From assembly GCA_944324845.1 (NCBI GenBank), contig CALUXX010000001.1, positions 372,001 through 436,000 on the forward strand: a DNA stretch of 64,000 nt, read 5' to 3'. Numbering within the stretch: the stretch's first letter is position 1; each line of letters opens with the position of its first letter. The position numbers were made by a program, and so were the translations under genes. Positions 1 to 64,000 of this stretch are shown here, piece by piece. The DNA comes from Candidatus Gastranaerophilales bacterium. Its GTDB lineage: Bacteria > Cyanobacteriota > Vampirovibrionia > Gastranaerophilales > Gastranaerophilaceae. The notes below the pieces were generated by a model. That model did not search any database. It worked only from the letters and a program-made list of their open reading frames with translations, and was not told the DNA's origin.

Positions 1-307
1 AATAGTCTTGGTAGCAGGATAGAATATTGTTTACTCTTTCTGTATAACTCAGATTTCCATAGGTTTGTCTAAATAATGTTTTTTCAATTCTACCTAGTCT
101 GTTTGTTAATGTTTGTGTTGGGTATGCTTTGTGATATAAGTGCATTTCAACTCTATTTAAGTCATCTGAATACATATCATCAGCATCTGTTGATGTTGTT
201 GTATTGTTTGCTATGTATTTATATGATTTTAATTTAGCACCTGCTTCTGCTGTTGTGCTAGTCATTGTAATACTAAGAATAAATAGTGCCACTAACATTG
301 TTTTCAT
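1..307 (-). CDS. Secreted NRLxR-repeat protein, 5' part only
   Basis: The gene starts at 307 on the minus strand behind a GAGAGG Shine-Dalgarno and runs off the left edge of the window, so only about 102 residues are visible. The N-terminus (MKTMLVALFILSITM then TSTTAEAGA) reads as a signal peptide. The mature part holds two degenerate copies of a unit with pattern VE..L(Y)...Y....L..RL.RIEK.LF.QTY. This resembles the 'NRLxRLE..FGQTY' repeats I associate with exported cyanobacterial and Melainabacterial proteins of unknown role. It diverges from the GH38 gene and shares an intergenic palindrome with it. The export and repeat calls come from the sequence; the family link is recognition from memory. 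Confidence 0.75.
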   Translation of the reverse strand, partial: MKTMLVALFILSITMTSTTAEAGAKLKSYKYIANNTTTSTDADDMYSDDLNRVEMHLYHKAYPTQTLTNRLGRIEKTLFRQTYGNLSYTERVNNILSCYQDY

Positions 308-365
308 GATAAATCCTCTCTTTTCAATGCTAATGGTAATTTCTTTGTTCATTTATTACATTGTT

Positions 366-388
366 CACTTGTGTAATATTACAAAGTG
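366..388. promoter_or_regulatory. Operator-like palindrome in a divergent intergenic region
   Basis: A perfect 12-bp palindrome TGTAATATTACA (372-383) is flanked by CACTT on the left (one base away) and AAGTG on the right, giving a near-perfect 23-bp dyad. It sits between two divergent start codons (307 and 422), the usual place for a dimeric repressor site. No regulator gene is visible beside it, so the binding protein is unknown. Confidence 0.45.
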
Positions 389-406
389 GTAAATTTTTGA
401 CATGAG

Positions 407-415
407 TGCTATTAT
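407..415 (+). promoter_or_regulatory. Extended -10 promoter directly before the GH38 gene
   Basis: TGC-TATTAT (407-415) forms an extended -10 element whose last base is only 6 nt before the ATG at 422. An overlapping TATAAT lies at 413-418. There is no Shine-Dalgarno between it and the ATG. If transcription starts the usual 6-7 nt downstream, the mRNA is leaderless or nearly so. Confidence 0.45.
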
Positions 416-421
416 AATATC

Positions 422-2488
422 ATGTTTAATATGAAGAGTGATAAAAAAGAGGTTATTGCCTATTTTCATACCCATTGGGATAGAGAATGGTATAGAGAAT
501 ATGAAGTTTTCAGACTTAGATTGTTAAGAGTTTTTGATCATATTCTTGATATGTTAGAAGGACATGTTATTCCATCATTTTATTTTGATGGTCAGGTTGC
601 TGCGTTGCAAGATTATTTGCAGATGCGACCTGAAAGAGAAGTTCTTGTTCGTATGCTTATTGCTGATAAAAGACTTTTTATAGGTCCTTTTTATTGTTTG
701 ATAGATGAATTTCTGACAGATGGTATTTGTTTTAGAAAGAATCTTGAATTAGGTATGCAAATTGCTAAAAGTTTTGGTTGCAAAGATTTTGTTGCTTACC
801 TTGCTGATACATTTGGACATAGTCAAAATATTCCTGAAATATTAAAAGAATATGGCATTTCAAGAGCTATTGTTTGGCGTGGTTGTGGTGCTGAAATTCC
901 TGCGAATTTTAAATTTGGCGGAATTGATACTGTTAATTTAGTTCGCGGCTATTATATGGATATTTTTTCATCTAAGAAGTCTGTTGAAGAAAAGGCTGAA
1001 TTTTTAAAACATAATTTGGATTTGATTGCCGAAAAATCAGGTAATGTTTTATTATTACCTATTGGTGGTGATCATTTGGATATTCCTAATGATATTATGG
1101 AACAAATAGAGGCTGTTAATGATGTTTTAGAAGATTATCATATTACTGTTGGTTCTTTGTTCCAGTATTTTGATAAAGTTAAATTTAAAGACAGACACGA
1201 TGGAGAATTAAGAGATAACTCAAAAACCTTTATTTTACCGGGGGCTTATTCTTCAAGAACTAAGTTAAAAAGATTAAATGCCGAATGCTCTTATAAACTT
1301 GATTTGGCTGATAAATTGCAATATAATTTGGGGTCAAATTATGATACTTCTATAGATTATGCATATAAATTGCTTTTGCAAAATCAGGCGCACGATAGTA
1401 TTTGCGGTTGTTCAACCGATTTGGTTCATGAAGAAAATGTTGTTAGATATAATAAGATTTTGCAAATTGCAAATACAATAATTGATGTTATTAGTGAACA
1501 TCAACCGAAAGACTTAACTATGTCTTTTAAATACCCTGATAAGTATAAAATTTTAGAAGTTAAGCGTACAAAAATAGAAGAGAATACTCAAGTTATTGAG
1601 AAAAAAAGAGGTTTCCCGAGAGAAATTCTTTATGATAAAAATAGAGCACCTGTTACTGAAGATTATGCGACTATTTATACTCTACTTAAAGAGTTTAATC
1701 CGGATAACAAAACTTCAGATATAGTTGTTCGTGATTCTGCTTTGTTTAATGTTAATATTAACTTGTCAATCGAAGATGGTAAGTTGGTTTTGTATGACAA
1801 GGCAAAACGTTATGATAATTTTATAGAATTTGTTCGCTGTAAAGATCTAGGAGATAGTTATAATTTTGCTCCTGATAAAAATGATAAAGAAGAAGTTGCT
1901 AAAATTGTATCTTCTAAGGTTTTGGAAGAAGGTCCGTTACGTTGTACTATTCGTATAATGACCAGCTTCTTTACTGTCGATGTTTCATTGTATAAAAAAT
2001 CTAAACTGTTAAGATTTAAAATTAAGTGGTTGAACTTGGCTTCTAACAAGCGTTGGCAAGTTAGGTTTAATTTCCCGAATAAAGTTAAAGAAGTAAAATC
2101 TGAGGATATGAATTTATTGATTTCAAGAAAATTCGATCCTGATTATGATATGCGAAAGAATTTGCCAACTGAAAAAGGTATTGAAGCTAAAATTAATACT
2201 GCTCCATTCCAAAGATTTGCTTGGACAAATGGGTTTGGTGTAATTACTAAAGGTATTACTGAGTACGAAGTTTGTGGTAATCATTTTGCTTTGACACTAT
2301 TACGTAGTACCGGTATAATTTCAAATCCTAAAAATCCTGCAAGGACTACTCCTGCCGGTCCTCCGATTGAAGTTCCGGGGTTGCAGCAGTTGGGTGAAAA
2401 TGTTGCGGAATTTGCTGTTGGATTTTTCCCTGTTAATGATTGGGCTTCTTATGTAGAAGAAATTTATCCGCAAACTATAATTTTCTAA
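422..2488 (+). CDS. GH38 family alpha-mannosidase (MngB-like)
   Basis: Likely hydrolyses alpha-mannosides or mannosyl-glycerate-type substrates in the cytoplasm; no signal peptide is seen. GH38 signatures in order: HTHWDREW near residues 16-23 (metal-binding His/Asp), DEFL at 95-98, LADTFGHS at 127-134 with D129 as the expected nucleophile, a VWRG segment, and the HDSICGC motif typical of bacterial members. At 688 aa it is shorter than E. coli MngB (about 880), and the C-terminal beta-rich part seems reduced. The ATG at 422 has no Shine-Dalgarno and lies 6 nt after a -10 box; the ATG at 431 is an alternative start. Substrate is not deducible. Confidence 0.9.
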   Translation: MFNMKSDKKEVIAYFHTHWDREWYREYEVFRLRLLRVFDHILDMLEGHVIPSFYFDGQVAALQDYLQMRPEREVLVRMLIADKRLFIGPFYCLIDEFLTDGICFRKNLELGMQIAKSFGCKDFVAYLADTFGHSQNIPEILKEYGISRAIVWRGCGAEIPANFKFGGIDTVNLVRGYYMDIFSSKKSVEEKAEFLKHNLDLIAEKSGNVLLLPIGGDHLDIPNDIMEQIEAVNDVLEDYHITVGSLFQYFDKVKFKDRHDGELRDNSKTFILPGAYSSRTKLKRLNAECSYKLDLADKLQYNLGSNYDTSIDYAYKLLLQNQAHDSICGCSTDLVHEENVVRYNKILQIANTIIDVISEHQPKDLTMSFKYPDKYKILEVKRTKIEENTQVIEKKRGFPREILYDKNRAPVTEDYATIYTLLKEFNPDNKTSDIVVRDSALFNVNINLSIEDGKLVLYDKAKRYDNFIEFVRCKDLGDSYNFAPDKNDKEEVAKIVSSKVLEEGPLRCTIRIMTSFFTVDVSLYKKSKLLRFKIKWLNLASNKRWQVRFNFPNKVKEVKSEDMNLLISRKFDPDYDMRKNLPTEKGIEAKINTAPFQRFAWTNGFGVITKGITEYEVCGNHFALTLLRSTGIISNPKNPARTTPAGPPIEVPGLQQLGENVAEFAVGFFPVNDWASYVEEIYPQTIIF

Positions 2489-2505
2489 TTTTATACATTT
2501 TACAA

Positions 2506-2541
2506 AAAGAAAAACGGTCATTTTGACCGTTCTTTTTGTTT
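2506..2541. terminator. Bidirectional rho-independent terminator
   Basis: An AACGGTCA / TGACCGTT stem with a 3-nt loop (2513-2531) is preceded by an A-run and followed by TCTTTTTG. It closes the mannosidase gene and can also stop transcription from the minus-strand small gene at 2584-2835. Confidence 0.85.
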
Positions 2542-2583
2542 GTTTCCTATCCTTTTTTCCTTAAATATGCTTTCCTGTTTTTC

Positions 2584-2835
2584 CTATTGATTTACAACAA
2601 CTTTTGATACAAAATTTACTGCTTCAAAGAATGTGTCTTTTACAAATTCTTTTGCTAATACCTTTAGTGGTCGATTTTCAATGCAATCAAACACAAAATA
2701 TATTGGGTCTTGTGAATTGTTAAATCTCATTCGTTTATCTTTTAATTTCAAATAATCTATTTCTGTCGGAAGAGTTGCTCGACGTCCTCTTCGTTTTGTT
2801 ATTGAACCAAATGCTTGTCCTGATGTTGCTATCAT
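2584..2835 (-). CDS. Small basic hypothetical protein, 83 aa
   Basis: A short reading frame with a GAGAGAG Shine-Dalgarno 7-10 nt before the ATG at 2835. The N-terminal third is basic (TKRRGRRA), the C-terminal two thirds are mixed and end in a hydrophobic VSKVVVNQ. I recognise no family and see no signal peptide or membrane segment. It lies about 100 nt downstream of the TolC-type gene on the same strand, so it could be the operon tail, but the AT-rich gap (TATATATAAAG) could hold its own promoter. The terminator at 2506-2541 follows it. Real coding status is likely but not certain. Confidence 0.55.
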   Translation of the reverse strand: MIATSGQAFGSITKRRGRRATLPTEIDYLKLKDKRMRFNNSQDPIYFVFDCIENRPLKVLAKEFVKDTFFEAVNFVSKVVVNQ

Positions 2836-2939
2836 TTTATTTTCTCTCTCTCGTTTATATCTTACATATATATAAAGTATTTAACTTTCAAAAATTTGCT
2901 TTTTTTGTCTTTATAATATGAAGAAATGTTAACAAGAGG

Positions 2940-4349
2940 TTATTTTTCCATTTCAACTACTTCATCATCAGAAATGTTTTTGCCTATTGCTTTTTCAAGT
3001 TGTGCTCTTGCTGAATTGTATTCATATAGAGCTGTATAGTATGTTAATTGTGCTTGTTCATAAGTGTTTTCAGCATCTTTTAATTCTGTTGGTGAAGCTT
3101 CTCCTACTCGATAACGACCGTAAGATAGTTCGTAATTTTCTCTGGATTGTTTTACGTTTAGAATTGCTACTGGTAGTTGATTTCGTTTTTCTTCAAGTGT
3201 CAGATAGGCATTTTGAATTTCCAGATATATTGTATTTTGAGTGTTTTTTGCATTTGCTAATTCTCTATCATACAAGTATTTTGCTTCTTTTATTTCATTT
3301 CTTATAAGCATTGCATTTATTGTTGGAAATGTTAAATATCCGCCTATGTTGAAACCATAATTTGAGTTCCAAGATTTCCCGCCTCGTTGATATTGCCCTT
3401 CAAATGTTAATGATGGTAAAAATGATTTCTTTGTTAATTTAACTGTTTGATTTGTCCCTTCTACTCTTATTTCGGCTAATTTTAGTTCCGGGCGAGATTC
3501 TCTTGCTATATCTATTGCTTGTTCAAATGTTAAATTAACCGGTTTATATTGTAGTCTGTCTAATATATCATATTTTTCTATAAACGGAACGCCCATAACA
3601 TTGTTAAGCTTTGCAATAGCAAGATTTACAGCATTATCGGCTTGGATTAATTTTAGTTTTGCATTACTTAAATTTGTTTCTGCTATTGTTACGTCAACTT
3701 TTGGGTTTTCGCCTGTTTCATAAAAGGCTTTTGCTTGGTTATAAAATAATTGGTATTTTTCTACAGTGTCTTGGGCTACTCGTTTATTTTCATAAGCATA
3801 TAAAACATTGTAATAGGCATCTTTTGTTTGATATATTACATCGTTGACTATTGCTTCAAAAGTCTTTTTATAGCCTTCATAATCAAGTTTTCTTATTGTT
3901 GCTTGGTTTTGAGTTACTCCAAAATCATATAACATTTGTTGAAGTGATACTTGGCCAAGTAAGTAATAATTGAATTCCAAACTCTGACCTAATGCATCTG
4001 ATAATTGAAGTTGTCTTAGTCTTGTGTAACTTGTTTGCCAAGATATTGTTGGGAAAAAATTTGACCAAACTTGTTTTATTCTGGCGTCGGCTGCTAAAAT
4101 ATCTTGAAATGCGGCACTTATTTGAGGGTTATTTCCCAAAGCAAGTTTTAGGCAATTATCAAGAGTCATATCCACATTTTTTTCAATAGAACCTGCTATT
4201 ACGTAATCCGGGCTTACTGTTATTTCCGGAAGAACTTTTTCATCTTGAGGATATTCGTCAGTATTTATCTCGTTACCAAGTTTTTTTGCTTGTACTAACG
4301 GTGAAAATGCTAATATAATTATAAATAGTAATATAATTTTCTTAAACAT
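2940..4349 (-). CDS. TolC-family outer membrane efflux channel
   Basis: Outer-membrane exit duct of the RND pump encoded immediately upstream. The signal peptide is clear (MFKKIILLFIIILAF then SPLVQAK). The rest of the 469 aa shows the two structural repeats of the OEP family: long amphipathic helices such as QVSLQQMLYDFG and NAYLTLEEKRNQL, and a C-terminal SYGRYRVGEASPTELKDAE segment typical of TolC homologues. The start overlaps the 3' end of the RND transporter gene by 8 bp, which indicates translational coupling and a shared mRNA. Which drug or metabolite leaves through it cannot be told. Confidence 0.93.
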   Translation of the reverse strand: MFKKIILLFIIILAFSPLVQAKKLGNEINTDEYPQDEKVLPEITVSPDYVIAGSIEKNVDMTLDNCLKLALGNNPQISAAFQDILAADARIKQVWSNFFPTISWQTSYTRLRQLQLSDALGQSLEFNYYLLGQVSLQQMLYDFGVTQNQATIRKLDYEGYKKTFEAIVNDVIYQTKDAYYNVLYAYENKRVAQDTVEKYQLFYNQAKAFYETGENPKVDVTIAETNLSNAKLKLIQADNAVNLAIAKLNNVMGVPFIEKYDILDRLQYKPVNLTFEQAIDIARESRPELKLAEIRVEGTNQTVKLTKKSFLPSLTFEGQYQRGGKSWNSNYGFNIGGYLTFPTINAMLIRNEIKEAKYLYDRELANAKNTQNTIYLEIQNAYLTLEEKRNQLPVAILNVKQSRENYELSYGRYRVGEASPTELKDAENTYEQAQLTYYTALYEYNSARAQLEKAIGKNISDDEVVEMEK

Positions 4350-7300
4350 CTTTTTTTCTTTCTTTAAATTCTGTTATTTTATCAGTTAAATAAATTTTAA
4401 GTTCTTCTATCATTACATAAAATGCAGGAACAAGGAAAGTTCCGATAAATGCTACTGCCATCATTCCGCCAAATACTGTCATACCAACAGAGTGTCTTGA
4501 GGCAGCTCCTGCTCCTTGTGCAAATACAAGAGGTAACAAACCTAAAATAAATGCTATGTTTGTCATCATTACTGCTCTAAATCTTAGTTTTGCAGCTTGC
4601 ATTGCAGCTTCTTTTATCGGCATTCCTTCTTGGTGTGCGTCTTTTGCAAATTCAACAATCAAAATTGCTTGTTTTGTACTCAAGCCGATTAACATTACTA
4701 ATCCGATTTGAGAATATAAGTCCATTGAATATCCTGCAACATATTGGAATAACAATGCTCCAACTAATGATACCGGTGTTACTAATAATACACTGACAGG
4801 CAAAAACCAGCTTTCATATAATCCTACAAGGAATAAGAATATAAATACTAATGACATTATCAAAATTGGTAAAATTTGTCCGCTGGATTGTTTTTCTTGT
4901 AATGAAGATCCTGACCAAGAAAATCCCATATCATTTGGTAATACTTCTTGTGAAATTTCTTCCATCATTTCCATTGCTTTACCTGAACTTATTCCTGATC
5001 TTGCACTTCCGTTTATTGTAATTGCAGGGTACATATTAAATCTTGTTCTTTTATATGGTCCAACAATATTAGAAGTTTTTACAACCGCAGTTAGGGGAAC
5101 CATTTTCCCGTAATTGTTTTTTACATATATTTTCCCAAGATCTGATAGTTTTTCTCTATATGGAGCATCAGCTTGTAAGAATACACGATATACACGCCCA
5201 TATTTATTGAAGTCGTTAACATAAGTTTTTGCAAAATATGATGCGATTGCATTATAAACTTCACTAACTTCAACATTTTGTGCCATTGCTTTATCAACAT
5301 CTACATCAATTAGTATTTGAGGAAGATTTGCGGTATAAGAGCTGTATATCATTGTGAAATCAGGGTTTTCTCTTGCTTTTGACATTAGTTTTACTGCTTC
5401 ATCATAAAACTCAGAAGCTGATCTGTCACCTTTATCAAGCAGTTGATACTCAAATCCGCCAAACATACCTAAACCTGTAATGGCTGGTGGTGAAAATGAC
5501 GCAACTGTTGCATCAGGAAAATGCGCAACTTGTTTTTTGATATTTGCCATAATTCCGTCTAAAGATTCTTCTTTTGATTTTCTTTCTCCCCAAGGTTTTA
5601 AGTGTGAAACAATTAGTGCTGTATTTTCACCATCAAAACCAATCAATGAGATTAAATCTTTTATACCCGGAATGTTTTTAAATTTGCTTTCGATATCTTT
5701 TGCAACTTCATCTGTTCTTGATGCTGAAGATCCTTCAGGAAGTTGAATTTGAGTAAATATTGTTCCTCTGTCTTCATCAGGTAAAAATCCTTTTGGAATT
5801 ATTAAAAACATAAATCCGGTTAAGGCTATTATTATAAATAATACAGATACTGTCATTTGCCAAGAATTTACAAATATACTGGTGCCTTCAAGATATTTAT
5901 CTCTTACTTTATTAAACCAATCGTCAAATTTTTGTATAAATTTAAAATCTGCTTTTCCTGTATCTTCTTTTAATATTGTAGAGCAAAGTGCAGGTGCTAA
6001 TGTTAGTGCAACCATTGTTGATAAACCGATAGAAGATGCAATACAAAGAGCAAATTGTCTAAACATTCTACCCGTGATTCCGCCCATAAATGATACAGGT
6101 ACAAATACTGCCATCAATACTAATGATGTTGCTACAACTGCTCCAAATACTTCTTTCATTGTGATTTCAGTTGCTTCTTTTGGCGATAATCCGTCTTGAA
6201 TATGTCTTTGGGTATTTTCAAGTACAACGATAGCATCATCTACAACCAGCCCTACTGCAAGTACTAAACCAAATAATATCAAAAGATTTATTGAAAATCC
6301 AAAGATATTCATAAATATAAATACACCAATTAAAGATACAGGGATTGCTGCAAATGGAATAAATGCAGCTCTTGCGGTTCCCAAGAATAAGTACGTTACT
6401 ATTGATACTAACAGTACAGCAAGTGCAACTGCTGTTACAACTTCGTGTATTGATTCTCGTACGAATTCTGTTTCATCGTGTTGAACCTTGTATTCAATAT
6501 CTTTTGGGAATGTTTTGCTTAATTCTTCAAGTTTTTTTCTTATTTTGTTTGATAATTGTATTGCGTTTGCTTCTGGCATTTGAGATACTGTAATGATTGC
6601 TGAATTTTTTCCGCTTATTCTTGAAAAATATGAATAACTTTCAGCACCTAAATCTACTCTTGCAATATCTTTTATTCTAACTTGTGCACCGTTTGGTAAT
6701 GATTTTATTATGATATCTTCAAACTCTTCGGCTGTTTTTAGTCTGCCTTTTGTTCTCATTGTAAGTTTGATTAATTGTTTATCTTTCATCGGCTCAACAC
6801 CCAAATCTCCGGCTGGAGATTGTATGTTTTGAGCTTGAATTGCATTTGTTACTTCTGTTGTTGATAGTCCGTAATTTGCCATTTTATCAGCATCTAGCCA
6901 TATTCTCATAGCATATGATTCTGAACCGAATACGCTTACATTACCAACACCTTTAATTCTGGCAATTTCATCTTTAATAAATATATCTGCATAATTTGCG
7001 ATAAATAAGTTGTCATAGGTGTTGTGTGGGGAATCTACTGATATCATTAATAACCCGGGACCACCTGTTGATTTTTTTACAGAAAGTCCGTATCGGCGAA
7101 CTTCTTCTGGTAATCTTGGGGTTACTAATTGAAGCTGGTTTTGAACGTTTACTACTGACATATCAGGATCTGTTCCAACTTCAAAATATATTGTTAATTT
7201 ATAGGAGCCGTTTTGCGAGGTTGATGTCATATATATCATGTTATCAACACCGTTTAATTGTGCTTCTACAGGGGCGGCGATTGTTGATTCTACTACATCA

Positions 7301-7476
7301 GAACTTGCTCCGGCGTATGTTGCTTGAACTACTACTTGCGGTGGTGTTATTGATGGATATTCTTCTAATGGTAATACTTTTATCATTAGCATTCCGGCAA
7401 GTAATATTACCATTGATATTACTATCGCTAGTTTCGGGCGTTTTATGAATAAATTTCCGTTATTGTTTTCAAGCAT
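4342..7476 (-). CDS. RND efflux transporter, HAE1/AcrB-like
   Basis: Inner-membrane proton-driven pump subunit. At 1044 aa it has AcrB length, with an N-terminal membrane helix (PKLAIVISMVILLAGML), two large periplasmic loops and two groups of TM helices. The paired aspartates of the proton relay are in GLVVDDAIVVLEN, and the conserved lysine of the second half lies in GLSTKQAILIVEFAKD. The GFLPDEDRG motif of HAE1 transporters is present in the second loop. Start is 2 nt after the adaptor stop, and the 3' end overlaps the TolC gene. The trio forms a complete tripartite exporter; substrates are unknown. Confidence 0.95.
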   Translation of the reverse strand: MLENNNGNLFIKRPKLAIVISMVILLAGMLMIKVLPLEEYPSITPPQVVVQATYAGASSDVVESTIAAPVEAQLNGVDNMIYMTSTSQNGSYKLTIYFEVGTDPDMSVVNVQNQLQLVTPRLPEEVRRYGLSVKKSTGGPGLLMISVDSPHNTYDNLFIANYADIFIKDEIARIKGVGNVSVFGSESYAMRIWLDADKMANYGLSTTEVTNAIQAQNIQSPAGDLGVEPMKDKQLIKLTMRTKGRLKTAEEFEDIIIKSLPNGAQVRIKDIARVDLGAESYSYFSRISGKNSAIITVSQMPEANAIQLSNKIRKKLEELSKTFPKDIEYKVQHDETEFVRESIHEVVTAVALAVLLVSIVTYLFLGTARAAFIPFAAIPVSLIGVFIFMNIFGFSINLLILFGLVLAVGLVVDDAIVVLENTQRHIQDGLSPKEATEITMKEVFGAVVATSLVLMAVFVPVSFMGGITGRMFRQFALCIASSIGLSTMVALTLAPALCSTILKEDTGKADFKFIQKFDDWFNKVRDKYLEGTSIFVNSWQMTVSVLFIIIALTGFMFLIIPKGFLPDEDRGTIFTQIQLPEGSSASRTDEVAKDIESKFKNIPGIKDLISLIGFDGENTALIVSHLKPWGERKSKEESLDGIMANIKKQVAHFPDATVASFSPPAITGLGMFGGFEYQLLDKGDRSASEFYDEAVKLMSKARENPDFTMIYSSYTANLPQILIDVDVDKAMAQNVEVSEVYNAIASYFAKTYVNDFNKYGRVYRVFLQADAPYREKLSDLGKIYVKNNYGKMVPLTAVVKTSNIVGPYKRTRFNMYPAITINGSARSGISSGKAMEMMEEISQEVLPNDMGFSWSGSSLQEKQSSGQILPILIMSLVFIFLFLVGLYESWFLPVSVLLVTPVSLVGALLFQYVAGYSMDLYSQIGLVMLIGLSTKQAILIVEFAKDAHQEGMPIKEAAMQAAKLRFRAVMMTNIAFILGLLPLVFAQGAGAASRHSVGMTVFGGMMAVAFIGTFLVPAFYVMIEELKIYLTDKITEFKERKKDV

Positions 7477-7478
7477 AT

Positions 7479-8666
7479 TTATTTCCCTGATTTTTGTTGT
7501 TCTTCTCCATTTGAATATAATGCTTTATTTAATTTTGCCATTTCTTCTTTTGTTACTATTTTTACCGGTAAACCTGGCATTACTTTTAGAATTCCGTCTG
7601 TAACTATTTTATCTCCTGGTTTTACTCCTTCTTTGACTATCCAATTTTCCTTGGTTTGTCCGCCAAGTTTGAGATATGTTAATTGCGGAAGTCCTTTTTC
7701 ATCTATTTTATATACGTATTTGCCTTCTTGGTTTTCTTGAACTGCGGTAACTGGAACTACTGGAACTTTTATTTTATTGTTTGCATATAGTTTTATGTTT
7801 ACAAATTCTCCATGCAGTAATCTGTTTTTAGGGTTTTGGAAGGTTGCTCTCATTGTTACTGTTCCTGTTGTATCATCAACTTTGTTGTCTAAAAAGTCTT
7901 GTACTCCATCCAGTTCATATTTTTCTCCACTTTGGAAATATAATTCTACTTTCCTTTTTTCGTCAACTTTCTTATCGGATTTTGTTAATTCTATATATTC
8001 TTTTGATGGTAGTGGAAATGTTACATATATTGGGTTTGTACTATTTATTGTCGTTAGTGATCCTGAAGTTGGAGTTACGTAGTTTCCTATTGTAACATCT
8101 ATTATTCCAATTCTGCCATCAACAGGTGCTTTTACTTGTGTATAACCAAGGTTTCTGTTGGTATCACTATAGCTTGCTTGAGCTGCTTTTAATTGCGCTT
8201 GAAGTGCATTTCTATTTGATAAGATTTCATCATAACGAGATTTTGCTATGTAATCTTTTTTTACAAGTTCTTCCGCCCTTGCTAATTGTTTATTTGCATA
8301 TTCCAGTTGGGCTTTTATGTTTTGAACGTTTGCTTGTGCCATATTTGACGCGTTTTGAAATTCTGCTGGTTCTATTAAAAATAGAGTATCTCCCGCTTTT
8401 ACATAATCGCCTTCTTTGAAGTAGCTTTTTTGTAAATATCCTGAAATTCTTGCTAAAATACTTACTTGATATTTTGAAACTATTCTTCCGGGTGCTTCAA
8501 AACTTTGTAATACTTCATCTTCTTTTACTGTATCTACTACGACTTCTGGTGTTTGTCTTGTTTTCCCTTTACTCGATAAATATTTCGAATATGCAAATCG
8601 ACCTCCGATAGCAAGTACGACACATGCAAGTATTAATATAATTATAAATATCATTTTTGATTTCAT
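7479..8666 (-). CDS. RND periplasmic adaptor (membrane fusion protein, AcrA-like)
   Basis: Links the inner-membrane pump to the TolC channel. It begins with a single N-terminal hydrophobic anchor (MIFIIILILACVVLAIGG) without a clear lipobox. Then comes a lipoyl half-motif (GRIVSKYQVSILARISGYL / YVKAGDTLFLIEP), an alpha hairpin rich in Ala/Gln, the second lipoyl half (VKAPVDGRIGIIDVTIGNYV) and a beta-barrel with a membrane-proximal domain. 395 aa fits the HlyD_D23/AcrA families. It is the first gene of the RND operon; AGGGAG precedes the ATG and a promoter candidate lies at 8716-8745. Confidence 0.93.
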   Translation of the reverse strand: MKSKMIFIIILILACVVLAIGGRFAYSKYLSSKGKTRQTPEVVVDTVKEDEVLQSFEAPGRIVSKYQVSILARISGYLQKSYFKEGDYVKAGDTLFLIEPAEFQNASNMAQANVQNIKAQLEYANKQLARAEELVKKDYIAKSRYDEILSNRNALQAQLKAAQASYSDTNRNLGYTQVKAPVDGRIGIIDVTIGNYVTPTSGSLTTINSTNPIYVTFPLPSKEYIELTKSDKKVDEKRKVELYFQSGEKYELDGVQDFLDNKVDDTTGTVTMRATFQNPKNRLLHGEFVNIKLYANNKIKVPVVPVTAVQENQEGKYVYKIDEKGLPQLTYLKLGGQTKENWIVKEGVKPGDKIVTDGILKVMPGLPVKIVTKEEMAKLNKALYSNGEEQQKSGK

Positions 8667-8715
8667 AAATATATCTCCCTTAGATATCTGGGTAAATGCC
8701 CTAATCGTTATTTTT

Positions 8716-8745
8716 AGTTTAATATAAATTAGAATTGTCTGTCAA
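8716..8745 (-). promoter_or_regulatory. Sigma-70-type promoter for the RND operon
   Basis: On the minus strand TTGACA (8745-8740) is followed after 18 nt by TAAACT (8721-8716), about 50 nt before the adaptor start. The -35 box lies inside the last codons of the rdgB gene, so the operon can be transcribed separately from the upstream cell-wall run. No operator palindrome or local regulator was found. Confidence 0.45.
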
Positions 8746-9325
8746 TTATATACGTTTTTATGTATTTAATCATTTTGTTCAATGCTATACTCCTATGGGA
8801 AATAGTATTTTTTAATGTTTCAGGCATTTCTGCTATTGTTATATCATACCCGTTAGGTATAAATATTGGGTCATATCCAAAGCCGTTTGTGCCTGCTTGC
8901 TTTGTTGCGATATTCCCGTGGCATTCTCCAATTTCTTGGTTTAATATATTCCCATCTTTATCTACAAGTGTCATAGCACAAACAAATTTTGCCTTTCTAT
9001 TAGCCGAGTCGTTAATATTTTTAAGAAGTTTATCTATACGCTCTTGTGCAGTTGGTGCGTATCTTGCGGAATACAGTCCGGGTTCACCGTTTAAGGCTTC
9101 TACGCATAAACCTGAATCATCTGCTAATGAAAGATTATGCGAAAGTTTAGAGGCTTCTTTCGCCTTTATATATGAGTTTTCTTTAAATGTTTTGCCGTTT
9201 TCTTCTGGATCAAAACCTTCCGGGGGTAAGATAAATTCTATTCCTGAACCTTGTGCTATTTCATTTATTTCTTTTACTTTATGTTTATTGCCTGTTGCAA
9301 AAACTATTTGTATTTTATTTTCCAT
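8729..9325 (-). CDS. rdgB: XTP/dITP pyrophosphatase (HAM1/RdgB family)
   Basis: Removes non-canonical purine nucleoside triphosphates (dITP, XTP) from the nucleotide pool by hydrolysis to the monophosphate and PPi. Family motifs are intact: FATGNKHKVKEI at the N-terminus (substrate and phosphate binding), LADDSGLCVEALNGEPG with the catalytic Asp pair, and the C-terminal SHRSIALNKM. Its 198 aa is the normal size. The start overlaps the uppS end by 11 bp, so the two are translated from one message. Confidence 0.95.
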   Translation of the reverse strand: MENKIQIVFATGNKHKVKEINEIAQGSGIEFILPPEGFDPEENGKTFKENSYIKAKEASKLSHNLSLADDSGLCVEALNGEPGLYSARYAPTAQERIDKLLKNINDSANRKAKFVCAMTLVDKDGNILNQEIGECHGNIATKQAGTNGFGYDPIFIPNGYDITIAEMPETLKNTISHRSIALNKMIKYIKTYIIDRQF

Positions 9326-10028
9326 ATCTCCTTTGCCTCATATTGAATTCTTCTATACAAGATTTTAGTAAGTTTTTGTCAAATTCCGGCCAGTATTCAT
9401 TTTTTACTATAATTTCAGAATATGCTATTTGCCACAACAAGTAGTTTGATATTCTTTTTTCTCCGCCTGATCTTATTAAAATATCAGGATCAGGTATTCC
9501 TTTTGTGTATAAATATTGTGAAATTATATCCGGGGTTATTTCTTCCGGTGGAATTTTATCTGTTATGATTTGTTTTACCGCATTTGTAATTTCATCTCTA
9601 GAACCATAATTCAATGCAATTTGTAATATTACTCCGTCATTATTTTTTGTAGTTTCAATAGCATTTGCCGTTACTTGTTGAAGTTTTTTTGATAATCTTG
9701 TTTTATCACCTATAAAATGAATTTGTACACCTTCTTGGTGCATTTCTTCTAATTCGTTTTTTAAGGTTACCGCAACTAAATCCATTAGAAAATCTACTTC
9801 TTCCTGTTTTCTGTTCCAATTTTCTGTTGAAAAGGCATATACGGTTAAATATTTTACTCCAAAGTCTTTGCAGGCTCTAAGTGTCTTTTTTAATGCTTCA
9901 ACTCCTTTTTTATGTCCCATAGCTGATGGTAAATTCTTTTCTTTTGCCCAGCGTCTGTTTCCATCCATTATTATTGCTATGTGTTTTAAGTTTGTTTCTT
10001 TTACTATTTCTCTTATTTCGCTATCCAC
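9315..10028 (-). CDS. uppS: Isoprenyl transferase (undecaprenyl diphosphate synthase)
   Basis: Makes the C55 lipid carrier for peptidoglycan and O-antigen from FPP and IPP. The N-terminal IIMDGNRRWA with catalytic Asp, the STENWNR segment and the C-terminal SNYLLWQIAYSE motif define the cis-prenyltransferase family; 237 aa is standard. The usual RTSGE IPP-binding motif reads IRSGGEKR here, a local substitution in an otherwise conserved site. It lies 11 nt downstream of ilvD and overlaps rdgB. Confidence 0.94.
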   Translation of the reverse strand: MDSEIREIVKETNLKHIAIIMDGNRRWAKEKNLPSAMGHKKGVEALKKTLRACKDFGVKYLTVYAFSTENWNRKQEEVDFLMDLVAVTLKNELEEMHQEGVQIHFIGDKTRLSKKLQQVTANAIETTKNNDGVILQIALNYGSRDEITNAVKQIITDKIPPEEITPDIISQYLYTKGIPDPDILIRSGGEKRISNYLLWQIAYSEIIVKNEYWPEFDKNLLKSCIEEFNMRQRRYGK

Positions 10029-10039
10029 TTTGTTTTCCT

Positions 10040-11698
10040 TTATATTACTATTGCACCGTGCGATGCGTCTTGAACATTTTTTGCATACTTTGCAAGATAT
10101 CCTGATTTACATTTTATTTCAAATGGTTTTAGGGTTAGTTTTCGTTTTGCAATTTCTTCTTCTGATACAAGAAGAGTTATTTCTTGGGTATTTATATCTA
10201 TTTTTATTTTATCCCCGTCTTTTATCAGTGCTATTACTCCGCCTTCTGCTGCTTCAGGAACTACGTGTCCTACACAAATGCCTCTTGTTGCTCCTGAAAA
10301 TCTTCCATCAGTTATTAGTGCACATTTTTTGCCTAAACCTTTTCCTACAAGTAGTGATGTTGGGGCTAGCATTTCTCGCATTCCTGGGCCGCCTTTTGGA
10401 CCTTCGTAACGTATTACTATTACGTCACCCTCTTTGATTGTGTCATTTTCAAGAGCTTCCATTGCACTTTCTTCACTGTCAAATGTTCTAGCGTTTCCTG
10501 TGAATTCATAACAATCAGGATCAACTCCTGAGGTTTTTATTACGCATCCGCCTTTTGCCAGATTTCCATATAATATTGTTAAGCCGGCCTTTGTATATTT
10601 TGAATCTTTATAATATGGAATTATTGATGTATCAATTTGTGCATATTTGGCAATTTCCAGTGTCGGAATTCCTGAAACTGTTTTTGTATCGGATATTAAA
10701 TTTGCAGATGCTAATGATTTTAAAACTGCCGGTATTCCCCCTGCGTAGTGAAAATCTGCCATTGTTAAACTTGATGATGGATTTATTTTTACTATTTGGT
10801 GAACATTTTTGCTTAATTCATCAAAATCCTTTAGGGTAATATCTATTCCTCCTGCATTTGCTATTGCAAGTGTATGTAAAAATGTGTTTGTAGATCCGCC
10901 AAGTGCCAAATCTGCAACTATCATATTTCGCATACTCTCTTTTGTGATAATCATTGAAGGTTTTATATCATCTTTTACCAAATTAACAATTCTCATGCCA
11001 GAATCAAATGCTATTCTTCTTTTTTGTGAAGATACTGCACTTGAGCTTGCACAATAAGGAAGGCTCATTCCCAAAATTTCAGTCAGGCAAGCAAGAGTGT
11101 TTGCGGTGTACATTCCTTGACAAGAGCCAGCAGAAGGGCAAGATGCTTCTTCCATTGCAAGTAATTCTTCTTCTGATATTTCACCTTTGCGATACTTCCC
11201 AACCGCTTCAAATGAGCCGGTTACCATTGTTAATTTGTGATGCCCTTGGCACTCACCATCTAGCATTGGTCCTGCTGTTACAATTATTGTTGGAATATCT
11301 ATTCTCAATGCTGCAATAAGCATTCCGGGTGTTATTTTGTCGCAATTTGAAAGAAGAACTAATCCGTCAAGTTGATGTGCTTGGGCTACTGTTTCGACAC
11401 AATCTGCTATCAAATCTCTTGATGGCAGTGAATATTGCATTCCGCAATGTCCCATTGCAATTCCATCACATACCGCCGGAACTCCAAAGATGAATGCTTG
11501 ACCTCCTGCTGAGTGTATTCCCTTTTCGATTTGTCTTTCTAAATCTCGCATTCCGATATGACCAGGCACCAAGTCTGAAAATGAACTTGCTATTCCAATA
11601 AATGGTGCATTCATATTCTTTTTGCTAACTCCTGTAGCCATCAAAAGTCCGCGATGCGGAGTTCTTGCTATACCCTTTTTTATACTATCGCTTCGCAT
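10040..11698 (-). CDS. ilvD: Dihydroxy-acid dehydratase
   Basis: Iron-sulfur dehydratase of branched-chain amino acid synthesis, converting dihydroxy-isovalerate and dihydroxy-methylvalerate to the 2-oxo acids. Conserved features: [12 protein letters not shown] and [15 protein letters not shown] (cluster-binding cysteines), GGSTNTFLH, and the C-terminal [12 protein letters not shown]. The 552 aa is full length for the IlvD/Edd family, and the family fits IlvD better than phosphogluconate dehydratase in size and motifs. It is embedded in a cell-wall run rather than beside ilvC or ilvB; leuD is 41 kb away. Confidence 0.94.
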
Positions 11699-11730
11699 TT
11701 TTATATCAATCCCTTCATATCAATTATATA

Positions 11731-12639
11731 TCAAATGGTTTTTATATAGGAAATATTAAAATCTTTGTCCCATTCAATTTCTCCTTGTGGAACCAGATTA
11801 TGATATTTGTATGAGTTTAAAATATATTCTTCTTTAAATAGTTTTTTCTTTCCCAGTATTTTTATTATATCAGGTAATAATGCTGTGCTGCCTGCTAAGG
11901 TGCCTTCTTTTGAGGTTGCTTTTGTTCCGTCAAAATAGATTTTTGATCCTGCAAATTCAAATTCTTTTACTTTACTATGTGTACAAGGCAGGCAGTCTGA
12001 GATTAGAATTATTTTGTCACTTGGTTTTGTTTTGAATAGTAAGTTTAGCGCATCATCAGAAACATGAACTCCATCTGCAATAATTTCTGTGTATAAATTA
12101 TCATTTATCAATGCGCTTAATGCTGTTGATTTGCCTCTATGTGATATCGGACTCATTGCATTAAAAGTGTGTGTGGTTCCGTCACAATTTTCTAAATCTC
12201 CACCTGTACAATGTCCTGCTTGAACTTTTATTCCTTTATCTTTTAGGTATGGAATAAAATCTGATGTGCATAATTCAGGAGCAAGTGTTATTATTTTTAT
12301 AAAATCATTTTCTATAAGTTTAAAATTTTCAACGGTTGGGGTAAGAAAATATTTCGAATCGTGTATTCCTTTTTTCTCCGGGTTTAGAAATATACCTTCT
12401 AAATGAACACCTGCAATTTTTGCCATTTCCTTTGTTTGTTTTGTTGATGCAGTTTTTATAATGTTTATTTGGTGTTTTATATTTTCAATAGTATCGGTTA
12501 CAAGAGTTGGAAATATTATTCCAACTCCTTCTTTCAATATTTCTTTTGATAAATATAAAACATCATCAACTGTTGCAGTATTAAAATCTACACCATAACA
12601 GCCGTGGAAATGTTGTTCAATTAGTAAAGGTGTTTTCAT
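11731..12639 (-). CDS. N-acetylglucosamine-6-phosphate deacetylase-like, N-terminally short
   Basis: NagA-type amidohydrolase TIM barrel, probably removing acetate from GlcNAc-6-P during amino-sugar or wall recycling. Visible active-site elements: QHFHG (HxH), HLEGIFLN (metal Glu), AGHC (metal His), THTFNAMSP (metal His), IADGVHV (substrate His) and LISDCLP (catalytic Asp). At 302 aa it is about 70-80 residues shorter than typical NagA. The protein begins right at the first barrel strand, so the small N-terminal beta domain is missing and the C-terminal return of that domain is trimmed. Starts 2 nt after murE ends, which suggests coupling. Enzyme activity is likely but the truncation makes it uncertain. 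Confidence 0.82.
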   Translation of the reverse strand: MKTPLLIEQHFHGCYGVDFNTATVDDVLYLSKEILKEGVGIIFPTLVTDTIENIKHQINIIKTASTKQTKEMAKIAGVHLEGIFLNPEKKGIHDSKYFLTPTVENFKLIENDFIKIITLAPELCTSDFIPYLKDKGIKVQAGHCTGGDLENCDGTTHTFNAMSPISHRGKSTALSALINDNLYTEIIADGVHVSDDALNLLFKTKPSDKIILISDCLPCTHSKVKEFEFAGSKIYFDGTKATSKEGTLAGSTALLPDIIKILGKKKLFKEEYILNSYKYHNLVPQGEIEWDKDFNISYIKTI

Positions 12640-12641
12640 AA

Positions 12642-14117
12642 TTAGATTACGCTTCCTGCAAAAACTTTTCTTGCTTGTTCTCTATCATCAAAATGTATGG
12701 TTTTATCTTTTAGGATTTGATAGTCTTCATGACCTTTCCCTGCGAGAATGACAACATCATTATTGTTTGCGATTGTTTTTAGTAATGCGATTGCTTCTCC
12801 TCTATCAGGTTCTACTGTAACAATATCAGGGCTTACTGATTTTAAGCCTGCTAGAATATCTGTTATTATTTGTTGCGGGTCTTCTGAACGTGGATTATCA
12901 CTTGTTATAACAATTTTGTCTGCAAGTTTTTGTGCGATAGCACCCATTTTTGGCCTTTTTGTCGCATCTCTATCTCCACCGCAACCAAATAGACATATTA
13001 ATTTTCCATCTGGTGGCGTGATTTCTCTTGCTGATTTTAATACATTTTCTAATCCATCAGGAGTATGTGCATAATCAACAATAACCAGCGGTTTTTTATT
13101 AACGATTTCAAATCTTCCTGCTACACCATGAACGTTTTGCAATGCTTTTAGTGAAATATTTATATCAATTCCCATTGCCAATGCTGCTGTTAAAGCTGCA
13201 AGTACGTTATAGACGCTAAACATTCCGTTCATATGAAGATTTACGCTATAAGTTTCGCCTTTATATGTTAATTTGAATTCAGCTCCGTTAAGTGAGAAAT
13301 TAATGTCTTTTGCCATTACATCAGCATTATTTTTTACTCCGTATGTGAATTTTTTAACGCCTTCAGGCACTACTGCTAAAAATCTGTCACCATATTCATC
13401 ATCTTTATTTATAACTGCAAAGTTACCTTCTGTTAATCTTTCAAATAAAAGGGCTTTTGCTTTAAAGTAGTTCTCCATTGTAATATGGTAATCCAAGTGA
13501 TCTTGAGTTAAATTTGTAAGAACTGCACCATTAAATCTGCAACCTCCAACTCTGTTTTGTTCAAGTGCATGTGAGCTTACTTCCATTACAACGTTATCAA
13601 TTTTTTCTACATCCTTAATCATTCTCAATGTTGCCTGAAGTTCCGGAGCTTGTGGAGTGGTATGCTTCGCATCTCTGTATTCTCCGGTTGATGATAATTT
13701 ATAACCTAATGTTCCTATCAATGCACATTTTTGTTGGTTTTCTTCGAATATTTTTTGGATTAAGTGTGTTACGGTTGTTTTTCCGTTAGTTCCTGTTATT
13801 CCTATAAGATTAATACCCTTTGATGGACTTGAATAAAATCTGTCTGCTATATCTGCGATTTTATGTCTTGTTGAATCAACTTGTATTTGCGGAACTTTTA
13901 CATCCGGAACTCTTCTTTCTACAAGAAGGGCTGCGGCTCCATTTTCGATTGCCATTTTTGCAAATTCATGCCCGTCTGTGTGTTCTCCTACTAAGCATAT
14001 AAATATATCATCTTTTTTTGTTGTTTTTGAGTTATATGATATTCCTGAAATTTCAACATTTTTAAAGTTTATTAAATCGTCATACTGCAGATATTCTATT
14101 AATTCATCTAATTTCAT
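12642..14117 (-). CDS. murE: UDP-MurNAc-tripeptide synthetase
   Basis: Cytoplasmic Mur ligase adding the third residue to UDP-MurNAc-L-Ala-D-Glu. GITGTNGKTTVTH is the ATP-binding loop, followed by the HTTPQAPE segment, NLTQDHLDYH with the carbamylated-lysine region, and VDYAHTPDGLEN. The DNPRSEDP motif marks enzymes that add meso-diaminopimelate rather than lysine, implying a DAP-type wall. At 491 aa it is normal length. It sits 11 nt after the PBP gene and 2 nt before nagA-like, the classic ftsI-murE order of dcw clusters, but murF, mraY and murD do not follow. Confidence 0.96.
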   Translation of the reverse strand: MKLDELIEYLQYDDLINFKNVEISGISYNSKTTKKDDIFICLVGEHTDGHEFAKMAIENGAAALLVERRVPDVKVPQIQVDSTRHKIADIADRFYSSPSKGINLIGITGTNGKTTVTHLIQKIFEENQQKCALIGTLGYKLSSTGEYRDAKHTTPQAPELQATLRMIKDVEKIDNVVMEVSSHALEQNRVGGCRFNGAVLTNLTQDHLDYHITMENYFKAKALLFERLTEGNFAVINKDDEYGDRFLAVVPEGVKKFTYGVKNNADVMAKDINFSLNGAEFKLTYKGETYSVNLHMNGMFSVYNVLAALTAALAMGIDINISLKALQNVHGVAGRFEIVNKKPLVIVDYAHTPDGLENVLKSAREITPPDGKLICLFGCGGDRDATKRPKMGAIAQKLADKIVITSDNPRSEDPQQIITDILAGLKSVSPDIVTVEPDRGEAIALLKTIANNNDVVILAGKGHEDYQILKDKTIHFDDREQARKVFAGSVI

Positions 14118-14128
14118 TTATTTATCTC

Positions 14129-15922
14129 CTATTCTTCTTTTTTCTTATTTTGTGGGGTGTTAACCTGTACTTTATCAGGTTTTAAGTCTAAAATTCTTGC
14201 TGTTTGCTCTGCTACTTCTTTAAATACAGGTCCGGCGATTGTATTTCCCCATACAGGTCCAACTTTTGCACTATCAACAACTACGTATATCAAAACTTGT
14301 GGATCACTTGCAGGTAAATATCCGATAGTTGAGGTGTACATTGCACCTGAATATCCTGGTCCGTTTTCTAATGGCTTTCTTGACGTTCCTGTTTTGGCTG
14401 CTACATTATATTTGTCCATTTTGATACAAGATTTACCATTGTTTACACTCATTGCAAGTAGTTTTGTTATTGTTCTTGCGGTTTCAGGCGAAACTGTCGG
14501 TATTCGTTTTACTTTTTCAGCTTCCTCTTCTTCTGAGTATTTTATTACGTGTGGGGTTACTCTTACTCCATTATTTGCTAATGCAGAAACCGCTGATACC
14601 ATTTGCATAATTGATACAGAGGTTCCGTATCCGTATGACATTGTCATATGTAACCCTTTATCCCACAATTTTGGAGGTGCAAGTAAGCCTGATGATTCTC
14701 CAGGTAAGTCAATTCCTGATTTAGACCCAAATCCGAATTTTTTTAGCATATCGTAAAATTCTTGGTGGGTCATTAGCGCACCTATGTTTACTGAACCAAT
14801 ATTACTTGAATGCTCAAATAAATATACTAAATCGATTTTTCCCGGAGCTCCTTTTTGTTTATAATCGTAGTTTTCAATAGTGTAGCCACCAAATTTCATT
14901 CTACCGGTGTCTTCTATTATTGAATTTTCATTGATTTTGCCAAGTTCCATTGCACTGGTTACTGTTATCGTTTTGAATGTTGAACCTGGCGGATATACGT
15001 CTGTTAATGTCCAGTTTTTTATCTGCTGGTTTGTTGCTTTTTGAAAATAATTCGGATCGTATGTCGGATATACCGCGTATGCTAATATTTCGCCATTTTT
15101 AGGGTTCATTACGATTACCGCTCCCCTTAAGGCTTCTTTTTCTTCAATAATTTTGTTTAATTCTCTTTCGCATACGTGCTGTATTGCGGCATCTATTGTT
15201 AATGTTATATCTTGGCCTTTTGGATTTCTTGTCGGTCCTATCGGATCTGTTGGTATTTTGTATATAATTCTGCCATCTCTGGTCTTTTCGTAAGTTGCTC
15301 TTACTGCGTGTTCTAACTTGTCTTTTGCTGTTAACTCTACTCCATTAGATACTCCGGCATCAAAGTTATAAAAACCCAACACGTGAGATGCAAATACCCC
15401 TTGAGGATATTCTCTTGTGTTCTTTTTATCAAGACTTATTGAGCGAAAATTGTTGTCGCTTAATACTGCCATAACTTTTTTGGCGGTATCTCTATCTACA
15501 TCTTTTTTTACTGCAATTACAGGAATTTTTGTATTGGAAAGTTTACTGTATAAGTTTGCTTCTGATAGTCCAAGTATTGGGGCTAATAGTTTTGCTATTC
15601 TTCTTGGATTTTCTGTTTTAGAATATTCAACCGGACGTGCGTATATGTTATAGTAAATTCTGTCTGTTGCAAGTTTTATTCCATGTCTGTCATAAATGTC
15701 TCCACGTACTGCAAAATCATGATTTGCGCGTTGGATACGTCCTTTTTCTCTATATTTATGTGGGTCAAAAATCTGCAGTTTTACCAAGTGAATTGCCAAA
15801 ATTGCTATAACTATCCAATATAGAGTAATTAGGATATTTAACCTTTTATTGCAAGATTTACCTCTAGAGGCTTTACTATTTTTGTCCCTGTCCCTATCTC
15901 TATCCCTATCTTCGCTTCTCAT
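14129..15922 (-). CDS. ftsI: FtsI/PBP2-type penicillin-binding transpeptidase
   Basis: Class B PBP that cross-links peptidoglycan, probably at the septum given its position before murE. One TM helix (residues about 28-47) follows a cytoplasmic tail. Then come the PBP dimer domain (RGDIYDRHG at 73-81) and the transpeptidase with STFK (S314, K317), SSN (372-374) and KTG (510-512). No PASTA domains. Odd feature: the tail contains DRDRDRDRD, encoded by tandem GATAGG-type hexanucleotides. GAGG precedes the ATG at 15922. It is the first gene of a minus-strand run ending with rdgB. Confidence 0.93.
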   Translation of the reverse strand: MRSEDRDRDRDRDKNSKASRGKSCNKRLNILITLYWIVIAILAIHLVKLQIFDPHKYREKGRIQRANHDFAVRGDIYDRHGIKLATDRIYYNIYARPVEYSKTENPRRIAKLLAPILGLSEANLYSKLSNTKIPVIAVKKDVDRDTAKKVMAVLSDNNFRSISLDKKNTREYPQGVFASHVLGFYNFDAGVSNGVELTAKDKLEHAVRATYEKTRDGRIIYKIPTDPIGPTRNPKGQDITLTIDAAIQHVCERELNKIIEEKEALRGAVIVMNPKNGEILAYAVYPTYDPNYFQKATNQQIKNWTLTDVYPPGSTFKTITVTSAMELGKINENSIIEDTGRMKFGGYTIENYDYKQKGAPGKIDLVYLFEHSSNIGSVNIGALMTHQEFYDMLKKFGFGSKSGIDLPGESSGLLAPPKLWDKGLHMTMSYGYGTSVSIMQMVSAVSALANNGVRVTPHVIKYSEEEEAEKVKRIPTVSPETARTITKLLAMSVNNGKSCIKMDKYNVAAKTGTSRKPLENGPGYSGAMYTSTIGYLPASDPQVLIYVVVDSAKVGPVWGNTIAGPVFKEVAEQTARILDLKPDKVQVNTPQNKKKEE

Positions 15923-15946
15923 TATCTATTCCTCAGTAATTCCATA

Positions 15947-15965
15947 TTATCACAAGGGGTGATAA
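15947..15965. promoter_or_regulatory. Inverted repeat between divergent ftsI and the degenerate amidase gene
   Basis: TTATCAC-AAGGG-GTGATAA is a perfect 7-bp inverted repeat in the 108-bp divergent gap. Position and geometry suggest an operator, but the regulator is unknown and a short repeat like this can occur by chance in AT-rich DNA. Confidence 0.3.
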
Positions 15966-16030
15966 ATTTCACAATTATTAATTAAGTTTACGAAATTATA
16001 TTTTTTGTAAATTTATAGTATATTGTTTCT

Positions 16031-17221
16031 ATGAAAAAGGTTTTATTTACTCTTGGTTTGCTTATATTTTCTATAGTTATGGGATGTTTTTCTCCTTCTG
16101 TAGCGACAATTCAACCTGCTTTAACTGTTAATATGGAGTTATTAACGTCTGAAAAACCAACTTCGATTACAAAATTTGATAAGCCGTTTACTGTTGTTAC
16201 TGTCGAAGATAACGTTTTATTAAAAGCATTTCCAAGTGATTATGGTTTTGAAGATTTGCAATATTACAATAAAGGTATAACTCTTGATGTGGTTGGTGAA
16301 TATGATGGTTTTTATCAAGTTCAGCTTGCTCGTGATGATTATGCGTGGATTGATAAGAGTAAAGTTCAAGTGGTAGAAGGTTATGATAATTCACTTGCAG
16401 TTATTGAAAGTTTTGTTTATGAAGAATTACCAAATGAAAGAATTTATACTATTAAGTTGAATAAAAGAGCTCCTTACCTTTTATCTGAGTCTATTTTATA
16501 TAGAACTGAGCATTTCATAAAATATTCTGATGGTTTGGATTTGGTTGTTTATAATGTTAAGAATTACCCTGAAAATAAATATGAGGTTCATCTTAATAAG
16601 TTAGGGGTTAATGACTTTGGATATAAAATTTATTATAAAAATAATAATGAATTGATTATCAAGATGAAAAATTTTCCGAAAGTAGATCCGCAAAAACCTC
16701 TTGAAGGTTTAAAGATTACACTTTCTATGAGTAATATAAAATATCCGTATAAAAAATGTCCTTGTTTAATTTCAGTTGAAGATGAGGTATCTTCAAAAAT
16801 TCTTAATAAGCTGAAAATTTTATTAGAAGATTTCGGAGCAAAGGTTTCTTTAGTCGATGAGGATTCTGATAGCACTATTCCCGATACTGATATTTTTATT
16901 ACACTTCATAATGATTTAAGACCTGTATCTTTGAATGCAGTTGATCCTGTTGGTGTGAATGTTTTTTATTATTATCCTCAATCTTCGACTTTAGCTTCAA
17001 AAATTGATGATTCAATATCGTATCATACGGGTCTGAAAGATCGTGGGGTAGATGTTAAAAATTTTGAACTTATAAAGAAAACGGATTATCCTGCTGTATT
17101 TGTTGAACTTTCTTATTTGATTAATTCAGCACAGCATTATAAAATTGTAGATGATGAATTTCAAAAATCTGTAGCTAAAGGAATTTTAAAAGGTATAGTG
17201 AGATATTTAAATGATAAATAA
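16031..17221 (+). CDS. SH3-like plus degenerate Amidase_3 exported protein
   Basis: The N-terminus is a signal peptide ending in VMGC (C20), possibly a lipoprotein. Residues about 53-115 look like a bacterial SH3 domain (VLLKAFPSDYG, WIDKSKV). The C-terminal third matches Amidase_3 of the AMIN-amidase encoded at 18982: ...EDEVSSKILNKLK..., ITLHND with H293, and PAVFVELSYLINSAQHY with E359. The first metal-binding segment of the family (DPGHGG) is replaced by SMSNIKYPYKK, so one zinc His is missing while a Glu (E250), H293 and E359 remain. It may be a wall-binding pseudo-amidase or regulator rather than an enzyme. Its 3' end overlaps the DUF3326 gene by 11 bp. Confidence 0.7.
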   Translation: MKKVLFTLGLLIFSIVMGCFSPSVATIQPALTVNMELLTSEKPTSITKFDKPFTVVTVEDNVLLKAFPSDYGFEDLQYYNKGITLDVVGEYDGFYQVQLARDDYAWIDKSKVQVVEGYDNSLAVIESFVYEELPNERIYTIKLNKRAPYLLSESILYRTEHFIKYSDGLDLVVYNVKNYPENKYEVHLNKLGVNDFGYKIYYKNNNELIIKMKNFPKVDPQKPLEGLKITLSMSNIKYPYKKCPCLISVEDEVSSKILNKLKILLEDFGAKVSLVDEDSDSTIPDTDIFITLHNDLRPVSLNAVDPVGVNVFYYYPQSSTLASKIDDSISYHTGLKDRGVDVKNFELIKKTDYPAVFVELSYLINSAQHYKIVDDEFQKSVAKGILKGIVRYLNDK

Positions 17222-18197
17222 TAATAAAAAAACAGGTGCATTTATTGTCCCTACGGGTGTTGGTGCTTCAATCGGCGGTTTTGCAGGTGATGCTGGGGCT
17301 TATGCCAGAGAATTTGCTAAATATACCAATCTAATTGTTAATCCAAATGTTGTTAATGCAGGTGGTTTTTCTGCTATTACTGATTCTATGTTGTATGTTG
17401 AAGGTTATTCTTTGGATTTGTTTTTCAAAGGTGAGGTAAATCTTTTGACTTCTGAAAATAACAAGATTGGTATTATTTATGACAAAGCGATACCTCAAGA
17501 TGTTTTAAATGTGCATATAAATACTCATAATGCTGTAAAGGTCGTTTATGGTGTTGATATAGCAGGTTATGAAATTACGGAAGAAGATGTTGGGGTTGAG
17601 TTTTATGTAAATAATAGCGGAATTTCAGTTGGTAATGTTAAAAATATAGAAACTATCGGAAAGTCTTGTGAAAAGTTATTAAGCAAAGGTTGTGATGCGA
17701 TTGCTATAGTTTGTCTATTTGAGGATGCTGAAGAGGATAATCCTGAATATGCAAATGGGCAAGGGGTTGATCCTGTGGGTGGTGTAGAAGCTATATTATC
17801 TCATTATGTATCAAAATATTATGATGTACCTTGTGCGCATTCTCCGGCTTTTAGAACTTTTCAAATAGATTCTGAAATAATAAGTCCTAAATCTGCTTCT
17901 GAATATATTACTCCAACTTTTTTACCTTGTATTTTGTTAGGGCTATCTCAGGCTCCAAAATTATCAAAAGATTTAAGTATAGGGTTAAATGTTAAAGATA
18001 TAGATTTTCTTGTGATGCCACATAATTCTTTGGGTTCTGTTCCCGTTTTTGAATGTATAAAAAAACAAATTCCAGTTTATTCCGTACTTGAAAATTCGAC
18101 TGTTCTTAATGTTGATGCTGAAAGTTTAGGTTTGTCAGAAAATGTTATCAATGTTCTAACTTATGCTGATTGTCTTGATAGAATTCTCAAAAGTTAG
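17211..18197 (+). CDS. DUF3326 family protein
   Basis: Soluble 328-aa protein. The N-terminal IVPTGVGASIGGFAGDAGAYAREF and the following NPNVVNAGGFS...MLYVEGYSLD are the hallmark of DUF3326, a family I know from cyanobacteria and plastid-bearing eukaryotes; its function is not established. It begins inside the end of the degenerate amidase gene, so the two are probably co-transcribed. The 3' 42 bp overlap convergently with murI. The presence of this family supports a cyanobacterial-lineage host. Confidence 0.8.
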   Translation: MINNNKKTGAFIVPTGVGASIGGFAGDAGAYAREFAKYTNLIVNPNVVNAGGFSAITDSMLYVEGYSLDLFFKGEVNLLTSENNKIGIIYDKAIPQDVLNVHINTHNAVKVVYGVDIAGYEITEEDVGVEFYVNNSGISVGNVKNIETIGKSCEKLLSKGCDAIAIVCLFEDAEEDNPEYANGQGVDPVGGVEAILSHYVSKYYDVPCAHSPAFRTFQIDSEIISPKSASEYITPTFLPCILLGLSQAPKLSKDLSIGLNVKDIDFLVMPHNSLGSVPVFECIKKQIPVYSVLENSTVLNVDAESLGLSENVINVLTYADCLDRILKS

Positions 18198-18998
18198 TAA
18201 TTGCGGGTCTTTTTCAAGTTTACAGAATAGTTGTGCAGAAGTTTTAAATAATGCTGGGTTTGCACTAACGTAAAATTCTCCGTATCCATTTGTCTTGCTA
18301 TCGTTTATTAGATTTTTTGCTGTTAAATCTTTTTTTATAAACTCTGCAAAATCAACAGCCGGGTCAATAAACATTTCTTTTGGCGCAAATTGGGTTAAAA
18401 CACCTAAAAGGAATGGGTAATGGGTGCAGCCAAGAACTATTTTTTCAGGTTTGTTTTTTAGCATTGTTTTTAAGTCGTTTTCAATAATTTTGATACTTTG
18501 TTCATCATATATTAATGAATTTTCAACAATATGAACCCAGTTTGGGCAGTATTGTCCAAAGACTTCTATATCCTTATTATATTTTGCAATTTCTCTTGGA
18601 TACGACTGTGATTGAATTGTTCCGTGTGTTGCAAATATACCAAGTCTTTTTATCGGTAGTTGAGCTAATATTATAGCTGCAGACTGTACTATAGGATAGA
18701 TTTCAAAATTATATTTGTCTTTTATAATGTCATATATGGTTGAAGATGTAGTATTACAAGCCATAACAACAGCCTTGCAGCCTTTTTCTTCGAAGAATTT
18801 AAAAATTTCATCTGTATATTCTAATAGCTGCTCTTTTGTTTTGTCACCATAAGGCGTATGGACAGTATCACCATAGTAGATAAAATCTTCATTTGGTAAA
18901 ATTTTTCTTACTTTTTCCAAAACGGTTAAACCGCCTACGCCAGAATCAACAAATCCTATAGGGGCATTGTTATTTAGTTTATTATTTAAGATATTCAT
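18156..18998 (-). CDS. murI: Glutamate racemase
   Basis: Supplies D-glutamate for peptidoglycan. FVDSGVGGLTVLEKV at the N-terminus, the catalytic cysteines in VMACNTTSS and VLGCTHYPF, and 280 aa total identify MurI. The start overlaps the amidase gene by 17 bp with a GAGGGT Shine-Dalgarno inside that gene. The C-terminal 13 codons overlap the opposite-strand DUF3326 gene. Together with alr, murE and uppS it completes much of the precursor supply seen in this window. Confidence 0.95.
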   Translation of the reverse strand: MNILNNKLNNNAPIGFVDSGVGGLTVLEKVRKILPNEDFIYYGDTVHTPYGDKTKEQLLEYTDEIFKFFEEKGCKAVVMACNTTSSTIYDIIKDKYNFEIYPIVQSAAIILAQLPIKRLGIFATHGTIQSQSYPREIAKYNKDIEVFGQYCPNWVHIVENSLIYDEQSIKIIENDLKTMLKNKPEKIVLGCTHYPFLLGVLTQFAPKEMFIDPAVDFAEFIKKDLTAKNLINDSKTNGYGEFYVSANPALFKTSAQLFCKLEKDPQLLTFENSIKTISIS

Positions 18999-20841
18999 AA
19001 ATACCCTCAGCTATAGCCTTCGCAGTTGCTTGTTTTCTGCTTTCTGTTACTAATTGTCCTCTTTCTGCAGTGTTAGACAAGAAGCCTATTTCAACTAGAA
19101 CTGCTGGGGCTGTCGTATGATTTATAACATAAAATTTTGATTTAAACAATCCGCGATCTTTAGCTTTTATGTGATTCAGCATTGATGCGTGTACTGTTTT
19201 TGCAAGTGTTAGACTATTATCTTTATAATAGTGTGTTTCCAGCCCATTTGGTGATTCTGAGTTGCTTGAATTTACGTGGATACTTACAAATACATCAGGA
19301 TTTACATTTTCGCTAATATCAACGCGTTCTTGAAGTGATACTGTTGCATCTGTGTCACGGGTCATATATACATCAACCCCTTTGCTTGTTAGAATTTCTG
19401 CAACTCTTTTTGATACATCCAGTGTGATATTTTTTTCGTTTATTCCGTTACGTATAGCACCACAATCACTTCCACCATGACCTGGGTCTATTACAACTAC
19501 TTTTTCTCCAGGTTTCTTGGCTGTAATTACAACAGGTGGAACTGTTATTGTTGGCGGGTCTATTTTTTTCTGTGGTAATTCTACGACTTTTGATTTTATT
19601 TTTAGTCGAATTGTCTTTCCGTCATTACCTGTGTGAATATCAGCTAAATCTCCTTGATATAGAGGAATTGATAATTTTAACCCTTTTCCAGGTAATGAGG
19701 TCATTTCTGCACCTTCAAAAAGTAAGCTTGATTTTAAGTCTATATCATTAACTTTATCAACGTTAAAAAGATAAAACTCTATCTTGTCAGATAATCTGTC
19801 TATTCCATATATAACAGGTTTTGAGAATATAAGTTTTACACAATGTGTGCTTGAATCAATTATGTCATCCGTAACCGAATTAAATGTCGCATTTGCGTGT
19901 GAAAATAATGTTTTTGGTCCTGTTACATTATTTATAAACTCAAGATTTTGTCCATCCGGTGATACTACCGGCATATATTTATCTGCGTATTTACTTGTTA
20001 TTACTATTCTTGCTGTTGTACCTTCAAATTGTCCTATTTTTACAGTTTCGGTTTGGGTTATATATAATTCTCTATTACGAATAGCTGGGTTTACTATGGT
20101 ATTGGGTATATCATATACTGCTCTTGTCGGATTTGACAATGTAAATGGCTTGGTTAATGTTAATGCTCCTATCCCATTTACTTGAACTATGCCATTTTTT
20201 ACATCAAAATTGTCTATATAATATTTTGAGGCAAGTAATAGTTCTTTTTTTGTTAGTACATAATTTTTATCTTCTGTTGTTGCTCCAAGTTGAAATGCTG
20301 CATTTATTTGACTTACAATGTCATCTCTTGCTATTTGAAGAGGAATTTGTACTCCTATTGGTGTGTAGAATTTCCCTATTGTAGATACGGCATCTGTATA
20401 GATTTGCTGAAAATAATAATTTTGTATCTGTGCGGTTGCAAAACGTACAAATAATGTGTTTCCTAATATTTTTAACTGTATATTTTTAGGATTGTATGAT
20501 TCTTTATATGATATTGTTACTCGAACAATATCAGGTGCTTCTGAAATTTGCTTAACAAGAATTTCTTTTATGTCAGAAGATGTTATAACTAAGTCCTGTG
20601 CTGAAGTTTGTAACATCGCTGAATCAATATCAAAATATGCTTTATGTCCTTCTTGATCAATAATCAATTTTGGAACAGTTTGAAATGTTATATCATCACT
20701 TGCTTTTGTGTTAATTGTTAAAAATGATGCTGAATTATCATATACAACTGAAGTGATATCGATGTTTGCAGCTAATACTTTCCCTGCAAAGCAGAGGATA
20801 AATGCTATAATACATATAAAGTTAAGAAAAAATTTTTTCAT
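18982..20841 (-). CDS. AMIN-domain N-acetylmuramoyl-L-alanine amidase (AmiC-like)
   Basis: Exported zinc amidase that splits the MurNAc-L-Ala bond, typically for daughter-cell separation. Signal peptide at 1-24 (IICIIAFILCFAGKVLA). A long beta-rich N-terminal part (about 25-430) carries AMIN-like segments such as ARIVITSKYADKY and VRVTISYKES. Then Amidase_3 with the zinc set VIDPGHGGSDCGA, NEKNITL, FVSIHVNSS and the catalytic Glu in PAVLVEIGFLSN. The N-terminal region binds wall or septal ring in relatives. Translationally coupled to murI downstream. Confidence 0.92.
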   Translation of the reverse strand: MKKFFLNFICIIAFILCFAGKVLAANIDITSVVYDNSASFLTINTKASDDITFQTVPKLIIDQEGHKAYFDIDSAMLQTSAQDLVITSSDIKEILVKQISEAPDIVRVTISYKESYNPKNIQLKILGNTLFVRFATAQIQNYYFQQIYTDAVSTIGKFYTPIGVQIPLQIARDDIVSQINAAFQLGATTEDKNYVLTKKELLLASKYYIDNFDVKNGIVQVNGIGALTLTKPFTLSNPTRAVYDIPNTIVNPAIRNRELYITQTETVKIGQFEGTTARIVITSKYADKYMPVVSPDGQNLEFINNVTGPKTLFSHANATFNSVTDDIIDSSTHCVKLIFSKPVIYGIDRLSDKIEFYLFNVDKVNDIDLKSSLLFEGAEMTSLPGKGLKLSIPLYQGDLADIHTGNDGKTIRLKIKSKVVELPQKKIDPPTITVPPVVITAKKPGEKVVVIDPGHGGSDCGAIRNGINEKNITLDVSKRVAEILTSKGVDVYMTRDTDATVSLQERVDISENVNPDVFVSIHVNSSNSESPNGLETHYYKDNSLTLAKTVHASMLNHIKAKDRGLFKSKFYVINHTTAPAVLVEIGFLSNTAERGQLVTESRKQATAKAIAEGIYEYLK

Positions 20842-20922
20842 AAATAATATACCCTATGAAAATTATATAACGCTTTTTAATAAAATCAAAAATGTTAAAT
20901 ATATTTAAAGATAAAAATTTAC

Positions 20923-20951
20923 TTGAAATAATTTTATGTTTTGCATACAAT
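20923..20951 (+). promoter_or_regulatory. Promoter of tRNA-Arg
   Basis: TTGAAA (20923-20928), a 17-nt spacer and TACAAT (20946-20951), ending 17 nt before the mature tRNA 5' end. This is near-consensus sigma-70 geometry. Confidence 0.75.
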
Positions 20952-20968
20952 AAGTTTGTACGATATGT

Positions 20969-21042
<74 letters not shown>

Positions 21043-21049
21043 ATTAAAA

Positions 21050-21076
21050 AGGCATCTTTTTCAAGGTGCCTTTTTT
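21050..21076 (+). terminator. Terminator of tRNA-Arg
   Basis: AGGCATCTT / AAGGTGCCT forms a 9-bp stem with a 4-nt loop followed by six T, just after the tRNA. Confidence 0.88.
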
Positions 21077-21312
21077 CATTTCTTATTATTGTATAATGGA
21101 CAAATGAAATAAAATGTCGGACAACAAAATTCAAAACTTTTAAAATTCTCTCTAAAATAGGGGGAATTTTTTTTTTATTCCCAATGTCGTAAAAAAACAA
21201 ATTCAAAAAATATAAAAAACTGATAATTTTATTTTAAATGCAAAAATACTGAATGATACTTATTGTGTGTAGAATTATTGTATGTATTTTTATAATATTA
21301 ACAAGGATGATT

Positions 21313-21528
21313 ATGAATATAATACAATTATTTGCAAATAATGTTAAAAAATATAGAAATTTAAAAGGTATTTCACAGGAATATCTTGCAGAGCTTTCGG
21401 GTTTACATCGCACCTACATTAGTTCTATAGAATGTTATAGAAGAAGTGTGTCATTAAACAATATTCAAAAAATAGCAAAAGCTTTAGATGTTGATGTTTA
21501 TAAATTATTTTTAGTTGAGGAAGAATGA
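21313..21528 (+). CDS. XRE-family regulator, R-M controller (C-protein-like)
   Basis: A 71-aa single-domain helix-turn-helix protein: GISQEYLAELSGLHRTYISSIE is the HTH and NIQKIAKALDVDVYKLF the closing helices. This size and sequence type is typical of C proteins that time expression of type II restriction genes. I place the start at 21313 because AAGGA lies at a good distance; upstream in-frame starts lack a Shine-Dalgarno. The stop overlaps the endonuclease start by 4 nt (coupled translation). No perfect C-box repeat was found upstream, so autoregulation is inference. Confidence 0.82.
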   Translation: MNIIQLFANNVKKYRNLKGISQEYLAELSGLHRTYISSIECYRRSVSLNNIQKIAKALDVDVYKLFLVEEE

Positions 21529-22106
21529 ATCATTTTGTATTTGCCAATAAACAATTATTATTCAAAAATATTATTGTTCAGAAAAATGAAGTCGGTATTA
21601 TTCTAACCAGCGATGAAGTATCTGCAATAGTGTCTTTTGTATATAGTAATTGTACTGTTAAAGTTCGTCTTGAGGATATTACGCGTTTTGATCCATTAAA
21701 AACTGGAGACCAATTTTCTAAAAAAGTTTGTAATGTTTGTCATCGTTTGCTTGATGTTAATTTATTTCAGAAAAATCAGAATGGGAAAAATAATAGAACA
21801 GTGAGGCGCCCATCATGTAATCATTGTAGGGATATTATTGACGGAAAAAACATGACGTCTGCAGAAAAAACAATGATGAATAAAATAAAACCCCATATGG
21901 AAATTTGGACTTGTCCTATTTGTAAAAAAACAACTATTCCTGGATTAACAAGCAAGGTTGTGTGTGATCATGATCATGTAACAGGGCACCCTAGGGCTTG
22001 GATATGTGATAGCTGTAATACAGGCTTAGGAAGATTTAAAGATGACCCCGTATTACTTAACAGTGCGATAAAATATTTAAATAATAATGGTGTAAAAACT
22101 AATTAA
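21525..22106 (+). CDS. HNH (beta-beta-alpha-Me) type II restriction endonuclease, Hpy99I-like
   Basis: 193 aa. An N-terminal beta-rich part is followed by two zinc-ribbon-like pairs (CNVC at 69-72 with C98/C101; CPIC at 130-133 with C161/C164) and the Endonuclease VII-type core VVCDHDHVTGHPRAW...CDSCNTGLGRF. D148, H149 and N165 fall exactly where I remember the catalytic triad of Hpy99I (CGWCG cutter), and the length is the same; this homology is from memory and needs an alignment. It is translationally coupled to the controller and overlaps the methyltransferase convergently by 8 bp. If it is Hpy99I-like the recognition site may be related. Confidence 0.8.
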   Translation: MNHFVFANKQLLFKNIIVQKNEVGIILTSDEVSAIVSFVYSNCTVKVRLEDITRFDPLKTGDQFSKKVCNVCHRLLDVNLFQKNQNGKNNRTVRRPSCNHCRDIIDGKNMTSAEKTMMNKIKPHMEIWTCPICKKTTIPGLTSKVVCDHDHVTGHPRAWICDSCNTGLGRFKDDPVLLNSAIKYLNNNGVKTN

Positions 22107-22932
22107 ATATAGGTAATTGAATTCCTTTATTTTTATATGTGTCAATTCTCGTTTTTGCAATATTAACATATTCTTCAGAAATATCACATCCAAGATAGTG
22201 TCTTTTGTTAATTAAAGCCATTTTGCAAGTAGTGCCACTTCCACACATTGGATCAAAAATCAAATCACCTTCATTGCTCCAACTCAGAATATGGTCCTGT
22301 GCGAGTCTTTCTGGGAAAACTGCTGGATGATTAAATGCTATTTTATCATTAGTTGTACCTCCTAAACCAACAGCATATTCCCATATGTTTGTTTTGGTTT
22401 TTTCTTCATTTAATCTACCTAATATTTTTTTATTAATACCATCTGATTTCTTATTATGTACCAGCATTTCCATACCAGAACGCACAGTTTTTTCTTTTAA
22501 TGGATTAAACGTCTTTGGAGAACCTTTTGAAAAAATAAACATGAATTCAAAACAATTAGTATAGGCATTTGATCTCATAAAAGGTGTATTTTTCTTTTTG
22601 TATATCATTGTGTCATGGACATTAAATCCTACTTCTTGAAAAGCGAGTGCATGTCTAAAACTTGTTAAAGTTTTATTTCCTTTTTTTATTTTATCGCCAA
22701 CTACCCATACAACTACACCACCAGGTTTAATTATTCTATACAATTGTTTTGCAATTTGGCTATAATTGAACAAATATCCATTATAGTCACGTAAATCATC
22801 ATATGGTGGCGATGTGACAACCAAATCAATATAATCAGCTTCCATATTTTGCATAAAATTAAGGCAATTATCACAATATATATTATCTATCTTAATCTCT
22901 TCCTGTTTAATATCAGTCTTTATATTTGACAT
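22099..22932 (-). CDS. Beta-class DNA methyltransferase (N4-C or N6-A), R-M partner
   Basis: Protects host DNA against the adjacent nuclease. The catalytic motif TSPPYDDLRDYNG lies near the N-terminus and the SAM-binding FDPMCGSGTTCKMA near the C-terminus, the order of beta-class amino-methyltransferases; SPPY is commoner in N4-cytosine enzymes. I choose the start at 22932 because GGAG lies 9 nt upstream; the ATG at 22953 would add seven residues. It is convergent with the nuclease gene, so protection and cutting are expressed from separate promoters. Confidence 0.9.
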   Translation of the reverse strand: MSNIKTDIKQEEIKIDNIYCDNCLNFMQNMEADYIDLVVTSPPYDDLRDYNGYLFNYSQIAKQLYRIIKPGGVVVWVVGDKIKKGNKTLTSFRHALAFQEVGFNVHDTMIYKKKNTPFMRSNAYTNCFEFMFIFSKGSPKTFNPLKEKTVRSGMEMLVHNKKSDGINKKILGRLNEEKTKTNIWEYAVGLGGTTNDKIAFNHPAVFPERLAQDHILSWSNEGDLIFDPMCGSGTTCKMALINKRHYLGCDISEEYVNIAKTRIDTYKNKGIQLPIFN

Positions 22933-23145
22933 ATCCCTACACTCCAATTCCATTATAATATAAAAAGGTATATTATCAAATTATATCGAATTAATTTTGC
23001 CTATTTTTTGCTTTTTCAATGACTATTTCAACTTTAAATTACATTTTTAAGATTTTTGAGTAAAAAATAATTAATTTTGCTAAAATTTTGAAATTTAATA
23101 AAAATTGAGTTAAAAGGTTTTCGATGGCTACATTTTAATCTATTT

Positions 23146-23341
23146 TACAAAAATGTAATTTTTTCTATATTGGTAGGATAACTTTCAGTTTCAAAACCTC
23201 CTCGCTCATATTCCAAAAACGTGGCAGAACGGACAAAATAACATTGCCTCAATATTTTTAGGGAAAGTAGTATCAAACTCAAACCCCAAGCCAACTATAC
23301 CCCTAAATGTTCAATTACATTTTTGGGAATTTCTCCTGTCC
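23146..23341 (-). pseudogene. Possible frameshifted gene remnant in a 470-bp gap
   Basis: The gap between the methyltransferase and the GT5-like gene is less AT-rich at 23160-23340 than its surroundings. On the minus strand it can be read as plausible protein pieces in different frames: WTGEIPKNVIEHLG, then GFEFDTTFPKNIEAMLFCPFC, then GGFETESYPTNIEKITFL and a stop. The recurring (F/Y)P(K/T)NIE pattern suggests a decayed coding sequence with at least two frameshifts. No intact frame exists. It could also be a non-coding RNA or chance. The rest of the gap (22954-23145) is AT-rich with no gene visible. Confidence 0.25.
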
Positions 23342-23365
23342 AGTTATAATTTGATTTTATATAAT

Positions 23366-23400
23366 AAAAATACGGGTATTTTGTTATTACCCGTATTTTT
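23366..23400. terminator. Bidirectional terminator
   Basis: A perfect 13-bp stem (AAAAATACGGGTA / TACCCGTATTTTT) with a 9-nt loop lies 24 bp past the stop of the GT5-like gene. Confidence 0.88.
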
Positions 23401-23423
23401 TATTTTGTAAATAATATTTTTTA

Positions 23424-26054
23424 CTATACAGCTTTGTCAAGTTTTCTATCACTTGATTTATGTGAATTTCTATATAGAATATATGCACCTGATAGAACAA
23501 TCACACCACCAATTACGCTGTAGATTAACTTCATTGGTTTTGTTTTTGCTGTTGTTTGAAGAATTTCTTCTGCACATTCTCTGAATTCGCCAAACTTGCC
23601 TGTTACTCGTCTTAGAGTTCCCATATATCTGTCTGTAATTGGTTTGTCATATTCAAAGATATCTTGCATATAGCGCATATTTGCACTTTTGCCTAAGTTA
23701 TATTCGTTATTGTTATGCCAGTCCACAAGTTCTTCTATGTTTTTCTTAGACATTGCTACATAGTCTTCATGGTCGTTTGTATATTGATTGATGAATTTTT
23801 TGAATATGTTTGCTACTTGCGGTTTTTGTCTGTTTATTCTGGCCTGATCAATTTCTTTTTCAGAGTTTGCATAACTCAAACCATAACGTTCTGGACGACC
23901 TTCAACAACTTCATCTGTTAAAAATCCGTTTTTAGAATTTGTATAATCTACAGGTCCGCCTGTTGCCGTTGTTCCATAAGGTGTTCCTGCTATTTTTGCC
24001 TCAAGTGGTGTAACTCCGCACATTTCTCGGCGTGATGTGAATAAGCAGTAATGTACGCAGCCTACAAATCTATTTGGGGTGAAACCTTCTATATTCATGT
24101 AGTTATGTCTATATATTCCGCCATCTAGATTCCATATTTCTTCGGCATCTTTTCGCATTGCTTTATAGTCATCTGCGTTTTTATCCCAAGGACCGGCTCC
24201 AGTAATTAATTTTACGTGTTTTTTCACTTCAGTTGGAATACTTTTATCTTTTAAAAATTCCAAAAATCCGCCTGTTGTCATGGTGAAACCTTTTTGCTCA
24301 TCAGGTCTTCCATAGCCAAATACCAAAATATCACCATCTTGAACTTTTGATATATAACCCCAAACATTGTGACCTTCTGCAATTTGAGTTTCATTGAAGA
24401 ATAGTTTATTTAAAGCATCTTGACCTTTTTTTCCTGCTTCTTCAATAGCTCCAGACAGCCATCTTGCATTCTTCTCTTTTGCTGCAATTACTTCATTTAT
24501 GTCTGTTGTTATATTTTGATTTACTTTTTTAAGTTCAGGTTTTTCTTCTAATTTTTTCTTGAAGGCTTCTAATTCTTCAGGTTTTACATATGTGAATGGT
24601 GTATATCCTTTTTTTACTTCAGGAGTTGATAAACCGTTATTGCCTCTTCCGAAGTTTGCATCAGGATTACCCAGACTTAGGTTTGCAGGAGTGGCTCCAT
24701 TTAATACTGATTTTGTAGTTATTGACGCATAATCATCTGTCAAGAATTTTGCTGCATCTGGAGTTTCAGGACTTTTCATTTCTCTATCAAACTGATATGA
24801 TACTGTTCCTGTGGAAATGTTTTCTGGATTTACTCCTGCTGCTGATATGCCGGTTTTTAATATATTATATGTGCCAGCTCCATCTCTAAAGTTTCTTAAA
24901 TATGGTGATAATACTGCCCAAGCAATTTGTTGTTCTCTTGCAGATAGTGCTTGTGAGTTATTTATTCCAAATTTTTTCGCTTTTGTTAATATGTCAAAGT
25001 CTGGGAGTGATTTTATTTTTTCAGCATCTGCTGCATCTCCCACTACTGATATCATTTTGAATGGGTCATCTGTTAAACCTTGATAATTACGTCCTGTGTT
25101 GTGCGCAACAATATGTACTTTTAGACCGTTTGCATCTGTATCTCCTGATGCTGACATATTTGCAATGTGGTTTCCGTATGTGTGAGCAACTCTATCGTGC
25201 GCGATTACGTTTGCTGGATTAAAATATCCAAATTCTTCTGTATTCATCCTTTTATGAATTATTTGTGTTAAGGCTCTCATTTCATCAGAATTTATAATTT
25301 CTGCTTCAAATGGAGCATTTCCAAAAGCATCATAAGTATATGGTTTTGAAGCCTTTGCCAAATCCGGGGTATATACAAAATAGTTTGGAGTATCTTTTAA
25401 TTTGTTATAATCAGGGTTTTTGCTTGAAATCTTTAACAGTGCATAATGTATTGTGTCAACTTCGCCAAGTTCTTTTGTTGATGGACGACTTATGCTCCCT
25501 GTTATTTTTGGGGCATCTAACAAACAATATTTTGATTGCGCATCAGGTCCTGTTCCTATTGGCTTACTTTGAATTACATATCTTACTTCTGATGTTTTTA
25601 AATTGAATTTCTTTGCTACATCTTCTAATGTTTCTCCAACATCTGCACTGTAAAAATACTTTGCAGGAAGAGTATCTGGCATTTTTTCCATGTCTGCCGG
25701 ATAATCTTTTTCCGGTAATATTACAAATTTATAGCCGCCTTTTGGATTGTTATGTTCCCAAAATGGCATGAAACTTCTTGCATCTACTCCTTCATGCTCT
25801 ATTAAGCTTGCTGGAAGTTCATAACCAACTACGCCTTCTCCGCCCATAAAGGCTTCAGGTAATCCTAAACCTTTATTTTCAGGAGTTAATGATGCTACTT
25901 GTTTTAAATTTTTTACTCCACCCTCAAAAGTTATTAATGTTAGTTTTGGGGCTGATGCAGAACGACTAATGTTATTTGTTAAATCTCTACTGATTGTACG
26001 GTTTTGTACCGTATTACGTTGGGTGTGATATCCCCTTACTGAATCAACACGCAT
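23424..26054 (-). CDS. GT5 glycogen-synthase-like protein with LysM-like insert and C-terminal membrane anchor
   Basis: 876 aa, recognisable as a GT-B enzyme: GGEGVVGYELPASL (about 71-84) aligns with the N-terminal GGL-type loop of glycogen synthase, IAHDRVAHTYGNH and IVAHNTGRNYQG match the HDWH and HN..YQG segments, VFGYGRPDEQKGF the R..QKG strand, and SRREMCGVTPLEAKIAGTP the ExxCGxTxxE acceptor loop. Differences: the ADP-glucose lysine position is Phe (F69), a LysM-like segment (SADVGETLEDVAKKF, about 136-150) is inserted, extra unknown stretches lie in the middle, and a C-terminal TM helix (about 841-861) with a basic tail anchors it. AGGTGG precedes the ATG. Role unknown; it could be a membrane-bound glycosyltransferase or a structural derivative. 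Confidence 0.78.
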   Translation of the reverse strand: MRVDSVRGYHTQRNTVQNRTISRDLTNNISRSASAPKLTLITFEGGVKNLKQVASLTPENKGLGLPEAFMGGEGVVGYELPASLIEHEGVDARSFMPFWEHNNPKGGYKFVILPEKDYPADMEKMPDTLPAKYFYSADVGETLEDVAKKFNLKTSEVRYVIQSKPIGTGPDAQSKYCLLDAPKITGSISRPSTKELGEVDTIHYALLKISSKNPDYNKLKDTPNYFVYTPDLAKASKPYTYDAFGNAPFEAEIINSDEMRALTQIIHKRMNTEEFGYFNPANVIAHDRVAHTYGNHIANMSASGDTDANGLKVHIVAHNTGRNYQGLTDDPFKMISVVGDAADAEKIKSLPDFDILTKAKKFGINNSQALSAREQQIAWAVLSPYLRNFRDGAGTYNILKTGISAAGVNPENISTGTVSYQFDREMKSPETPDAAKFLTDDYASITTKSVLNGATPANLSLGNPDANFGRGNNGLSTPEVKKGYTPFTYVKPEELEAFKKKLEEKPELKKVNQNITTDINEVIAAKEKNARWLSGAIEEAGKKGQDALNKLFFNETQIAEGHNVWGYISKVQDGDILVFGYGRPDEQKGFTMTTGGFLEFLKDKSIPTEVKKHVKLITGAGPWDKNADDYKAMRKDAEEIWNLDGGIYRHNYMNIEGFTPNRFVGCVHYCLFTSRREMCGVTPLEAKIAGTPYGTTATGGPVDYTNSKNGFLTDEVVEGRPERYGLSYANSEKEIDQARINRQKPQVANIFKKFINQYTNDHEDYVAMSKKNIEELVDWHNNNEYNLGKSANMRYMQDIFEYDKPITDRYMGTLRRVTGKFGEFRECAEEILQTTAKTKPMKLIYSVIGGVIVLSGAYILYRNSHKSSDRKLDKAV

Positions 26055-26150
26055 TACTGACCACCTATCTCTTTCGATATATCCTATTTACACTATGATA
26101 TTAAAACTCGTAAAAATAATTTTAAACACTTTTTGCAGAAATTATTAAGA

Positions 26151-26190
26151 AAACGTTACATAGTCAATTCTTATCAACTATGTAACGTTT
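26151..26190. terminator. Terminator of clpC
   Basis: A perfect 14-bp inverted repeat (AAACGTTACATAGT / ACTATGTAACGTTT), loop 12 nt, lies just past the clpC stop and upstream of the GT5-like gene start. It separates the two minus-strand genes. Confidence 0.7.
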
Positions 26191-26199
26191 CAATTTGTT

Positions 26200-28713
26200 T
26201 TATATTGATGTTGATGCTTCTTCTACAACTTCAGCATCTTTATCTTTTTTGGCTTTTTTCTTTGCTTTATCAAATGTAATTTTGCCATCTACTAAGGTTA
26301 CTTGAATTACATCTCCTGGACCGTATTTTCCTGATAAAATTTCTTCAGCCAAACTATCTTCCATTTTTCTTTGGATTAAGCGACGTAAAGGTCTTGCTCC
26401 ATATGCTTCTGAGTATCCGTTTTCTGCCAAGTGATCTTTTACTTCATCACTTACTTCAACGCTTAAATCTTTTTCTGCTAATCGTTTGAATAAATCTTTA
26501 AGCATTAAATCTACAATTTGACGGATTTCTTCTTTTGAAAGATGTGCAAATACTATTGTTTCATCTATTCTGTTTAGAAATTCAGGTCTAAATGCCTTTT
26601 TCATTTCTTCTGAAACTGTTTCTTTTAATTTTTCATATTTGCTCTTAGATTCATCTTCTGCTGTTGTGAAGCCTAATTTTGAAGTATTTGTAATCATGCT
26701 TGCACCAACGTTAGATGTCATGATTATTACGGTGTTTTTGAAACTTACATGACGTCCTTTTGAATCTGTTAATCTACCATCATCTAAGATTTGAAGCATT
26801 ATATTGAATACATCCGGATGTGCTTTTTCAATTTCATCGAAAAGTACAACTGAATACGGTTTCTTTCTTACTAGTTCAGAAAGATGTCCGCCATCATCAT
26901 AACCTACATATCCTGGAGGTGAGCCGATTAATTTTGCTGTTGAGTGTTTTTCCATAAATTCTGACATGTCAACTCTCAACATATTGTCTTCTGAACCAAA
27001 CATTGCTTCTGCTAATGCCTTTGCCAGTTCTGTTTTACCTACACCGGTCGGACCACAGAAGATGAAACTTCCTATTGGTCTGTTTGGTGCTTTTAAGCCT
27101 ACTCTTGCTCTCCTAATTGCTTTTGAGATCGCAACGATTGCATCGTGTTGACCTATTACTCTTTGGTGTAGCGTATCTTCTAATTTTAAAAGTCTTTCAC
27201 TTTCACCTTCTGTCAATTTCGTAACAGGTACTCCTGTCATCATTGCTATTACTTCTGCTACATTTTCTGCTGTTACTGTAGCTTTATTTGATTCGTTTTC
27301 GTTGCGCCATTTTTCAGAAATTTCTCTGATTTTATCTTTCAAATCAGCTTCATCATCTCGTAATTGTGATGCTACATCAAATTCTTTATTTCTTATGGCA
27401 TCTTCTTTTTCTTTTATCAATGATTTTAATTGTTTTTCAAGTTCTTTTCCTTCCGGTGATATGTTAGATACTTTTAATCTAACTTTTGAACTCGCTTCAT
27501 CTATAACATCAATTGCTTTGTCAGGTAAAAATCTATCATTTATGTATTTGCTTGATAGTTTTACTGCTGCTACTATTGCTTCATCTGATATTATAAGTTT
27601 GTGGTGTTCTTCATATTTTGGTTTCAAACCTTTTATAATCTCTATTGATTCCTCTATTGTCGGTTCATCAATTTGCACAGGTTGGAAACGTCTTTCTAAT
27701 GCAGAATCTTTTTCGATATATTTTCTGTATTCATCAGATGTTGTTGCTCCGATTACTTGAATTTCACCACGTGATAGTGCAGGTTTTAAGATGTTTGCTG
27801 CATCTATTGCTCCTTCTGCTGCACCTGCTCCAATCAAGGTGTGCATTTCATCTATTACAAGAATTATATTGCCTGCTTGACGAATTTCATCCATGATTTT
27901 CTTTAAACGTTCTTCAAATTCACCACGATATTTTGTACCGGCTACAAGTAAACCCATGTCTAATTGGATAACTTTTTTACCATCTAATATATCTGGAACT
28001 TCTGCATTTACAATTCTTGTTGCTAAACCTTCTGCTACCGCTGTTTTACCAACACCAGGTTCGCCTAACAATACAGGGTTATTTTTGGTTCTTCTTGCTA
28101 GAATTTGTATTACACGTTCAATTTCTTTTTCTCTGCCTACTACAGGATCAAGTCTTAATTCTTGTGCTGCTAAAGTTAAATCTCTGCCAAATTCATCTAA
28201 GCTTGGTGTTTTTGTTTTTCCGCCTGTTGATGAACTTGAACTTGATGATGAACTAGCTGAACCTGTTGTGGTTGTTTTTGATTCTCCAAGCATTTTTATT
28301 ACGTTGCTTCTAACTTTGTTTAAGTCAACGCCTAATTCTTCCAGAACACGTGCGGCTACGCCTTCGCCTTCTCTGATTAAGCCTAACAATAAGTGTTCTG
28401 TACCTATATAATTGTGACCTAATTGCCTTGCTTCATCCCAAGATAATTCTAATACTCGTTTCGCTCTTGGAGTAAATGGGATTTCTACCGCAACAAAGCC
28501 TGAACCTCTTCCGATTATTTTTTCGACTTCAGTTCTTGCATCCTTTAAGTTTACACCCATTGATTTAAGTGTCTTTGCGGCAACCCCGGTTCCTTCTCCG
28601 ATTAGACCAAGCAATACTTGCTCAGTTCCTACAAAGTTATGTCCTAATCTGCGAGCTTCCTCCTGAGCGAGCATTATTACTTTTATTGCCTTTTCTGTAA
28701 AACGTTCGAACAT
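26200..28713 (-). CDS. clpC: ATP-dependent Clp protease ATPase subunit ClpC
   Basis: Hsp100 unfoldase feeding ClpP. Two Clp_N repeats (residues 1-75 and 76-145) precede a Ser/Thr-rich linker (eight consecutive serines near 155-165). AAA-1 has GEPGVGKT, then a UVR-containing middle domain ([20 protein letters not shown]). AAA-2 has GPTGVGKT, and the ClpP-binding loop region and C-terminal D2-small domain follow. Its 837 aa matches cyanobacterial and Firmicute ClpC rather than ClpA/ClpB. AGGAG precedes the ATG. Monocistronic, with its own terminator. Confidence 0.96.
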
Positions 28714-28800
28714 TATCTACTCCTATCTCTTCTTATATCAGAATTATACATAAAATATAAAAAACTTTCAATATGCAAACTAGTATAAAATATATATTTT

Positions 28801-29247
28801 TTAGTATTTTATCTTTCTGTCTATCTCTCTTTGTTGATCTTTTTTTGCTAAAGTTTCTCGCTTGTCATATAATTTTTTACCTTTCGCTAATCCGATTTCT
28901 ACTTTAGCAAATCCCTTTTGTATAAACACTTCTAACGGTACTATTGTGTATCCGTCTTTTTTTATTTTTGAATGCATTTTTAATATTTCTTTTTTAGTCA
29001 AAAGTAATTTTCTTACTCTGTCTGCTTTATGATTAAATCTGTTTCCCTGTTCGTATGGCGAGATATGACAGTTGTATAGAAATATTTCATTATCTTCAAT
29101 TCTGCAAAAGCTATCTTTTAAGTTTATTGCATTCTTTCTGATTGATTTTATTTCTGTTCCTGTCAATACAATTCCGGCTACATATTTATCAAAAATCGTG
29201 TAGTCGTGAAAGGCTTTTCTGTTTGTTGTAATTACTTTTTTCTCCAT
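28801..29247 (-). CDS. smpB: SsrA-binding protein SmpB
   Basis: Binds tmRNA and brings it to stalled ribosomes. Signatures: NRKAFHDY at the N-terminus, GIVLTGTEIKSIR, the HISPYEQGN segment and a basic C-terminal tail with KKLYDKRETLAKKD. 148 aa is normal. No tmRNA gene is visible here. The ATG has no Shine-Dalgarno; TGA-TATAAT ends 6 nt before it, so the message may be leaderless. Confidence 0.95.
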   Translation of the reverse strand: MEKKVITTNRKAFHDYTIFDKYVAGIVLTGTEIKSIRKNAINLKDSFCRIEDNEIFLYNCHISPYEQGNRFNHKADRVRKLLLTKKEILKMHSKIKKDGYTIVPLEVFIQKGFAKVEIGLAKGKKLYDKRETLAKKDQQREIDRKIKY

Positions 29248-29253
29248 AATTTG

Positions 29254-29262
29254 ATTATATCA
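29254..29262 (-). promoter_or_regulatory. Extended -10 promoter abutting smpB
   Basis: On the minus strand TG-A-TATAAT lies with 6 nt (CAAATT) between its last base and the smpB ATG. No -35 consensus is seen, as expected of extended -10 promoters. Confidence 0.45.
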
Positions 29263-29268
29263 CAGAGA

Positions 29269-30021
29269 TTATTTTTTTGACCTTGCCTGTTGTAATATTT
29301 TGGTAAGTTCTGTTTCTATTATTTTTATTTTGTCAGGGTATTTATATGGATTAGAAGTTATTGCATTCTCGCTATATTTTGTTTCGCTATATGGTGTTCT
29401 ATTTAGTTTTCTCATATAGTGTTTGGCAAATTGATTTGCGTTTTCTTCTTTCATTAGACCATATCTGAAAAATTGCAGGGTGTCTATTTTTTCTTCTTGT
29501 GAAAGTGGTTTTAAATACTTTGCTAATTTTTTTGTATTTATTTCTCCAATTATATTAATTTCGTTATTAAAAAATTCTTGAGCAGGTTTTAGATTTTCCC
29601 CTTTATTAAACATTGCGATTTCTCTTGCAAAAATTTTAGGATTTAGTATTTCGGTAAAGAAATCTTGTGTCATTCTTAGTAATGATTTCATTGTTGTACT
29701 TTTTACTTTGTCAGAATTTATGTTCTTAGGAAAAATTGTAAAATATCCTGCACACACACTATTTTCGTCAACTATATGTCGCATTTCGCCTGTTGTTGAC
29801 CATTCATCATAATAATTTACAGGAATTTTGTTACCTGCGCTTTTTTGCAACAGTTTTGAAAATCTGAATCGAGACATTTCACCATCTGTAAAATTCTTTT
29901 TTAGAATTTCGTGAAATTCATCGTTCATTTTGATTGCTCGTTCCAAGCGCTCGGATGTTGTTCCTTTTGCTATTTTTAAAGGAAGAAATGTTTTTTTAGG
30001 GTCTATTTTAAATGTAATCAT
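29269..30021 (-). CDS. Unknown protein, 250 aa, possibly clade-specific
   Basis: No family recognised. The sequence is soluble, Lys/Asn-rich and largely helical by eye, begins with FKIDPKKTFLPLKIAKGTTSERLERA and contains a long middle part with FFTEILNPKIFAREIAMF and a C-terminal charged helix. It has no signal peptide or TM segment. It ends 21 nt before smpB and starts 32 nt after the oppF-like gene, so it may share their transcript. No clear Shine-Dalgarno is seen. Conserved-looking proteins of this type are common in Gastranaerophilales genomes, but I cannot name a function. Confidence 0.65.
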   Translation of the reverse strand: MITFKIDPKKTFLPLKIAKGTTSERLERAIKMNDEFHEILKKNFTDGEMSRFRFSKLLQKSAGNKIPVNYYDEWSTTGEMRHIVDENSVCAGYFTIFPKNINSDKVKSTTMKSLLRMTQDFFTEILNPKIFAREIAMFNKGENLKPAQEFFNNEINIIGEINTKKLAKYLKPLSQEEKIDTLQFFRYGLMKEENANQFAKHYMRKLNRTPYSETKYSENAITSNPYKYPDKIKIIETELTKILQQARSKK

Positions 30022-30053
30022 ATTTAATCTAAAACTTGTAAAAATATATTTTG

Positions 30054-31022
30054 CTAGTTATATAAAAAACATTTACAAATATGGTTTTCAGAAAAAGTCG
30101 CAATATTAGGAGTTTCTGTTTTGCATTTGTCAAATACGTATGGACATCTTGTGTGAAATTTGCAGCCTTGCGGCAAGTTTTCAGGAGATGGTAGTTCTCC
30201 ATATAGTTGAATTTTTTCTTTTGTTTTGTCAGGATTAAGTTCAGGGGCTGAACTTAGCAGTGCTTTTGTATATGGGTGTTTGGGGTTTGTAAAGATTTCA
30301 TCTGTTTTTCCCATTTCTACAATTTCTCCAAGATACATTATTGCTATTTTGTCTGAGATATATTTTATTACGCTTAAATCATGTGATATGAATAAAATTG
30401 TTAAATTTAACTCATTTTTTAATTCTTTTAGCAGGTTTATAATTTGAGCTTGGATACTAACATCAAGTGCACTTACAGGCTCATCTGCTATTATTATTTG
30501 AGGTTCCAATACAAGTGCTCTTGCTATTGCTATTCTTTGTCTTTGACCTCCTGAAAATTCATGTGGATATCTTTTTAAGCAATCTTCATCAAGTCCGACA
30601 CTATGTACTTTTTTTATTACAATTTCATCAATTTCATTTTTGTTTAATTCTGTATTTATCTCAAGCGGCTCCCTTAGTATTTGTCCTATTTTCATTTTAG
30701 GGTTAAGGCTTGCATATGGGTTTTGAAATATCATTTGAATTTTTTTATAAAAATTCTTTAATTCTTTTCTTTTGTGCAAATTTTCGACATTTTGGTTATC
30801 TACAATGATTTCACCTGATTTTGGTTCGATAAGTTTCATAATAGCTTTTGCAAGTGTTGATTTTCCACATCCTGATTCACCTGCAATCGCCAGAATTTCA
30901 CCTTTATCAGCACTTAGGGTCACTCCATTAACTGCATAAACATTTTTTATTCCTCCAAAAATATTTTTCTTGGATTGATATATTACTTCTAAGTTTTTTA
31001 CTTCTAATACTTTTTCTGTCAT
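30054..31022 (-). CDS. Oligopeptide/dipeptide ABC transporter ATPase (OppF/DppF-like)
   Basis: Cytoplasmic ATPase of a peptide importer. Walker A is GESGCGKST, signature SGGQRQR, Walker B IIADEP, and the C-terminal Oligo_HPY extension holds cysteines (CKFHTRCPYVFDKC) typical of OppD/F; a [4Fe-4S] site is known in some relatives. 322 aa is normal. The other parts (permeases, binding protein, OppD) are not in the neighbourhood, so the gene is an orphan locally. It follows a 48-nt gap after the lpd-like gene on the same strand. Confidence 0.92.
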   Translation of the reverse strand: MTEKVLEVKNLEVIYQSKKNIFGGIKNVYAVNGVTLSADKGEILAIAGESGCGKSTLAKAIMKLIEPKSGEIIVDNQNVENLHKRKELKNFYKKIQMIFQNPYASLNPKMKIGQILREPLEINTELNKNEIDEIVIKKVHSVGLDEDCLKRYPHEFSGGQRQRIAIARALVLEPQIIIADEPVSALDVSIQAQIINLLKELKNELNLTILFISHDLSVIKYISDKIAIMYLGEIVEMGKTDEIFTNPKHPYTKALLSSAPELNPDKTKEKIQLYGELPSPENLPQGCKFHTRCPYVFDKCKTETPNIATFSENHICKCFLYN

Positions 31023-31070
31023 ATTGTGATTTTATTTTAGTTTTTTCGGATATTCAATTATCCTATAGTT

Positions 31071-32312
31071 TTAATTAATTTTGAATAAACTTTCAAAGAT
31101 TCCTTCTGAGTATGTCGGATGGGCAAAACAAACTTCTTTTAACTTATCTATCGTTATATCGTTTTGCATTGCAATAAGAACCTGTTGTAGTAATGAAGAT
31201 GCTTCTTTTGAAACTATATGGACACCTATTATTTTTTTATCTTGAGTAAGTAATTTGATAAATCCTTCGGTTTCATTATCACAAAGTGATTTGCCAAGAG
31301 CTGAAATGAGTGTAGTTGTTTTTTCAAAAGTTCCTGCTTCCAAGTCTTGTTCTCTTTTTCCTGCCCAGGCAATTTCCGGTGTTCCATATATTACAGACGG
31401 TGTTAAATCTTTTCTGAACGGAATTAAATCTGTTTCTTCTATCGCTTCTTTTATCGCAAAGTGAGCAAGTTGAATTTGTCCTGTTACATCTCCAATGTAT
31501 TTTACTCCATCAACTTTATTGTCTATGATATTTGGAATTCTGCCTGTTGCAACTAAGATTTTTTCAGGGTGTAAAACTTCCTCATTAGATAATGTAACTT
31601 CTTTGTTTTCTATTTTTTTTATTGATGTATTTAGATAAAATGGTATTTTTTTAGTTTTAAAAATTCTTTCAACTCGTTTAGAAACTTCAATATCTGCAAT
31701 AGGTAGCAAGTGTTGTGCCATTTCTATTATTGTTGTTTGAACTCCAAAATTAGACATTATTCTTGCCCATTCAAGTCCGATAGCACCTGAGCCGACTATT
31801 AATATACTTTTGGGTAATGTTTGCAAGTTTAGTATGTCATCTGAAGATAAAATGAATTCTCCGTCAAATTCAAGACCTTTTATTATTCTTGGAGATGAAC
31901 CTGTTGCACAAATTATTTTTTTGCAGTTATATTTTTCACTCTTAGTTGAAATCTCATTTTCATTTTCGATTTTTGCTTCTTCTTTTATTAACTTAACTTT
32001 AGCATTTTTGAGTGCAAGTTCGATACCTTTTCGAAGTTTTTCTATAACTTGTGTTTTTCTTTCTTGAACTTTTGAATAATCAAGCTTAACTTCGCCTGTG
32101 CATATTCCAAGTTCTGTACAGTTAATAGTTTGGGCATAAACTTCTGATGAATGTAAAATGCTTTTGGTTGGAATACAACCTTTATTTAGGCAAACTCCGC
32201 CAATTTCGTCCTTTTCAAATAAAACAACACTTTTGCCTTTATTTGCAGCGTGCAAAGCTGCTGTATAGCCTCCCGGACCTGCTCCTACTATTCCTATATC
32301 AAACTCTTCCAT
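31071..32312 (-). CDS. Dihydrolipoamide dehydrogenase-like flavoprotein
   Basis: FAD/NAD disulfide oxidoreductase. N-terminal FAD loop GIVGAGPGGYTAA, redox-active CLNKGCIPTKS, NAD-binding GSGAIGLEWARI, second FAD motif GDVTGQIQLAHFA, and the C-terminal HPTYSE catalytic His/Glu. About 413 aa against 460-475 for usual Lpd, because several loops in the middle are short. No 2-oxoacid dehydrogenase E1/E2 genes lie nearby, so the electron partner is open. I choose the ATG at 32312 because AAGG is well placed; a GTG at 32318 is also in frame. It lies 14 nt after alr. Confidence 0.87.
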   Translation of the reverse strand: MEEFDIGIVGAGPGGYTAALHAANKGKSVVLFEKDEIGGVCLNKGCIPTKSILHSSEVYAQTINCTELGICTGEVKLDYSKVQERKTQVIEKLRKGIELALKNAKVKLIKEEAKIENENEISTKSEKYNCKKIICATGSSPRIIKGLEFDGEFILSSDDILNLQTLPKSILIVGSGAIGLEWARIMSNFGVQTTIIEMAQHLLPIADIEVSKRVERIFKTKKIPFYLNTSIKKIENKEVTLSNEEVLHPEKILVATGRIPNIIDNKVDGVKYIGDVTGQIQLAHFAIKEAIEETDLIPFRKDLTPSVIYGTPEIAWAGKREQDLEAGTFEKTTTLISALGKSLCDNETEGFIKLLTQDKKIIGVHIVSKEASSLLQQVLIAMQNDITIDKLKEVCFAHPTYSEGIFESLFKIN

Positions 32313-32326
32313 ATTCACCTTTTATT

Positions 32327-33448
32327 TTATCTTGTATAAACTCTTGGTAATCTTACTTTTAGTCTGCAAGTTAATTCGTAGTTTATTGTGTTCAATAATT
32401 TTGCCCATTCATCTATTGAATGGTTTTCATCAAGAAGTGTTATAATATCTCCGACATTTGCATTAGCATCGGTTATATCAAACATCATTTGATCCATTGT
32501 TATATTGCCGACTTGCGGAACTTCAACACCGTTTACAACACCTTTAATTTTATTCGATAAAAGTCTTGGTACTCCATCTGCATATCCGATTGGAACAGTT
32601 GCAATGGTTCTGTTACCTTTTGCGGTGTATGTGTGACAGTAACTTACACCTTCTCCATTTTTAGCTGTGTGAATATTTACAATTCTACCTTTTAGAGAAA
32701 TCAGTTGTTTCAATTTTGGCTTTTTAAATTCAATATTTGGAAAATCAGGATATAAGCCGTATAATGATATTCCTATTCTTCTCATATTTGAATTTGGAAC
32801 ATTATAACAAATGCTTCCTGCTGTATTTAGAATGTGTAATAACAAACCTTCTGTATTTGAGTTATCGATTACGTAATTCCATTTGTTAATTTGTTCTTGA
32901 GTTTTATCAAGTTCTTCAGCTGCAGCAAGGTGAGTGAAAATTCCTTGTAGATTAATGTATGGAGTGTTTTGAACTTCTTTAATGAAATCTATTGCATCTT
33001 CTACTCTTACACCAATTCTATTCATGCCTGTATCAAGTTTAATGTGAACTTTTGGTTTTGTCCCTGTTCTTATGAAAGCTTGTTCACATGCTTTTATATG
33101 TTCTTTTGAAAAAATTGCAATACTTAAATCGTTTTTTACTGCGCTTTCTACTGCCCAAACCGGAACAGCACCAAGTACAAGAATTTCGCAGTTAATATTA
33201 GCATTTCTAAGGTCAACGCCTTCATCGATAGACGCAACTCCAAGCATATCAATTCCTGATGCTAAAATTGTTGGGGCTAACATTACAGAGCCATGCCCGT
33301 ATGCGTCGGCTTTTACTACTCCAAGTAGTTTCGTTCCTGTTGGAATATTTGATTTAATCTCTTTAATATTGTTTTCTAAATTTGAAATATTAATCTCTAC
33401 CCAAGCATCTCTGTGTATGTTTATATTTGTTTGTCTCGTGTTTTTCAT
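32327..33448 (-). CDS. alr: Alanine racemase
   Basis: PLP enzyme making D-alanine for peptidoglycan. VVKADAYGHG carries the Schiff-base lysine, KLDTGMNRIGV the substrate strand, GVSYCHTYTAKG the region of the catalytic tyrosine, and VPIGYADGVPR the phosphate-binding loop. 373 aa is normal. No Shine-Dalgarno precedes the ATG; a strong promoter ends 9 nt upstream, which predicts a very short leader. First gene of a minus run with lpd-like and oppF-like. Confidence 0.95.
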   Translation of the reverse strand: MKNTRQTNINIHRDAWVEINISNLENNIKEIKSNIPTGTKLLGVVKADAYGHGSVMLAPTILASGIDMLGVASIDEGVDLRNANINCEILVLGAVPVWAVESAVKNDLSIAIFSKEHIKACEQAFIRTGTKPKVHIKLDTGMNRIGVRVEDAIDFIKEVQNTPYINLQGIFTHLAAAEELDKTQEQINKWNYVIDNSNTEGLLLHILNTAGSICYNVPNSNMRRIGISLYGLYPDFPNIEFKKPKLKQLISLKGRIVNIHTAKNGEGVSYCHTYTAKGNRTIATVPIGYADGVPRLLSNKIKGVVNGVEVPQVGNITMDQMMFDITDANANVGDIITLLDENHSIDEWAKLLNTINYELTCRLKVRLPRVYTR

Positions 33449-33457
33449 AATAAATTT

Positions 33458-33486
33458 AGTATAGGATAAAATTTAAAAATCTTCAA
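33458..33486 (-). promoter_or_regulatory. Promoter of alr, very close to the start codon
   Basis: On the minus strand TTGAAG (33486-33481), a 17-nt spacer and TATACT (33463-33458). Only 9 nt separate the -10 from the ATG at 33448, leaving a predicted leader of about 0-3 nt. Confidence 0.6.
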
Positions 33487-33545
33487 TTTGTAATATTTAG
33501 AAATCAAAATTAAATTGTGATAAAATAATTTTGTGGAAGTAGATT

Positions 33546-34535
33546 ATGGATTTTGTAAGCGTAATTGAGTCATATATTCCAAATTTTGGAGAACTTTTAG
33601 GTGCTCCTAAATTCCTTATTGAACAAATTTATTTCTTGCCTGATTTTATAAAGCAGGCATTCATTGAGGCTTTGTATTTTGTTCCTTTATTATATTTCTT
33701 GTACTTTGCGATTGAAATTATTGAACATTTATTTATGTGGAAAGTACCTATTCTTATCAAACTTATAAAGAAATTGGGTCCATTCTTTGGTAGTTTTATA
33801 TCTATTATTCCGGAATGCGGATTTCAGGTTATCGCAAGTACATATTATTCCAGAAAACTTATTACGCGTGGTACTTTAATGACATTTTTTGTATCTTGTT
33901 CTGACGATGCGTATCCTATTTTGTTTTTAAATCCTGAAAAAACTGATGTTATTGTACCTATTATTATTATTAAAGTTATATTGGCAATACTTGTTTGGTT
34001 AGCTGTTGACTCAATGATTATTTTTATGAAAAAGCCAACTGAGGAAGTTAATGCTGTTAATATAGAACTTAATGAAGATGCTTGTTGTCATCACAAATTG
34101 TCTTCTTTAAGAGAGGCTGAAGTAGGTTGGGGACATCCTTGGAATCATACGCTTAATATGTTTTTCTTTGTTGCTATAGCTCTATCTATATATTATTCGG
34201 CTGTAAACTCACTGGGTAGTGGTACAAATGTTGCAAGAATGTTAATGTATAATACTCCTATTCAAGTTTTAGGGTGTGCAATTTTTGGTCTTATTCCATC
34301 TTGTGCAGCTTCTGTATTTTTATCTATCGCTTATTTAAAAGGAGCAATAAGTTTTGCAGCATTTCTTGCAGGTCTTATTACAACAACAGGCGTAGGACTT
34401 TTATCTTTGGCAAGTCATAGTAAGAAAAATCTGGATACTTTAGCAATTACTTTTATCCTTCTTGTTGTTGGGGTTGCGGTTGGGGTTTTATTCTCCGTTA
34501 TGCCGGTTCCTCGAATTCCGTTATTTACAAGTTAA
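33546..34535 (+). CDS. ArsP_2-type 10-TM putative heavy-metal exporter, copy 1
   Basis: Multi-pass inner-membrane protein of 329 aa in two halves. Conserved loop residues recur in each half: IIPECGFQVIASTYYSR and LIPSCAASVFLS, with an acidic SCSDDAYPI segment. Between the halves is a soluble loop containing ACCHHK, a likely metal-binding site. The pattern fits ArsP_2 (putative manganese/heavy-metal exporters), recognised from memory. It is followed after 9 nt by a paralogue. No Shine-Dalgarno as strong as elsewhere; GTGGAAG lies upstream. An extended -10 (TGATAAAAT) is at 33518-33526. Confidence 0.8.
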   Translation: MDFVSVIESYIPNFGELLGAPKFLIEQIYFLPDFIKQAFIEALYFVPLLYFLYFAIEIIEHLFMWKVPILIKLIKKLGPFFGSFISIIPECGFQVIASTYYSRKLITRGTLMTFFVSCSDDAYPILFLNPEKTDVIVPIIIIKVILAILVWLAVDSMIIFMKKPTEEVNAVNIELNEDACCHHKLSSLREAEVGWGHPWNHTLNMFFFVAIALSIYYSAVNSLGSGTNVARMLMYNTPIQVLGCAIFGLIPSCAASVFLSIAYLKGAISFAAFLAGLITTTGVGLLSLASHSKKNLDTLAITFILLVVGVAVGVLFSVMPVPRIPLFTS

Positions 34536-34544
34536 GAGGTTTTT

Positions 34545-35525
34545 ATGGATTTTAATTTTTTAAAAATATTATTTTCTTTGCCTGAGCATTTGATTGAACC
34601 AATTACATTTTTGCCTGATTTTTTGAAAGAGGCATTAATTGAAAGTTTAAATTTACTTCCATTTTTATTTTTAATGTTCGTATTTATAGAGTGGATTGAA
34701 ATTTATTTTACTAAGAAAAAACATTTATTTGTATTTTTTATGAAAAAGGTTGGACCTTTATTCGGAAGTTTATTTGCATCAATTCCTCAATGCGGATTTT
34801 CTGTTATTGCAAGTACTCTTTATACTAGAAGAATATTGAGTCGCGGAACTTTGTTGGCTGTTTATCTTGCGACTTCGGATGAAGCAATTCCGATAATTAT
34901 TTCTGAACCAGCTAAAGCTTATTTGGTTTTACCAATAATTATAATTAAAATTTTTATGGCTATTATTGCAGGGTATCTTGTTGATCTATTCCTTAATTAT
35001 AAGGCAAATGAGCCTGAACAGTTGAATAAAGATGATATTAAACTTCATGAAAAAGGTTGCTGTCATCACGAAATTGATGAAAAACCTAATTCAAATGTTC
35101 TTTGGTTACATCCTATCAAGCATACATTCAATATCTTTGTTTTTATTTTAATTGTTTCTATTTGCTTAGGATATATTTTATCTGTTGTTGGTACAGAAGA
35201 AAATTTAGCGAAATATTGTCTAATTAATTCTCCATTACAGCCAATTATTGCATCGATTATAGGACTTGTTCCAAATTGTGCTATTTCGGTATTGCTTACT
35301 CTTTTATATTTGAAGCATACCATAAGTTTTGGTTCTTTAATTGCAGGTTTATCTTCTGCAGGAGGTTTGGGGTTACTTATATTACTTACTCGAAATAAGG
35401 ATAAAAAAGATACGGCAATTATTATATTTGTTTTAATTTTAATAAGTTCTATTGTCGGAATTATATTACAGAATAATGTTTTCAATATAAATCATATATT
35501 TACAATATTTGGAATAAATGTATAA
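34545..35525 (+). CDS. ArsP_2-type putative heavy-metal exporter, copy 2
   Basis: 326-aa tandem paralogue of the preceding gene with the same architecture: SIPQCGFSVIASTLYTR, a TSDEAIPI segment, a central GCCHHE loop, and GLVPNCAISVLLT in the second half. The two proteins differ in many positions, so the duplication is old. Having two divergent copies side by side suggests a heterodimer or two substrates; metal identity is not deducible. GAGG precedes the ATG. Confidence 0.8.
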   Translation: MDFNFLKILFSLPEHLIEPITFLPDFLKEALIESLNLLPFLFLMFVFIEWIEIYFTKKKHLFVFFMKKVGPLFGSLFASIPQCGFSVIASTLYTRRILSRGTLLAVYLATSDEAIPIIISEPAKAYLVLPIIIIKIFMAIIAGYLVDLFLNYKANEPEQLNKDDIKLHEKGCCHHEIDEKPNSNVLWLHPIKHTFNIFVFILIVSICLGYILSVVGTEENLAKYCLINSPLQPIIASIIGLVPNCAISVLLTLLYLKHTISFGSLIAGLSSAGGLGLLILLTRNKDKKDTAIIIFVLILISSIVGIILQNNVFNINHIFTIFGINV

Positions 35526-35542
35526 TCAGTTTGTGAGGTTTT

Positions 35543-37015
35543 ATGAGTCAGCATAGTGAAAAATTTAATGAAGCTTTCAAGTATCACAAAGAGGGAAATT
35601 TATCCAAAGCATGTGATTTATATATGGAAATTCTTAAAACTGATCCTAATAATGCTCAAGTTTGGGATTTGTTGGGAGTTGTTCATTTTCAACAAAATGA
35701 TTTTTTAGAAGGTGAAGTTTGCATTAAAAAGGCTATTATGCTTGAGCCGAGGGTTTATTATCTTGAAAATCTTGCAAAATTGTATTTAGAAAAAGGTGAT
35801 TTTCTTCAATCAATTTCACTTTATGAAGATATTATTAAAATCAATAATAGTTATGAAAATCTTTTTAATCTTGCAATGGCATATAAAAATGCTCATCAGT
35901 GGGAAAATGCTAAATTAACTTATCAAAAAGCTCTTGAAGTTAATCCAAACGGATATGAATCATATTATAATCTTGCTTATTTAGCCTTTTTTGATAACGA
36001 GCCACAAAAAGCTATAGAATGTTATAAAAAAGTCTTGGAAATTAAACCTGATGATTGGGAAACCACTTATTTTCTTGGTTTAGCTTATATGCAGGTAAAA
36101 GATTATAAAAACGGTTTAGAAGCATTTGAATCAAGATTGTGCAAAAAAAGTGCGATACTTTCACAAGAGAAACTTTACCCCAAATTAATGCGTGATAAGC
36201 CAGAATGGAAAGGTGAAGATTTAAAAGATAAAATTCTTTTTACATATTATGAAGCAGGTTTTGGGGATTTATTGATGTTTTACAGATATATTCCTATTTT
36301 AACTTCTATGTGTAAAAAATTGATAATAAAACCTCAAAAAGAATTGTTGCCATTATTTAGAGAAAATTCCTATGGTGCTGAAATTATTGAAAATTATGAT
36401 TATCAAAAACCTATCTATTTTGATTATCACTTACCATTTTTAAGTATTCCTCATGTTCTAAAATTAGACAGTGAGAAAGTTTTTGTTCACCATGACGATG
36501 GTTATATAAAGCCAAACCCTGAAAAAGTTCAAATTTACAAAGATAAATATTGTCAAAATGATAGTTTTAAAATTGGTATAAAATGGCAAGGAAATACTCA
36601 CTATGATTTAGAAAGAGTTTTACAGGTTGAAGATTTCTTCCAATTATTTGAAATCCCTAATACCAAGTTTTATTCTTTCCAAACATTAGAAGGATCTGAA
36701 GAAATAACTCGCATTAAACAAAAGTATGATATTGTTAATTTAGGCGAAACATTTTCTGATTTTTCAGATACCGCAGGCGCTATGGAAAATATGGATTTGA
36801 TTATTTCAAATGATAGTTCTCTTATTCATTTGGCAGGTGCGATGGGAAAAAGGAGTTTTGTTCTTTTGCCTTATGTTTATAATTGGCGTTGGCATGTTGA
36901 TTTGAGCAAATGCGATTGGTACGATAGTGTTACTATTTTCAGACAAAATGAATTTGGAAACTGGAAAAATGTTTTTGATGAAGTAAAAAATAAAATTATT
37001 GAAATTAAGGAATAA
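35543..37015 (+). CDS. TPR protein with C-terminal GT9-like glycosyltransferase domain
   Basis: 490 aa. Residues about 1-210 hold five to six TPR units (AFKYHKEGNLSKACDLYMEIL, AYKNAHQWENAKLTYQKAL, CYKKVLEIKPDDW). The rest resembles the heptosyltransferase/GT9-like domain often fused to TPRs: LFTYYEAGFGDLLMFYRYIP at the start and NMDLIISNDSSLIHLAGAMGK near the end, the typical nucleotide-sugar site. It probably modifies a surface glycan or protein in the cytoplasm. It lies 17 nt after the second exporter, and its stop overlaps the next ATG, but I prefer a start at 37021 for that gene. Confidence 0.82.
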   Translation: MSQHSEKFNEAFKYHKEGNLSKACDLYMEILKTDPNNAQVWDLLGVVHFQQNDFLEGEVCIKKAIMLEPRVYYLENLAKLYLEKGDFLQSISLYEDIIKINNSYENLFNLAMAYKNAHQWENAKLTYQKALEVNPNGYESYYNLAYLAFFDNEPQKAIECYKKVLEIKPDDWETTYFLGLAYMQVKDYKNGLEAFESRLCKKSAILSQEKLYPKLMRDKPEWKGEDLKDKILFTYYEAGFGDLLMFYRYIPILTSMCKKLIIKPQKELLPLFRENSYGAEIIENYDYQKPIYFDYHLPFLSIPHVLKLDSEKVFVHHDDGYIKPNPEKVQIYKDKYCQNDSFKIGIKWQGNTHYDLERVLQVEDFFQLFEIPNTKFYSFQTLEGSEEITRIKQKYDIVNLGETFSDFSDTAGAMENMDLIISNDSSLIHLAGAMGKRSFVLLPYVYNWRWHVDLSKCDWYDSVTIFRQNEFGNWKNVFDEVKNKIIEIKE

Positions 37016-37020
37016 TGTTG

Positions 37021-38067
37021 ATGGAAAAAATGAAAGCAATACAGTATTATGGTCCAAAAGATATAAGATATGAAGAAGTAACGGTAAAACCTCCGGAATA
37101 TGGTGAAGTTGTTGTAAAAGTTATGTCTGCGCTAACTTGTGGAACGGATGTTAAGACATTTCGAAGAGGTCATCCTGTATTAATTAAAGAAGTTCCATCA
37201 GGGTTTGGACATGAATTTGCAGGGATTATTGAAAAAATAGGACGTGGTGTTGAAGGTTTTAAAGTTGGTGATAGAGTTGTCGCAGCTAATTCAGCGCCTT
37301 GCGGAGAATGCTTTTATTGTAAAAAAGAAGAATTTAACCTATGCGAAAATTTAGATTTATTAAATGGTGCTTATGCTCAGTATATTACTGTTCCTGCAAG
37401 AATTGTAAAAAAGAATATGTTGATATTACCTGATAATTTAAGTTTTGATAGGGCTGCATTTTGTGAACCTTTAGCAAATGTTGTACATGGTGCGCAAAGA
37501 ACAGGAATTAAAGAAGGTGATACTGTTGGTATTATTGGTATTGGTCCGATTGGTTTGATGTTTGCACGTGTTGCAAAACTTATGGGAGCAAGAGTTATTG
37601 TAGCCGGTCGTAATCCGATAAAATTGAAGGCTGCTGAAGAATTTTCTCATGCCGATGAAATAATTGATTTGAAAAAATATCCAAATCCTGTCAAAATTTT
37701 TAAAGAGTTTTCTCAAGAAGGCAAAGGTCTTGATATTGCGATTGAATGTGTTGGATTACCGGAAATTTGGGAGCAAATTTTTGATTGCGTAAGACCGGGC
37801 GGAACTGTGCATTTCTTTGGCGGATGTAAATCAGGTTCTAGGGTTAGCTTTGATACTACAAAAATGCACTATGGCGATTTGAAGTTGATGAGTGTTTTTC
37901 ACCATACCCCAAAATATTTTAGACAAGCTCTTGAATATATTGCATCTGGCGAAATTGAAGTAGAAAAACTTATAACAGCAACTTTACCGCTTGAAAAAAT
38001 AGAATATGCAATGAATGAACATATAAACGGCAGAGCAATTAAATTTTTGATTCACCCTTGGGGATAA
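37021..38067 (+). CDS. Zinc-dependent medium-chain alcohol/polyol dehydrogenase
   Basis: MDR-family oxidoreductase of the sorbitol/threonine dehydrogenase type. Catalytic zinc ligands are in LTCGTDVKTF and GFGHEFAG, the structural zinc cysteines in CGECFYCKKEEFNLC, and the Rossmann motif is GIIGIGPIGLMFARV. It acts with NAD(P) on an unknown secondary alcohol. Start: AAGGAA lies 8 nt before the ATG at 37021, while the ATG at 37015 is only 2 nt away from it; the usual MKAIQYYG start at 37030 is also possible. Co-transcribed with the TPR-GT9 gene, so it might act on a sugar precursor. Confidence 0.88.
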   Translation: MEKMKAIQYYGPKDIRYEEVTVKPPEYGEVVVKVMSALTCGTDVKTFRRGHPVLIKEVPSGFGHEFAGIIEKIGRGVEGFKVGDRVVAANSAPCGECFYCKKEEFNLCENLDLLNGAYAQYITVPARIVKKNMLILPDNLSFDRAAFCEPLANVVHGAQRTGIKEGDTVGIIGIGPIGLMFARVAKLMGARVIVAGRNPIKLKAAEEFSHADEIIDLKKYPNPVKIFKEFSQEGKGLDIAIECVGLPEIWEQIFDCVRPGGTVHFFGGCKSGSRVSFDTTKMHYGDLKLMSVFHHTPKYFRQALEYIASGEIEVEKLITATLPLEKIEYAMNEHINGRAIKFLIHPWG

Positions 38068-38090
38068 TCAGGTGTAAATAATAAAAAGAA

Positions 38091-38164
38091 TCGGGATGAC
38101 AGGATTTGAACCTGCGGCCCCTTCGTCCCGAACGAAGTGCGCTACCAAGCTGCGCTACATCCCG
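38091..38164 (-). tRNA. tRNA-Pro (anticodon CGG)
   Basis: Minus strand. Acceptor CGGGATG pairs with CATCCCG, discriminator A, anticodon stem CTTCG/CGAAG with loop TTCGGGA, T-loop TTCAAAT. Anticodon CGG gives Pro. CCA is not encoded. Confidence 0.95.
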
Positions 38165-38212
38165 CTTTTTCATGTTTATTCTATTACAAATATTATATTT
38201 TGTATATAAAAA

Positions 38213-38240
38213 GAGTTCCTAATAATAGGAACCCTTTTTT
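38213..38240. terminator. Bidirectional terminator
   Basis: GTTCCTA / TAGGAAC 7-bp stem (38215-38221 and 38226-38232), A-run before and T-run after. It stops the minus-strand 151-aa gene before tRNA-Pro. Confidence 0.8.
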
Positions 38241-38254
38241 ATTTGGTATTTATT

Positions 38255-38710
38255 TTACATTAGTACGACATTTTTTGTTGTCGCTTCGATTTTTGCTGCA
38301 TCTTCATATTTTTGATCGATTCTGCCTTTGATATTTTCATAATTGAATAATTTACCTAAAATATAAAGACCTGTTGCTGCTATAACTCCTGCTGCTCCAT
38401 ATTTTGCCGGGTTTTTCATAATCTTTTCTGCTGCTTTTGGAGAAATTTTATTTGCTATTTTACCCAAAACTTTTCCAATAGCACTAAAACCTTTTGCAAG
38501 TACAGATGCTGCTTTTGATGTTGGCATTTTTGTTTTAATATATCCAGCTCCAATTAAGCCTGCTGTTGGTACCGCTAATTGTACTCCTGTTTGTAAATCA
38601 TTTTTGATATGTTCTTTAGCACATTGTGCCCTATTTGTTAAACTACCTTTTTTACCGTCAACCATTGTCATAATTGCGTGAGTTGTTACACCACCTGGGA
38701 AAACGTACAT
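38255..38710 (-). CDS. Unknown small protein with a C-terminal Gly/Ala-rich hydrophobic segment
   Basis: 151 aa, AAAGGTAGG Shine-Dalgarno. A short N-terminus (MYVFPGGVTTHAIM) is followed by two hydrophobic Ala/Gly stretches (VPTAGLIGAGYI; GAAGVIAATGLYILGKLF) with a basic Lys-rich helix between. The second is long enough for a membrane helix. No family recognised. The composition and layout resemble the small clade-specific proteins at 47010 and 56911. Flanked by its own terminator. Confidence 0.65.
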   Translation of the reverse strand: MYVFPGGVTTHAIMTMVDGKKGSLTNRAQCAKEHIKNDLQTGVQLAVPTAGLIGAGYIKTKMPTSKAASVLAKGFSAIGKVLGKIANKISPKAAEKIMKNPAKYGAAGVIAATGLYILGKLFNYENIKGRIDQKYEDAAKIEATTKNVVLM

Positions 38711-38857
38711 AATTACCTACCTTTCTAATACTACAAACTATTAATATAAAAATTTAACCTACTTATATATAAAGTTTTTATTTATAAAAAAATTGCCTAC
38801 TCTTTCGATATAGGCAATTTCTTCTTGATATAATTGGTTTTTAGTAGTTTAAATTTC

Positions 38858-39043
38858 TTAATATTCTTCGATTGATATAGCATTTACAGGACAGGTTATT
38901 GCTGCATCCAAGCATAAATCTTCATAGTGTTCAATTCTTTCAGGATTCACTATTGCTTTATTATCTGAAATTTCAAATACTTCAGGGCTAATTATCGCAC
39001 AAGCTCCGCAACCTACACATAAATCTAATATTTTTATATTCAT
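38858..39043 (-). CDS. Single-cluster 4Fe-4S ferredoxin
   Basis: A 61-aa electron carrier. CVGCGAC plus CPVNAI give the four cysteines of one [4Fe-4S] cluster (if the third is a ligand; a [3Fe-4S] form cannot be excluded). A second motif is absent, as in Fer_20/clostridial monocluster ferredoxins. I place the start at 39043 because GGAGG lies 7 nt upstream; the in-frame ATG at 39067 lies before that Shine-Dalgarno. The Shine-Dalgarno is inside a 13-bp hairpin, so translation may be controlled. Confidence 0.88.
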   Translation of the reverse strand: MNIKILDLCVGCGACAIISPEVFEISDNKAIVNPERIEHYEDLCLDAAITCPVNAISIEEY

Positions 39044-39044
39044 A

Positions 39045-39085
39045 AAAATTCCTCCATTGTTCAACACATATTATGGAGGAATTTT
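39045..39085 (-). promoter_or_regulatory. Hairpin sequestering the ferredoxin Shine-Dalgarno / thrB terminator
   Basis: AAAATTCCTCCAT (39045-39057) and ATGGAGGAATTTT (39073-39085) are perfect 13-bp complements with a 15-nt loop. In the minus-strand RNA the 3' arm contains GGAGG, 7 nt before the ferredoxin ATG, and runs into TTTTTA. It could therefore be both an intrinsic terminator for thrB and a lid on ferredoxin translation. Confidence 0.6.
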
Positions 39086-39122
39086 CAATTTATTATATCG
39101 TCTTAGTATGTTATTTCAGTGT

Positions 39123-40070
39123 CTAATCTTCATTTGTAATAATTTGAGCACCTTTATTTTCGATACCAAGTGTTTTTATTTCGCATTTGATATTTTGGTC
39201 TGCCCAAGTTTCTTTTACAACGCTTCTCATTTTTTCAAGATTAGTTTTTTCAGAAATAATCAAAATAGATGAACCTGCACCACTTAATACACAACCTAAA
39301 ACATTGTCAAAGTGTTTTAGATTTTCAATAATAGCACTAAGTCCCGGTACAAGTTTCATTCTGTATGGTTGGTGCAATCTGTCTTGTAATGCAAGTTTCA
39401 TAAGTTCAGAGTCTTTTGTATGAACAGCTTCAACAAACATTGCAAGTCTTTTTGCATTGAATATTGCATCTTTCATTGGAACTTCTTTAGGTAAAACTGA
39501 TCTTGCAATATCAGTAGCCAGTTCAAAATCAGGGATACAAACAGTTAATGCCCATTCTTCAGGCCAATCTAATTTGCGATATACAACACTGCCATCGTCT
39601 TCCTGTGAGGAAATAACTAATCCACCAACAATAGCCGGTGTAATATTATCAGGATGCCCTTCAATTTCGCATGCTATTGATAATAAAGCCATTTCATCTG
39701 CAGGTCGGCCAAGCAATTCATTAGCTGCAAATAATGCACCAACAATAACTGATGAGCTGCTACCTAAACCTCTTGCAACAGGAATATTAGAATGGATATT
39801 TATTCTTAATTCTGTTGGAGATTGTCCAATCATATTGTATAAAAGTTCAACAGCTTTATAAACAATACTATTGTTATCAAGAGGTATATGTTCCAGTGAA
39901 GATTGTTCAACCATATCACTATCTGCAAATACGTTAATTTCAACACCTGTACCGGGAAGAACTGTTTCTTCTATAGTAATAGTGTTATAAATAGGAAGTG
40001 CCATTCCCATACAGTCAAATCCCGGTCCTAAATTAGCCGTAGTTGCAGGTACTTTTACGCTTACTTTCAT
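39123..40070 (-). CDS. thrB: Homoserine kinase
   Basis: GHMP kinase of threonine synthesis, phosphorylating homoserine. PATTANLGPGFDCMGMAL at the N-terminus, the ATP loop VARGLGSSSSVIVGAL, HPDNITPAIVGGLV and VLSGAGSSILI near the C-terminus. 315 aa is normal. A GAAAGG Shine-Dalgarno and TATAAT upstream indicate its own promoter. thrC and the homoserine dehydrogenase are not nearby. Confidence 0.95.
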   Translation of the reverse strand: MKVSVKVPATTANLGPGFDCMGMALPIYNTITIEETVLPGTGVEINVFADSDMVEQSSLEHIPLDNNSIVYKAVELLYNMIGQSPTELRINIHSNIPVARGLGSSSSVIVGALFAANELLGRPADEMALLSIACEIEGHPDNITPAIVGGLVISSQEDDGSVVYRKLDWPEEWALTVCIPDFELATDIARSVLPKEVPMKDAIFNAKRLAMFVEAVHTKDSELMKLALQDRLHQPYRMKLVPGLSAIIENLKHFDNVLGCVLSGAGSSILIISEKTNLEKMRSVVKETWADQNIKCEIKTLGIENKGAQIITNED

Positions 40071-40145
40071 GTTTATATTACCTTTCTTCTTTAGTTATTA
40101 TAACAGAAACACAGAAAATGACTTATAATAAGAAATTTGAAAAAG

Positions 40146-40174
40146 TTGTATTCATGTACAATATAGGCTAAATT
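40146..40174 (+). promoter_or_regulatory. Promoter 6 nt before the MnmD-like start codon
   Basis: TTGTAT (40146-40151), 17-nt spacer, TAAATT (40169-40174), then 6 nt and the ATG at 40181. No Shine-Dalgarno. Predicted leaderless message. Confidence 0.5.
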
Positions 40175-40180
40175 AAGACT

Positions 40181-41533
40181 ATGTATGAATTTCACCCATA
40201 TTTTACACATGATGGTTCTGTAGGCTTGTATAGCCCCGAATTTAATGATATTTATCATAGTACAACAGGTGCTCTAACTGAAGCCTATGAAAAATTTGTC
40301 TATCCATCTAATATAGATTACTTAATTCAATCAAAACAAGAAATAAAAGTTCTAGATATCTGTTATGGAATAGGTTACAATACAAAATCTTTTTTGAATT
40401 ATATTTTTGAAAAATTTTCTAAAAAAATTTATCCATATACAAAACACTACGCTCCGATACATACCAATAAAAATAATAAATCAACAAATAACTACTCGCC
40501 GATATATACCGATAAAAATAATGAGAATAACAGAGTAAATATCGACTCGATATATGCTAATAATAATTCGACAACTGCGGAGGATGAAAAAAATAACGGA
40601 GCGATATATTCCAATAATGTTTTTCCGAAAGTTTCTGTAACCGCATTGGATAATGATGAAAATTTATTCTATTTATCACCGTTTATTAAAACCGGAGAAA
40701 AGAATTTTAGAAAGTTCAACATTGATATTCCTTGTGACAAGGTCCAAAAATATTTGGCAGATTCGCAAAAGTCTGAAATTATAAAAATTGATGATTTAAT
40801 AAATTACTATATATATAGTCAAATAATCAAAAAATCTCCTGAAATTTATCAAAATTCTGAAATTGTTGAAATCTTAAATACCAAAAATTTAAGTTCATTT
40901 TTTGACCAGAATATAAGGGGTATTAGCAAAATTTATCAAAATTGGAAGACCAATTATAGCCCCCTAGAGAGTTTTATTTGCTATTTACATAATATATATT
41001 ATCACCATGTATCTTTAAGTTATAAAAAAGGTCTTAAAGGCTCTATATTCGATAATATTTATTTTGACTTCAAATGTGAGGATGCTCGCAAATCTATTCA
41101 GGAAAGTTCTGATATTTATAATTTGATATTTCTTGATGCTTTTACTCCTTCCAAGTGTCCATGTCTTTGGTCGTTTGAATTTTTTAAGCTGCTTTTTGAT
41201 CATTTAGAACAAGATGGCATGATTTTAACCTATTCATCATCAGCATCGGTTCGATCTGCAATGATTGAAGCCGGTTTTTATATTGGTAATATTTTTTGCC
41301 AACGTGAAAACAAATTTATTGGCACTGTTGCAGTTAAAAATAAATCACTTATAAAATACCCGCTCTCAGAATTCGATTTAGGGCTTTTAAAAACTCGGGC
41401 GGGTATATTTTATCGTGACGAAAATTTAACGGCTCAAAATGAGGCTATTATCGCGGCGCGAAATCTTGAGGTAAAAAATTCAACCAGACAATCAAGTTCT
41501 GAATATAAAAAATTGTATCATGCCTCATCTTAA
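40181..41533 (+). CDS. MnmC/MnmD-like SAM methyltransferase with in-frame repeat insert
   Basis: Related to the methylase that finishes 5-methylaminomethyl-2-thiouridine at tRNA U34. SPEFNDIYHS and LDICYGIGYN (58-67, SAM motif I) and the C-terminal IFLDAFTPSKCP...ILTYSSSASVRSAMIEAGF match the family, and the GLGYN-like motif is the cyanobacterial style. There is no C-terminal FAD oxidase domain. Between residues about 86 and 149 is a low-complexity insert of four units of type (S/A)(P/S)I(Y/H)(T/A)(N/D)KNN before the VSVTALDND strand; a middle section (about 200-285) is also longer than usual. Activity is plausible because the SAM and DAF motifs are intact. Confidence 0.8.
   Translation: MYEFHPYFTHDGSVGLYSPEFNDIYHSTTGALTEAYEKFVYPSNIDYLIQSKQEIKVLDICYGIGYNTKSFLNYIFEKFSKKIYPYTKHYAPIHTNKNNKSTNNYSPIYTDKNNENNRVNIDSIYANNNSTTAEDEKNNGAIYSNNVFPKVSVTALDNDENLFYLSPFIKTGEKNFRKFNIDIPCDKVQKYLADSQKSEIIKIDDLINYYIYSQIIKKSPEIYQNSEIVEILNTKNLSSFFDQNIRGISKIYQNWKTNYSPLESFICYLHNIYYHHVSLSYKKGLKGSIFDNIYFDFKCEDARKSIQESSDIYNLIFLDAFTPSKCPCLWSFEFFKLLFDHLEQDGMILTYSSSASVRSAMIEAGFYIGNIFCQRENKFIGTVAVKNKSLIKYPLSEFDLGLLKTRAGIFYRDENLTAQNEAIIAARNLEVKNSTRQSSSEYKKLYHASS
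40448..40621 (+). repeat. Four in-frame copies of a 27-30 bp repeat
   Basis: Units at 40448-40477, 40493-40522, 40541-40570 and 40595-40621 share CGATAYATnnynATAAWAATAAT, all in the same codon phase, spaced about 45-54 bp. The first two are identical at roughly 26 of 30 positions. The encoded unit is (S/A/G)(P/S/A)I(Y/H).(N/D)(K/N)N. Another copy lies in the neighbouring gene at 42070-42099. Confidence 0.75.
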
Positions 41534-41658
41534 TCACCAATTATGTTATGAGTATATATCTAAGCGTAGCAATATGTAAAATATCACTTTTGTAATATAT
41601 TTGACCGTTAAAAAAATATTGATTAATATTAATATAAATTAATTTAGAGGATTTAAAT

Positions 41659-42990
41659 ATGGATAAGAAGATTTACGATATTGTTGTTATTGGCGGAGGT
41701 ACTGCCGGTTGTGCTGCAGCTTATATGAGTGCAAAGTTAGGGTTAAAGACACTTTTAATTGAACGTAATTCATATTTGGGTGGTGCTATTACTTCTAATC
41801 TTGTTATCCCTGTTATGAAAACCGGCAATCATTTGATAAATAGCGGTTTTTACAAAACTCTGGCATTCAGAATGCAGGAAATTGGAGCTCAAGTCACTTA
41901 TCAAGACAACATTGGTTGGTTTAATCCCGAACTTGCTAAAATTGTCCTTGATAAAATGATGCAAGAAGCAAATGTCGATGTTCGTTTTAATACAGAAGTT
42001 ACCAATGTAAAAATTGAAGATAATCGTATTGTTCGGTTGAATATAAATGCCACCACATTATCGGCATATAACTATTCGATACATGGTGATAATAATTCTA
42101 TTTATTTTGATAATGTTTTATCGGTATGTATCGAAGCGAAGTATGTTGTAGATGCGACAGGCAATGCTGATTTTTGCAAAAAAATTAATTGCCAAATGTT
42201 AGATGATCCAAGTGAATACCAGCCTATGAGTTTAAGATTTTTGATGAGCGGGGTGAATGTTCAATTTTTCGGTGATTGGCTTACTGAAATTGATAGAGAT
42301 CGTAATGTTACTACTTTAGAAGTTATTAATGACGTTCCTCATCTTTCTACTGCATACACTTGGGATGATGATAATAAATGGGCATTAGCGCCTATATTTG
42401 ACAAGGCGGTTAAGGAGGGTGTTTTGGAAGATACTGACAGAAACTATTTCCAAATCTTTACAGTTGCCGGAATGCCTGATACGATTGCGTTTAACTGTCC
42501 TAGAATTGTTGAAAATCTAAATCCTAATATGACTCAAGATGTTACGAAAGCTCTAATCGATGCCAGAGCAAGCATTTTCAGAATATCTAATTTTTGCAAA
42601 AAGTATTTACCGGGATTTGAAAAAGCTTTTATTTCCAATATCTCAGATGAAATTGGTATAAGAGTTTCTAATCGAGTTAAGGGTAAATATGTTTATACGA
42701 TTGAAGATTTACGAAGCGGTAAAAAATTTGAAAATCCTGCTGTTATATCTAGTTATCCTGTTGATGTGCATTCAAAGGATAAAAACAGTTCAACTCTTGA
42801 AGTTGATGGTGAATATCAACTTCCTATAGAGAGTTTAATGTCTGTGGATTATGACAACTTATTTATGGTTGGAAGATGTATTTCTGCTGATTATATGACA
42901 CAAGGAGCTTTAAGAGTTCAGGCAAATTGTTTTGCTATGGGTGAAGCTGTCGCAAAATATGTACATAATCTTATTAGCAGCCAAGTTTAG
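41659..42990 (+). CDS. FAD-dependent oxidoreductase (FAD_oxidored type)
   Basis: The N-terminal dinucleotide loop is VVIGGGTAGCAAAYMSAK with ERNSYLGGAITSN, matching the PF12831 group. VVDATGNADFCKK and a C-terminal GRCISADYMTQGALRVQANCFAMGEA close the FAD site. 443 aa. Substrate unknown. Residues about 138-155 (NYSIHGDNNSIYFDNVLS) are a repeat-derived insertion just before a beta strand. AGAGGA precedes the ATG. The 3' end overlaps the CoA-disulfide-reductase-like gene convergently by 17 bp. Confidence 0.88.
   Translation: MDKKIYDIVVIGGGTAGCAAAYMSAKLGLKTLLIERNSYLGGAITSNLVIPVMKTGNHLINSGFYKTLAFRMQEIGAQVTYQDNIGWFNPELAKIVLDKMMQEANVDVRFNTEVTNVKIEDNRIVRLNINATTLSAYNYSIHGDNNSIYFDNVLSVCIEAKYVVDATGNADFCKKINCQMLDDPSEYQPMSLRFLMSGVNVQFFGDWLTEIDRDRNVTTLEVINDVPHLSTAYTWDDDNKWALAPIFDKAVKEGVLEDTDRNYFQIFTVAGMPDTIAFNCPRIVENLNPNMTQDVTKALIDARASIFRISNFCKKYLPGFEKAFISNISDEIGIRVSNRVKGKYVYTIEDLRSGKKFENPAVISSYPVDVHSKDKNSSTLEVDGEYQLPIESLMSVDYDNLFMVGRCISADYMTQGALRVQANCFAMGEAVAKYVHNLISSQV
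42070..42099 (+). repeat. Repeat copy in the FAD oxidoreductase gene
   Basis: AACTATTCGATACATGGTGA then TAATAATTCT matches the third copy in the MnmD-like gene (40541-40570) at about 21-22 of 25 core positions and is in the same reading phase relative to the protein. The next bases up to 42123 (ending GATAATGTTTTATCG) also resemble the tail of copy four, suggesting a second partial unit. Confidence 0.65.
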
Positions 42991-44326
42991 CACATAATAA
43001 ATTCATAGCATCAAGCAACGGGTCAATAGTTGTTGAAAACGGTGGCGAATAAGTCAAATCGTTGTTTGCAAATTCTTTAACAGTTAGTTTTCCTATTAGG
43101 GCTGAAGCTAGTGCATTTATTCTTTTATCTGCACCAACTGAACCTACAGCTTGTCCACCAAGTATTAGACCTGTAATTTTGTCTGCAACCACTTTTAGTG
43201 TTATGTCGCCAGCTCCGGGCATATAAGACACCATGTCGTTTTTATAGACACTTACTGAAATTGGAGTATACCCATATTCTTTAGCTACTTTTTCTGTAAA
43301 ACCTGTCATTGAAATTGTTGTATTAAGACATTTTGTAACAGATGAACCTAATACACCTTCAAAAACCGTATATACACCTGCTGCATTTAAGGCGGCACAG
43401 CGTCCTTCTTTGTTTGCCGTTGAACCCAGTGGAACCCACACTGATTGTCCATTTATAATATGAGGTTCTTCGCAACAATCTCCGCAGGCATATATATTTG
43501 ATAGTGAAGTTTGCATTAGTTTATTCACTTTTATTGCTCCTGAATTTCCTATAATAATTCCCGCTGAACCTGCAAGTTCCACATTTGGTTTTATTCCTGC
43601 ACATAATACAACAAAATCGGTTTCGATTTCTCTACCGCTTGATGTTATAACTTTAGTAGCGTTTTCCCCTTCACCTTGAACTTCTACAACACTTTCGCCT
43701 GTTATAAGGTCGAAATTACGGTCTTTTATTGATTCAAGGTTATCTTTTATCACCTTTGACATATCAGCGTCAAATATAGGCATTATTGTATCTTTTCGCT
43801 CTATTACTGTTGTATGTAAGCCGTTATGGACAAATGCTTCTAACAGTTCTAAACCGATATAGCCGCTGCCTAAAATTACAACTCTTTTGCTTTTTAGCAT
43901 TTTTTCCCTAATATTTATTCCGTCTTCAATTTTTCTAAGGGTGAAAATATTTTTATAATCTTTTACACCTTTGATATTAGGAATAAATGGTCTTGCGCCT
44001 GTTGCAATAATTAGTCTGTCATAAGGAACATAAAAATCGTTAAAACTATTACTAACAGTTACATTTTGTGCTTTTGGATCGATTTTTGTCACCTTGTGTT
44101 CTAAAAATACATCTATCCCTGATTTTTTAAATTCTTCAACAGAACGAACTAATAGCGCTCGATAATCTTTGAAATTACCTTGAATATAATATGGAAGTCC
44201 GCATGCAGAATATGAAACATGCGTATCATCTGTAAATACTTTTACACTTGCTGTTGGCAATAATCGTTTTATTTTTGCAGCTGCTTTTGCTCCTGCTGCT
44301 ACACCGCCTATTATTACAATATTCAT
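42974..44326 (-). CDS. CoA-disulfide reductase / NADH oxidase-like flavoprotein
   Basis: 450-aa member of the pyridine nucleotide-disulfide oxidoreductase class with a single active cysteine. VIIGGVAAGAKAAAKI binds FAD, SYSACGLPYY carries the Cys that forms the mixed disulfide or sulfenic acid, ILGSGYIGLE binds NAD(P)H, ACGDCCEEPH the second FAD site, and the C-terminal TYSPPFSTTIDP the dimer interface. Likely function is thiol or peroxide/oxygen reduction. No rhodanese domain is fused. It is convergent with the FAD oxidoreductase. Confidence 0.9.
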   Translation of the reverse strand: MNIVIIGGVAAGAKAAAKIKRLLPTASVKVFTDDTHVSYSACGLPYYIQGNFKDYRALLVRSVEEFKKSGIDVFLEHKVTKIDPKAQNVTVSNSFNDFYVPYDRLIIATGARPFIPNIKGVKDYKNIFTLRKIEDGINIREKMLKSKRVVILGSGYIGLELLEAFVHNGLHTTVIERKDTIMPIFDADMSKVIKDNLESIKDRNFDLITGESVVEVQGEGENATKVITSSGREIETDFVVLCAGIKPNVELAGSAGIIIGNSGAIKVNKLMQTSLSNIYACGDCCEEPHIINGQSVWVPLGSTANKEGRCAALNAAGVYTVFEGVLGSSVTKCLNTTISMTGFTEKVAKEYGYTPISVSVYKNDMVSYMPGAGDITLKVVADKITGLILGGQAVGSVGADKRINALASALIGKLTVKEFANNDLTYSPPFSTTIDPLLDAMNLLCAKLGC

Positions 44327-44375
44327 AGCATTATAATTCTATGGCAGGTAAAAATATTTTACATTCCCTGATTTT

Positions 44376-44519
44376 CTAATTTGTACTATATGTACTTAAA
44401 ATCATTCTTTTCATGTATTCGCAGTACATGTCACTATCTTTTTCTAATGATTCTGCTTTTTCTATCAAATCCTTTAGTTTTTCGATTAATTGTTTTCTTT
44501 TTAGCTCTTCTTCGTACAT
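44376..44519 (-). CDS. Small charged coiled-coil protein, 47 aa
   Basis: A short minus-strand frame: MYEEELKRKQLIEKLKDLIE, then KAESLEKDSDMYCEYMKRMI and LSTYSTN. It is highly charged and helical. AGGGTG lies about 10 nt upstream of the ATG. It lies in the 303-bp gap between the CoA-disulfide-reductase-like gene and the sugar permease gene. No family recognised; coding status inferred from composition and ribosome site. Confidence 0.45.
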   Translation of the reverse strand: MYEEELKRKQLIEKLKDLIEKAESLEKDSDMYCEYMKRMILSTYSTN

Positions 44520-44629
44520 AATTTATACACACCCTGTATTTGAGTCTTTACAAATTAATGTACGGTATTATTTATTTTTATCTTTAATATTTATTCTATT
44601 ATGTTAAGAGATATTACACTTATTAGAAT

Positions 44630-45514
44630 TTAATCTATTTCGTTATAAACGATTTTCTTTCTGAATTTCCACTGTATTAGTGTTAATACAAGGATTATTG
44701 CAAACAAAATATATGCCAATGCACTAGCTTTTCCTACATTAAAATACTCAAACGCGTTTTGATAAATTGAATAAACAAGTACATTTGTTGAATTAAACGG
44801 TCCGCCTTGTGTCATTAGGTAAATTAAATCAAAAACCTGAAATGAACTTATCGTTGTTATTATAACGACAAAAAATATCGTAGGTGAAAGCATTGGTAAT
44901 GTTATATTCTTAAATACCTGAAAAGAATTTGCTCCATCAATTTTGGCAGCTTCAAACAGACTGTTTGAGATAGTTGAAAGTGTTGATAGAAAGATTATCA
45001 TATTGTAGCCAATGAGTTTCCACACCGAAACAATTATCAATGCAGGCATGGCAAATTTCGTGTCATAAAGCCAGTTAATATGTATATGAAATAACTGATT
45101 TATTAACCCTATATTAGGATCAAACATCCAACCCCAAACTATACCGATTACTACCATTGGGGTTATAAAAGGTAAAAAATATGCAGTCTTAAAAAAATCG
45201 CTTCCTCTGATTTTTGAATTTATTATTGCCGCTAAAATCAAAGGTATAATTACACCAAATACAGATGTTGATATGGCAAAAACAAAGGTATTCAGCAAAA
45301 TTTGCCAAAACACTGAATCATTTATTACATTTTTGTAATTCTCAAGCCCTACAAAACTAATAGGATTTAGTAAATCCCATTTTGCAAAACTTAATCCAAA
45401 CGAACAAATCACAGGAATTATAATAAAAATAACCGTTCCAATTATCGCAGGCAGTATAAAAGTTATCCCCGCAAATTGTGCATTATCAAATAAATTATTA
45501 AATAACTTTTTCAT
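44630..45514 (-). CDS. Sugar/glycerol-phosphate-type ABC permease (UgpA/MalF-like), orphan
   Basis: 294 aa with six TM helices. The EAA loop (FEAAKIDGANSFQVFKNITLPML) that docks the ATPase is intact, and the MTQGGPFNST segment is typical of MalF/UgpA-type carbohydrate permeases. The partner permease, binding protein and ATPase are not in this region. The ATG has no clear Shine-Dalgarno and TATAAT lies 11 nt before it. Divergent from the phosphohexomutase gene; substrate unknown. Confidence 0.9.
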   Translation of the reverse strand: MKKLFNNLFDNAQFAGITFILPAIIGTVIFIIIPVICSFGLSFAKWDLLNPISFVGLENYKNVINDSVFWQILLNTFVFAISTSVFGVIIPLILAAIINSKIRGSDFFKTAYFLPFITPMVVIGIVWGWMFDPNIGLINQLFHIHINWLYDTKFAMPALIIVSVWKLIGYNMIIFLSTLSTISNSLFEAAKIDGANSFQVFKNITLPMLSPTIFFVVIITTISSFQVFDLIYLMTQGGPFNSTNVLVYSIYQNAFEYFNVGKASALAYILFAIILVLTLIQWKFRKKIVYNEID

Positions 45515-45556
45515 GGTATGATTTAATTATAGTCTAAATATTAGGAGAAGGGAATT

Positions 45557-46981
45557 ATGGATAAATACAATCACGCTTTTGGGAAAAACGATATTAGAGG
45601 AATATATGGCGAAGATATTACTGAAGAATTATTTTATAATATCGGGCTTGGTTATACAAGTTGGCTTTGTAAAAATACAAATAAGCAGCCAAAAGATTTA
45701 AAAATAAGTGTTTGTATGGATGCAAGACTGCATTCTCCAAGTTTAAAGAAAGCTTTAATCAATGGGCTTTGTGATTGTAATGTCGGATATATTGAAGATT
45801 TAGGGCTTGCACCTACTCCTATCGGATATTACTCAGAATTTGCGCATAATCTTGATGGAGCTATGATTATCACAGCAAGTCACAATCCTAGTGAATATAA
45901 CGGTTTAAAAATGACATTCAATCGTCAAACATTGAATGAAGCTAAAATTAAGGAAGTTAAAGAAGAAACTTTCAAATTATGGAAAAATCTTCCTGTTGAA
46001 TTGAAAGATTATGATTTTAAAACCGAAATTATTGATGAATATATCGCAGAACAAAAAAGAACATTTGGTAACGTTGGAAATGGAATTACTGTCGTTGTTG
46101 ATAGTGCCAACGCAACAGGCGGAATTGTTGGTCCAAAGTTGTATTCTGAATTGGGTTGTAAGGTTATTGAATTATTTTCAGAACCTGATGGAAGATTTCC
46201 TAATCACCATCCAAATCCAAGCGTTTTATCAACCTTAAAAACTTTATCTGAAACGGTTATTAAAACCGGTGCAGATTTAGGTATTGCATACGATGGCGAC
46301 AGTGATAGAATTGGTGTCGTTGATTCTAAGGGTACACCATTAACAGGTGATAAATTGTTATTGATCTATGCAATGGATATTATTGATTCTAAGCCGACTG
46401 TTGTATCTGAAGTTAAATGTTCTCAAGTTCTTTATGACACAATAAATGAATCAGGCGGTTGTGCTGTTATGTGTAAAACAGGTCATGGCTATATCAAAGA
46501 TAAAATGAAAGAAACCAATGCTGTTTTAGGCGGTGAAATGAGTGGTCATACCTTCTTCAAAGACAGATATTACGGTTTTGATGATGCAATCTATGCTGGC
46601 TGCCGTATGATTGAAATTATTGCGAAAAATAAAAAACTTAATCCTAATTTCAAATTGGAAGATATTTTAGAACCGTTTAACAAAGTTTATACAAGTGATG
46701 AAGTTAGATTTCCTTGTCCAAATCACTTGAAAAAAGAAGTTTTAGAATCAATGAAAAATGCTGTGAAGAACAATCCAGATATGTTTGGTTCTGAAATAAA
46801 AGAGATAGTTACCTTAGACGGTATGAGAATCGTTTTTAAGGGTGGTTTTGCTTTAATTAGACAAAGTAATACTGAACCTGTATTTACTCTCCGATTTGAG
46901 GCTCCTAACGAGGAATTGTGCAATAAATATAAAGAGGCTATGGTTAATTATATTGATAATTGTGTTAAACAATTAGCTTAA
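45557..46981 (+). CDS. Phosphomannomutase/phosphoglucomutase
   Basis: Interconverts hexose 6- and 1-phosphates for nucleotide-sugar supply. IFGKNDIRGIYG-type N-terminus (FGKNDIRGIYG), catalytic phosphoserine loop ITASHNPSEYNG, metal loop YDGDSDRIG, sugar loop GEMSGHTFF and phosphate-binding RQSNTEPVFTLRFEA. 474 aa is standard for ManB/AlgC. AGGAGAAGGG precedes the ATG. Product could feed mannose- or glucose-based surface polymers, including those of the TPR-GT9 gene. Confidence 0.93.
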   Translation: MDKYNHAFGKNDIRGIYGEDITEELFYNIGLGYTSWLCKNTNKQPKDLKISVCMDARLHSPSLKKALINGLCDCNVGYIEDLGLAPTPIGYYSEFAHNLDGAMIITASHNPSEYNGLKMTFNRQTLNEAKIKEVKEETFKLWKNLPVELKDYDFKTEIIDEYIAEQKRTFGNVGNGITVVVDSANATGGIVGPKLYSELGCKVIELFSEPDGRFPNHHPNPSVLSTLKTLSETVIKTGADLGIAYDGDSDRIGVVDSKGTPLTGDKLLLIYAMDIIDSKPTVVSEVKCSQVLYDTINESGGCAVMCKTGHGYIKDKMKETNAVLGGEMSGHTFFKDRYYGFDDAIYAGCRMIEIIAKNKKLNPNFKLEDILEPFNKVYTSDEVRFPCPNHLKKEVLESMKNAVKNNPDMFGSEIKEIVTLDGMRIVFKGGFALIRQSNTEPVFTLRFEAPNEELCNKYKEAMVNYIDNCVKQLA

Positions 46982-47009
46982 TCCATAACCCCTTAAAATA
47001 TTCCTATAT

Positions 47010-47384
47010 TTAGTCTTTTGAAGAATTTTGCTTAACTTCTTCTATTTTGTCATACATATTTTCAAATTTTGGTGCCAATTTTTTGAATGCTAACATATCA
47101 ACTGCAGTATAAATAGCACCGATTAATAGTCCTAATGCTATGTTTAGTTTTGTTTTACTTTTAGCAATTTGTTTTAATGTTTCTGCAGGTTTATCAAGTT
47201 TTTTCAAAAGTTTGAATTTATTTCGGCTTTCTAAAACTCCAAATGCAACAGCACTACCTGCGATAAAATCATTCATAGCTGCAATTTGTGTGAAATTTCT
47301 TTTATTATACAAACTGGATTGCTTGTTTTCTTTGTTTTGTTCCGGATTTTGAATTGATGTAAAACTGATTTTTTGAACTTGCAT
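47010..47384 (-). CDS. Unknown small clade-type protein with two hydrophobic segments
   Basis: 124 aa, AGGAGA Shine-Dalgarno. The N-terminal VQKISFTSIQ is of the 'ISF' type seen in Gastranaerophilales proteins. Two hydrophobic helices (FIAGSAVAFGVLE; IALGLLIGAIYTAVDMLAF) suggest a membrane hairpin, separated by Lys-rich helix. No family recognised. It lies convergent to the phosphohexomutase gene and 85 bp from the kinase-like gene start-to-end, possibly same transcript. Confidence 0.65.
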   Translation of the reverse strand: MQVQKISFTSIQNPEQNKENKQSSLYNKRNFTQIAAMNDFIAGSAVAFGVLESRNKFKLLKKLDKPAETLKQIAKSKTKLNIALGLLIGAIYTAVDMLAFKKLAPKFENMYDKIEEVKQNSSKD

Positions 47385-47469
47385 TATTTTCTCCTGATAA
47401 TATTATTATTTTGCACTCACAAATATAATATCCATAAATTTAAAAATTTGCTATTATTTATAAATTATA

Positions 47470-48462
47470 TTAAGAAAGTGAATCCAAATAGTTCTTTGTA
47501 AGTTTTAATCGTTGAGAAGCTTGATTAACTTCTTTTTGATACTTTAGTAATGTTGATAATACCTCTTGATAAGAAGTCTTGATTCCACACAAATCATTGA
47601 TTATAGTTTTCCAAATTATTTTATCTGTTGGATATGTACCCAAATCAAGATTATATTTCATACTTGCAAGAACTATTTTATTAAAAATTTCTCTCCTTGG
47701 TTGTATTGCATCTTTTTCAAATTGAGCAAATTGATTTATATGTGTTTTTTCTAATAAGATACTTAGCATTTCGGCAGTTGAGTTAGCATTTTTTATTGTT
47801 GTTTTTCCAATCAAATCCGTTATTCTTATTCTTTTTCCAACTAAGACAAAGTTGTTTGGATTTTTGAAGTCAAAGGTGTAATTCTCATATCCTTTCCCCG
47901 TTTTGTTCAATTTGTCAAAATCACTTGCTATTGCATCGTATGCTCGTTGCGGTAATTTTGCCAAACGGGCTAAATAAGTATTTAGATAGTAATCTTTTAT
48001 ATCTTCATTCCTTAGTCCTGCAGAAATCATTTTGTCAGGAATACCTGCTTGCATGTGTGAGCCGTTTTGGGAGACATTTTTCAATATCTTGCCATAAGTA
48101 AAGTTTGCAATAACCTCACCATAATATGTTTTTAAGCCTTGAAATTTTTGTTTTGGAAGATCTTCAAAATAAAAATAATCGCTACCTGAATTAGGAACTT
48201 TTATAACATATTCATCATCAATCTTATACACAGTACCATGTGTTCCGGAACCTAAAACTCGAACTTTTGCTTCAGGTCTGTTCCAAAATTTGTTTAACAA
48301 TTTCGATAGATTTCGTATATCATCTGTTTTAACAGTATTATTCTTAATTACATTATCAAGTTCTTTTGAAAATTTAGACTTATACCCGGAAAAGCCAGGC
48401 GTATTTTTATTGTTTTGATAGAGTTGATAAGAATTATAATATGATATGTTAGTCAGTTTCAT
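47470..48462 (-). CDS. Protein-kinase-like protein with clade-type N-terminus
   Basis: 330 aa. After a FSGYKSKF-type N-terminus, residues 67-88 form a glycine-rich loop and lysine (VRVLGSGTHGTVYK ... YVIK, K88). E116 could be the helix-C glutamate. TFDFKNPNN (D198, N203) takes the place of the HRDxxxxN catalytic loop, and RITDLIG (D216) that of DFG. The 5- and 13-residue spacings equal those of PKA (D166/N171/D184). So all main catalytic positions are present, although the HRD histidine-arginine is replaced. Function likely Ser/Thr or small-molecule kinase. Start at 48462 chosen from homologue-like KLTNISYYN; an upstream ATG at 48480 and TTG at 48483 are in frame. Confidence 0.7.
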   Translation of the reverse strand: MKLTNISYYNSYQLYQNNKNTPGFSGYKSKFSKELDNVIKNNTVKTDDIRNLSKLLNKFWNRPEAKVRVLGSGTHGTVYKIDDEYVIKVPNSGSDYFYFEDLPKQKFQGLKTYYGEVIANFTYGKILKNVSQNGSHMQAGIPDKMISAGLRNEDIKDYYLNTYLARLAKLPQRAYDAIASDFDKLNKTGKGYENYTFDFKNPNNFVLVGKRIRITDLIGKTTIKNANSTAEMLSILLEKTHINQFAQFEKDAIQPRREIFNKIVLASMKYNLDLGTYPTDKIIWKTIINDLCGIKTSYQEVLSTLLKYQKEVNQASQRLKLTKNYLDSLS

Positions 48463-48500
48463 ACGAATTTGAAAACACATCAATAAAAATTTTTGCCAAT

Positions 48501-48532
48501 AAAAAATCCGCTTACCTTAAAAGGTTTACGGA
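48501..48532 (-). terminator. Terminator of tRNA-Val
   Basis: On the minus strand TCCG-TAA-ACCTT / AAGGT-AAG-CGGA folds with a 3+3 internal loop and is followed by TTTTTT, 12 nt after the tRNA 3' end. Confidence 0.7.
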
Positions 48533-48544
48533 CAACTTTTAAAA

Positions 48545-48620
48545 TGGTGGGTGTTGAGGGACTTGAACCCCCGACCCTCTCCTTGTAAGGGAGACGCTCT
48601 ACCAACTGAGCTAAACACCC
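48545..48620 (-). tRNA. tRNA-Val (anticodon TAC), CCA encoded
   Basis: Minus strand, GGGTGTT/AACACCC acceptor, D-arm GCTC..GAGC, anticodon stem TCTCC/GGAGA with loop CTTACAA, T-loop TTCAAGT. Discriminator A. The gene includes the 3' CCA, unlike the Arg and Pro tRNAs in this window. Confidence 0.95.
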
Positions 48621-48658
48621 ATTTCGGCTTGTCTGAACTTCCGCTCTCGACAAGATTT

Positions 48659-48687
48659 ATATTAACAAGAACATTTTTTTATGTCAA
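48659..48687 (-). promoter_or_regulatory. Promoter of tRNA-Val
   Basis: On the minus strand TTGACA (48687-48682), a 17-nt spacer and TAATAT (48664-48659); the tRNA begins about 38 nt downstream. Consensus -35. Confidence 0.8.
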
Positions 48688-48756
48688 GGATTTTGTTGAA
48701 ACTTTTTTTTTATTTTTGCGTCCTATTCTTTAGATGGGGAATTACTGGGAGGAGAG

Positions 48757-49677
48757 ATGAGTTTATTAACAATTAATGAAAATTATAAACCTGATAAGTT
48801 GGATGTTTTAAGCAATGATGAAATTAAATCTTTCAATAATATTGTGCTGGAAGATGATACATTGCAATCTTATTTGAAGGAAATCGGGAAAATTAAACTT
48901 TTAAAAACGCATGAAGAACAAAATCTTGGAAGGCTTATAAAAGAACAAAATTGTGATATGGCTAAGCGCAAACTTATCCAAGCGAATTTGCGTCTTGTAG
49001 TAAGTATTGCCAAAAAATATATCGGGCAAGGTGTAAATTTCATGGATTTAGTTCAAGAAGGTTCTATCGGGTTAATTAGAGCAGCTGAAAAATTTGATTA
49101 TTCAAAGAATTTCAAATTTTCGACTTATGCAACTTGGTGGATCAAACAATCTATTATAAGAGCGATTGTTAACTATTCCAAATCCATCAGAATTCCTGTG
49201 CATATGGCTGACAAAATTAGAAAATATAAGCGAATATACAGCAAGATGGTAAATGATTTAGGCAGAGAACCAAGTGATGAAGAAATGGCTGAAAAATTGG
49301 ATTTACCTATTCAAAAACTGCTTAAAATCAAGCAATCTATCCTTGTTGAACCAATAAGTTTAGAAACCAATATCACTGATGATTTATGTTTACAAGATTA
49401 CATTGAGGACAAGTCAAGCCATTCTCCCGAAGCGGAACTTAGGCAATCATGCCTTAAAAAAGAAATTCCGCATTTATTATCTACACTACCAGAAAGAGAA
49501 AAATTAGTTCTCACTAACAGATTTGGTATAAATCTTGATAAACCCAAAACACTTGCAGAACTCGGGGGAATGCTTGGCTATTCAAAAGAACGCATTAGGC
49601 AAATTGAAGAGGGGGCGATAGTAAAACTTAGATCTAACACTAAATTCACACATTTCAAAGATTATATTGAAAATTAA
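48757..49677 (+). CDS. Sigma-70 family RNA polymerase sigma factor
   Basis: 306 aa with sigma regions 1.2 ([14 protein letters not shown]), 2 ([32 protein letters not shown]...[13 protein letters not shown]), 3 ([13 protein letters not shown]) and 4 ([15 protein letters not shown] ... [12 protein letters not shown]). Region 1.1 is missing and 4.2 is a full HTH. This size fits group 2 (cyanobacterial SigB-like) or a short primary sigma. GGGAGGAGAG precedes the ATG. The long gap to recN ends in a terminator. It may compete with RpoD, which is not in this window. Confidence 0.9.
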
Positions 49678-49707
49678 TTTATCTTAGTTGTATTCATCAT
49701 CTTTTAC

Positions 49708-49739
49708 ATTCGATACTTTTATTTAGTATCGAATTATTT
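49708..49739. terminator. Bidirectional terminator between sigma gene and recN
   Basis: ATTCGATACT / AGTATCGAAT, perfect 10-bp stem, 7-nt loop (49708-49734), followed by TATTTTT. It serves two convergent genes. Confidence 0.8.
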
Positions 49740-51392
49740 TTATGTATTTAACAATGATTTCGCAAATTCAACGGATTGTTCGTTAATAGTTCCGCTAGCA
49801 AGTTCAGCCAGTGCTTTTATTCTATTATCACCGGTCAAAACGTAAACTTCGACTTTTGTTTCATTTTCTTGCGATTTTCTTACATAAAAATGTTTATTTG
49901 CTTTTGAAGCGATTATTGCTTGGTGAGTAATAACCATTATTTGATGAGTTTTGCTAAGTTCAACAATTTCATCTGCCACACTTTGAGTTGCTTTTCCTGA
50001 AATTCCCGTATCTATTTCATCAAAAATTACGGTATCAATATCATCAGTTTGAGCAAAAATTGACTTTATCGCAAGCATTACCCTTGATATTTCTCCGCCT
50101 GAAGCAACTTTAGCAAGCGGTTTTAAATCTTCTGAAACATTTGTAGAAATCAAAAATTCAACATTATCTATTCCGTTTTGAGAAAGCTCTTTTTCTGTTA
50201 CATTTATGCAAAATCTTGATTTCGGTAATTCCAGCACTGCAAGTTTATCTTGAATTAGCACTGACAATACTTGTGCATAATTTTTTCTATGTTCACTAAT
50301 GATTTGTGCTGTTTTCATCAATTCATCTTTTTGATGAGCAATTTTGCTTTGTAATTCTTCAATATTTTGCGTTGAAAATTCAATAGAATTAAGTTCATTG
50401 CTAAATTGTTCGTAATTATGAAGTACACTTTCCAACGTTCCGCCATATTTGCGTTTTAATTTATCAAGTAAGAATAATCTTTCTTGAATTTCGTTTAATC
50501 TTTGAGTGTCATTATCAAGGCTTTGGCTATAATCTCTTAAAGAAGATGATACATCCTTCAAATTTTCTAATACATCAAGAAATTGTTGATTAAGTTCCTC
50601 AAGAGATTTGTCAAATCCGACAGCTTTAGAAATATCAGATTTAATTCTTGTTAAACCTTCCAATACAGAGCCATCATCACCATTTATTGCCCAGTAAGCA
50701 CCACCTGTGAGTTCTTTTAATTTTTCAGCATTTTCAAGAACTTCCAATTCTTGACCAAGTTCTTCATCTTCTTTTTCGTTTTGAATATTAGCTTCTTCTA
50801 TTTCGTTTATTTGAAATTTTAGAAAACCAATTTGAGAATCAGTCACTGTAGCCTTATTTTTTAGTGCTTCAAGTTCAGAACAAAGCTTGTTATATTCTTT
50901 GAATTTATTTCGATAATCTTCTAATATACTGCCATATACATCTTTTGCATAAGAATCTAAAAGATTAATATGATATTGAGGTTGTAAAAATGTATATGTT
51001 TGATGCTGCGAATGAATATCTACAAATAAGGTTCTTAAATTTTTCAATAGCTCTTGATTTACTAAAGTTCCATTAATCCTTGAACGAACCGAATTTTGAG
51101 TAATTTCTTTTGTAATAATTATTTCATTCCCAAGGTTGTCAATTCCGTTTTCGTCAAACAAAGACGATAAATCGTGTTTATTGTTTTCTAAAACAATTTC
51201 AATAACTGCCTTATCACAACCTGTTTTGATAACATCCTTTGATACTCTGGCAGAAAAGACCATATCGATTGCATTCAAAATAATACTTTTCCCTGCGCCG
51301 GTTTCACCTGTTATGATATTTAATCGGCTGTCAAAATTAGCACAGAGTTCATCTATTAGTATGTAATCTTTTAATCTTATCTGCTTAATCAT
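49740..51392 (-). CDS. recN: DNA repair protein RecN
   Basis: SMC-like ATPase for double-strand-break repair. Walker A GETGAGKS at the N-terminus, long coiled coil, VASGGEISRVMLAIK signature near the C-terminus, Walker B TVIFDEIDTGISG and the MVITHQAIIASKA helix. 550 aa is normal. No Shine-Dalgarno-poor oddity is obvious. Convergent with the sigma gene. Confidence 0.95.
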   Translation of the reverse strand: MIKQIRLKDYILIDELCANFDSRLNIITGETGAGKSIILNAIDMVFSARVSKDVIKTGCDKAVIEIVLENNKHDLSSLFDENGIDNLGNEIIITKEITQNSVRSRINGTLVNQELLKNLRTLFVDIHSQHQTYTFLQPQYHINLLDSYAKDVYGSILEDYRNKFKEYNKLCSELEALKNKATVTDSQIGFLKFQINEIEEANIQNEKEDEELGQELEVLENAEKLKELTGGAYWAINGDDGSVLEGLTRIKSDISKAVGFDKSLEELNQQFLDVLENLKDVSSSLRDYSQSLDNDTQRLNEIQERLFLLDKLKRKYGGTLESVLHNYEQFSNELNSIEFSTQNIEELQSKIAHQKDELMKTAQIISEHRKNYAQVLSVLIQDKLAVLELPKSRFCINVTEKELSQNGIDNVEFLISTNVSEDLKPLAKVASGGEISRVMLAIKSIFAQTDDIDTVIFDEIDTGISGKATQSVADEIVELSKTHQIMVITHQAIIASKANKHFYVRKSQENETKVEVYVLTGDNRIKALAELASGTINEQSVEFAKSLLNT

Positions 51393-51424
51393 TTTGAGTA
51401 TCTAATTAATTATTTTAACTGGGA

Positions 51425-52717
51425 TTATAAATTTGCACCACAGCATTTTTTGTACTTTTTACCGCTACCGCATGGGCAAGGATCATTTCTTCCTATTTTT
51501 TGAGAGGTATCAATTTTTGGTTTGTTCTCATTGTCTTCAATTATTCCAAGTGTTTTTGAAAACGCATTCGAACGGTATAATACTGTTGTTGAAGATATTA
51601 TTTTGTTATCAATATATCTACGTTTATATTTTCTTAGTAATTCATCTAATGTGTAGTTTTTAGCTAAGACTGCATTTACAATTTCCATAAAGTTTTTATG
51701 TTTATCTGCAACCATTTTGATAAGATTTGCAGAATATTTGTCTTTTGTTAAGAAATACTTTATACAACTGTCGTAGTTAACAATCTTGGTATAATCTTTA
51801 ACTTCAAAAATCTTATTGAAAGTTCCATAAAACGGAATAGCATATAAGCCTAATTCCTTATCATAAATAATACCTACATCATAAATTTCTTTGTGTGAAG
51901 AAAATCCACCAAGAGAATTTTCCAAGAAATTGTTATAGGAATTGTTAAATTCGCTCACATCGAAGTATTTGTATTCTTCAGGTTCAACTATAAGATGTTT
52001 AAATTCTGCTTTTTTACCTTCTTCAGCATAATCATTGAACATTCCGATAAGGTCGTCAGCATTCTTGTTGGTTGTTACAACTTCTGTAGTTCCGAAAAAT
52101 TCAACAAACTTTTCATAAATTTCAGCAACATCGGCTTCAATTTCTTTTTGCTTTTCCGGATTGTCAAGATATACAAGTTCAGGATTTTGTATAATCTTTG
52201 CTACTGCAAATCTATAGGCTTCATCTTTTTTATATCCAGGCAAAACTCCTGAAATTTCTAATAGGAAGTAATCGCCGTTTATGTTAACAATTCTTGCAAT
52301 AACAAAGTTGCCTGAACCAATATTACTCAATGCTGACATCTTCATTAAAGATGTAACCATATATTTTCTTTCGTTAACAATATTGAATAATTCAAAACCG
52401 TGTTTTGCAACTCGCTTAACCTCAAAAACTGATGAAATAGAATTATCAATAGCTTCTATGACAGCTCTGGTATCTTTATTTAATCTTTTTTTGCTTTCTA
52501 AGTATAATTGCGGAATACTTTTTAAATCTTCACCGAGATTTCTTTCTAAAATATAGCTGAAACATGCTGACTGTATAGGTATTCTGTTATGTGAATTTGC
52601 TCCGATGGTTCTTAAATATTCATTAAAATCCTCTTTAACAAAATCATCGGTCTGTATAAATTCAGCAAGTGTCTTTACAGCATTGTTTATACTCTCGGTA
52701 CGCTCTTGAATATTCAT
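51425..52717 (-). CDS. SEC-C zinc-motif protein of unknown function
   Basis: 430 aa. The last 20 residues ([18 protein letters not shown]) are the SEC-C motif, a zinc knuckle known from SecA C-termini. The remaining ~400 residues show no motif I can name; they are hydrophilic with a central acidic part and no membrane segment. GGGGAG precedes the ATG. It lies 32 nt upstream of recN on the same strand. SEC-C proteins can bind ribosome-associated or secretory partners, which is only a hint here. Confidence 0.8.
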
Positions 52718-52823
52718 TATGTCTCCCCTTTTATGTTTTATACATTTATATTTCAGATTATTACAATTTTAATAAAAACTCAATATATTAAGTAATTATT
52801 ATCGTAAAATACAAAGTATTCAA

Positions 52824-53321
52824 TTAGTCTGTAAGTTTAAAATCGCCATTTTTCTTAATGTGTTCCACAAGTCCGCCGTCTTGCAAAAGTTTTATCATTA
52901 CGGCAGGCAACGGCTCTGTTTGAATTATTGCACCGTTTGTAAGGTCTGTGATAACACCTCTTTCAATATCAAGTTCGATTTCATCACCATCATCTATTGC
53001 ATCAGTGTCACATTCAATAGCCAATAATCCAATATTTATTGCGTTACGGTAAAATATTCTGGCAAATGATTTTGCAAAAACAGCACCTACACCTGCTATT
53101 TTCATAATCAAAGGTGCGTGCTCCCTTGATGAACCAAGTCCGAAATTTAAACCCGCTACAACAAAATCACCTTTTTTCATTCTTGTAGCAAATGTTTCAT
53201 CTGCATCTTCCAGTACGTGTTTTGCAAATTCTGGCAAATTTGATCTTAAATGGTACAATCTGCCTGGTGCTATGTGATCTGTTGAAATATTATCTCCGAA
53301 TTTGAATACTTTACCTTTCAT
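52824..53321 (-). CDS. leuD: 3-isopropylmalate dehydratase small subunit
   Basis: Small subunit (swivel domain) of the aconitase-family enzyme of leucine synthesis. FGDNISTDHIAPGR at the N-terminus, FGLGSSREHAP substrate loop, SFARIFYRNAINIGLL. 165 aa is the size of archaeal-type/short LeuD, also compatible with a homoaconitase small subunit. GGAGAG precedes the ATG. The large subunit LeuC is not in the window. Together with ilvD it shows branched-chain amino acid synthesis. Confidence 0.9.
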   Translation of the reverse strand: MKGKVFKFGDNISTDHIAPGRLYHLRSNLPEFAKHVLEDADETFATRMKKGDFVVAGLNFGLGSSREHAPLIMKIAGVGAVFAKSFARIFYRNAINIGLLAIECDTDAIDDGDEIELDIERGVITDLTNGAIIQTEPLPAVMIKLLQDGGLVEHIKKNGDFKLTD

Positions 53322-53391
53322 GTATCTCTCCTTTTTTTTATATACTATCGCAAAAATAATTTGTATGCTATAATATTAAAAAAGGTGAGCT

Positions 53392-54018
53392 ATGTATTTT
53401 AGAAAAAAATGTAAAATTACGTTCCTATGTCACGGAGCGACTATATATTCAGAAGAGGGCAGATTTTCAGATTTAGAAAATTATCCGCCGTTATCCGATT
53501 TGGGGGTAACGGAAATGGAAAATTTGTTAGATTATTTAAGAGAAAGAGGCGTTAAAAATGATGTCATTTACTCTTCTCCATCTGTCCGAACAAGACAATC
53601 TGCGTTAATGGTTGCAAAAGCATTTAAAACGGATTATATTACAGTCGATGCACTAAAACCTCGTGCTTGCGGTGCGTGGAATGGTTTGACATTATCTCAA
53701 TTACTTGATAAATATCCAAATGGAGTTGATTCCATGCTTCTTAATCCTGATAAGGATTTAATGAAGGGGGCTGAAAGTTCAGGAGAATTGATTGCTCGTG
53801 TCAAAACAACCATTGAAGGGCTTGTTGAAGAAAATATCGGTAACAGAGTTATTGTTGTTACTCATCCTGAAGTTATTCAAGCGGCAATCTGTGCAGCACT
53901 TGAAATTCCGGCTGATAAACTTCCTAAAATCTTTATTAGAACTGGTAGTGCTACTCAAATTAGTTATTTCGAAAATTGGGCCAGCTTAGTTTATTCAGAT
54001 TACGTGCCTTTAGGTTAG
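53392..54018 (+). CDS. Histidine phosphatase-fold protein with altered active site
   Basis: 208 aa of phosphoglycerate-mutase fold. The catalytic RHG triad reads FLCHGATIYS here, so the first Arg is replaced by Cys while His stays. SSPSVRTRQSA carries the second Arg, and THPEVIQAAI the second His. The usual acidic residue in the L.E...G.WEG segment reads LKPRACGAWNG. Two of the usual catalytic residues are thus missing. It may be a pseudophosphatase or act on a special substrate. A good Shine-Dalgarno (AAAGGTGAG) and TATAAT precede it. Overlaps the radical SAM gene convergently by 4 bp. Confidence 0.75.
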   Translation: MYFRKKCKITFLCHGATIYSEEGRFSDLENYPPLSDLGVTEMENLLDYLRERGVKNDVIYSSPSVRTRQSALMVAKAFKTDYITVDALKPRACGAWNGLTLSQLLDKYPNGVDSMLLNPDKDLMKGAESSGELIARVKTTIEGLVEENIGNRVIVVTHPEVIQAAICAALEIPADKLPKIFIRTGSATQISYFENWASLVYSDYVPLG

Positions 54019-55559
54019 AAATTAAGTAATCTTTTACTTTCTTCTATCAAAAAGTCTTTTCCCGGGCGAATGTCGATATTTGTCCATGGTAGTTCTGTTG
54101 AATAGTCGTATGTTTTCAAGGCATAATAATCTGTATTTATATTGAGATTTTTAGCGGCTTTTTTAAAGCTGCCAATTTTTCCACCTTCTTTAAATACCTG
54201 TATCAGGTAATCTGTTAATGTTGAATCTCCTCTTGAAAGTACCGCCTGATAATAGTCCCATTTGCAACTTGAAACATTGATTTGCACACCAATTTTCCTT
54301 AGTTCTTTTGTTAAGTATTGAATTTTCTTTTCTAATGATTTTTCATCTTCTCTTCCTAACCATTGAAAAGGTGTATGCGCCTTAGGGACAAAGGTCGAAA
54401 ATCCATAAGAAATATCAAATCCCTTATGTTTTTGTTTTATTCTCTTGGTAAGTTCTATTATTTCTTGTATATCTTCTTGCGTTTCTGTTGGAATACCAAG
54501 CATTCCATAGAATTTTATTCCCTTTAATCCGCATTCTGCAGCTGTATCGATCGCTTTATGAATTTGTTCTTCTGTCAGGTTTTTATTTATTACCTTTCTA
54601 AGTCTTTCACTTCCTGCTTCAATCGCAAGAGTTAGATTTTTTTGTCCTGTTTTTACGAGGGTGTTTATTATATTAGGCTTGAAAGAGTCCACTCTAAGTG
54701 AAGAAACACTCATTTCAATCTGTTCACCATTATCAATTCTAGTTGATATATATTTACAAATATCTTCAAATTTAGGATGAGCAGTCAGTTGAGCTCCAAG
54801 TAGTGCTATTTTGTTTGTATGGGTTAAGCCAAGCTCAATAGCTTCAATTATTTTTTCATAAGGGACAAATCTTATCGGTAAATTTATGTATGAAGCAAGA
54901 CAAAAGCCGCATCGGTTTGCACAGCCTCTTTCGACTTCAATAATAAAAGTGTTAGGGAAAAATGACTTGTCACTTAAAATAGGGGTATAAATACATTCAG
55001 AAAGCTTTTTAGTAACCTTCGTTATCTGTTTTTGTTTAACCGCAGGAACATAAACACCTTCTAATTGGCTCAACAACTCAAGGATTTCACTTTTAGGCTT
55101 ATGTTTATTACTTTTACATAGATTTATGACTTCAAGATTGATATCCTCACCATCTCCAATAATCATAAAATCGAATAGTTCTTTGTATGGTTCAGGATTT
55201 GAAGTAATTACAGGACCACCTGCAAATATTAGTGGAAAGTCTTCTCCTCTATCTTTTGCCCTAAACGGAAACTTATTATGCTCAAAGAATTTTAAAATCT
55301 CTAAAAAGTCCATGTCAAAAGAATTTGAAATTCCAATTAGGGAAATATCATTACGCATAATTCTTGTTGTTTTTGAATCTGCATAAACTCTTTCAATATC
55401 AATATCTTCACGCTCATCAATCGCTTTAAAAAGCCATAGATAACCAAGAGATGACATAGCAAAAGACTCGGGTCCCGGGAAAAAGAACCACATTTTATAA
55501 TCATAGTCTTTTTTTATTGTTCTATTATATAAGTATATTTCATTTGCTATATCGCTCAA
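54015..55559 (-). CDS. B12-binding-type radical SAM protein
   Basis: 514 aa. The N-terminal part (about 20-180, FPGPESFAMSSLGYL...FPLIFAGGPVITSNPEP...GDGEDINLEVI) looks like a degenerate cobalamin-binding domain; the radical SAM core has CANRCGFC (CxxxCxxC). It resembles the YgiQ/'B12-binding domain-containing radical SAM' group, with an unknown reaction. The start codon is TTG (55559): GAGGGG lies 5 nt before it and no in-frame ATG follows in reach. Two nt separate it from the AI-2E permease gene. Confidence 0.85.
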   Translation of the reverse strand: MSDIANEIYLYNRTIKKDYDYKMWFFFPGPESFAMSSLGYLWLFKAIDEREDIDIERVYADSKTTRIMRNDISLIGISNSFDMDFLEILKFFEHNKFPFRAKDRGEDFPLIFAGGPVITSNPEPYKELFDFMIIGDGEDINLEVINLCKSNKHKPKSEILELLSQLEGVYVPAVKQKQITKVTKKLSECIYTPILSDKSFFPNTFIIEVERGCANRCGFCLASYINLPIRFVPYEKIIEAIELGLTHTNKIALLGAQLTAHPKFEDICKYISTRIDNGEQIEMSVSSLRVDSFKPNIINTLVKTGQKNLTLAIEAGSERLRKVINKNLTEEQIHKAIDTAAECGLKGIKFYGMLGIPTETQEDIQEIIELTKRIKQKHKGFDISYGFSTFVPKAHTPFQWLGREDEKSLEKKIQYLTKELRKIGVQINVSSCKWDYYQAVLSRGDSTLTDYLIQVFKEGGKIGSFKKAAKNLNINTDYYALKTYDYSTELPWTNIDIRPGKDFLIEESKRLLNF

Positions 55560-55561
55560 AT

Positions 55562-56623
55562 TTACCCCTCAACTTGTATAATACTTGAATTTTCTGCACT
55601 GTCCTTTTCATTTATTGGAGTAAGGTATAATTCATCAATAAGAACACATATCATTGCAGCGATTGCAGGAGATAAGATTACTCCCCAAACACCTAAGAAT
55701 TTTTCAGCAACAAAAAGAGCTACCATAATATTTATTGGATGTAATCTCATAAATTTGCCAAATAAGAATGGTCTTATCATATAATTTGAAATTTGTTGAA
55801 TTACTATGAAAAATACAATGGCTAAAATAATTTTTGTAGCACCTAATTGATAACCCACAAAAATTATTGTTGCTATTGCTATTGTTGGACCCAGTAAAGG
55901 TATAATTTCACAAATACCTGCTACTAACCCTAATAATATCGGATAATCAATTCCAAGTAATGCAACTTCGATTGTTACCATTACTCCAACGGTTATCATA
56001 GATAAAATTTGGGCTCTAACATAATTTCCAACCTTAGTTGTAATGTTATATAATATAGTTCCTGCCTTTTTCTTTAATTTTGGCGGGAAAAATTCCAAAA
56101 ATTTACTTCTTAAATAATCTTTATCAACAATTATGTAATATATAAACATTGATAGGGCTAAAATTACCAATACAGTTTGTCCTGCGGCCATTGTTACAGT
56201 CCATGATTGGGTAAATAAATTTTGTGCAATATCTGTACCGGTTTGTGCTATATTCCCAATCGGAATGTATGAAGCTATTGTTTTACCATAAATTTGGGTA
56301 TGTGTTATTAAATGATATAATGTGGTAATTTTTTGGGGGATTGTAACCGCAAATAATTCAATTTCTTTATAGCATGCCAATATTACAGGTAATAGAACAG
56401 CGGCCAAAACTATTCCGCTTAGAGTTAAGACACTTATTGTAGCTGCGGCTCGATTTTTTATTTTTTCTTCTATTTTATTAACATATGGATTTAATGCTGC
56501 TGCAATTACAAATGATGCAAATAAAATCATAATCAGTTCTGTTAATTTCGGTATAAAAAATAGCACAATTATTATTAGCGCTGTAAATATTAATGTTTTT
56601 GTATTAAGAACCTTTTTTAACAC
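55562..56623 (-). CDS. AI-2E family transporter (PerM/TqsA type)
   Basis: 353 aa, about seven TM helices, with a C-terminal hydrophobic motif IPLLGPTIAIATIIFVGYQLG and the LHPINIMVALFVAEKFLGVWG signature. The N-terminal tandem helix pair (IIVLFFIPKLTELIMILFASFVIAAAL) is also typical. Members export quorum signals, ions or other small compounds; the substrate here is unknown. The start is GTG with GGGGAGG 6 nt upstream. Co-transcribed with the radical SAM gene. Confidence 0.88.
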   Translation of the reverse strand: MLKKVLNTKTLIFTALIIIVLFFIPKLTELIMILFASFVIAAALNPYVNKIEEKIKNRAAATISVLTLSGIVLAAVLLPVILACYKEIELFAVTIPQKITTLYHLITHTQIYGKTIASYIPIGNIAQTGTDIAQNLFTQSWTVTMAAGQTVLVILALSMFIYYIIVDKDYLRSKFLEFFPPKLKKKAGTILYNITTKVGNYVRAQILSMITVGVMVTIEVALLGIDYPILLGLVAGICEIIPLLGPTIAIATIIFVGYQLGATKIILAIVFFIVIQQISNYMIRPFLFGKFMRLHPINIMVALFVAEKFLGVWGVILSPAIAAMICVLIDELYLTPINEKDSAENSSIIQVEG

Positions 56624-56910
56624 AATAAGCCTCCCCTAATGTATTTCATTGTAATCTTACTATAAATTCATATAAGATAAAATAAATTTCTCTTACAAAT
56701 GCCTAAGCCTTAATAATATCATGCATTTGGGCAAATTCCTAAAATGCTTGTAAATATTGACTTAAATACTTTATTATATAAAAAGTATATACTAAAAACC
56801 CTTATATTTTGTTACATAACTTAACATTATGACAATAAAAAGGCAATTATTAGAAAACGAAATACTTTATATATTTACGAGGACAAAAAACATAAGGATT
56901 TAACGAGACA

Positions 56911-57510
56911 ATGGGTTTCTTACTAGGAGCATTTGGAAAATTGATGGCGGGCCGAAGGGTCAGAGACTTACAAGCCCGTATGATGCGTGTCCAGTCTAAA
57001 GCTAGACGCGTAACTCGTCAAATTGAACAAATGAGTAAAAACTTAGAATCCATGAAGAAGATGGAATTGAATAATTTATCTTCTAGTATGCAATTTGCTA
57101 ACCTTATGATGCCTGGAATGATTAATACTCAATTGGCTCAACAAGGAATTGGAACTACCAATCAGACATTACTAAATGGAATGGCTGGCGGACTTAATGC
57201 CAATAGTTTAAATCAACAGTTAAGCACAGAAGATCAAGCATATATGGCAGCTTTCAGTAATATGAAAACACAAATGGCTGCAAACAACGAAATGATTATT
57301 TCTCAAATGAAAACTCAAATCGAAGAGAAATACGAAAATATGAACGATATAATGCTGGAACCTTTAAAAATGGAAGAGGATTCATTGCAGACAGAAAAGG
57401 ATTCATTGGAATCTCAAATCCAAATCGCACAAGCAGATTACGAAGCTTGCAAGAAGATGGAACAAGCAGATGCCAAGAACCTCGCTCCAAACTACACAGG
57501 CGCAGCATAG
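56911..57510 (+). CDS. Unknown coiled-coil protein, 199 aa
   Basis: The N-terminus is short and hydrophobic (MGFLLGAFGKLMAG), then a basic helix (RRVRDLQARMMRVQSKARRV), coiled coil to about residue 55, a Gln/Asn/Met/Gly-rich linker (MMPGMINTQLAQQGIG), and another coil (MKTQIEEKYENMNDI...). The look is that of a bacterial structural or secretion-apparatus protein, and resembles proteins common in Gastranaerophilales. No family recognised. The 288-bp gap upstream holds an AT-rich region with possible promoter elements. It ends in a strong terminator. Confidence 0.65.
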   Translation: MGFLLGAFGKLMAGRRVRDLQARMMRVQSKARRVTRQIEQMSKNLESMKKMELNNLSSSMQFANLMMPGMINTQLAQQGIGTTNQTLLNGMAGGLNANSLNQQLSTEDQAYMAAFSNMKTQMAANNEMIISQMKTQIEEKYENMNDIMLEPLKMEEDSLQTEKDSLESQIQIAQADYEACKKMEQADAKNLAPNYTGAA

Positions 57511-57529
57511 AAAATTTAATGAATATAAT

Positions 57530-57564
57530 AAGACCGGCTCTCAATTCGAAAGCCGGTCTTTTAA
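57530..57564. terminator. Bidirectional terminator
   Basis: AAGACCGGCT / AGCCGGTCTT, perfect 10-bp stem with an 11-nt loop, followed by TTTAATTT. Shared by the coiled-coil gene and proS, which converge here. Confidence 0.88.
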
Positions 57565-57580
57565 TTTATTAAAAATATTC

Positions 57581-59341
57581 CTATTTTATATTTCTAACTG
57601 CCTCAATAACTCGTTTTGTAGCTTCTTCAGGTTTAAGTGTTTCTTTTTCTCCTGTTTGACGGGTCACAAATTCAACATTACCTTCTTGAATTGTTTTTCC
57701 TACTGTTATTCTATAAGGGAAACCAATCAAATCAGCATCTTTGAATTTTACACCAGGGCGTTCATCTCTATCATCAATTACAGCCTCTACTCCATTGTCA
57801 AGAAGTTCTTTATATATTTTTTCAGCAACACTCATTTGAAGTTCATCTTTTGTGCTTACTGGAACAACGATTACGTGGTATGGAGCAATAGAAAGCGGCC
57901 ATTTTATACCCCAATCGTCATGATGAGCTTCAACAGCAGCTGCTGCAGTTCTGGTAACGCCTATTCCATAACAACCCATAATATATGGTTTTGCTTTTCC
58001 ATCAGCATCAAGATATACTGCATTCATTGGTTTAGAGTATTTTGTACCTAATTGGAATATATTTCCAACTTCAATTCCTCTTGTAACCTTTAGAGGTTTA
58101 CCGCATTGAGGACAATATTCGCCTGCTTCAACAAGTCTTATATCTGCTACAATTTCAGGTAAATCTATTTCTTTGCCGAAGTTTGCACCTACCATATGAA
58201 CATCATTTTTATTGATACCAACAACAAAATTTTTCATCTCTTTTACTGACTCATCAGCAACAACAATAATATCATTTTCGCCATATTTTGAAAGTGGCTT
58301 TTTATTTTCATCAACTGGTCCGATAAAGCCAGGAATTGCATTAAATCCATTTTCTTCCATTATTTCTTGAATTTCGCCAGATGTTGCAATTCTTATATCT
58401 ACTCCGCCAAATGTGTTCATTAATTTTGTTTCTTCAACCTGTTTATCACCTCTGATTAGAGCAAGTACAGGTTTCTTATCTACAATATAAACTAATGTTT
58501 TTAAAATTATAGATGGTGGTACATCTAAATATTTACATAGCTCTTCTATTGAATGTGTATTTGGTGTATCTACTATTTTTACTGAATCGAAATTACCAAC
58601 GGTCTGGGCTTGAGGTAATTTTGATATTGCATGATTAGAATTTGCGGAATAATCACACTCATCACAATAAAATACATCATTTTCACCAGCATCTGTATCT
58701 GTTATTACCATAAATTCATGAGAAACGCTTCCGCCTATTGCGCCGGAATCAGATTGAACAGCTTTTGTATCTAGTCCGCAGCGTTTAAATATTCTTGTGT
58801 ATGCTTGCCACATATTTTCATATTCTTTATCTAAGTCTTCTTGAGAAGTTGCAAAGCTATATGCGTCTTTCATAATAAACTCACGACCTCTTAATAAACC
58901 AAAACGAGGACGAACTTCATCTCTGAATTTTGATTGTATTTGGTATAAGTTTGCAGGTAACTGTTTGTATGATTTCAAAATATCACGAGCGATTGATGTA
59001 ATAATTTCTTCGTGAGTAGGTCCTAGACACATTTCTCTATTGTGTCTATCTCTTAATCTCATTAACTCTTTGCCATAAGCTTCCCAACGACCTGATTCTA
59101 TCCACAATTCTTTTGGTTGAACAAATGGCATTAGTAGCTCTTGAGCACCTGCATTATCCATTTCTTCTCTGATAATATTTTCAACTTTTTTCAAAACTCG
59201 CCACATTAGGGGTAAAAAAGTGTAAACTCCGGAGGTTAACTTTTTGATGTAACCTGCTCTTGCAAGCATTTTATGAGATACAACCTCAGCATCTGAAGGA
59301 AATTCTCTCAATGTTTGCACAAATATTTTTGACATTTTCAT
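57581..59341 (-). CDS. proS: Prolyl-tRNA synthetase, bacterial type
   Basis: Class II synthetase charging tRNA-Pro (one such tRNA is at 38091). Motif 2 region FRDEVRPRFGLLRGREFIMKDAYSF, a YbaK-like editing insert (about 230-380) and the C-terminal anticodon domain with VIDDRDERPGVKFKDADLIG. 586 aa from the ATG at 59341, preceded by AGAGGA at 9 nt; an ATG 27 nt upstream lacks a Shine-Dalgarno. A CDECDYSANSN segment gives extra cysteines typical of the insert. Confidence 0.95.
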   Translation of the reverse strand: MKMSKIFVQTLREFPSDAEVVSHKMLARAGYIKKLTSGVYTFLPLMWRVLKKVENIIREEMDNAGAQELLMPFVQPKELWIESGRWEAYGKELMRLRDRHNREMCLGPTHEEIITSIARDILKSYKQLPANLYQIQSKFRDEVRPRFGLLRGREFIMKDAYSFATSQEDLDKEYENMWQAYTRIFKRCGLDTKAVQSDSGAIGGSVSHEFMVITDTDAGENDVFYCDECDYSANSNHAISKLPQAQTVGNFDSVKIVDTPNTHSIEELCKYLDVPPSIILKTLVYIVDKKPVLALIRGDKQVEETKLMNTFGGVDIRIATSGEIQEIMEENGFNAIPGFIGPVDENKKPLSKYGENDIIVVADESVKEMKNFVVGINKNDVHMVGANFGKEIDLPEIVADIRLVEAGEYCPQCGKPLKVTRGIEVGNIFQLGTKYSKPMNAVYLDADGKAKPYIMGCYGIGVTRTAAAAVEAHHDDWGIKWPLSIAPYHVIVVPVSTKDELQMSVAEKIYKELLDNGVEAVIDDRDERPGVKFKDADLIGFPYRITVGKTIQEGNVEFVTRQTGEKETLKPEEATKRVIEAVRNIK

Positions 59342-59393
59342 AATTTGTATTCCTCTTATCTTTTTCAATGTCTTTATGTTAGCACAAACATGG

Positions 59394-60314
59394 TTATTTC
59401 AACTTACTAAGTTCAGTTTTTGCTTTTGCAAGTGGTATTGAAAGCGTTTTATGATTTTTTATCGCTCGTTCTAAATATTCTTTGGTATCAGGACTTTCTA
59501 TTTTGCTGTGTGCAATATATGCCAAATAATCTAAATCACCCGTTTCCTCACATTGTGCAAGGGCTTCTTTTGAGTATTTTACAGCATTATCATAGTCTTG
59601 TTCTTTTAATAATATTCGAACCAATATTTTATAAGCCTCAATATCATAAGGATTAAGTTCTATAGTTTTTTCTAAATTATAAACCGCACCTTCAGTATTT
59701 CCTGTTTCATTATCTATAACTGCTAAATTATAATATGCCCAACTATAATCAGGCGAAAGCTCTAAAACTTTGTTAAATTTTTCTTTTGCTGAATCCAAGT
59801 CCCCTAATTCTTTGAAGATATTACCTATATAGAAATGAGCATAAATATCTTCATCATTAATATCAATCGTCATTTGAAAATTCTCTATTGCATTTATATA
59901 ATCACCCATTTTGAAGTAGATTAAGCCTAAATTGAAATAAGAATTAGAATCTTGCGGATCAACTTGCAAAATTTCTTCAAAAGATTTTATAGCCTTGTCA
60001 TATTCTTTTAACTCAATATAAACAAGTCCAAGGTTGTACGCTGAATCTATTGAATCAGGTGCTATTTCTAATGATTTTAAATAAGATTCTTTAGCCTTAG
60101 GAAAATTCTTTAATTTTTCATACACAATTCCCAAATTATAAAAAATACCATCATCATCAGGAAAGTTTTTAGATAAATATAATAAATGCTGAAGTGCTTC
60201 TTCATTAAATCCGTAATCCATAAGAAGAACAGCCAACTTTCTTCTTGCTTGAAAGTTGGTGCTATCCTCCTTAATTAATCTTTGTAATTCTTCTATTTTA
60301 TCTAATTTTGCCAT
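59394..60314 (-). CDS. TPR repeat protein
   Basis: 306 aa with about seven tandem TPR units, each with the A..Y..A......P pattern (e.g. YNLGLVYIELKEYDKAIKSFEEIL, YNLAVIDNETGNTEGAVYNLEKTI). No signal peptide. Scaffold for protein complexes; partner unknown. AGG lies close before the ATG. It shares a minus-strand run with the exported 225-aa gene 5 nt upstream. Confidence 0.85.
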   Translation of the reverse strand: MAKLDKIEELQRLIKEDSTNFQARRKLAVLLMDYGFNEEALQHLLYLSKNFPDDDGIFYNLGIVYEKLKNFPKAKESYLKSLEIAPDSIDSAYNLGLVYIELKEYDKAIKSFEEILQVDPQDSNSYFNLGLIYFKMGDYINAIENFQMTIDINDEDIYAHFYIGNIFKELGDLDSAKEKFNKVLELSPDYSWAYYNLAVIDNETGNTEGAVYNLEKTIELNPYDIEAYKILVRILLKEQDYDNAVKYSKEALAQCEETGDLDYLAYIAHSKIESPDTKEYLERAIKNHKTLSIPLAKAKTELSKLK

Positions 60315-60319
60315 ATTAC

Positions 60320-60997
60320 CTAAATTACCGGTACATCAATCGGATCTACCAGAATAACATTGAGAACTTCGTCTTTTTGAATATTAACATGTTTACCTTT
60401 TTTAATCATATCAGCAATACTACCGTAAACAAAATATCCTGCAGTACCAACAACACCGCCAAAAGCACTGACAGGTACTGTTACATATTGCCAACCTGTA
60501 TCATTAGCAATATCTTTTCCCCATTCAATACTATTTTTAGTTATATCAGCTGATTTTGAGCAAGTTTGTTTCCACGCATCAGCGTATCCTCTTGTTGTGG
60601 TTATGCCTCCGTCATATGTCATATCAGATCTTCCAACTACATTAAGTGTTAGAGGTAGTTGTCTTCCGTTTGGTGTTACTACGTGATCAAAATTCATATA
60701 CAATACTGCACCTTTAGACATTCTTTTCGGCATTTGTATTGCTTTTATATCACCTCTAACAATAGAACCTGCCGGTAATATAACATCATCATCTGTTGTT
60801 TGATCAGAAACTAACATTGCTGAAAAACTGTTACCTGCGGTATTTACTGATGTATCGATACTGTTTAACATTTTTAGCTGCAAATTTGTGCCCGCCGGCA
60901 TTCTTTTAGTTTTTGCATTACCATTAAACGGTGCTGCATATACTAATTGTGCACTTAGTAAAATTGTAAGTAATGTTGCAATTATTCTTGATTTCAT
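60320..60997 (-). CDS. Exported protein of unknown function, 225 aa
   Basis: The signal peptide is clear (MKSRIIATLLTILLSAQLVYA, cleavage likely before APF). The mature part has the pattern 'LQLKMLNSIDTSVNTAGNSFSAMLV...ILPAGSIVRGDI' seen in a beta-barrel-like group of cell-envelope proteins, and a hydrophobic FGGVVGTAGYFVYG near the end. No enzyme motif. Forms a run with the TPR gene 5 nt downstream; AGGGA is near the ATG. Confidence 0.75.
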   Translation of the reverse strand: MKSRIIATLLTILLSAQLVYAAPFNGNAKTKRMPAGTNLQLKMLNSIDTSVNTAGNSFSAMLVSDQTTDDDVILPAGSIVRGDIKAIQMPKRMSKGAVLYMNFDHVVTPNGRQLPLTLNVVGRSDMTYDGGITTTRGYADAWKQTCSKSADITKNSIEWGKDIANDTGWQYVTVPVSAFGGVVGTAGYFVYGSIADMIKKGKHVNIQKDEVLNVILVDPIDVPVI

Positions 60998-61078
60998 AAT
61001 ATATCCCTCTTTCTTATCTTGTTCATTCTAACATATTTTATTATTTTTGTTAAGAGTTTGTATTAAAATCTTAATAAT

Positions 61079-61101
61079 AAAAAAAAGCCTCAAATGAGGC
61101 T
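61079..61101 (-). terminator. Minus-oriented terminator without a matching gene
   Basis: AGCCTC / GAGGCT, 6-bp stem with a 4-nt loop, followed on the minus strand by eight T. The T-run orientation fits transcripts coming from the right, but the nearest right-hand gene, mtnP, is on the plus strand. It lies in a 313-bp gap (60998-61310) that otherwise contains the mtnP promoter and an orphan AGGAGGGG at 61203-61210. Confidence 0.6.
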
Positions 61102-61237
61102 AATTAAATTAAGAATAGCTGGAAGTATGAAAAAGATTATTTATATTAAAAGCCATACAAACTCTTTTTAAAATTGGTAATGAGGAGAATTTTATTATAG
61201 ATAGGAGGGGAATTCATTATAAAATTTTATTTAGAGT

Positions 61238-61266
61238 TTGAAAAATTATCATGATTATTGTAAAAT
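61238..61266 (+). promoter_or_regulatory. Promoter of mtnP
   Basis: TTGAAA (61238-61243), 17-nt spacer and TAAAAT (61261-61266), about 44 nt before the ATG at 61311. AAAGGG serves as Shine-Dalgarno. Confidence 0.6.
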
Positions 61267-61310
61267 TACTCTGTCTAAATTTGTTATAAGTTGATGAATA
61301 GAAAGGGTAT

Positions 61311-62114
61311 ATGATGGAAATATTAGATAAAGCGGATATAGGTGTATTTGGAGGTTCAGGTTTTTATAATTTCTTGGACAATATCGAAGAAGTTAAAGTA
61401 GAAACTCCATATGGTCAAACAAGTGATAGCGTATTTATTGGAAAGATTGGAAACCAAAGAGTTGCATTTATGCCAAGACATGGAAGAAATCATTCTATTC
61501 CGCCTCACCTTGTTAATTTCAGAGCAAATGTTTGGGCTATGAAACATCTTGGCTGCAAACGTGTAATTTCACCTTGTGCTGCAGGTAGTTTACAAAAAGA
61601 AGTTAAACCGGGTGATTTTGTTATATGTGATCAATTTGTTGACTGGACTGACGGTAGAAAAACTACTTTCTATGAAGGTCCTGTTGTTCAACACCCGTCA
61701 CCGGCTGATCCATATTGTCCTGAATTAAGAAGTTTAGCTATTAAAACAGGTAAAGAATTAGGTATCACTATTCATGAAACCGGTACTGTTGTTGTTATTA
61801 ATGGTCCAAGATTTTCAACAAAAGCAGAATCTGCTTTCTTTACAAGACAAGGATGGCAAGTTATTAACATGACAGCTTTTCCTGAAGCTTATCTTGTTAA
61901 AGAGCTTAATATGTGTCCGTTGAATATTTCTTTAATAACTGATTATGATGCAGGTTTAGTCGGAGATGTTCCTCCTGTTTCTCACGATGCTGTTATGAAA
62001 GTATTTAACGATAATCTTACTAAATTAAAATCATTGTTATTCACTATGATTGAAAACATTCCACATGAGGTTACAAACTGCGAATGTGGTAATTGTACGA
62101 AATTAGATTTATAA
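61311..62114 (+). CDS. mtnP: S-methyl-5'-thioadenosine phosphorylase
   Basis: Phosphorolysis of MTA, a by-product of polyamine and SAM-dependent reactions. GVFGGSGFY, MPRHGRNHSIPPH (phosphate site), PCAAGSLQ, GPRFSTKAESAFF and NMTAFPEAYLVKEL match the MTAP/PNP family. 267 aa. A methionine-salvage neighbourhood is not visible; instead it starts a short plus run with YggT-type genes and trkA. Inosine/guanosine phosphorylase activity is an alternative. Confidence 0.92.
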   Translation: MMEILDKADIGVFGGSGFYNFLDNIEEVKVETPYGQTSDSVFIGKIGNQRVAFMPRHGRNHSIPPHLVNFRANVWAMKHLGCKRVISPCAAGSLQKEVKPGDFVICDQFVDWTDGRKTTFYEGPVVQHPSPADPYCPELRSLAIKTGKELGITIHETGTVVVINGPRFSTKAESAFFTRQGWQVINMTAFPEAYLVKELNMCPLNISLITDYDAGLVGDVPPVSHDAVMKVFNDNLTKLKSLLFTMIENIPHEVTNCECGNCTKLDL

Positions 62115-62135
62115 TTCCATATAAAGGGTAATTCA

Positions 62136-62510
62136 ATGAGTAGATTTATTTTGATACTTGATAGAGTAGTTAATCTTTATATGTACTATGTCGGGCTTGC
62201 CTGCCTTTTATCTTGGGTACCAAATATCAATCCTGATTACCCTTTATTCCATTTTATATTTCTTTCAACAGGATTTTATATTTTGCCACCTGTTTTAGGC
62301 TTTATTTTTGCTCCATTATTTATAATGGTTTTATGTGCTCTAATTTCAGCAGGACTTGGCAAATTGTATGCTAAACTTAACAAAGACAAGGTTCCGCATA
62401 TTATGATTTTGTCCCCTGAAGAGTTTTTTGAAAAAATGGAACAAGAAAAATTAAAGTCAGATAAAATTAAAGATAAGGATAATAATAATGATAGCAATCA
62501 AAATTCTTGA
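62136..62510 (+). CDS. YggT-like membrane protein, copy 1 with charged tail
   Basis: 124 aa with two to three hydrophobic helices (YMYYVGLACLLSWVPNIN; FIFLSTGFYILPPVLGFIFAPLFIMVL). The CLLSWVPNIN-D/NP core is the YggT family signature. A hydrophilic Lys/Asp/Asn-rich tail of about 40 aa is added at the C-terminus. The 3' end overlaps the next gene by 23 bp. Function of YggT proteins is not settled (division, osmoadaptation or cytochrome maturation in cyanobacteria). Confidence 0.75.
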   Translation: MSRFILILDRVVNLYMYYVGLACLLSWVPNINPDYPLFHFIFLSTGFYILPPVLGFIFAPLFIMVLCALISAGLGKLYAKLNKDKVPHIMILSPEEFFEKMEQEKLKSDKIKDKDNNNDSNQNS

Positions 62511-62781
62511 AGCAATAGCAAATTGCTTTTATGTATTTTTATTAATGATATTTGTCAGATGTTTACTTACTTGGTTTCCTTTTGTAAACTGGGATAACCC
62601 TATATTAAAAATGCTAAAAGTATCTACTGACTTGTATTTAGATTTATTTAGAAAAATCATTCCTCCTATAGGGATGTTTGATATTTCTCCTATGGTTGCA
62701 GGGTTTGTGCTTATCATTTTGAGAAATATTACTCTTTATGGTGCAGTATTTTTATTCAGTGCGTTAGGTTTATTAAGGTAA
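62488..62781 (+). CDS. YggT family membrane protein, copy 2
   Basis: 97 aa. The family motif is complete: RCLLTWFPFVNWDNPILK...LYLDLFRKIIPPIGMFDISPMVAGFVL. Two TM helices. It overlaps the preceding paralogue by 23 bp and ends 4 nt before trkA, indicating an operon. Two YggT-type genes next to potassium regulation could indicate an osmotic role, which is inference. Confidence 0.88.
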   Translation: MIAIKILEAIANCFYVFLLMIFVRCLLTWFPFVNWDNPILKMLKVSTDLYLDLFRKIIPPIGMFDISPMVAGFVLIILRNITLYGAVFLFSALGLLR

Positions 62782-62785
62782 AAGT

Positions 62786-64000
62786 ATGAAAATAGTTATT
62801 TATGGTGCAACAGAAATCGGATGTTTGCTTGCTACAGAATTTTTTGAAGATCACGACATTACAATAATTGATAAAGAAGAAAATCGTACCGAAGAATTTG
62901 ATAAACTTGATATAAGTTTTGTTCAAGGTAGTGCGGCTGATGTTAATGTATTAAAATCTGCCGGTATCAACGATGCTGATATATTTATTGCTTGTACTGG
63001 TTATGATGAGGTTAATATTGTAGCTTGTCTTGCAGTGAAAAAAGTTAGCGGAATAAGGACAATATGTTTTGTATCTAAAACGGAATACAGCAGTGCCCTT
63101 GCAATAAATAATAACACTGATTATTTGAGCGATTTTTATATAGATTATATTATTTGGCCAGAGGAATTGTTAACTCAAGAATTATTTAGAATAGTTACGG
63201 TTGCTCATGCACTTGATGTTGAAAATTTTGCAGATGGTAAAGCAAGACTCCTTGAATACAAGGTTAAACCTGATTCTATGATTGTAGGAAAAATGGTGAA
63301 AGATTGCGGTTTTACAAAGGATACGATTATCGTTGGTATCAAGCGTGACAGTTTGTTATTTATTCCAAACGGTTTAACTGAAATCAATGCTGATGATAAG
63401 TTGATATTTATGGGAACTTCGCATTCTTTGGATATTTTAGCAGGAACTTTTTTCCACGAAAAAGAACAGGTTAAGTCCGTTGCTATTATTGGTGGTGGAA
63501 ATGTAGGCTTTATGCTTGCTCAAAACCTTGAAGATATGAAAATTAAAACAAAAATTATCGAAAAAGATTACGACAGATGCGAATTTTTATCTCAAGAACT
63601 TGGAAAAACTGTTGTAATAAACGGTGATGGCACAAACTTAAAACTATTGGAAGAAGAAGAACTTGGAGAATGTGATGTAGCTATTGCGGTTACTAATAAC
63701 GATGAAAGAAATCTTTTATGTTCATTACTAATGAAGCAATTAGGTGTAAAAAGAGTTATATCACGTGTTTCTAAAGTTTTAAACATTCCTTTGTTTGAAA
63801 AAGTTGGTATTGATATTGCCGTATCTTCAAAAACTTCTGCTATCAATGAAGTTAGAAACGATATTGATGAAACTAATGTTGATATTTTAGCATTGGTCGA
63901 ACAGGGTGAAGGTGAAGTTTTAGAAATTCTGCTTAATGACGAATTTAGCGGTAAATATATAAAAGATTTAAGATTTCCGGCTCCTGCTATTGTTGGAATT
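62786..64000 (+). CDS. trkA: Trk potassium uptake regulator TrkA, 3' end outside window
   Basis: NAD-binding RCK-type subunit controlling the Trk K+ channel. Two RCK/TrkA-N halves: MKIVIYGATEIGCLLA (about 1-16) and VAIIGGGNVGFMLAQNL (about 231-247), each followed by TrkA-C; about 405 residues are visible of an expected 450-460. The first dinucleotide motif is G-ATEIG rather than GAGEVG, so NAD binding in the first half may be weak. The ATG is 4 nt after the YggT stop. No trkH/trkG in the window. Confidence 0.92.
   Translation, partial: MKIVIYGATEIGCLLATEFFEDHDITIIDKEENRTEEFDKLDISFVQGSAADVNVLKSAGINDADIFIACTGYDEVNIVACLAVKKVSGIRTICFVSKTEYSSALAINNNTDYLSDFYIDYIIWPEELLTQELFRIVTVAHALDVENFADGKARLLEYKVKPDSMIVGKMVKDCGFTKDTIIVGIKRDSLLFIPNGLTEINADDKLIFMGTSHSLDILAGTFFHEKEQVKSVAIIGGGNVGFMLAQNLEDMKIKTKIIEKDYDRCEFLSQELGKTVVINGDGTNLKLLEEEELGECDVAIAVTNNDERNLLCSLLMKQLGVKRVISRVSKVLNIPLFEKVGIDIAVSSKTSAINEVRNDIDETNVDILALVEQGEGEVLEILLNDEFSGKYIKDLRFPAPAIVGI

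What the first reader, a model, noticed from the sequence alone, without database searches (positions are those of the whole stretch)
23424..26054. Glycogen-synthase-like protein with LysM-like insert and C-terminal membrane anchor
GT5 landmarks (HDxxxH, HN..YQG, ExxCGxTxxE) occur in an 876-aa protein that has a LysM-like segment inserted after the first strands, a Phe in place of the ADP-glucose-binding lysine and a membrane helix at the C-terminus. A membrane-bound GT5 with a glycan-binding-like insert is unexpected; it may synthesise or bind an envelope glycan.
Basis: partly seen in the sequence, partly recalled or inferred. Interest (0 to 1): 0.65.

Follow-up and report, generated by a model that had tools for sequence, protein, structure and literature searches.

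The report
Membrane-tethered starch-synthase-like enzyme of Gastranaerophilales
This gut bacterium (a non-photosynthetic cousin of cyanobacteria) keeps, besides its ordinary glycogen synthase, a second and very divergent synthase-like enzyme with a membrane anchor at its tail, and each well-assembled relative in its genus has either this one or a differently anchored cousin, which suggests a conserved job in making a sugar polymer at the membrane.

Summary
The ORF is real: an 876-aa minus-strand gene in a Gastranaerophilales genome, under strong purifying selection. AlphaFold2 (mean pLDDT 84) gives a GT-B fold closest to GT5 starch/glycogen synthases (6gnf, Z 25.4, 489 residues, 3.2 Å). The catalytic Arg, Lys and Glu and the HN and NG motifs are kept. 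The ADP-glucose Lys (K-X-G-G-L) is lost; the position is variable in the clade. A single C-terminal membrane helix is present in 26 of 26 aligned homologues. The "LysM insert" is a real, conserved insertion, but only ~25 residues resemble LysM; Pfam does not call it, although the same model finds six true LysM domains in this genome.

Beyond the finding: the genome also has canonical GlgA and GlgC. The gene lies directly behind clpC in all 33 distinct homologues where this could be seen. Among 34 good genomes of the genus, 26 carry this C-anchored type and 8 an N-anchored relative from a separate lineage; none has both, none lacks both. In three genomes the second type sits inverted in the same slot. 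Best reading: a membrane-tethered, probably active glucan-type synthase, distinct from GlgA. Donor, product and function are untested.

The parts
23424..26054 (-). CDS of the 876-aa GT5-like protein (P0001)
   Evidence: conserved frame in 35 of 46 genus genomes; dN/dS about 0.1
25920..26054 (-). Residues 1-45: disordered leader MRVDSV...LITFEGG, conserved at its two ends (M[RQK][VI]..[VI] and [ILV][ST]FxG) with a variable spacer
   Evidence: alignment; pLDDT under 50; shared across the family
23625..25919 (-). Residues 46-810: GT-B catalytic core, GT5-like
   Evidence: AlphaFold2; Foldseek/VIA (6gnf Z 25.4)
25827..25850 (-). Residues 69-76 FMGGEGVV, at the place of the GT5 K-X-G-G-L motif; Lys absent
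   Evidence: motif definition PMC2576272
25506..25718 (-). Residues about 113-183: lineage-specific insert in the N-domain; residues 134-160 resemble the first half of LysM
   Evidence: no Pfam LysM
25191..25199 (-). Residues 286-288 HDR, at the HD/ND position of GT5
   Evidence: invariant in 26 homologues
24288..24311 (-). Residues 582-589 GRPDEQKG: Arg583 and Lys588 at the catalytic R/K positions (R300/K305 in E. coli GlgA numbering, from own knowledge)
   Evidence: invariant in 26
24000..24026 (-). Residues 677-685 EMCGVTPLE: catalytic Glu (E377 position) plus a second Glu, E-x7-E, absent from the lineage's GlgA
23463..23537 (-). Residues 840-864: single C-terminal transmembrane helix
   Evidence: hydropathy 1.95 over 19 residues; 26 of 26 homologues
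23427..23462 (-). Residues 865-876: short tail ending LDKAV; all 26 aligned homologues end in two residues from A/V
26200..28713 (-). clpC, directly upstream on the same strand, gap 145 nt
   Evidence: conserved neighbour, gap 22-158 nt (mostly 106-158)

Best explanation
P0001 is a membrane-tethered, probably catalytically active GT-B glucosyltransferase descended from the GT5 starch/glycogen-synthase stock but separate from the cell's housekeeping GlgA. Shown or predicted: the GT5-like GT-B fold, retained catalytic Arg/Lys/Glu, one C-terminal membrane helix without an obvious signal peptide, and a fixed gene position behind clpC. Inferred: the catalytic body faces the cytoplasm and is held at the inner membrane by its tail, where it transfers a sugar (most likely glucose, from a nucleotide sugar whose identity is open because the ADP-glucose lysine is gone) onto an alpha-glucan or other acceptor at the membrane. 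Its job would be local synthesis or initiation of a glucan at the membrane, comparable in principle to plant starch synthase 4 working with the membrane-anchored MFP1. The N-anchored type that replaces it in other genomes of the genus would do the same job. Confidence by step: GT-B/GT5-like fold 0.95; membrane anchoring 0.9; active transferase 0.7; glucan product 0.45; membrane-localised initiation role 0.25.
For: Fold: AlphaFold2 mean pLDDT 84; best solved matches are GT5 starch/glycogen synthases, Z 22-25 over 418-491 residues. Homology: profile match to L048/L050 (E 1.6e-19, 612 columns, running into the C-terminal helix), and L048 passes the PF08323 cut-off and matches TIGR02095 at 1.6e-31. 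Active-site residues invariant in 26 homologues and nearly throughout the wider family. Anchor: 26 of 26, with similar C-terminal helices across many genera. Universality: 26 C-anchored plus 8 N-anchored, none both, none neither, in 34 of 34 genomes at least 90% complete and at most 5% contaminated. Same slot between clpC and the SIMPL gene in L041-L043 as in ten C-anchored loci. The genome separately encodes GlgA, GlgC, GH57, GH13 and an alpha-glucan phosphorylase, so alpha-glucan metabolism is present. Two anchored lineages lie apart from GlgA on a tree.
Against: The lysine that contacts ADP-glucose in GT5 is absent, and the K-X-G-G-L motif described as strictly conserved in starch and glycogen synthases (PMC2576272) is not met. 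Some family members elsewhere lose the catalytic Glu (L048, L050, L149, L154, L163), so part of the wider family may be non-catalytic. P0001 itself passes no curated family cut-off. Donor, acceptor, topology and localisation are untested. No neighbouring gene in the window belongs to glycogen metabolism. The exclusive pattern may reflect a few swaps inherited within clades rather than many independent ones. The split between the N-anchored and C-anchored sides of the tree is supported at only SH-aLRT 80-86 at its base.
Confidence: 0.5

Rival explanations
1. Envelope-glycan glycosyltransferase: the enzyme has left storage glucan and builds a capsule or other surface glycan at the cytoplasmic face of the inner membrane, using UDP-glucose or another donor.
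For: Membrane tether; loss of the ADP-glucose Lys; E-x7-E, as in GT3/GT4-type enzymes (own knowledge); its best Pfam and PDB sequence matches are GT1/GT4-type and GT3 (Glycogen_syn) models rather than PF08323.
Against: No envelope glycan genes in the conserved neighbourhood. The overall fold ranks GT5 first. Relatives with intact KxGG keep the same tether.
Confidence: 0.25
2. Non-catalytic scaffold: a degenerate synthase that binds alpha-glucan and docks glycogen or phosphorylase/GlgA at the membrane.
For: Lys lost and variable; catalytic Glu replaced by Ala in some relatives; a conserved extra beta-rich insert in the N-domain.
Against: R583, K588, E677, H318/N319 and N452/G453 are invariant in the clade, with strong purifying selection on the core (dN/dS about 0.08), which is hard to explain without catalysis or at least donor binding.
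Confidence: 0.2
3. LysM-bearing envelope enzyme: the insert is a true LysM domain that binds peptidoglycan or a chitin-like glycan.
For: VGETLEDVAKKFNLKTSEV lines up with the first half of LysM; profile comparison with the genome's own LysM domains gives 69% over 26 columns, and the weak hits fall at the same place in several homologues.
Against: No Pfam LysM in 26 members, while the same model finds six LysM domains in this genome. The isolated insert is predicted with one short helix and beta strands, not beta-alpha-alpha-beta. Without a signal peptide the insert should lie in the cytoplasm, away from peptidoglycan.
Confidence: 0.05

Closest known systems
Bacterial glycogen synthase GlgA / granule-bound starch synthase (GT5; 6gnf, 2qzs)
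   Same: GT-B fold, order of motifs, catalytic Arg/Lys/Glu, HN...YQG and NG motifs
   Different: About 390 residues longer than the genome's own GlgA, no KxGG lysine, E-x7-E instead of E-x7-I/Y, extra N-domain insert, C-terminal membrane helix; does not pass PF08323 or TIGR02095
Plant starch synthase 4 (SS4) working with thylakoid-anchored MFP1
   Same: A GT5 enzyme separate from the bulk synthases and spatially tied to a membrane; MFP1 location decides where starch granules start (PMC10801857)
   Different: In plants the tether is a separate protein; here it is part of the enzyme. Any initiation role here is only an analogy
Fungal alpha-1,3-glucan synthases (Ags; from own knowledge)
   Same: Membrane-bound proteins with a GT5-type synthase domain making a wall glucan
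   Different: Very large multi-spanning eukaryotic proteins with amylase-like domains; not compared here
N-anchored GT5-like proteins of the same genus (alignment A2; L039-L044)
   Same: GT5-like core, one membrane helix, ISFxG leader; in L041-L043 the same genomic slot
   Different: Anchor at the N-terminus, no C-terminal helix, S/N-x-G-G-M-S in place of KxGG, separate lineage on the tree

Membership tests
GT5 (starch/glycogen synthase) | GT-B fold closest to GT5 | tested here: met
   Z 25.4, 489 residues, 3.2 Å to 6gnf
GT5 (starch/glycogen synthase) | Passes the curated family model (PF08323 / TIGR02095) | tested here: not met
   No hit in P0001; relatives L048 and L041 do pass PF08323
GT5 (starch/glycogen synthase) | K-X-G-G-L motif with the ADP-glucose lysine (PMC2576272) | tested here: not met
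   F-M-G-G-E in P0001; variable in its clade
GT5 (starch/glycogen synthase) | Catalytic Arg, Lys (RxxxQKG) and Glu (ExCG) | tested here: met
   R583, K588, E677 invariant in 26 homologues
GT5 (starch/glycogen synthase) | Alpha-1,4-glucan synthesis from ADP-glucose | not testable with these tools
   Needs an enzyme assay
LysM (PF01476) | Match to the LysM profile | tested here: not met
   0 of 26 members; positive control: six LysM domains in the same genome
LysM (PF01476) | Beta-alpha-alpha-beta fold | tested here: inconclusive
   Predicted insert shows one short helix and strands; fold searches of the insert gave no clear match to anything
Tail-anchored membrane protein | One hydrophobic helix near the C-terminus and no N-terminal signal | tested here: met
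   Hydropathy, 26 of 26; insertion and topology not tested

The most novel reading that the evidence does not exclude
Gastranaerophilales evolved a self-tethered starch-synthase-like enzyme that starts an alpha-glucan (or a new glucan) at the membrane, and two lineages with anchors at opposite ends have replaced each other in the same chromosomal slot because only the tethering, not its geometry, matters.
Probability: 0.22. Interest if true: 0.75.

Novelty: new variant of a known kind. Interest (0 to 1): 0.5.

Why it matters
Glycogen and starch synthases are treated as soluble or granule-bound enzymes. A lineage-wide family of synthase-like proteins that carry their own membrane anchor, kept beside ordinary GlgA in non-photosynthetic relatives of cyanobacteria, would point to membrane-localised glucan synthesis in bacteria. 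The one-or-the-other pattern of two anchor designs makes a direct test of function by exchange possible.

Tried and rejected
LysM insert: rejected as a true LysM on profile evidence with a positive control; a residual half-LysM similarity remains. Fold search of the isolated insert gave nothing (best Foldseek E 0.55; VIA Z 2.4 over 74 residues, 5.3 Å; no LysM listed), so its fold is left open. Direct profile comparison of the family with the lineage's GlgA and with the N-anchored type is not significant on its own; homology was reached through L048/L050. Chance ORF or pseudogene: rejected by conservation. Frameshifted or fused glgA: rejected, the genome has an intact GlgA elsewhere. Co-transcription with clpC: not decided; promoter-like sites are at chance level and no terminator was seen in the gap. 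GH13 branching-enzyme model TIGR01515 not found in the genome; GH57 and GH13 members are present. Paper searches on membrane-bound GT5 enzymes and on glycosyltransferases in this lineage found nothing on this protein. Tail topology by charge: ambiguous, both flanks are positive. In the wide alignment rows X_L110, X_L116, X_L118 and Y_L056_1 are wrong ORFs picked by length and were left out of the tree. The 'H161reg' column was anchored on the wrong NDW and is replaced.

Full report
What is there. The window's minus strand carries an 876-codon gene at 23424-26054. The genome is a Gastranaerophilales assembly: its named near relatives are 'Candidatus Gastranaerophilales', 'Candidatus Melainabacteria' and uncultured gut MAGs. 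The gene is conserved, with full-length homologues at 48-89% identity in most genomes of the genus. dN/dS is about 0.1 between close homologues, 0.08 in the core, higher in the N-terminal leader.

Fold and family. P0001 alone matches only sub-threshold GT1-type Pfam models and no NCBIfam model. A 26-sequence alignment gave a confident AlphaFold2 model (mean pLDDT 84, pTM 0.81; residues 1-45 and 829-876 disordered or uncertain). Its best solved matches are GT5 enzymes: granule-bound starch synthases, starch synthase IV, E. coli and Agrobacterium glycogen synthases (Z 22-25), with glycogen phosphorylases just below. By sequence, its profile matches L048/L050 from another family of the order at E 1.6e-19 over 612 columns, running into the C-terminal helix. 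L048 passes PF08323 and hits TIGR02095 at 1.6e-31. So it is GT5-derived by a chain of homology, though it fails the curated GT5 models and the K-X-G-G-L motif that is described as strictly conserved (PMC2576272).

Active site. Arg583 and Lys588 (GRPDEQKG), Glu677, His318/Asn319, Asn452/Gly453 and His286-Asp287-Arg288 are invariant in 26 homologues. In a wide alignment (about 90 long relatives) the R, K and E positions are kept almost throughout, except for a subgroup with Ala at the Glu. The lysine position reads F in P0001 and F/Y/A/S/G/M/K among close relatives, while deeper relatives keep K, so the Lys was lost within this lineage and the Phe has no special status. All correctly picked C-anchored and genus N-anchored relatives have a second Glu eight residues on (E-x7-E), which none of nine GlgA proteins of the order has.

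The insert. Residues about 113-183 have no counterpart in GlgA and form a conserved, confidently predicted segment. Only VGETLEDVAKKFNLKTSEV resembles LysM. PF01476 does not hit any member but finds six LysM domains in the same genome. A profile comparison with those six gives 69% probability over 26 columns covering the first half only. The isolated model has a single short helix and no useful PDB match. It may be a decayed half-LysM or a chance resemblance; it should not be called LysM.

The anchor. One hydrophobic helix near the C-terminus is the only membrane-like segment in all 26 proteins. Similar C-terminal helices recur in long GT5-like proteins across genera of the family, while another set has the helix near the N-terminus. 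A tree separates C-anchored, N-anchored and GlgA proteins (base of the N-anchored group SH-aLRT 80, of the C-anchored side 86).

Genome context. The gene is directly downstream of clpC on the same strand in all 33 distinct homologues (45% identity or more) of the clade where the upstream gene could be read, usually with a gap of 106-158 nt. A related clade at 42-46% identity sits instead beside a transporter-like gene. The genome also has canonical GlgA (TIGR02095, 498 bits), GlgC, GH57 and GH13 enzymes and an alpha-glucan phosphorylase, so P0001 is an addition to, not a substitute for, the normal pathway.

One or the other. Among 46 genomes of the genus, 35 have the P0001 type and 8 the N-anchored type; no genome has both. 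The three with neither are 82-86% complete. In the 34 genomes at least 90% complete and at most 5% contaminated the count is 26 + 8, with none left over. In L041, L042 and L043 the N-anchored gene lies inverted between clpC and a SIMPL-domain gene (PF04402), the slot that the P0001 type fills in ten loci. This looks like replacement by a distant relative in place and implies a shared function, but the number of independent exchanges was not worked out.

Mechanism. I favour a membrane-tethered, active glucosyltransferase making or initiating a glucan at the inner membrane. The fold, the catalytic residues and the helix are predicted or read from sequence. The cytoplasmic orientation, donor, acceptor and purpose are inference. 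The nearest known analogy for a spatially fixed GT5 is SS4 with thylakoid-anchored MFP1 in plants (PMC10801857). A published genome survey of the lineage reports starch/glycogen use and a diderm envelope with LPS genes (PMC4040986), but I found no description of this protein.

Verdict.

Noticed in passing
window 47010-47384, 47470-48483; L057:4655-6103; L041:852-1639; L044:9966-10478; L059:7573-8595: Many unrelated proteins of this lineage start with M[KRQNE][IV] and carry a short [ILV][STN]FxG or QFG motif within the first ~70 residues, as P0001 does. 13 of 52 family clusters with that start have the motif against 17 of 288 others (Fisher p 1e-4; no such link in a control segment). Possibly an uncharacterised leader or sorting signal.
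   Followed up: partly
window 23427-23462 and homologues: All 26 aligned homologues end in two residues drawn from Ala and Val (LDKAA, NKVA, LDKAV) after the membrane helix and a variable linker; resembles a C-terminal protease or sorting tag.
   Followed up: partly
L048, L050, L149, L154, L163: A subgroup of the C-anchored relatives has Ala in place of the catalytic Glu (SRFAPCEL or SRWAPCEL), while most of the five keep the GT5 lysine; possible non-catalytic members.
   Followed up: no
L048:1-6213 and L050:2-6547: The GT5-like gene of these genomes directly follows a very long (over 2000 aa) repetitive gene that ends like an outer-membrane barrel.
   Followed up: no
window 21525-22953: Endonuclease VII-like/His-Me finger gene next to an N6/N4 DNA methylase, just downstream of P0001 and not seen at that place in the other loci examined; looks like a small mobile or restriction-modification cargo.
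   Followed up: partly
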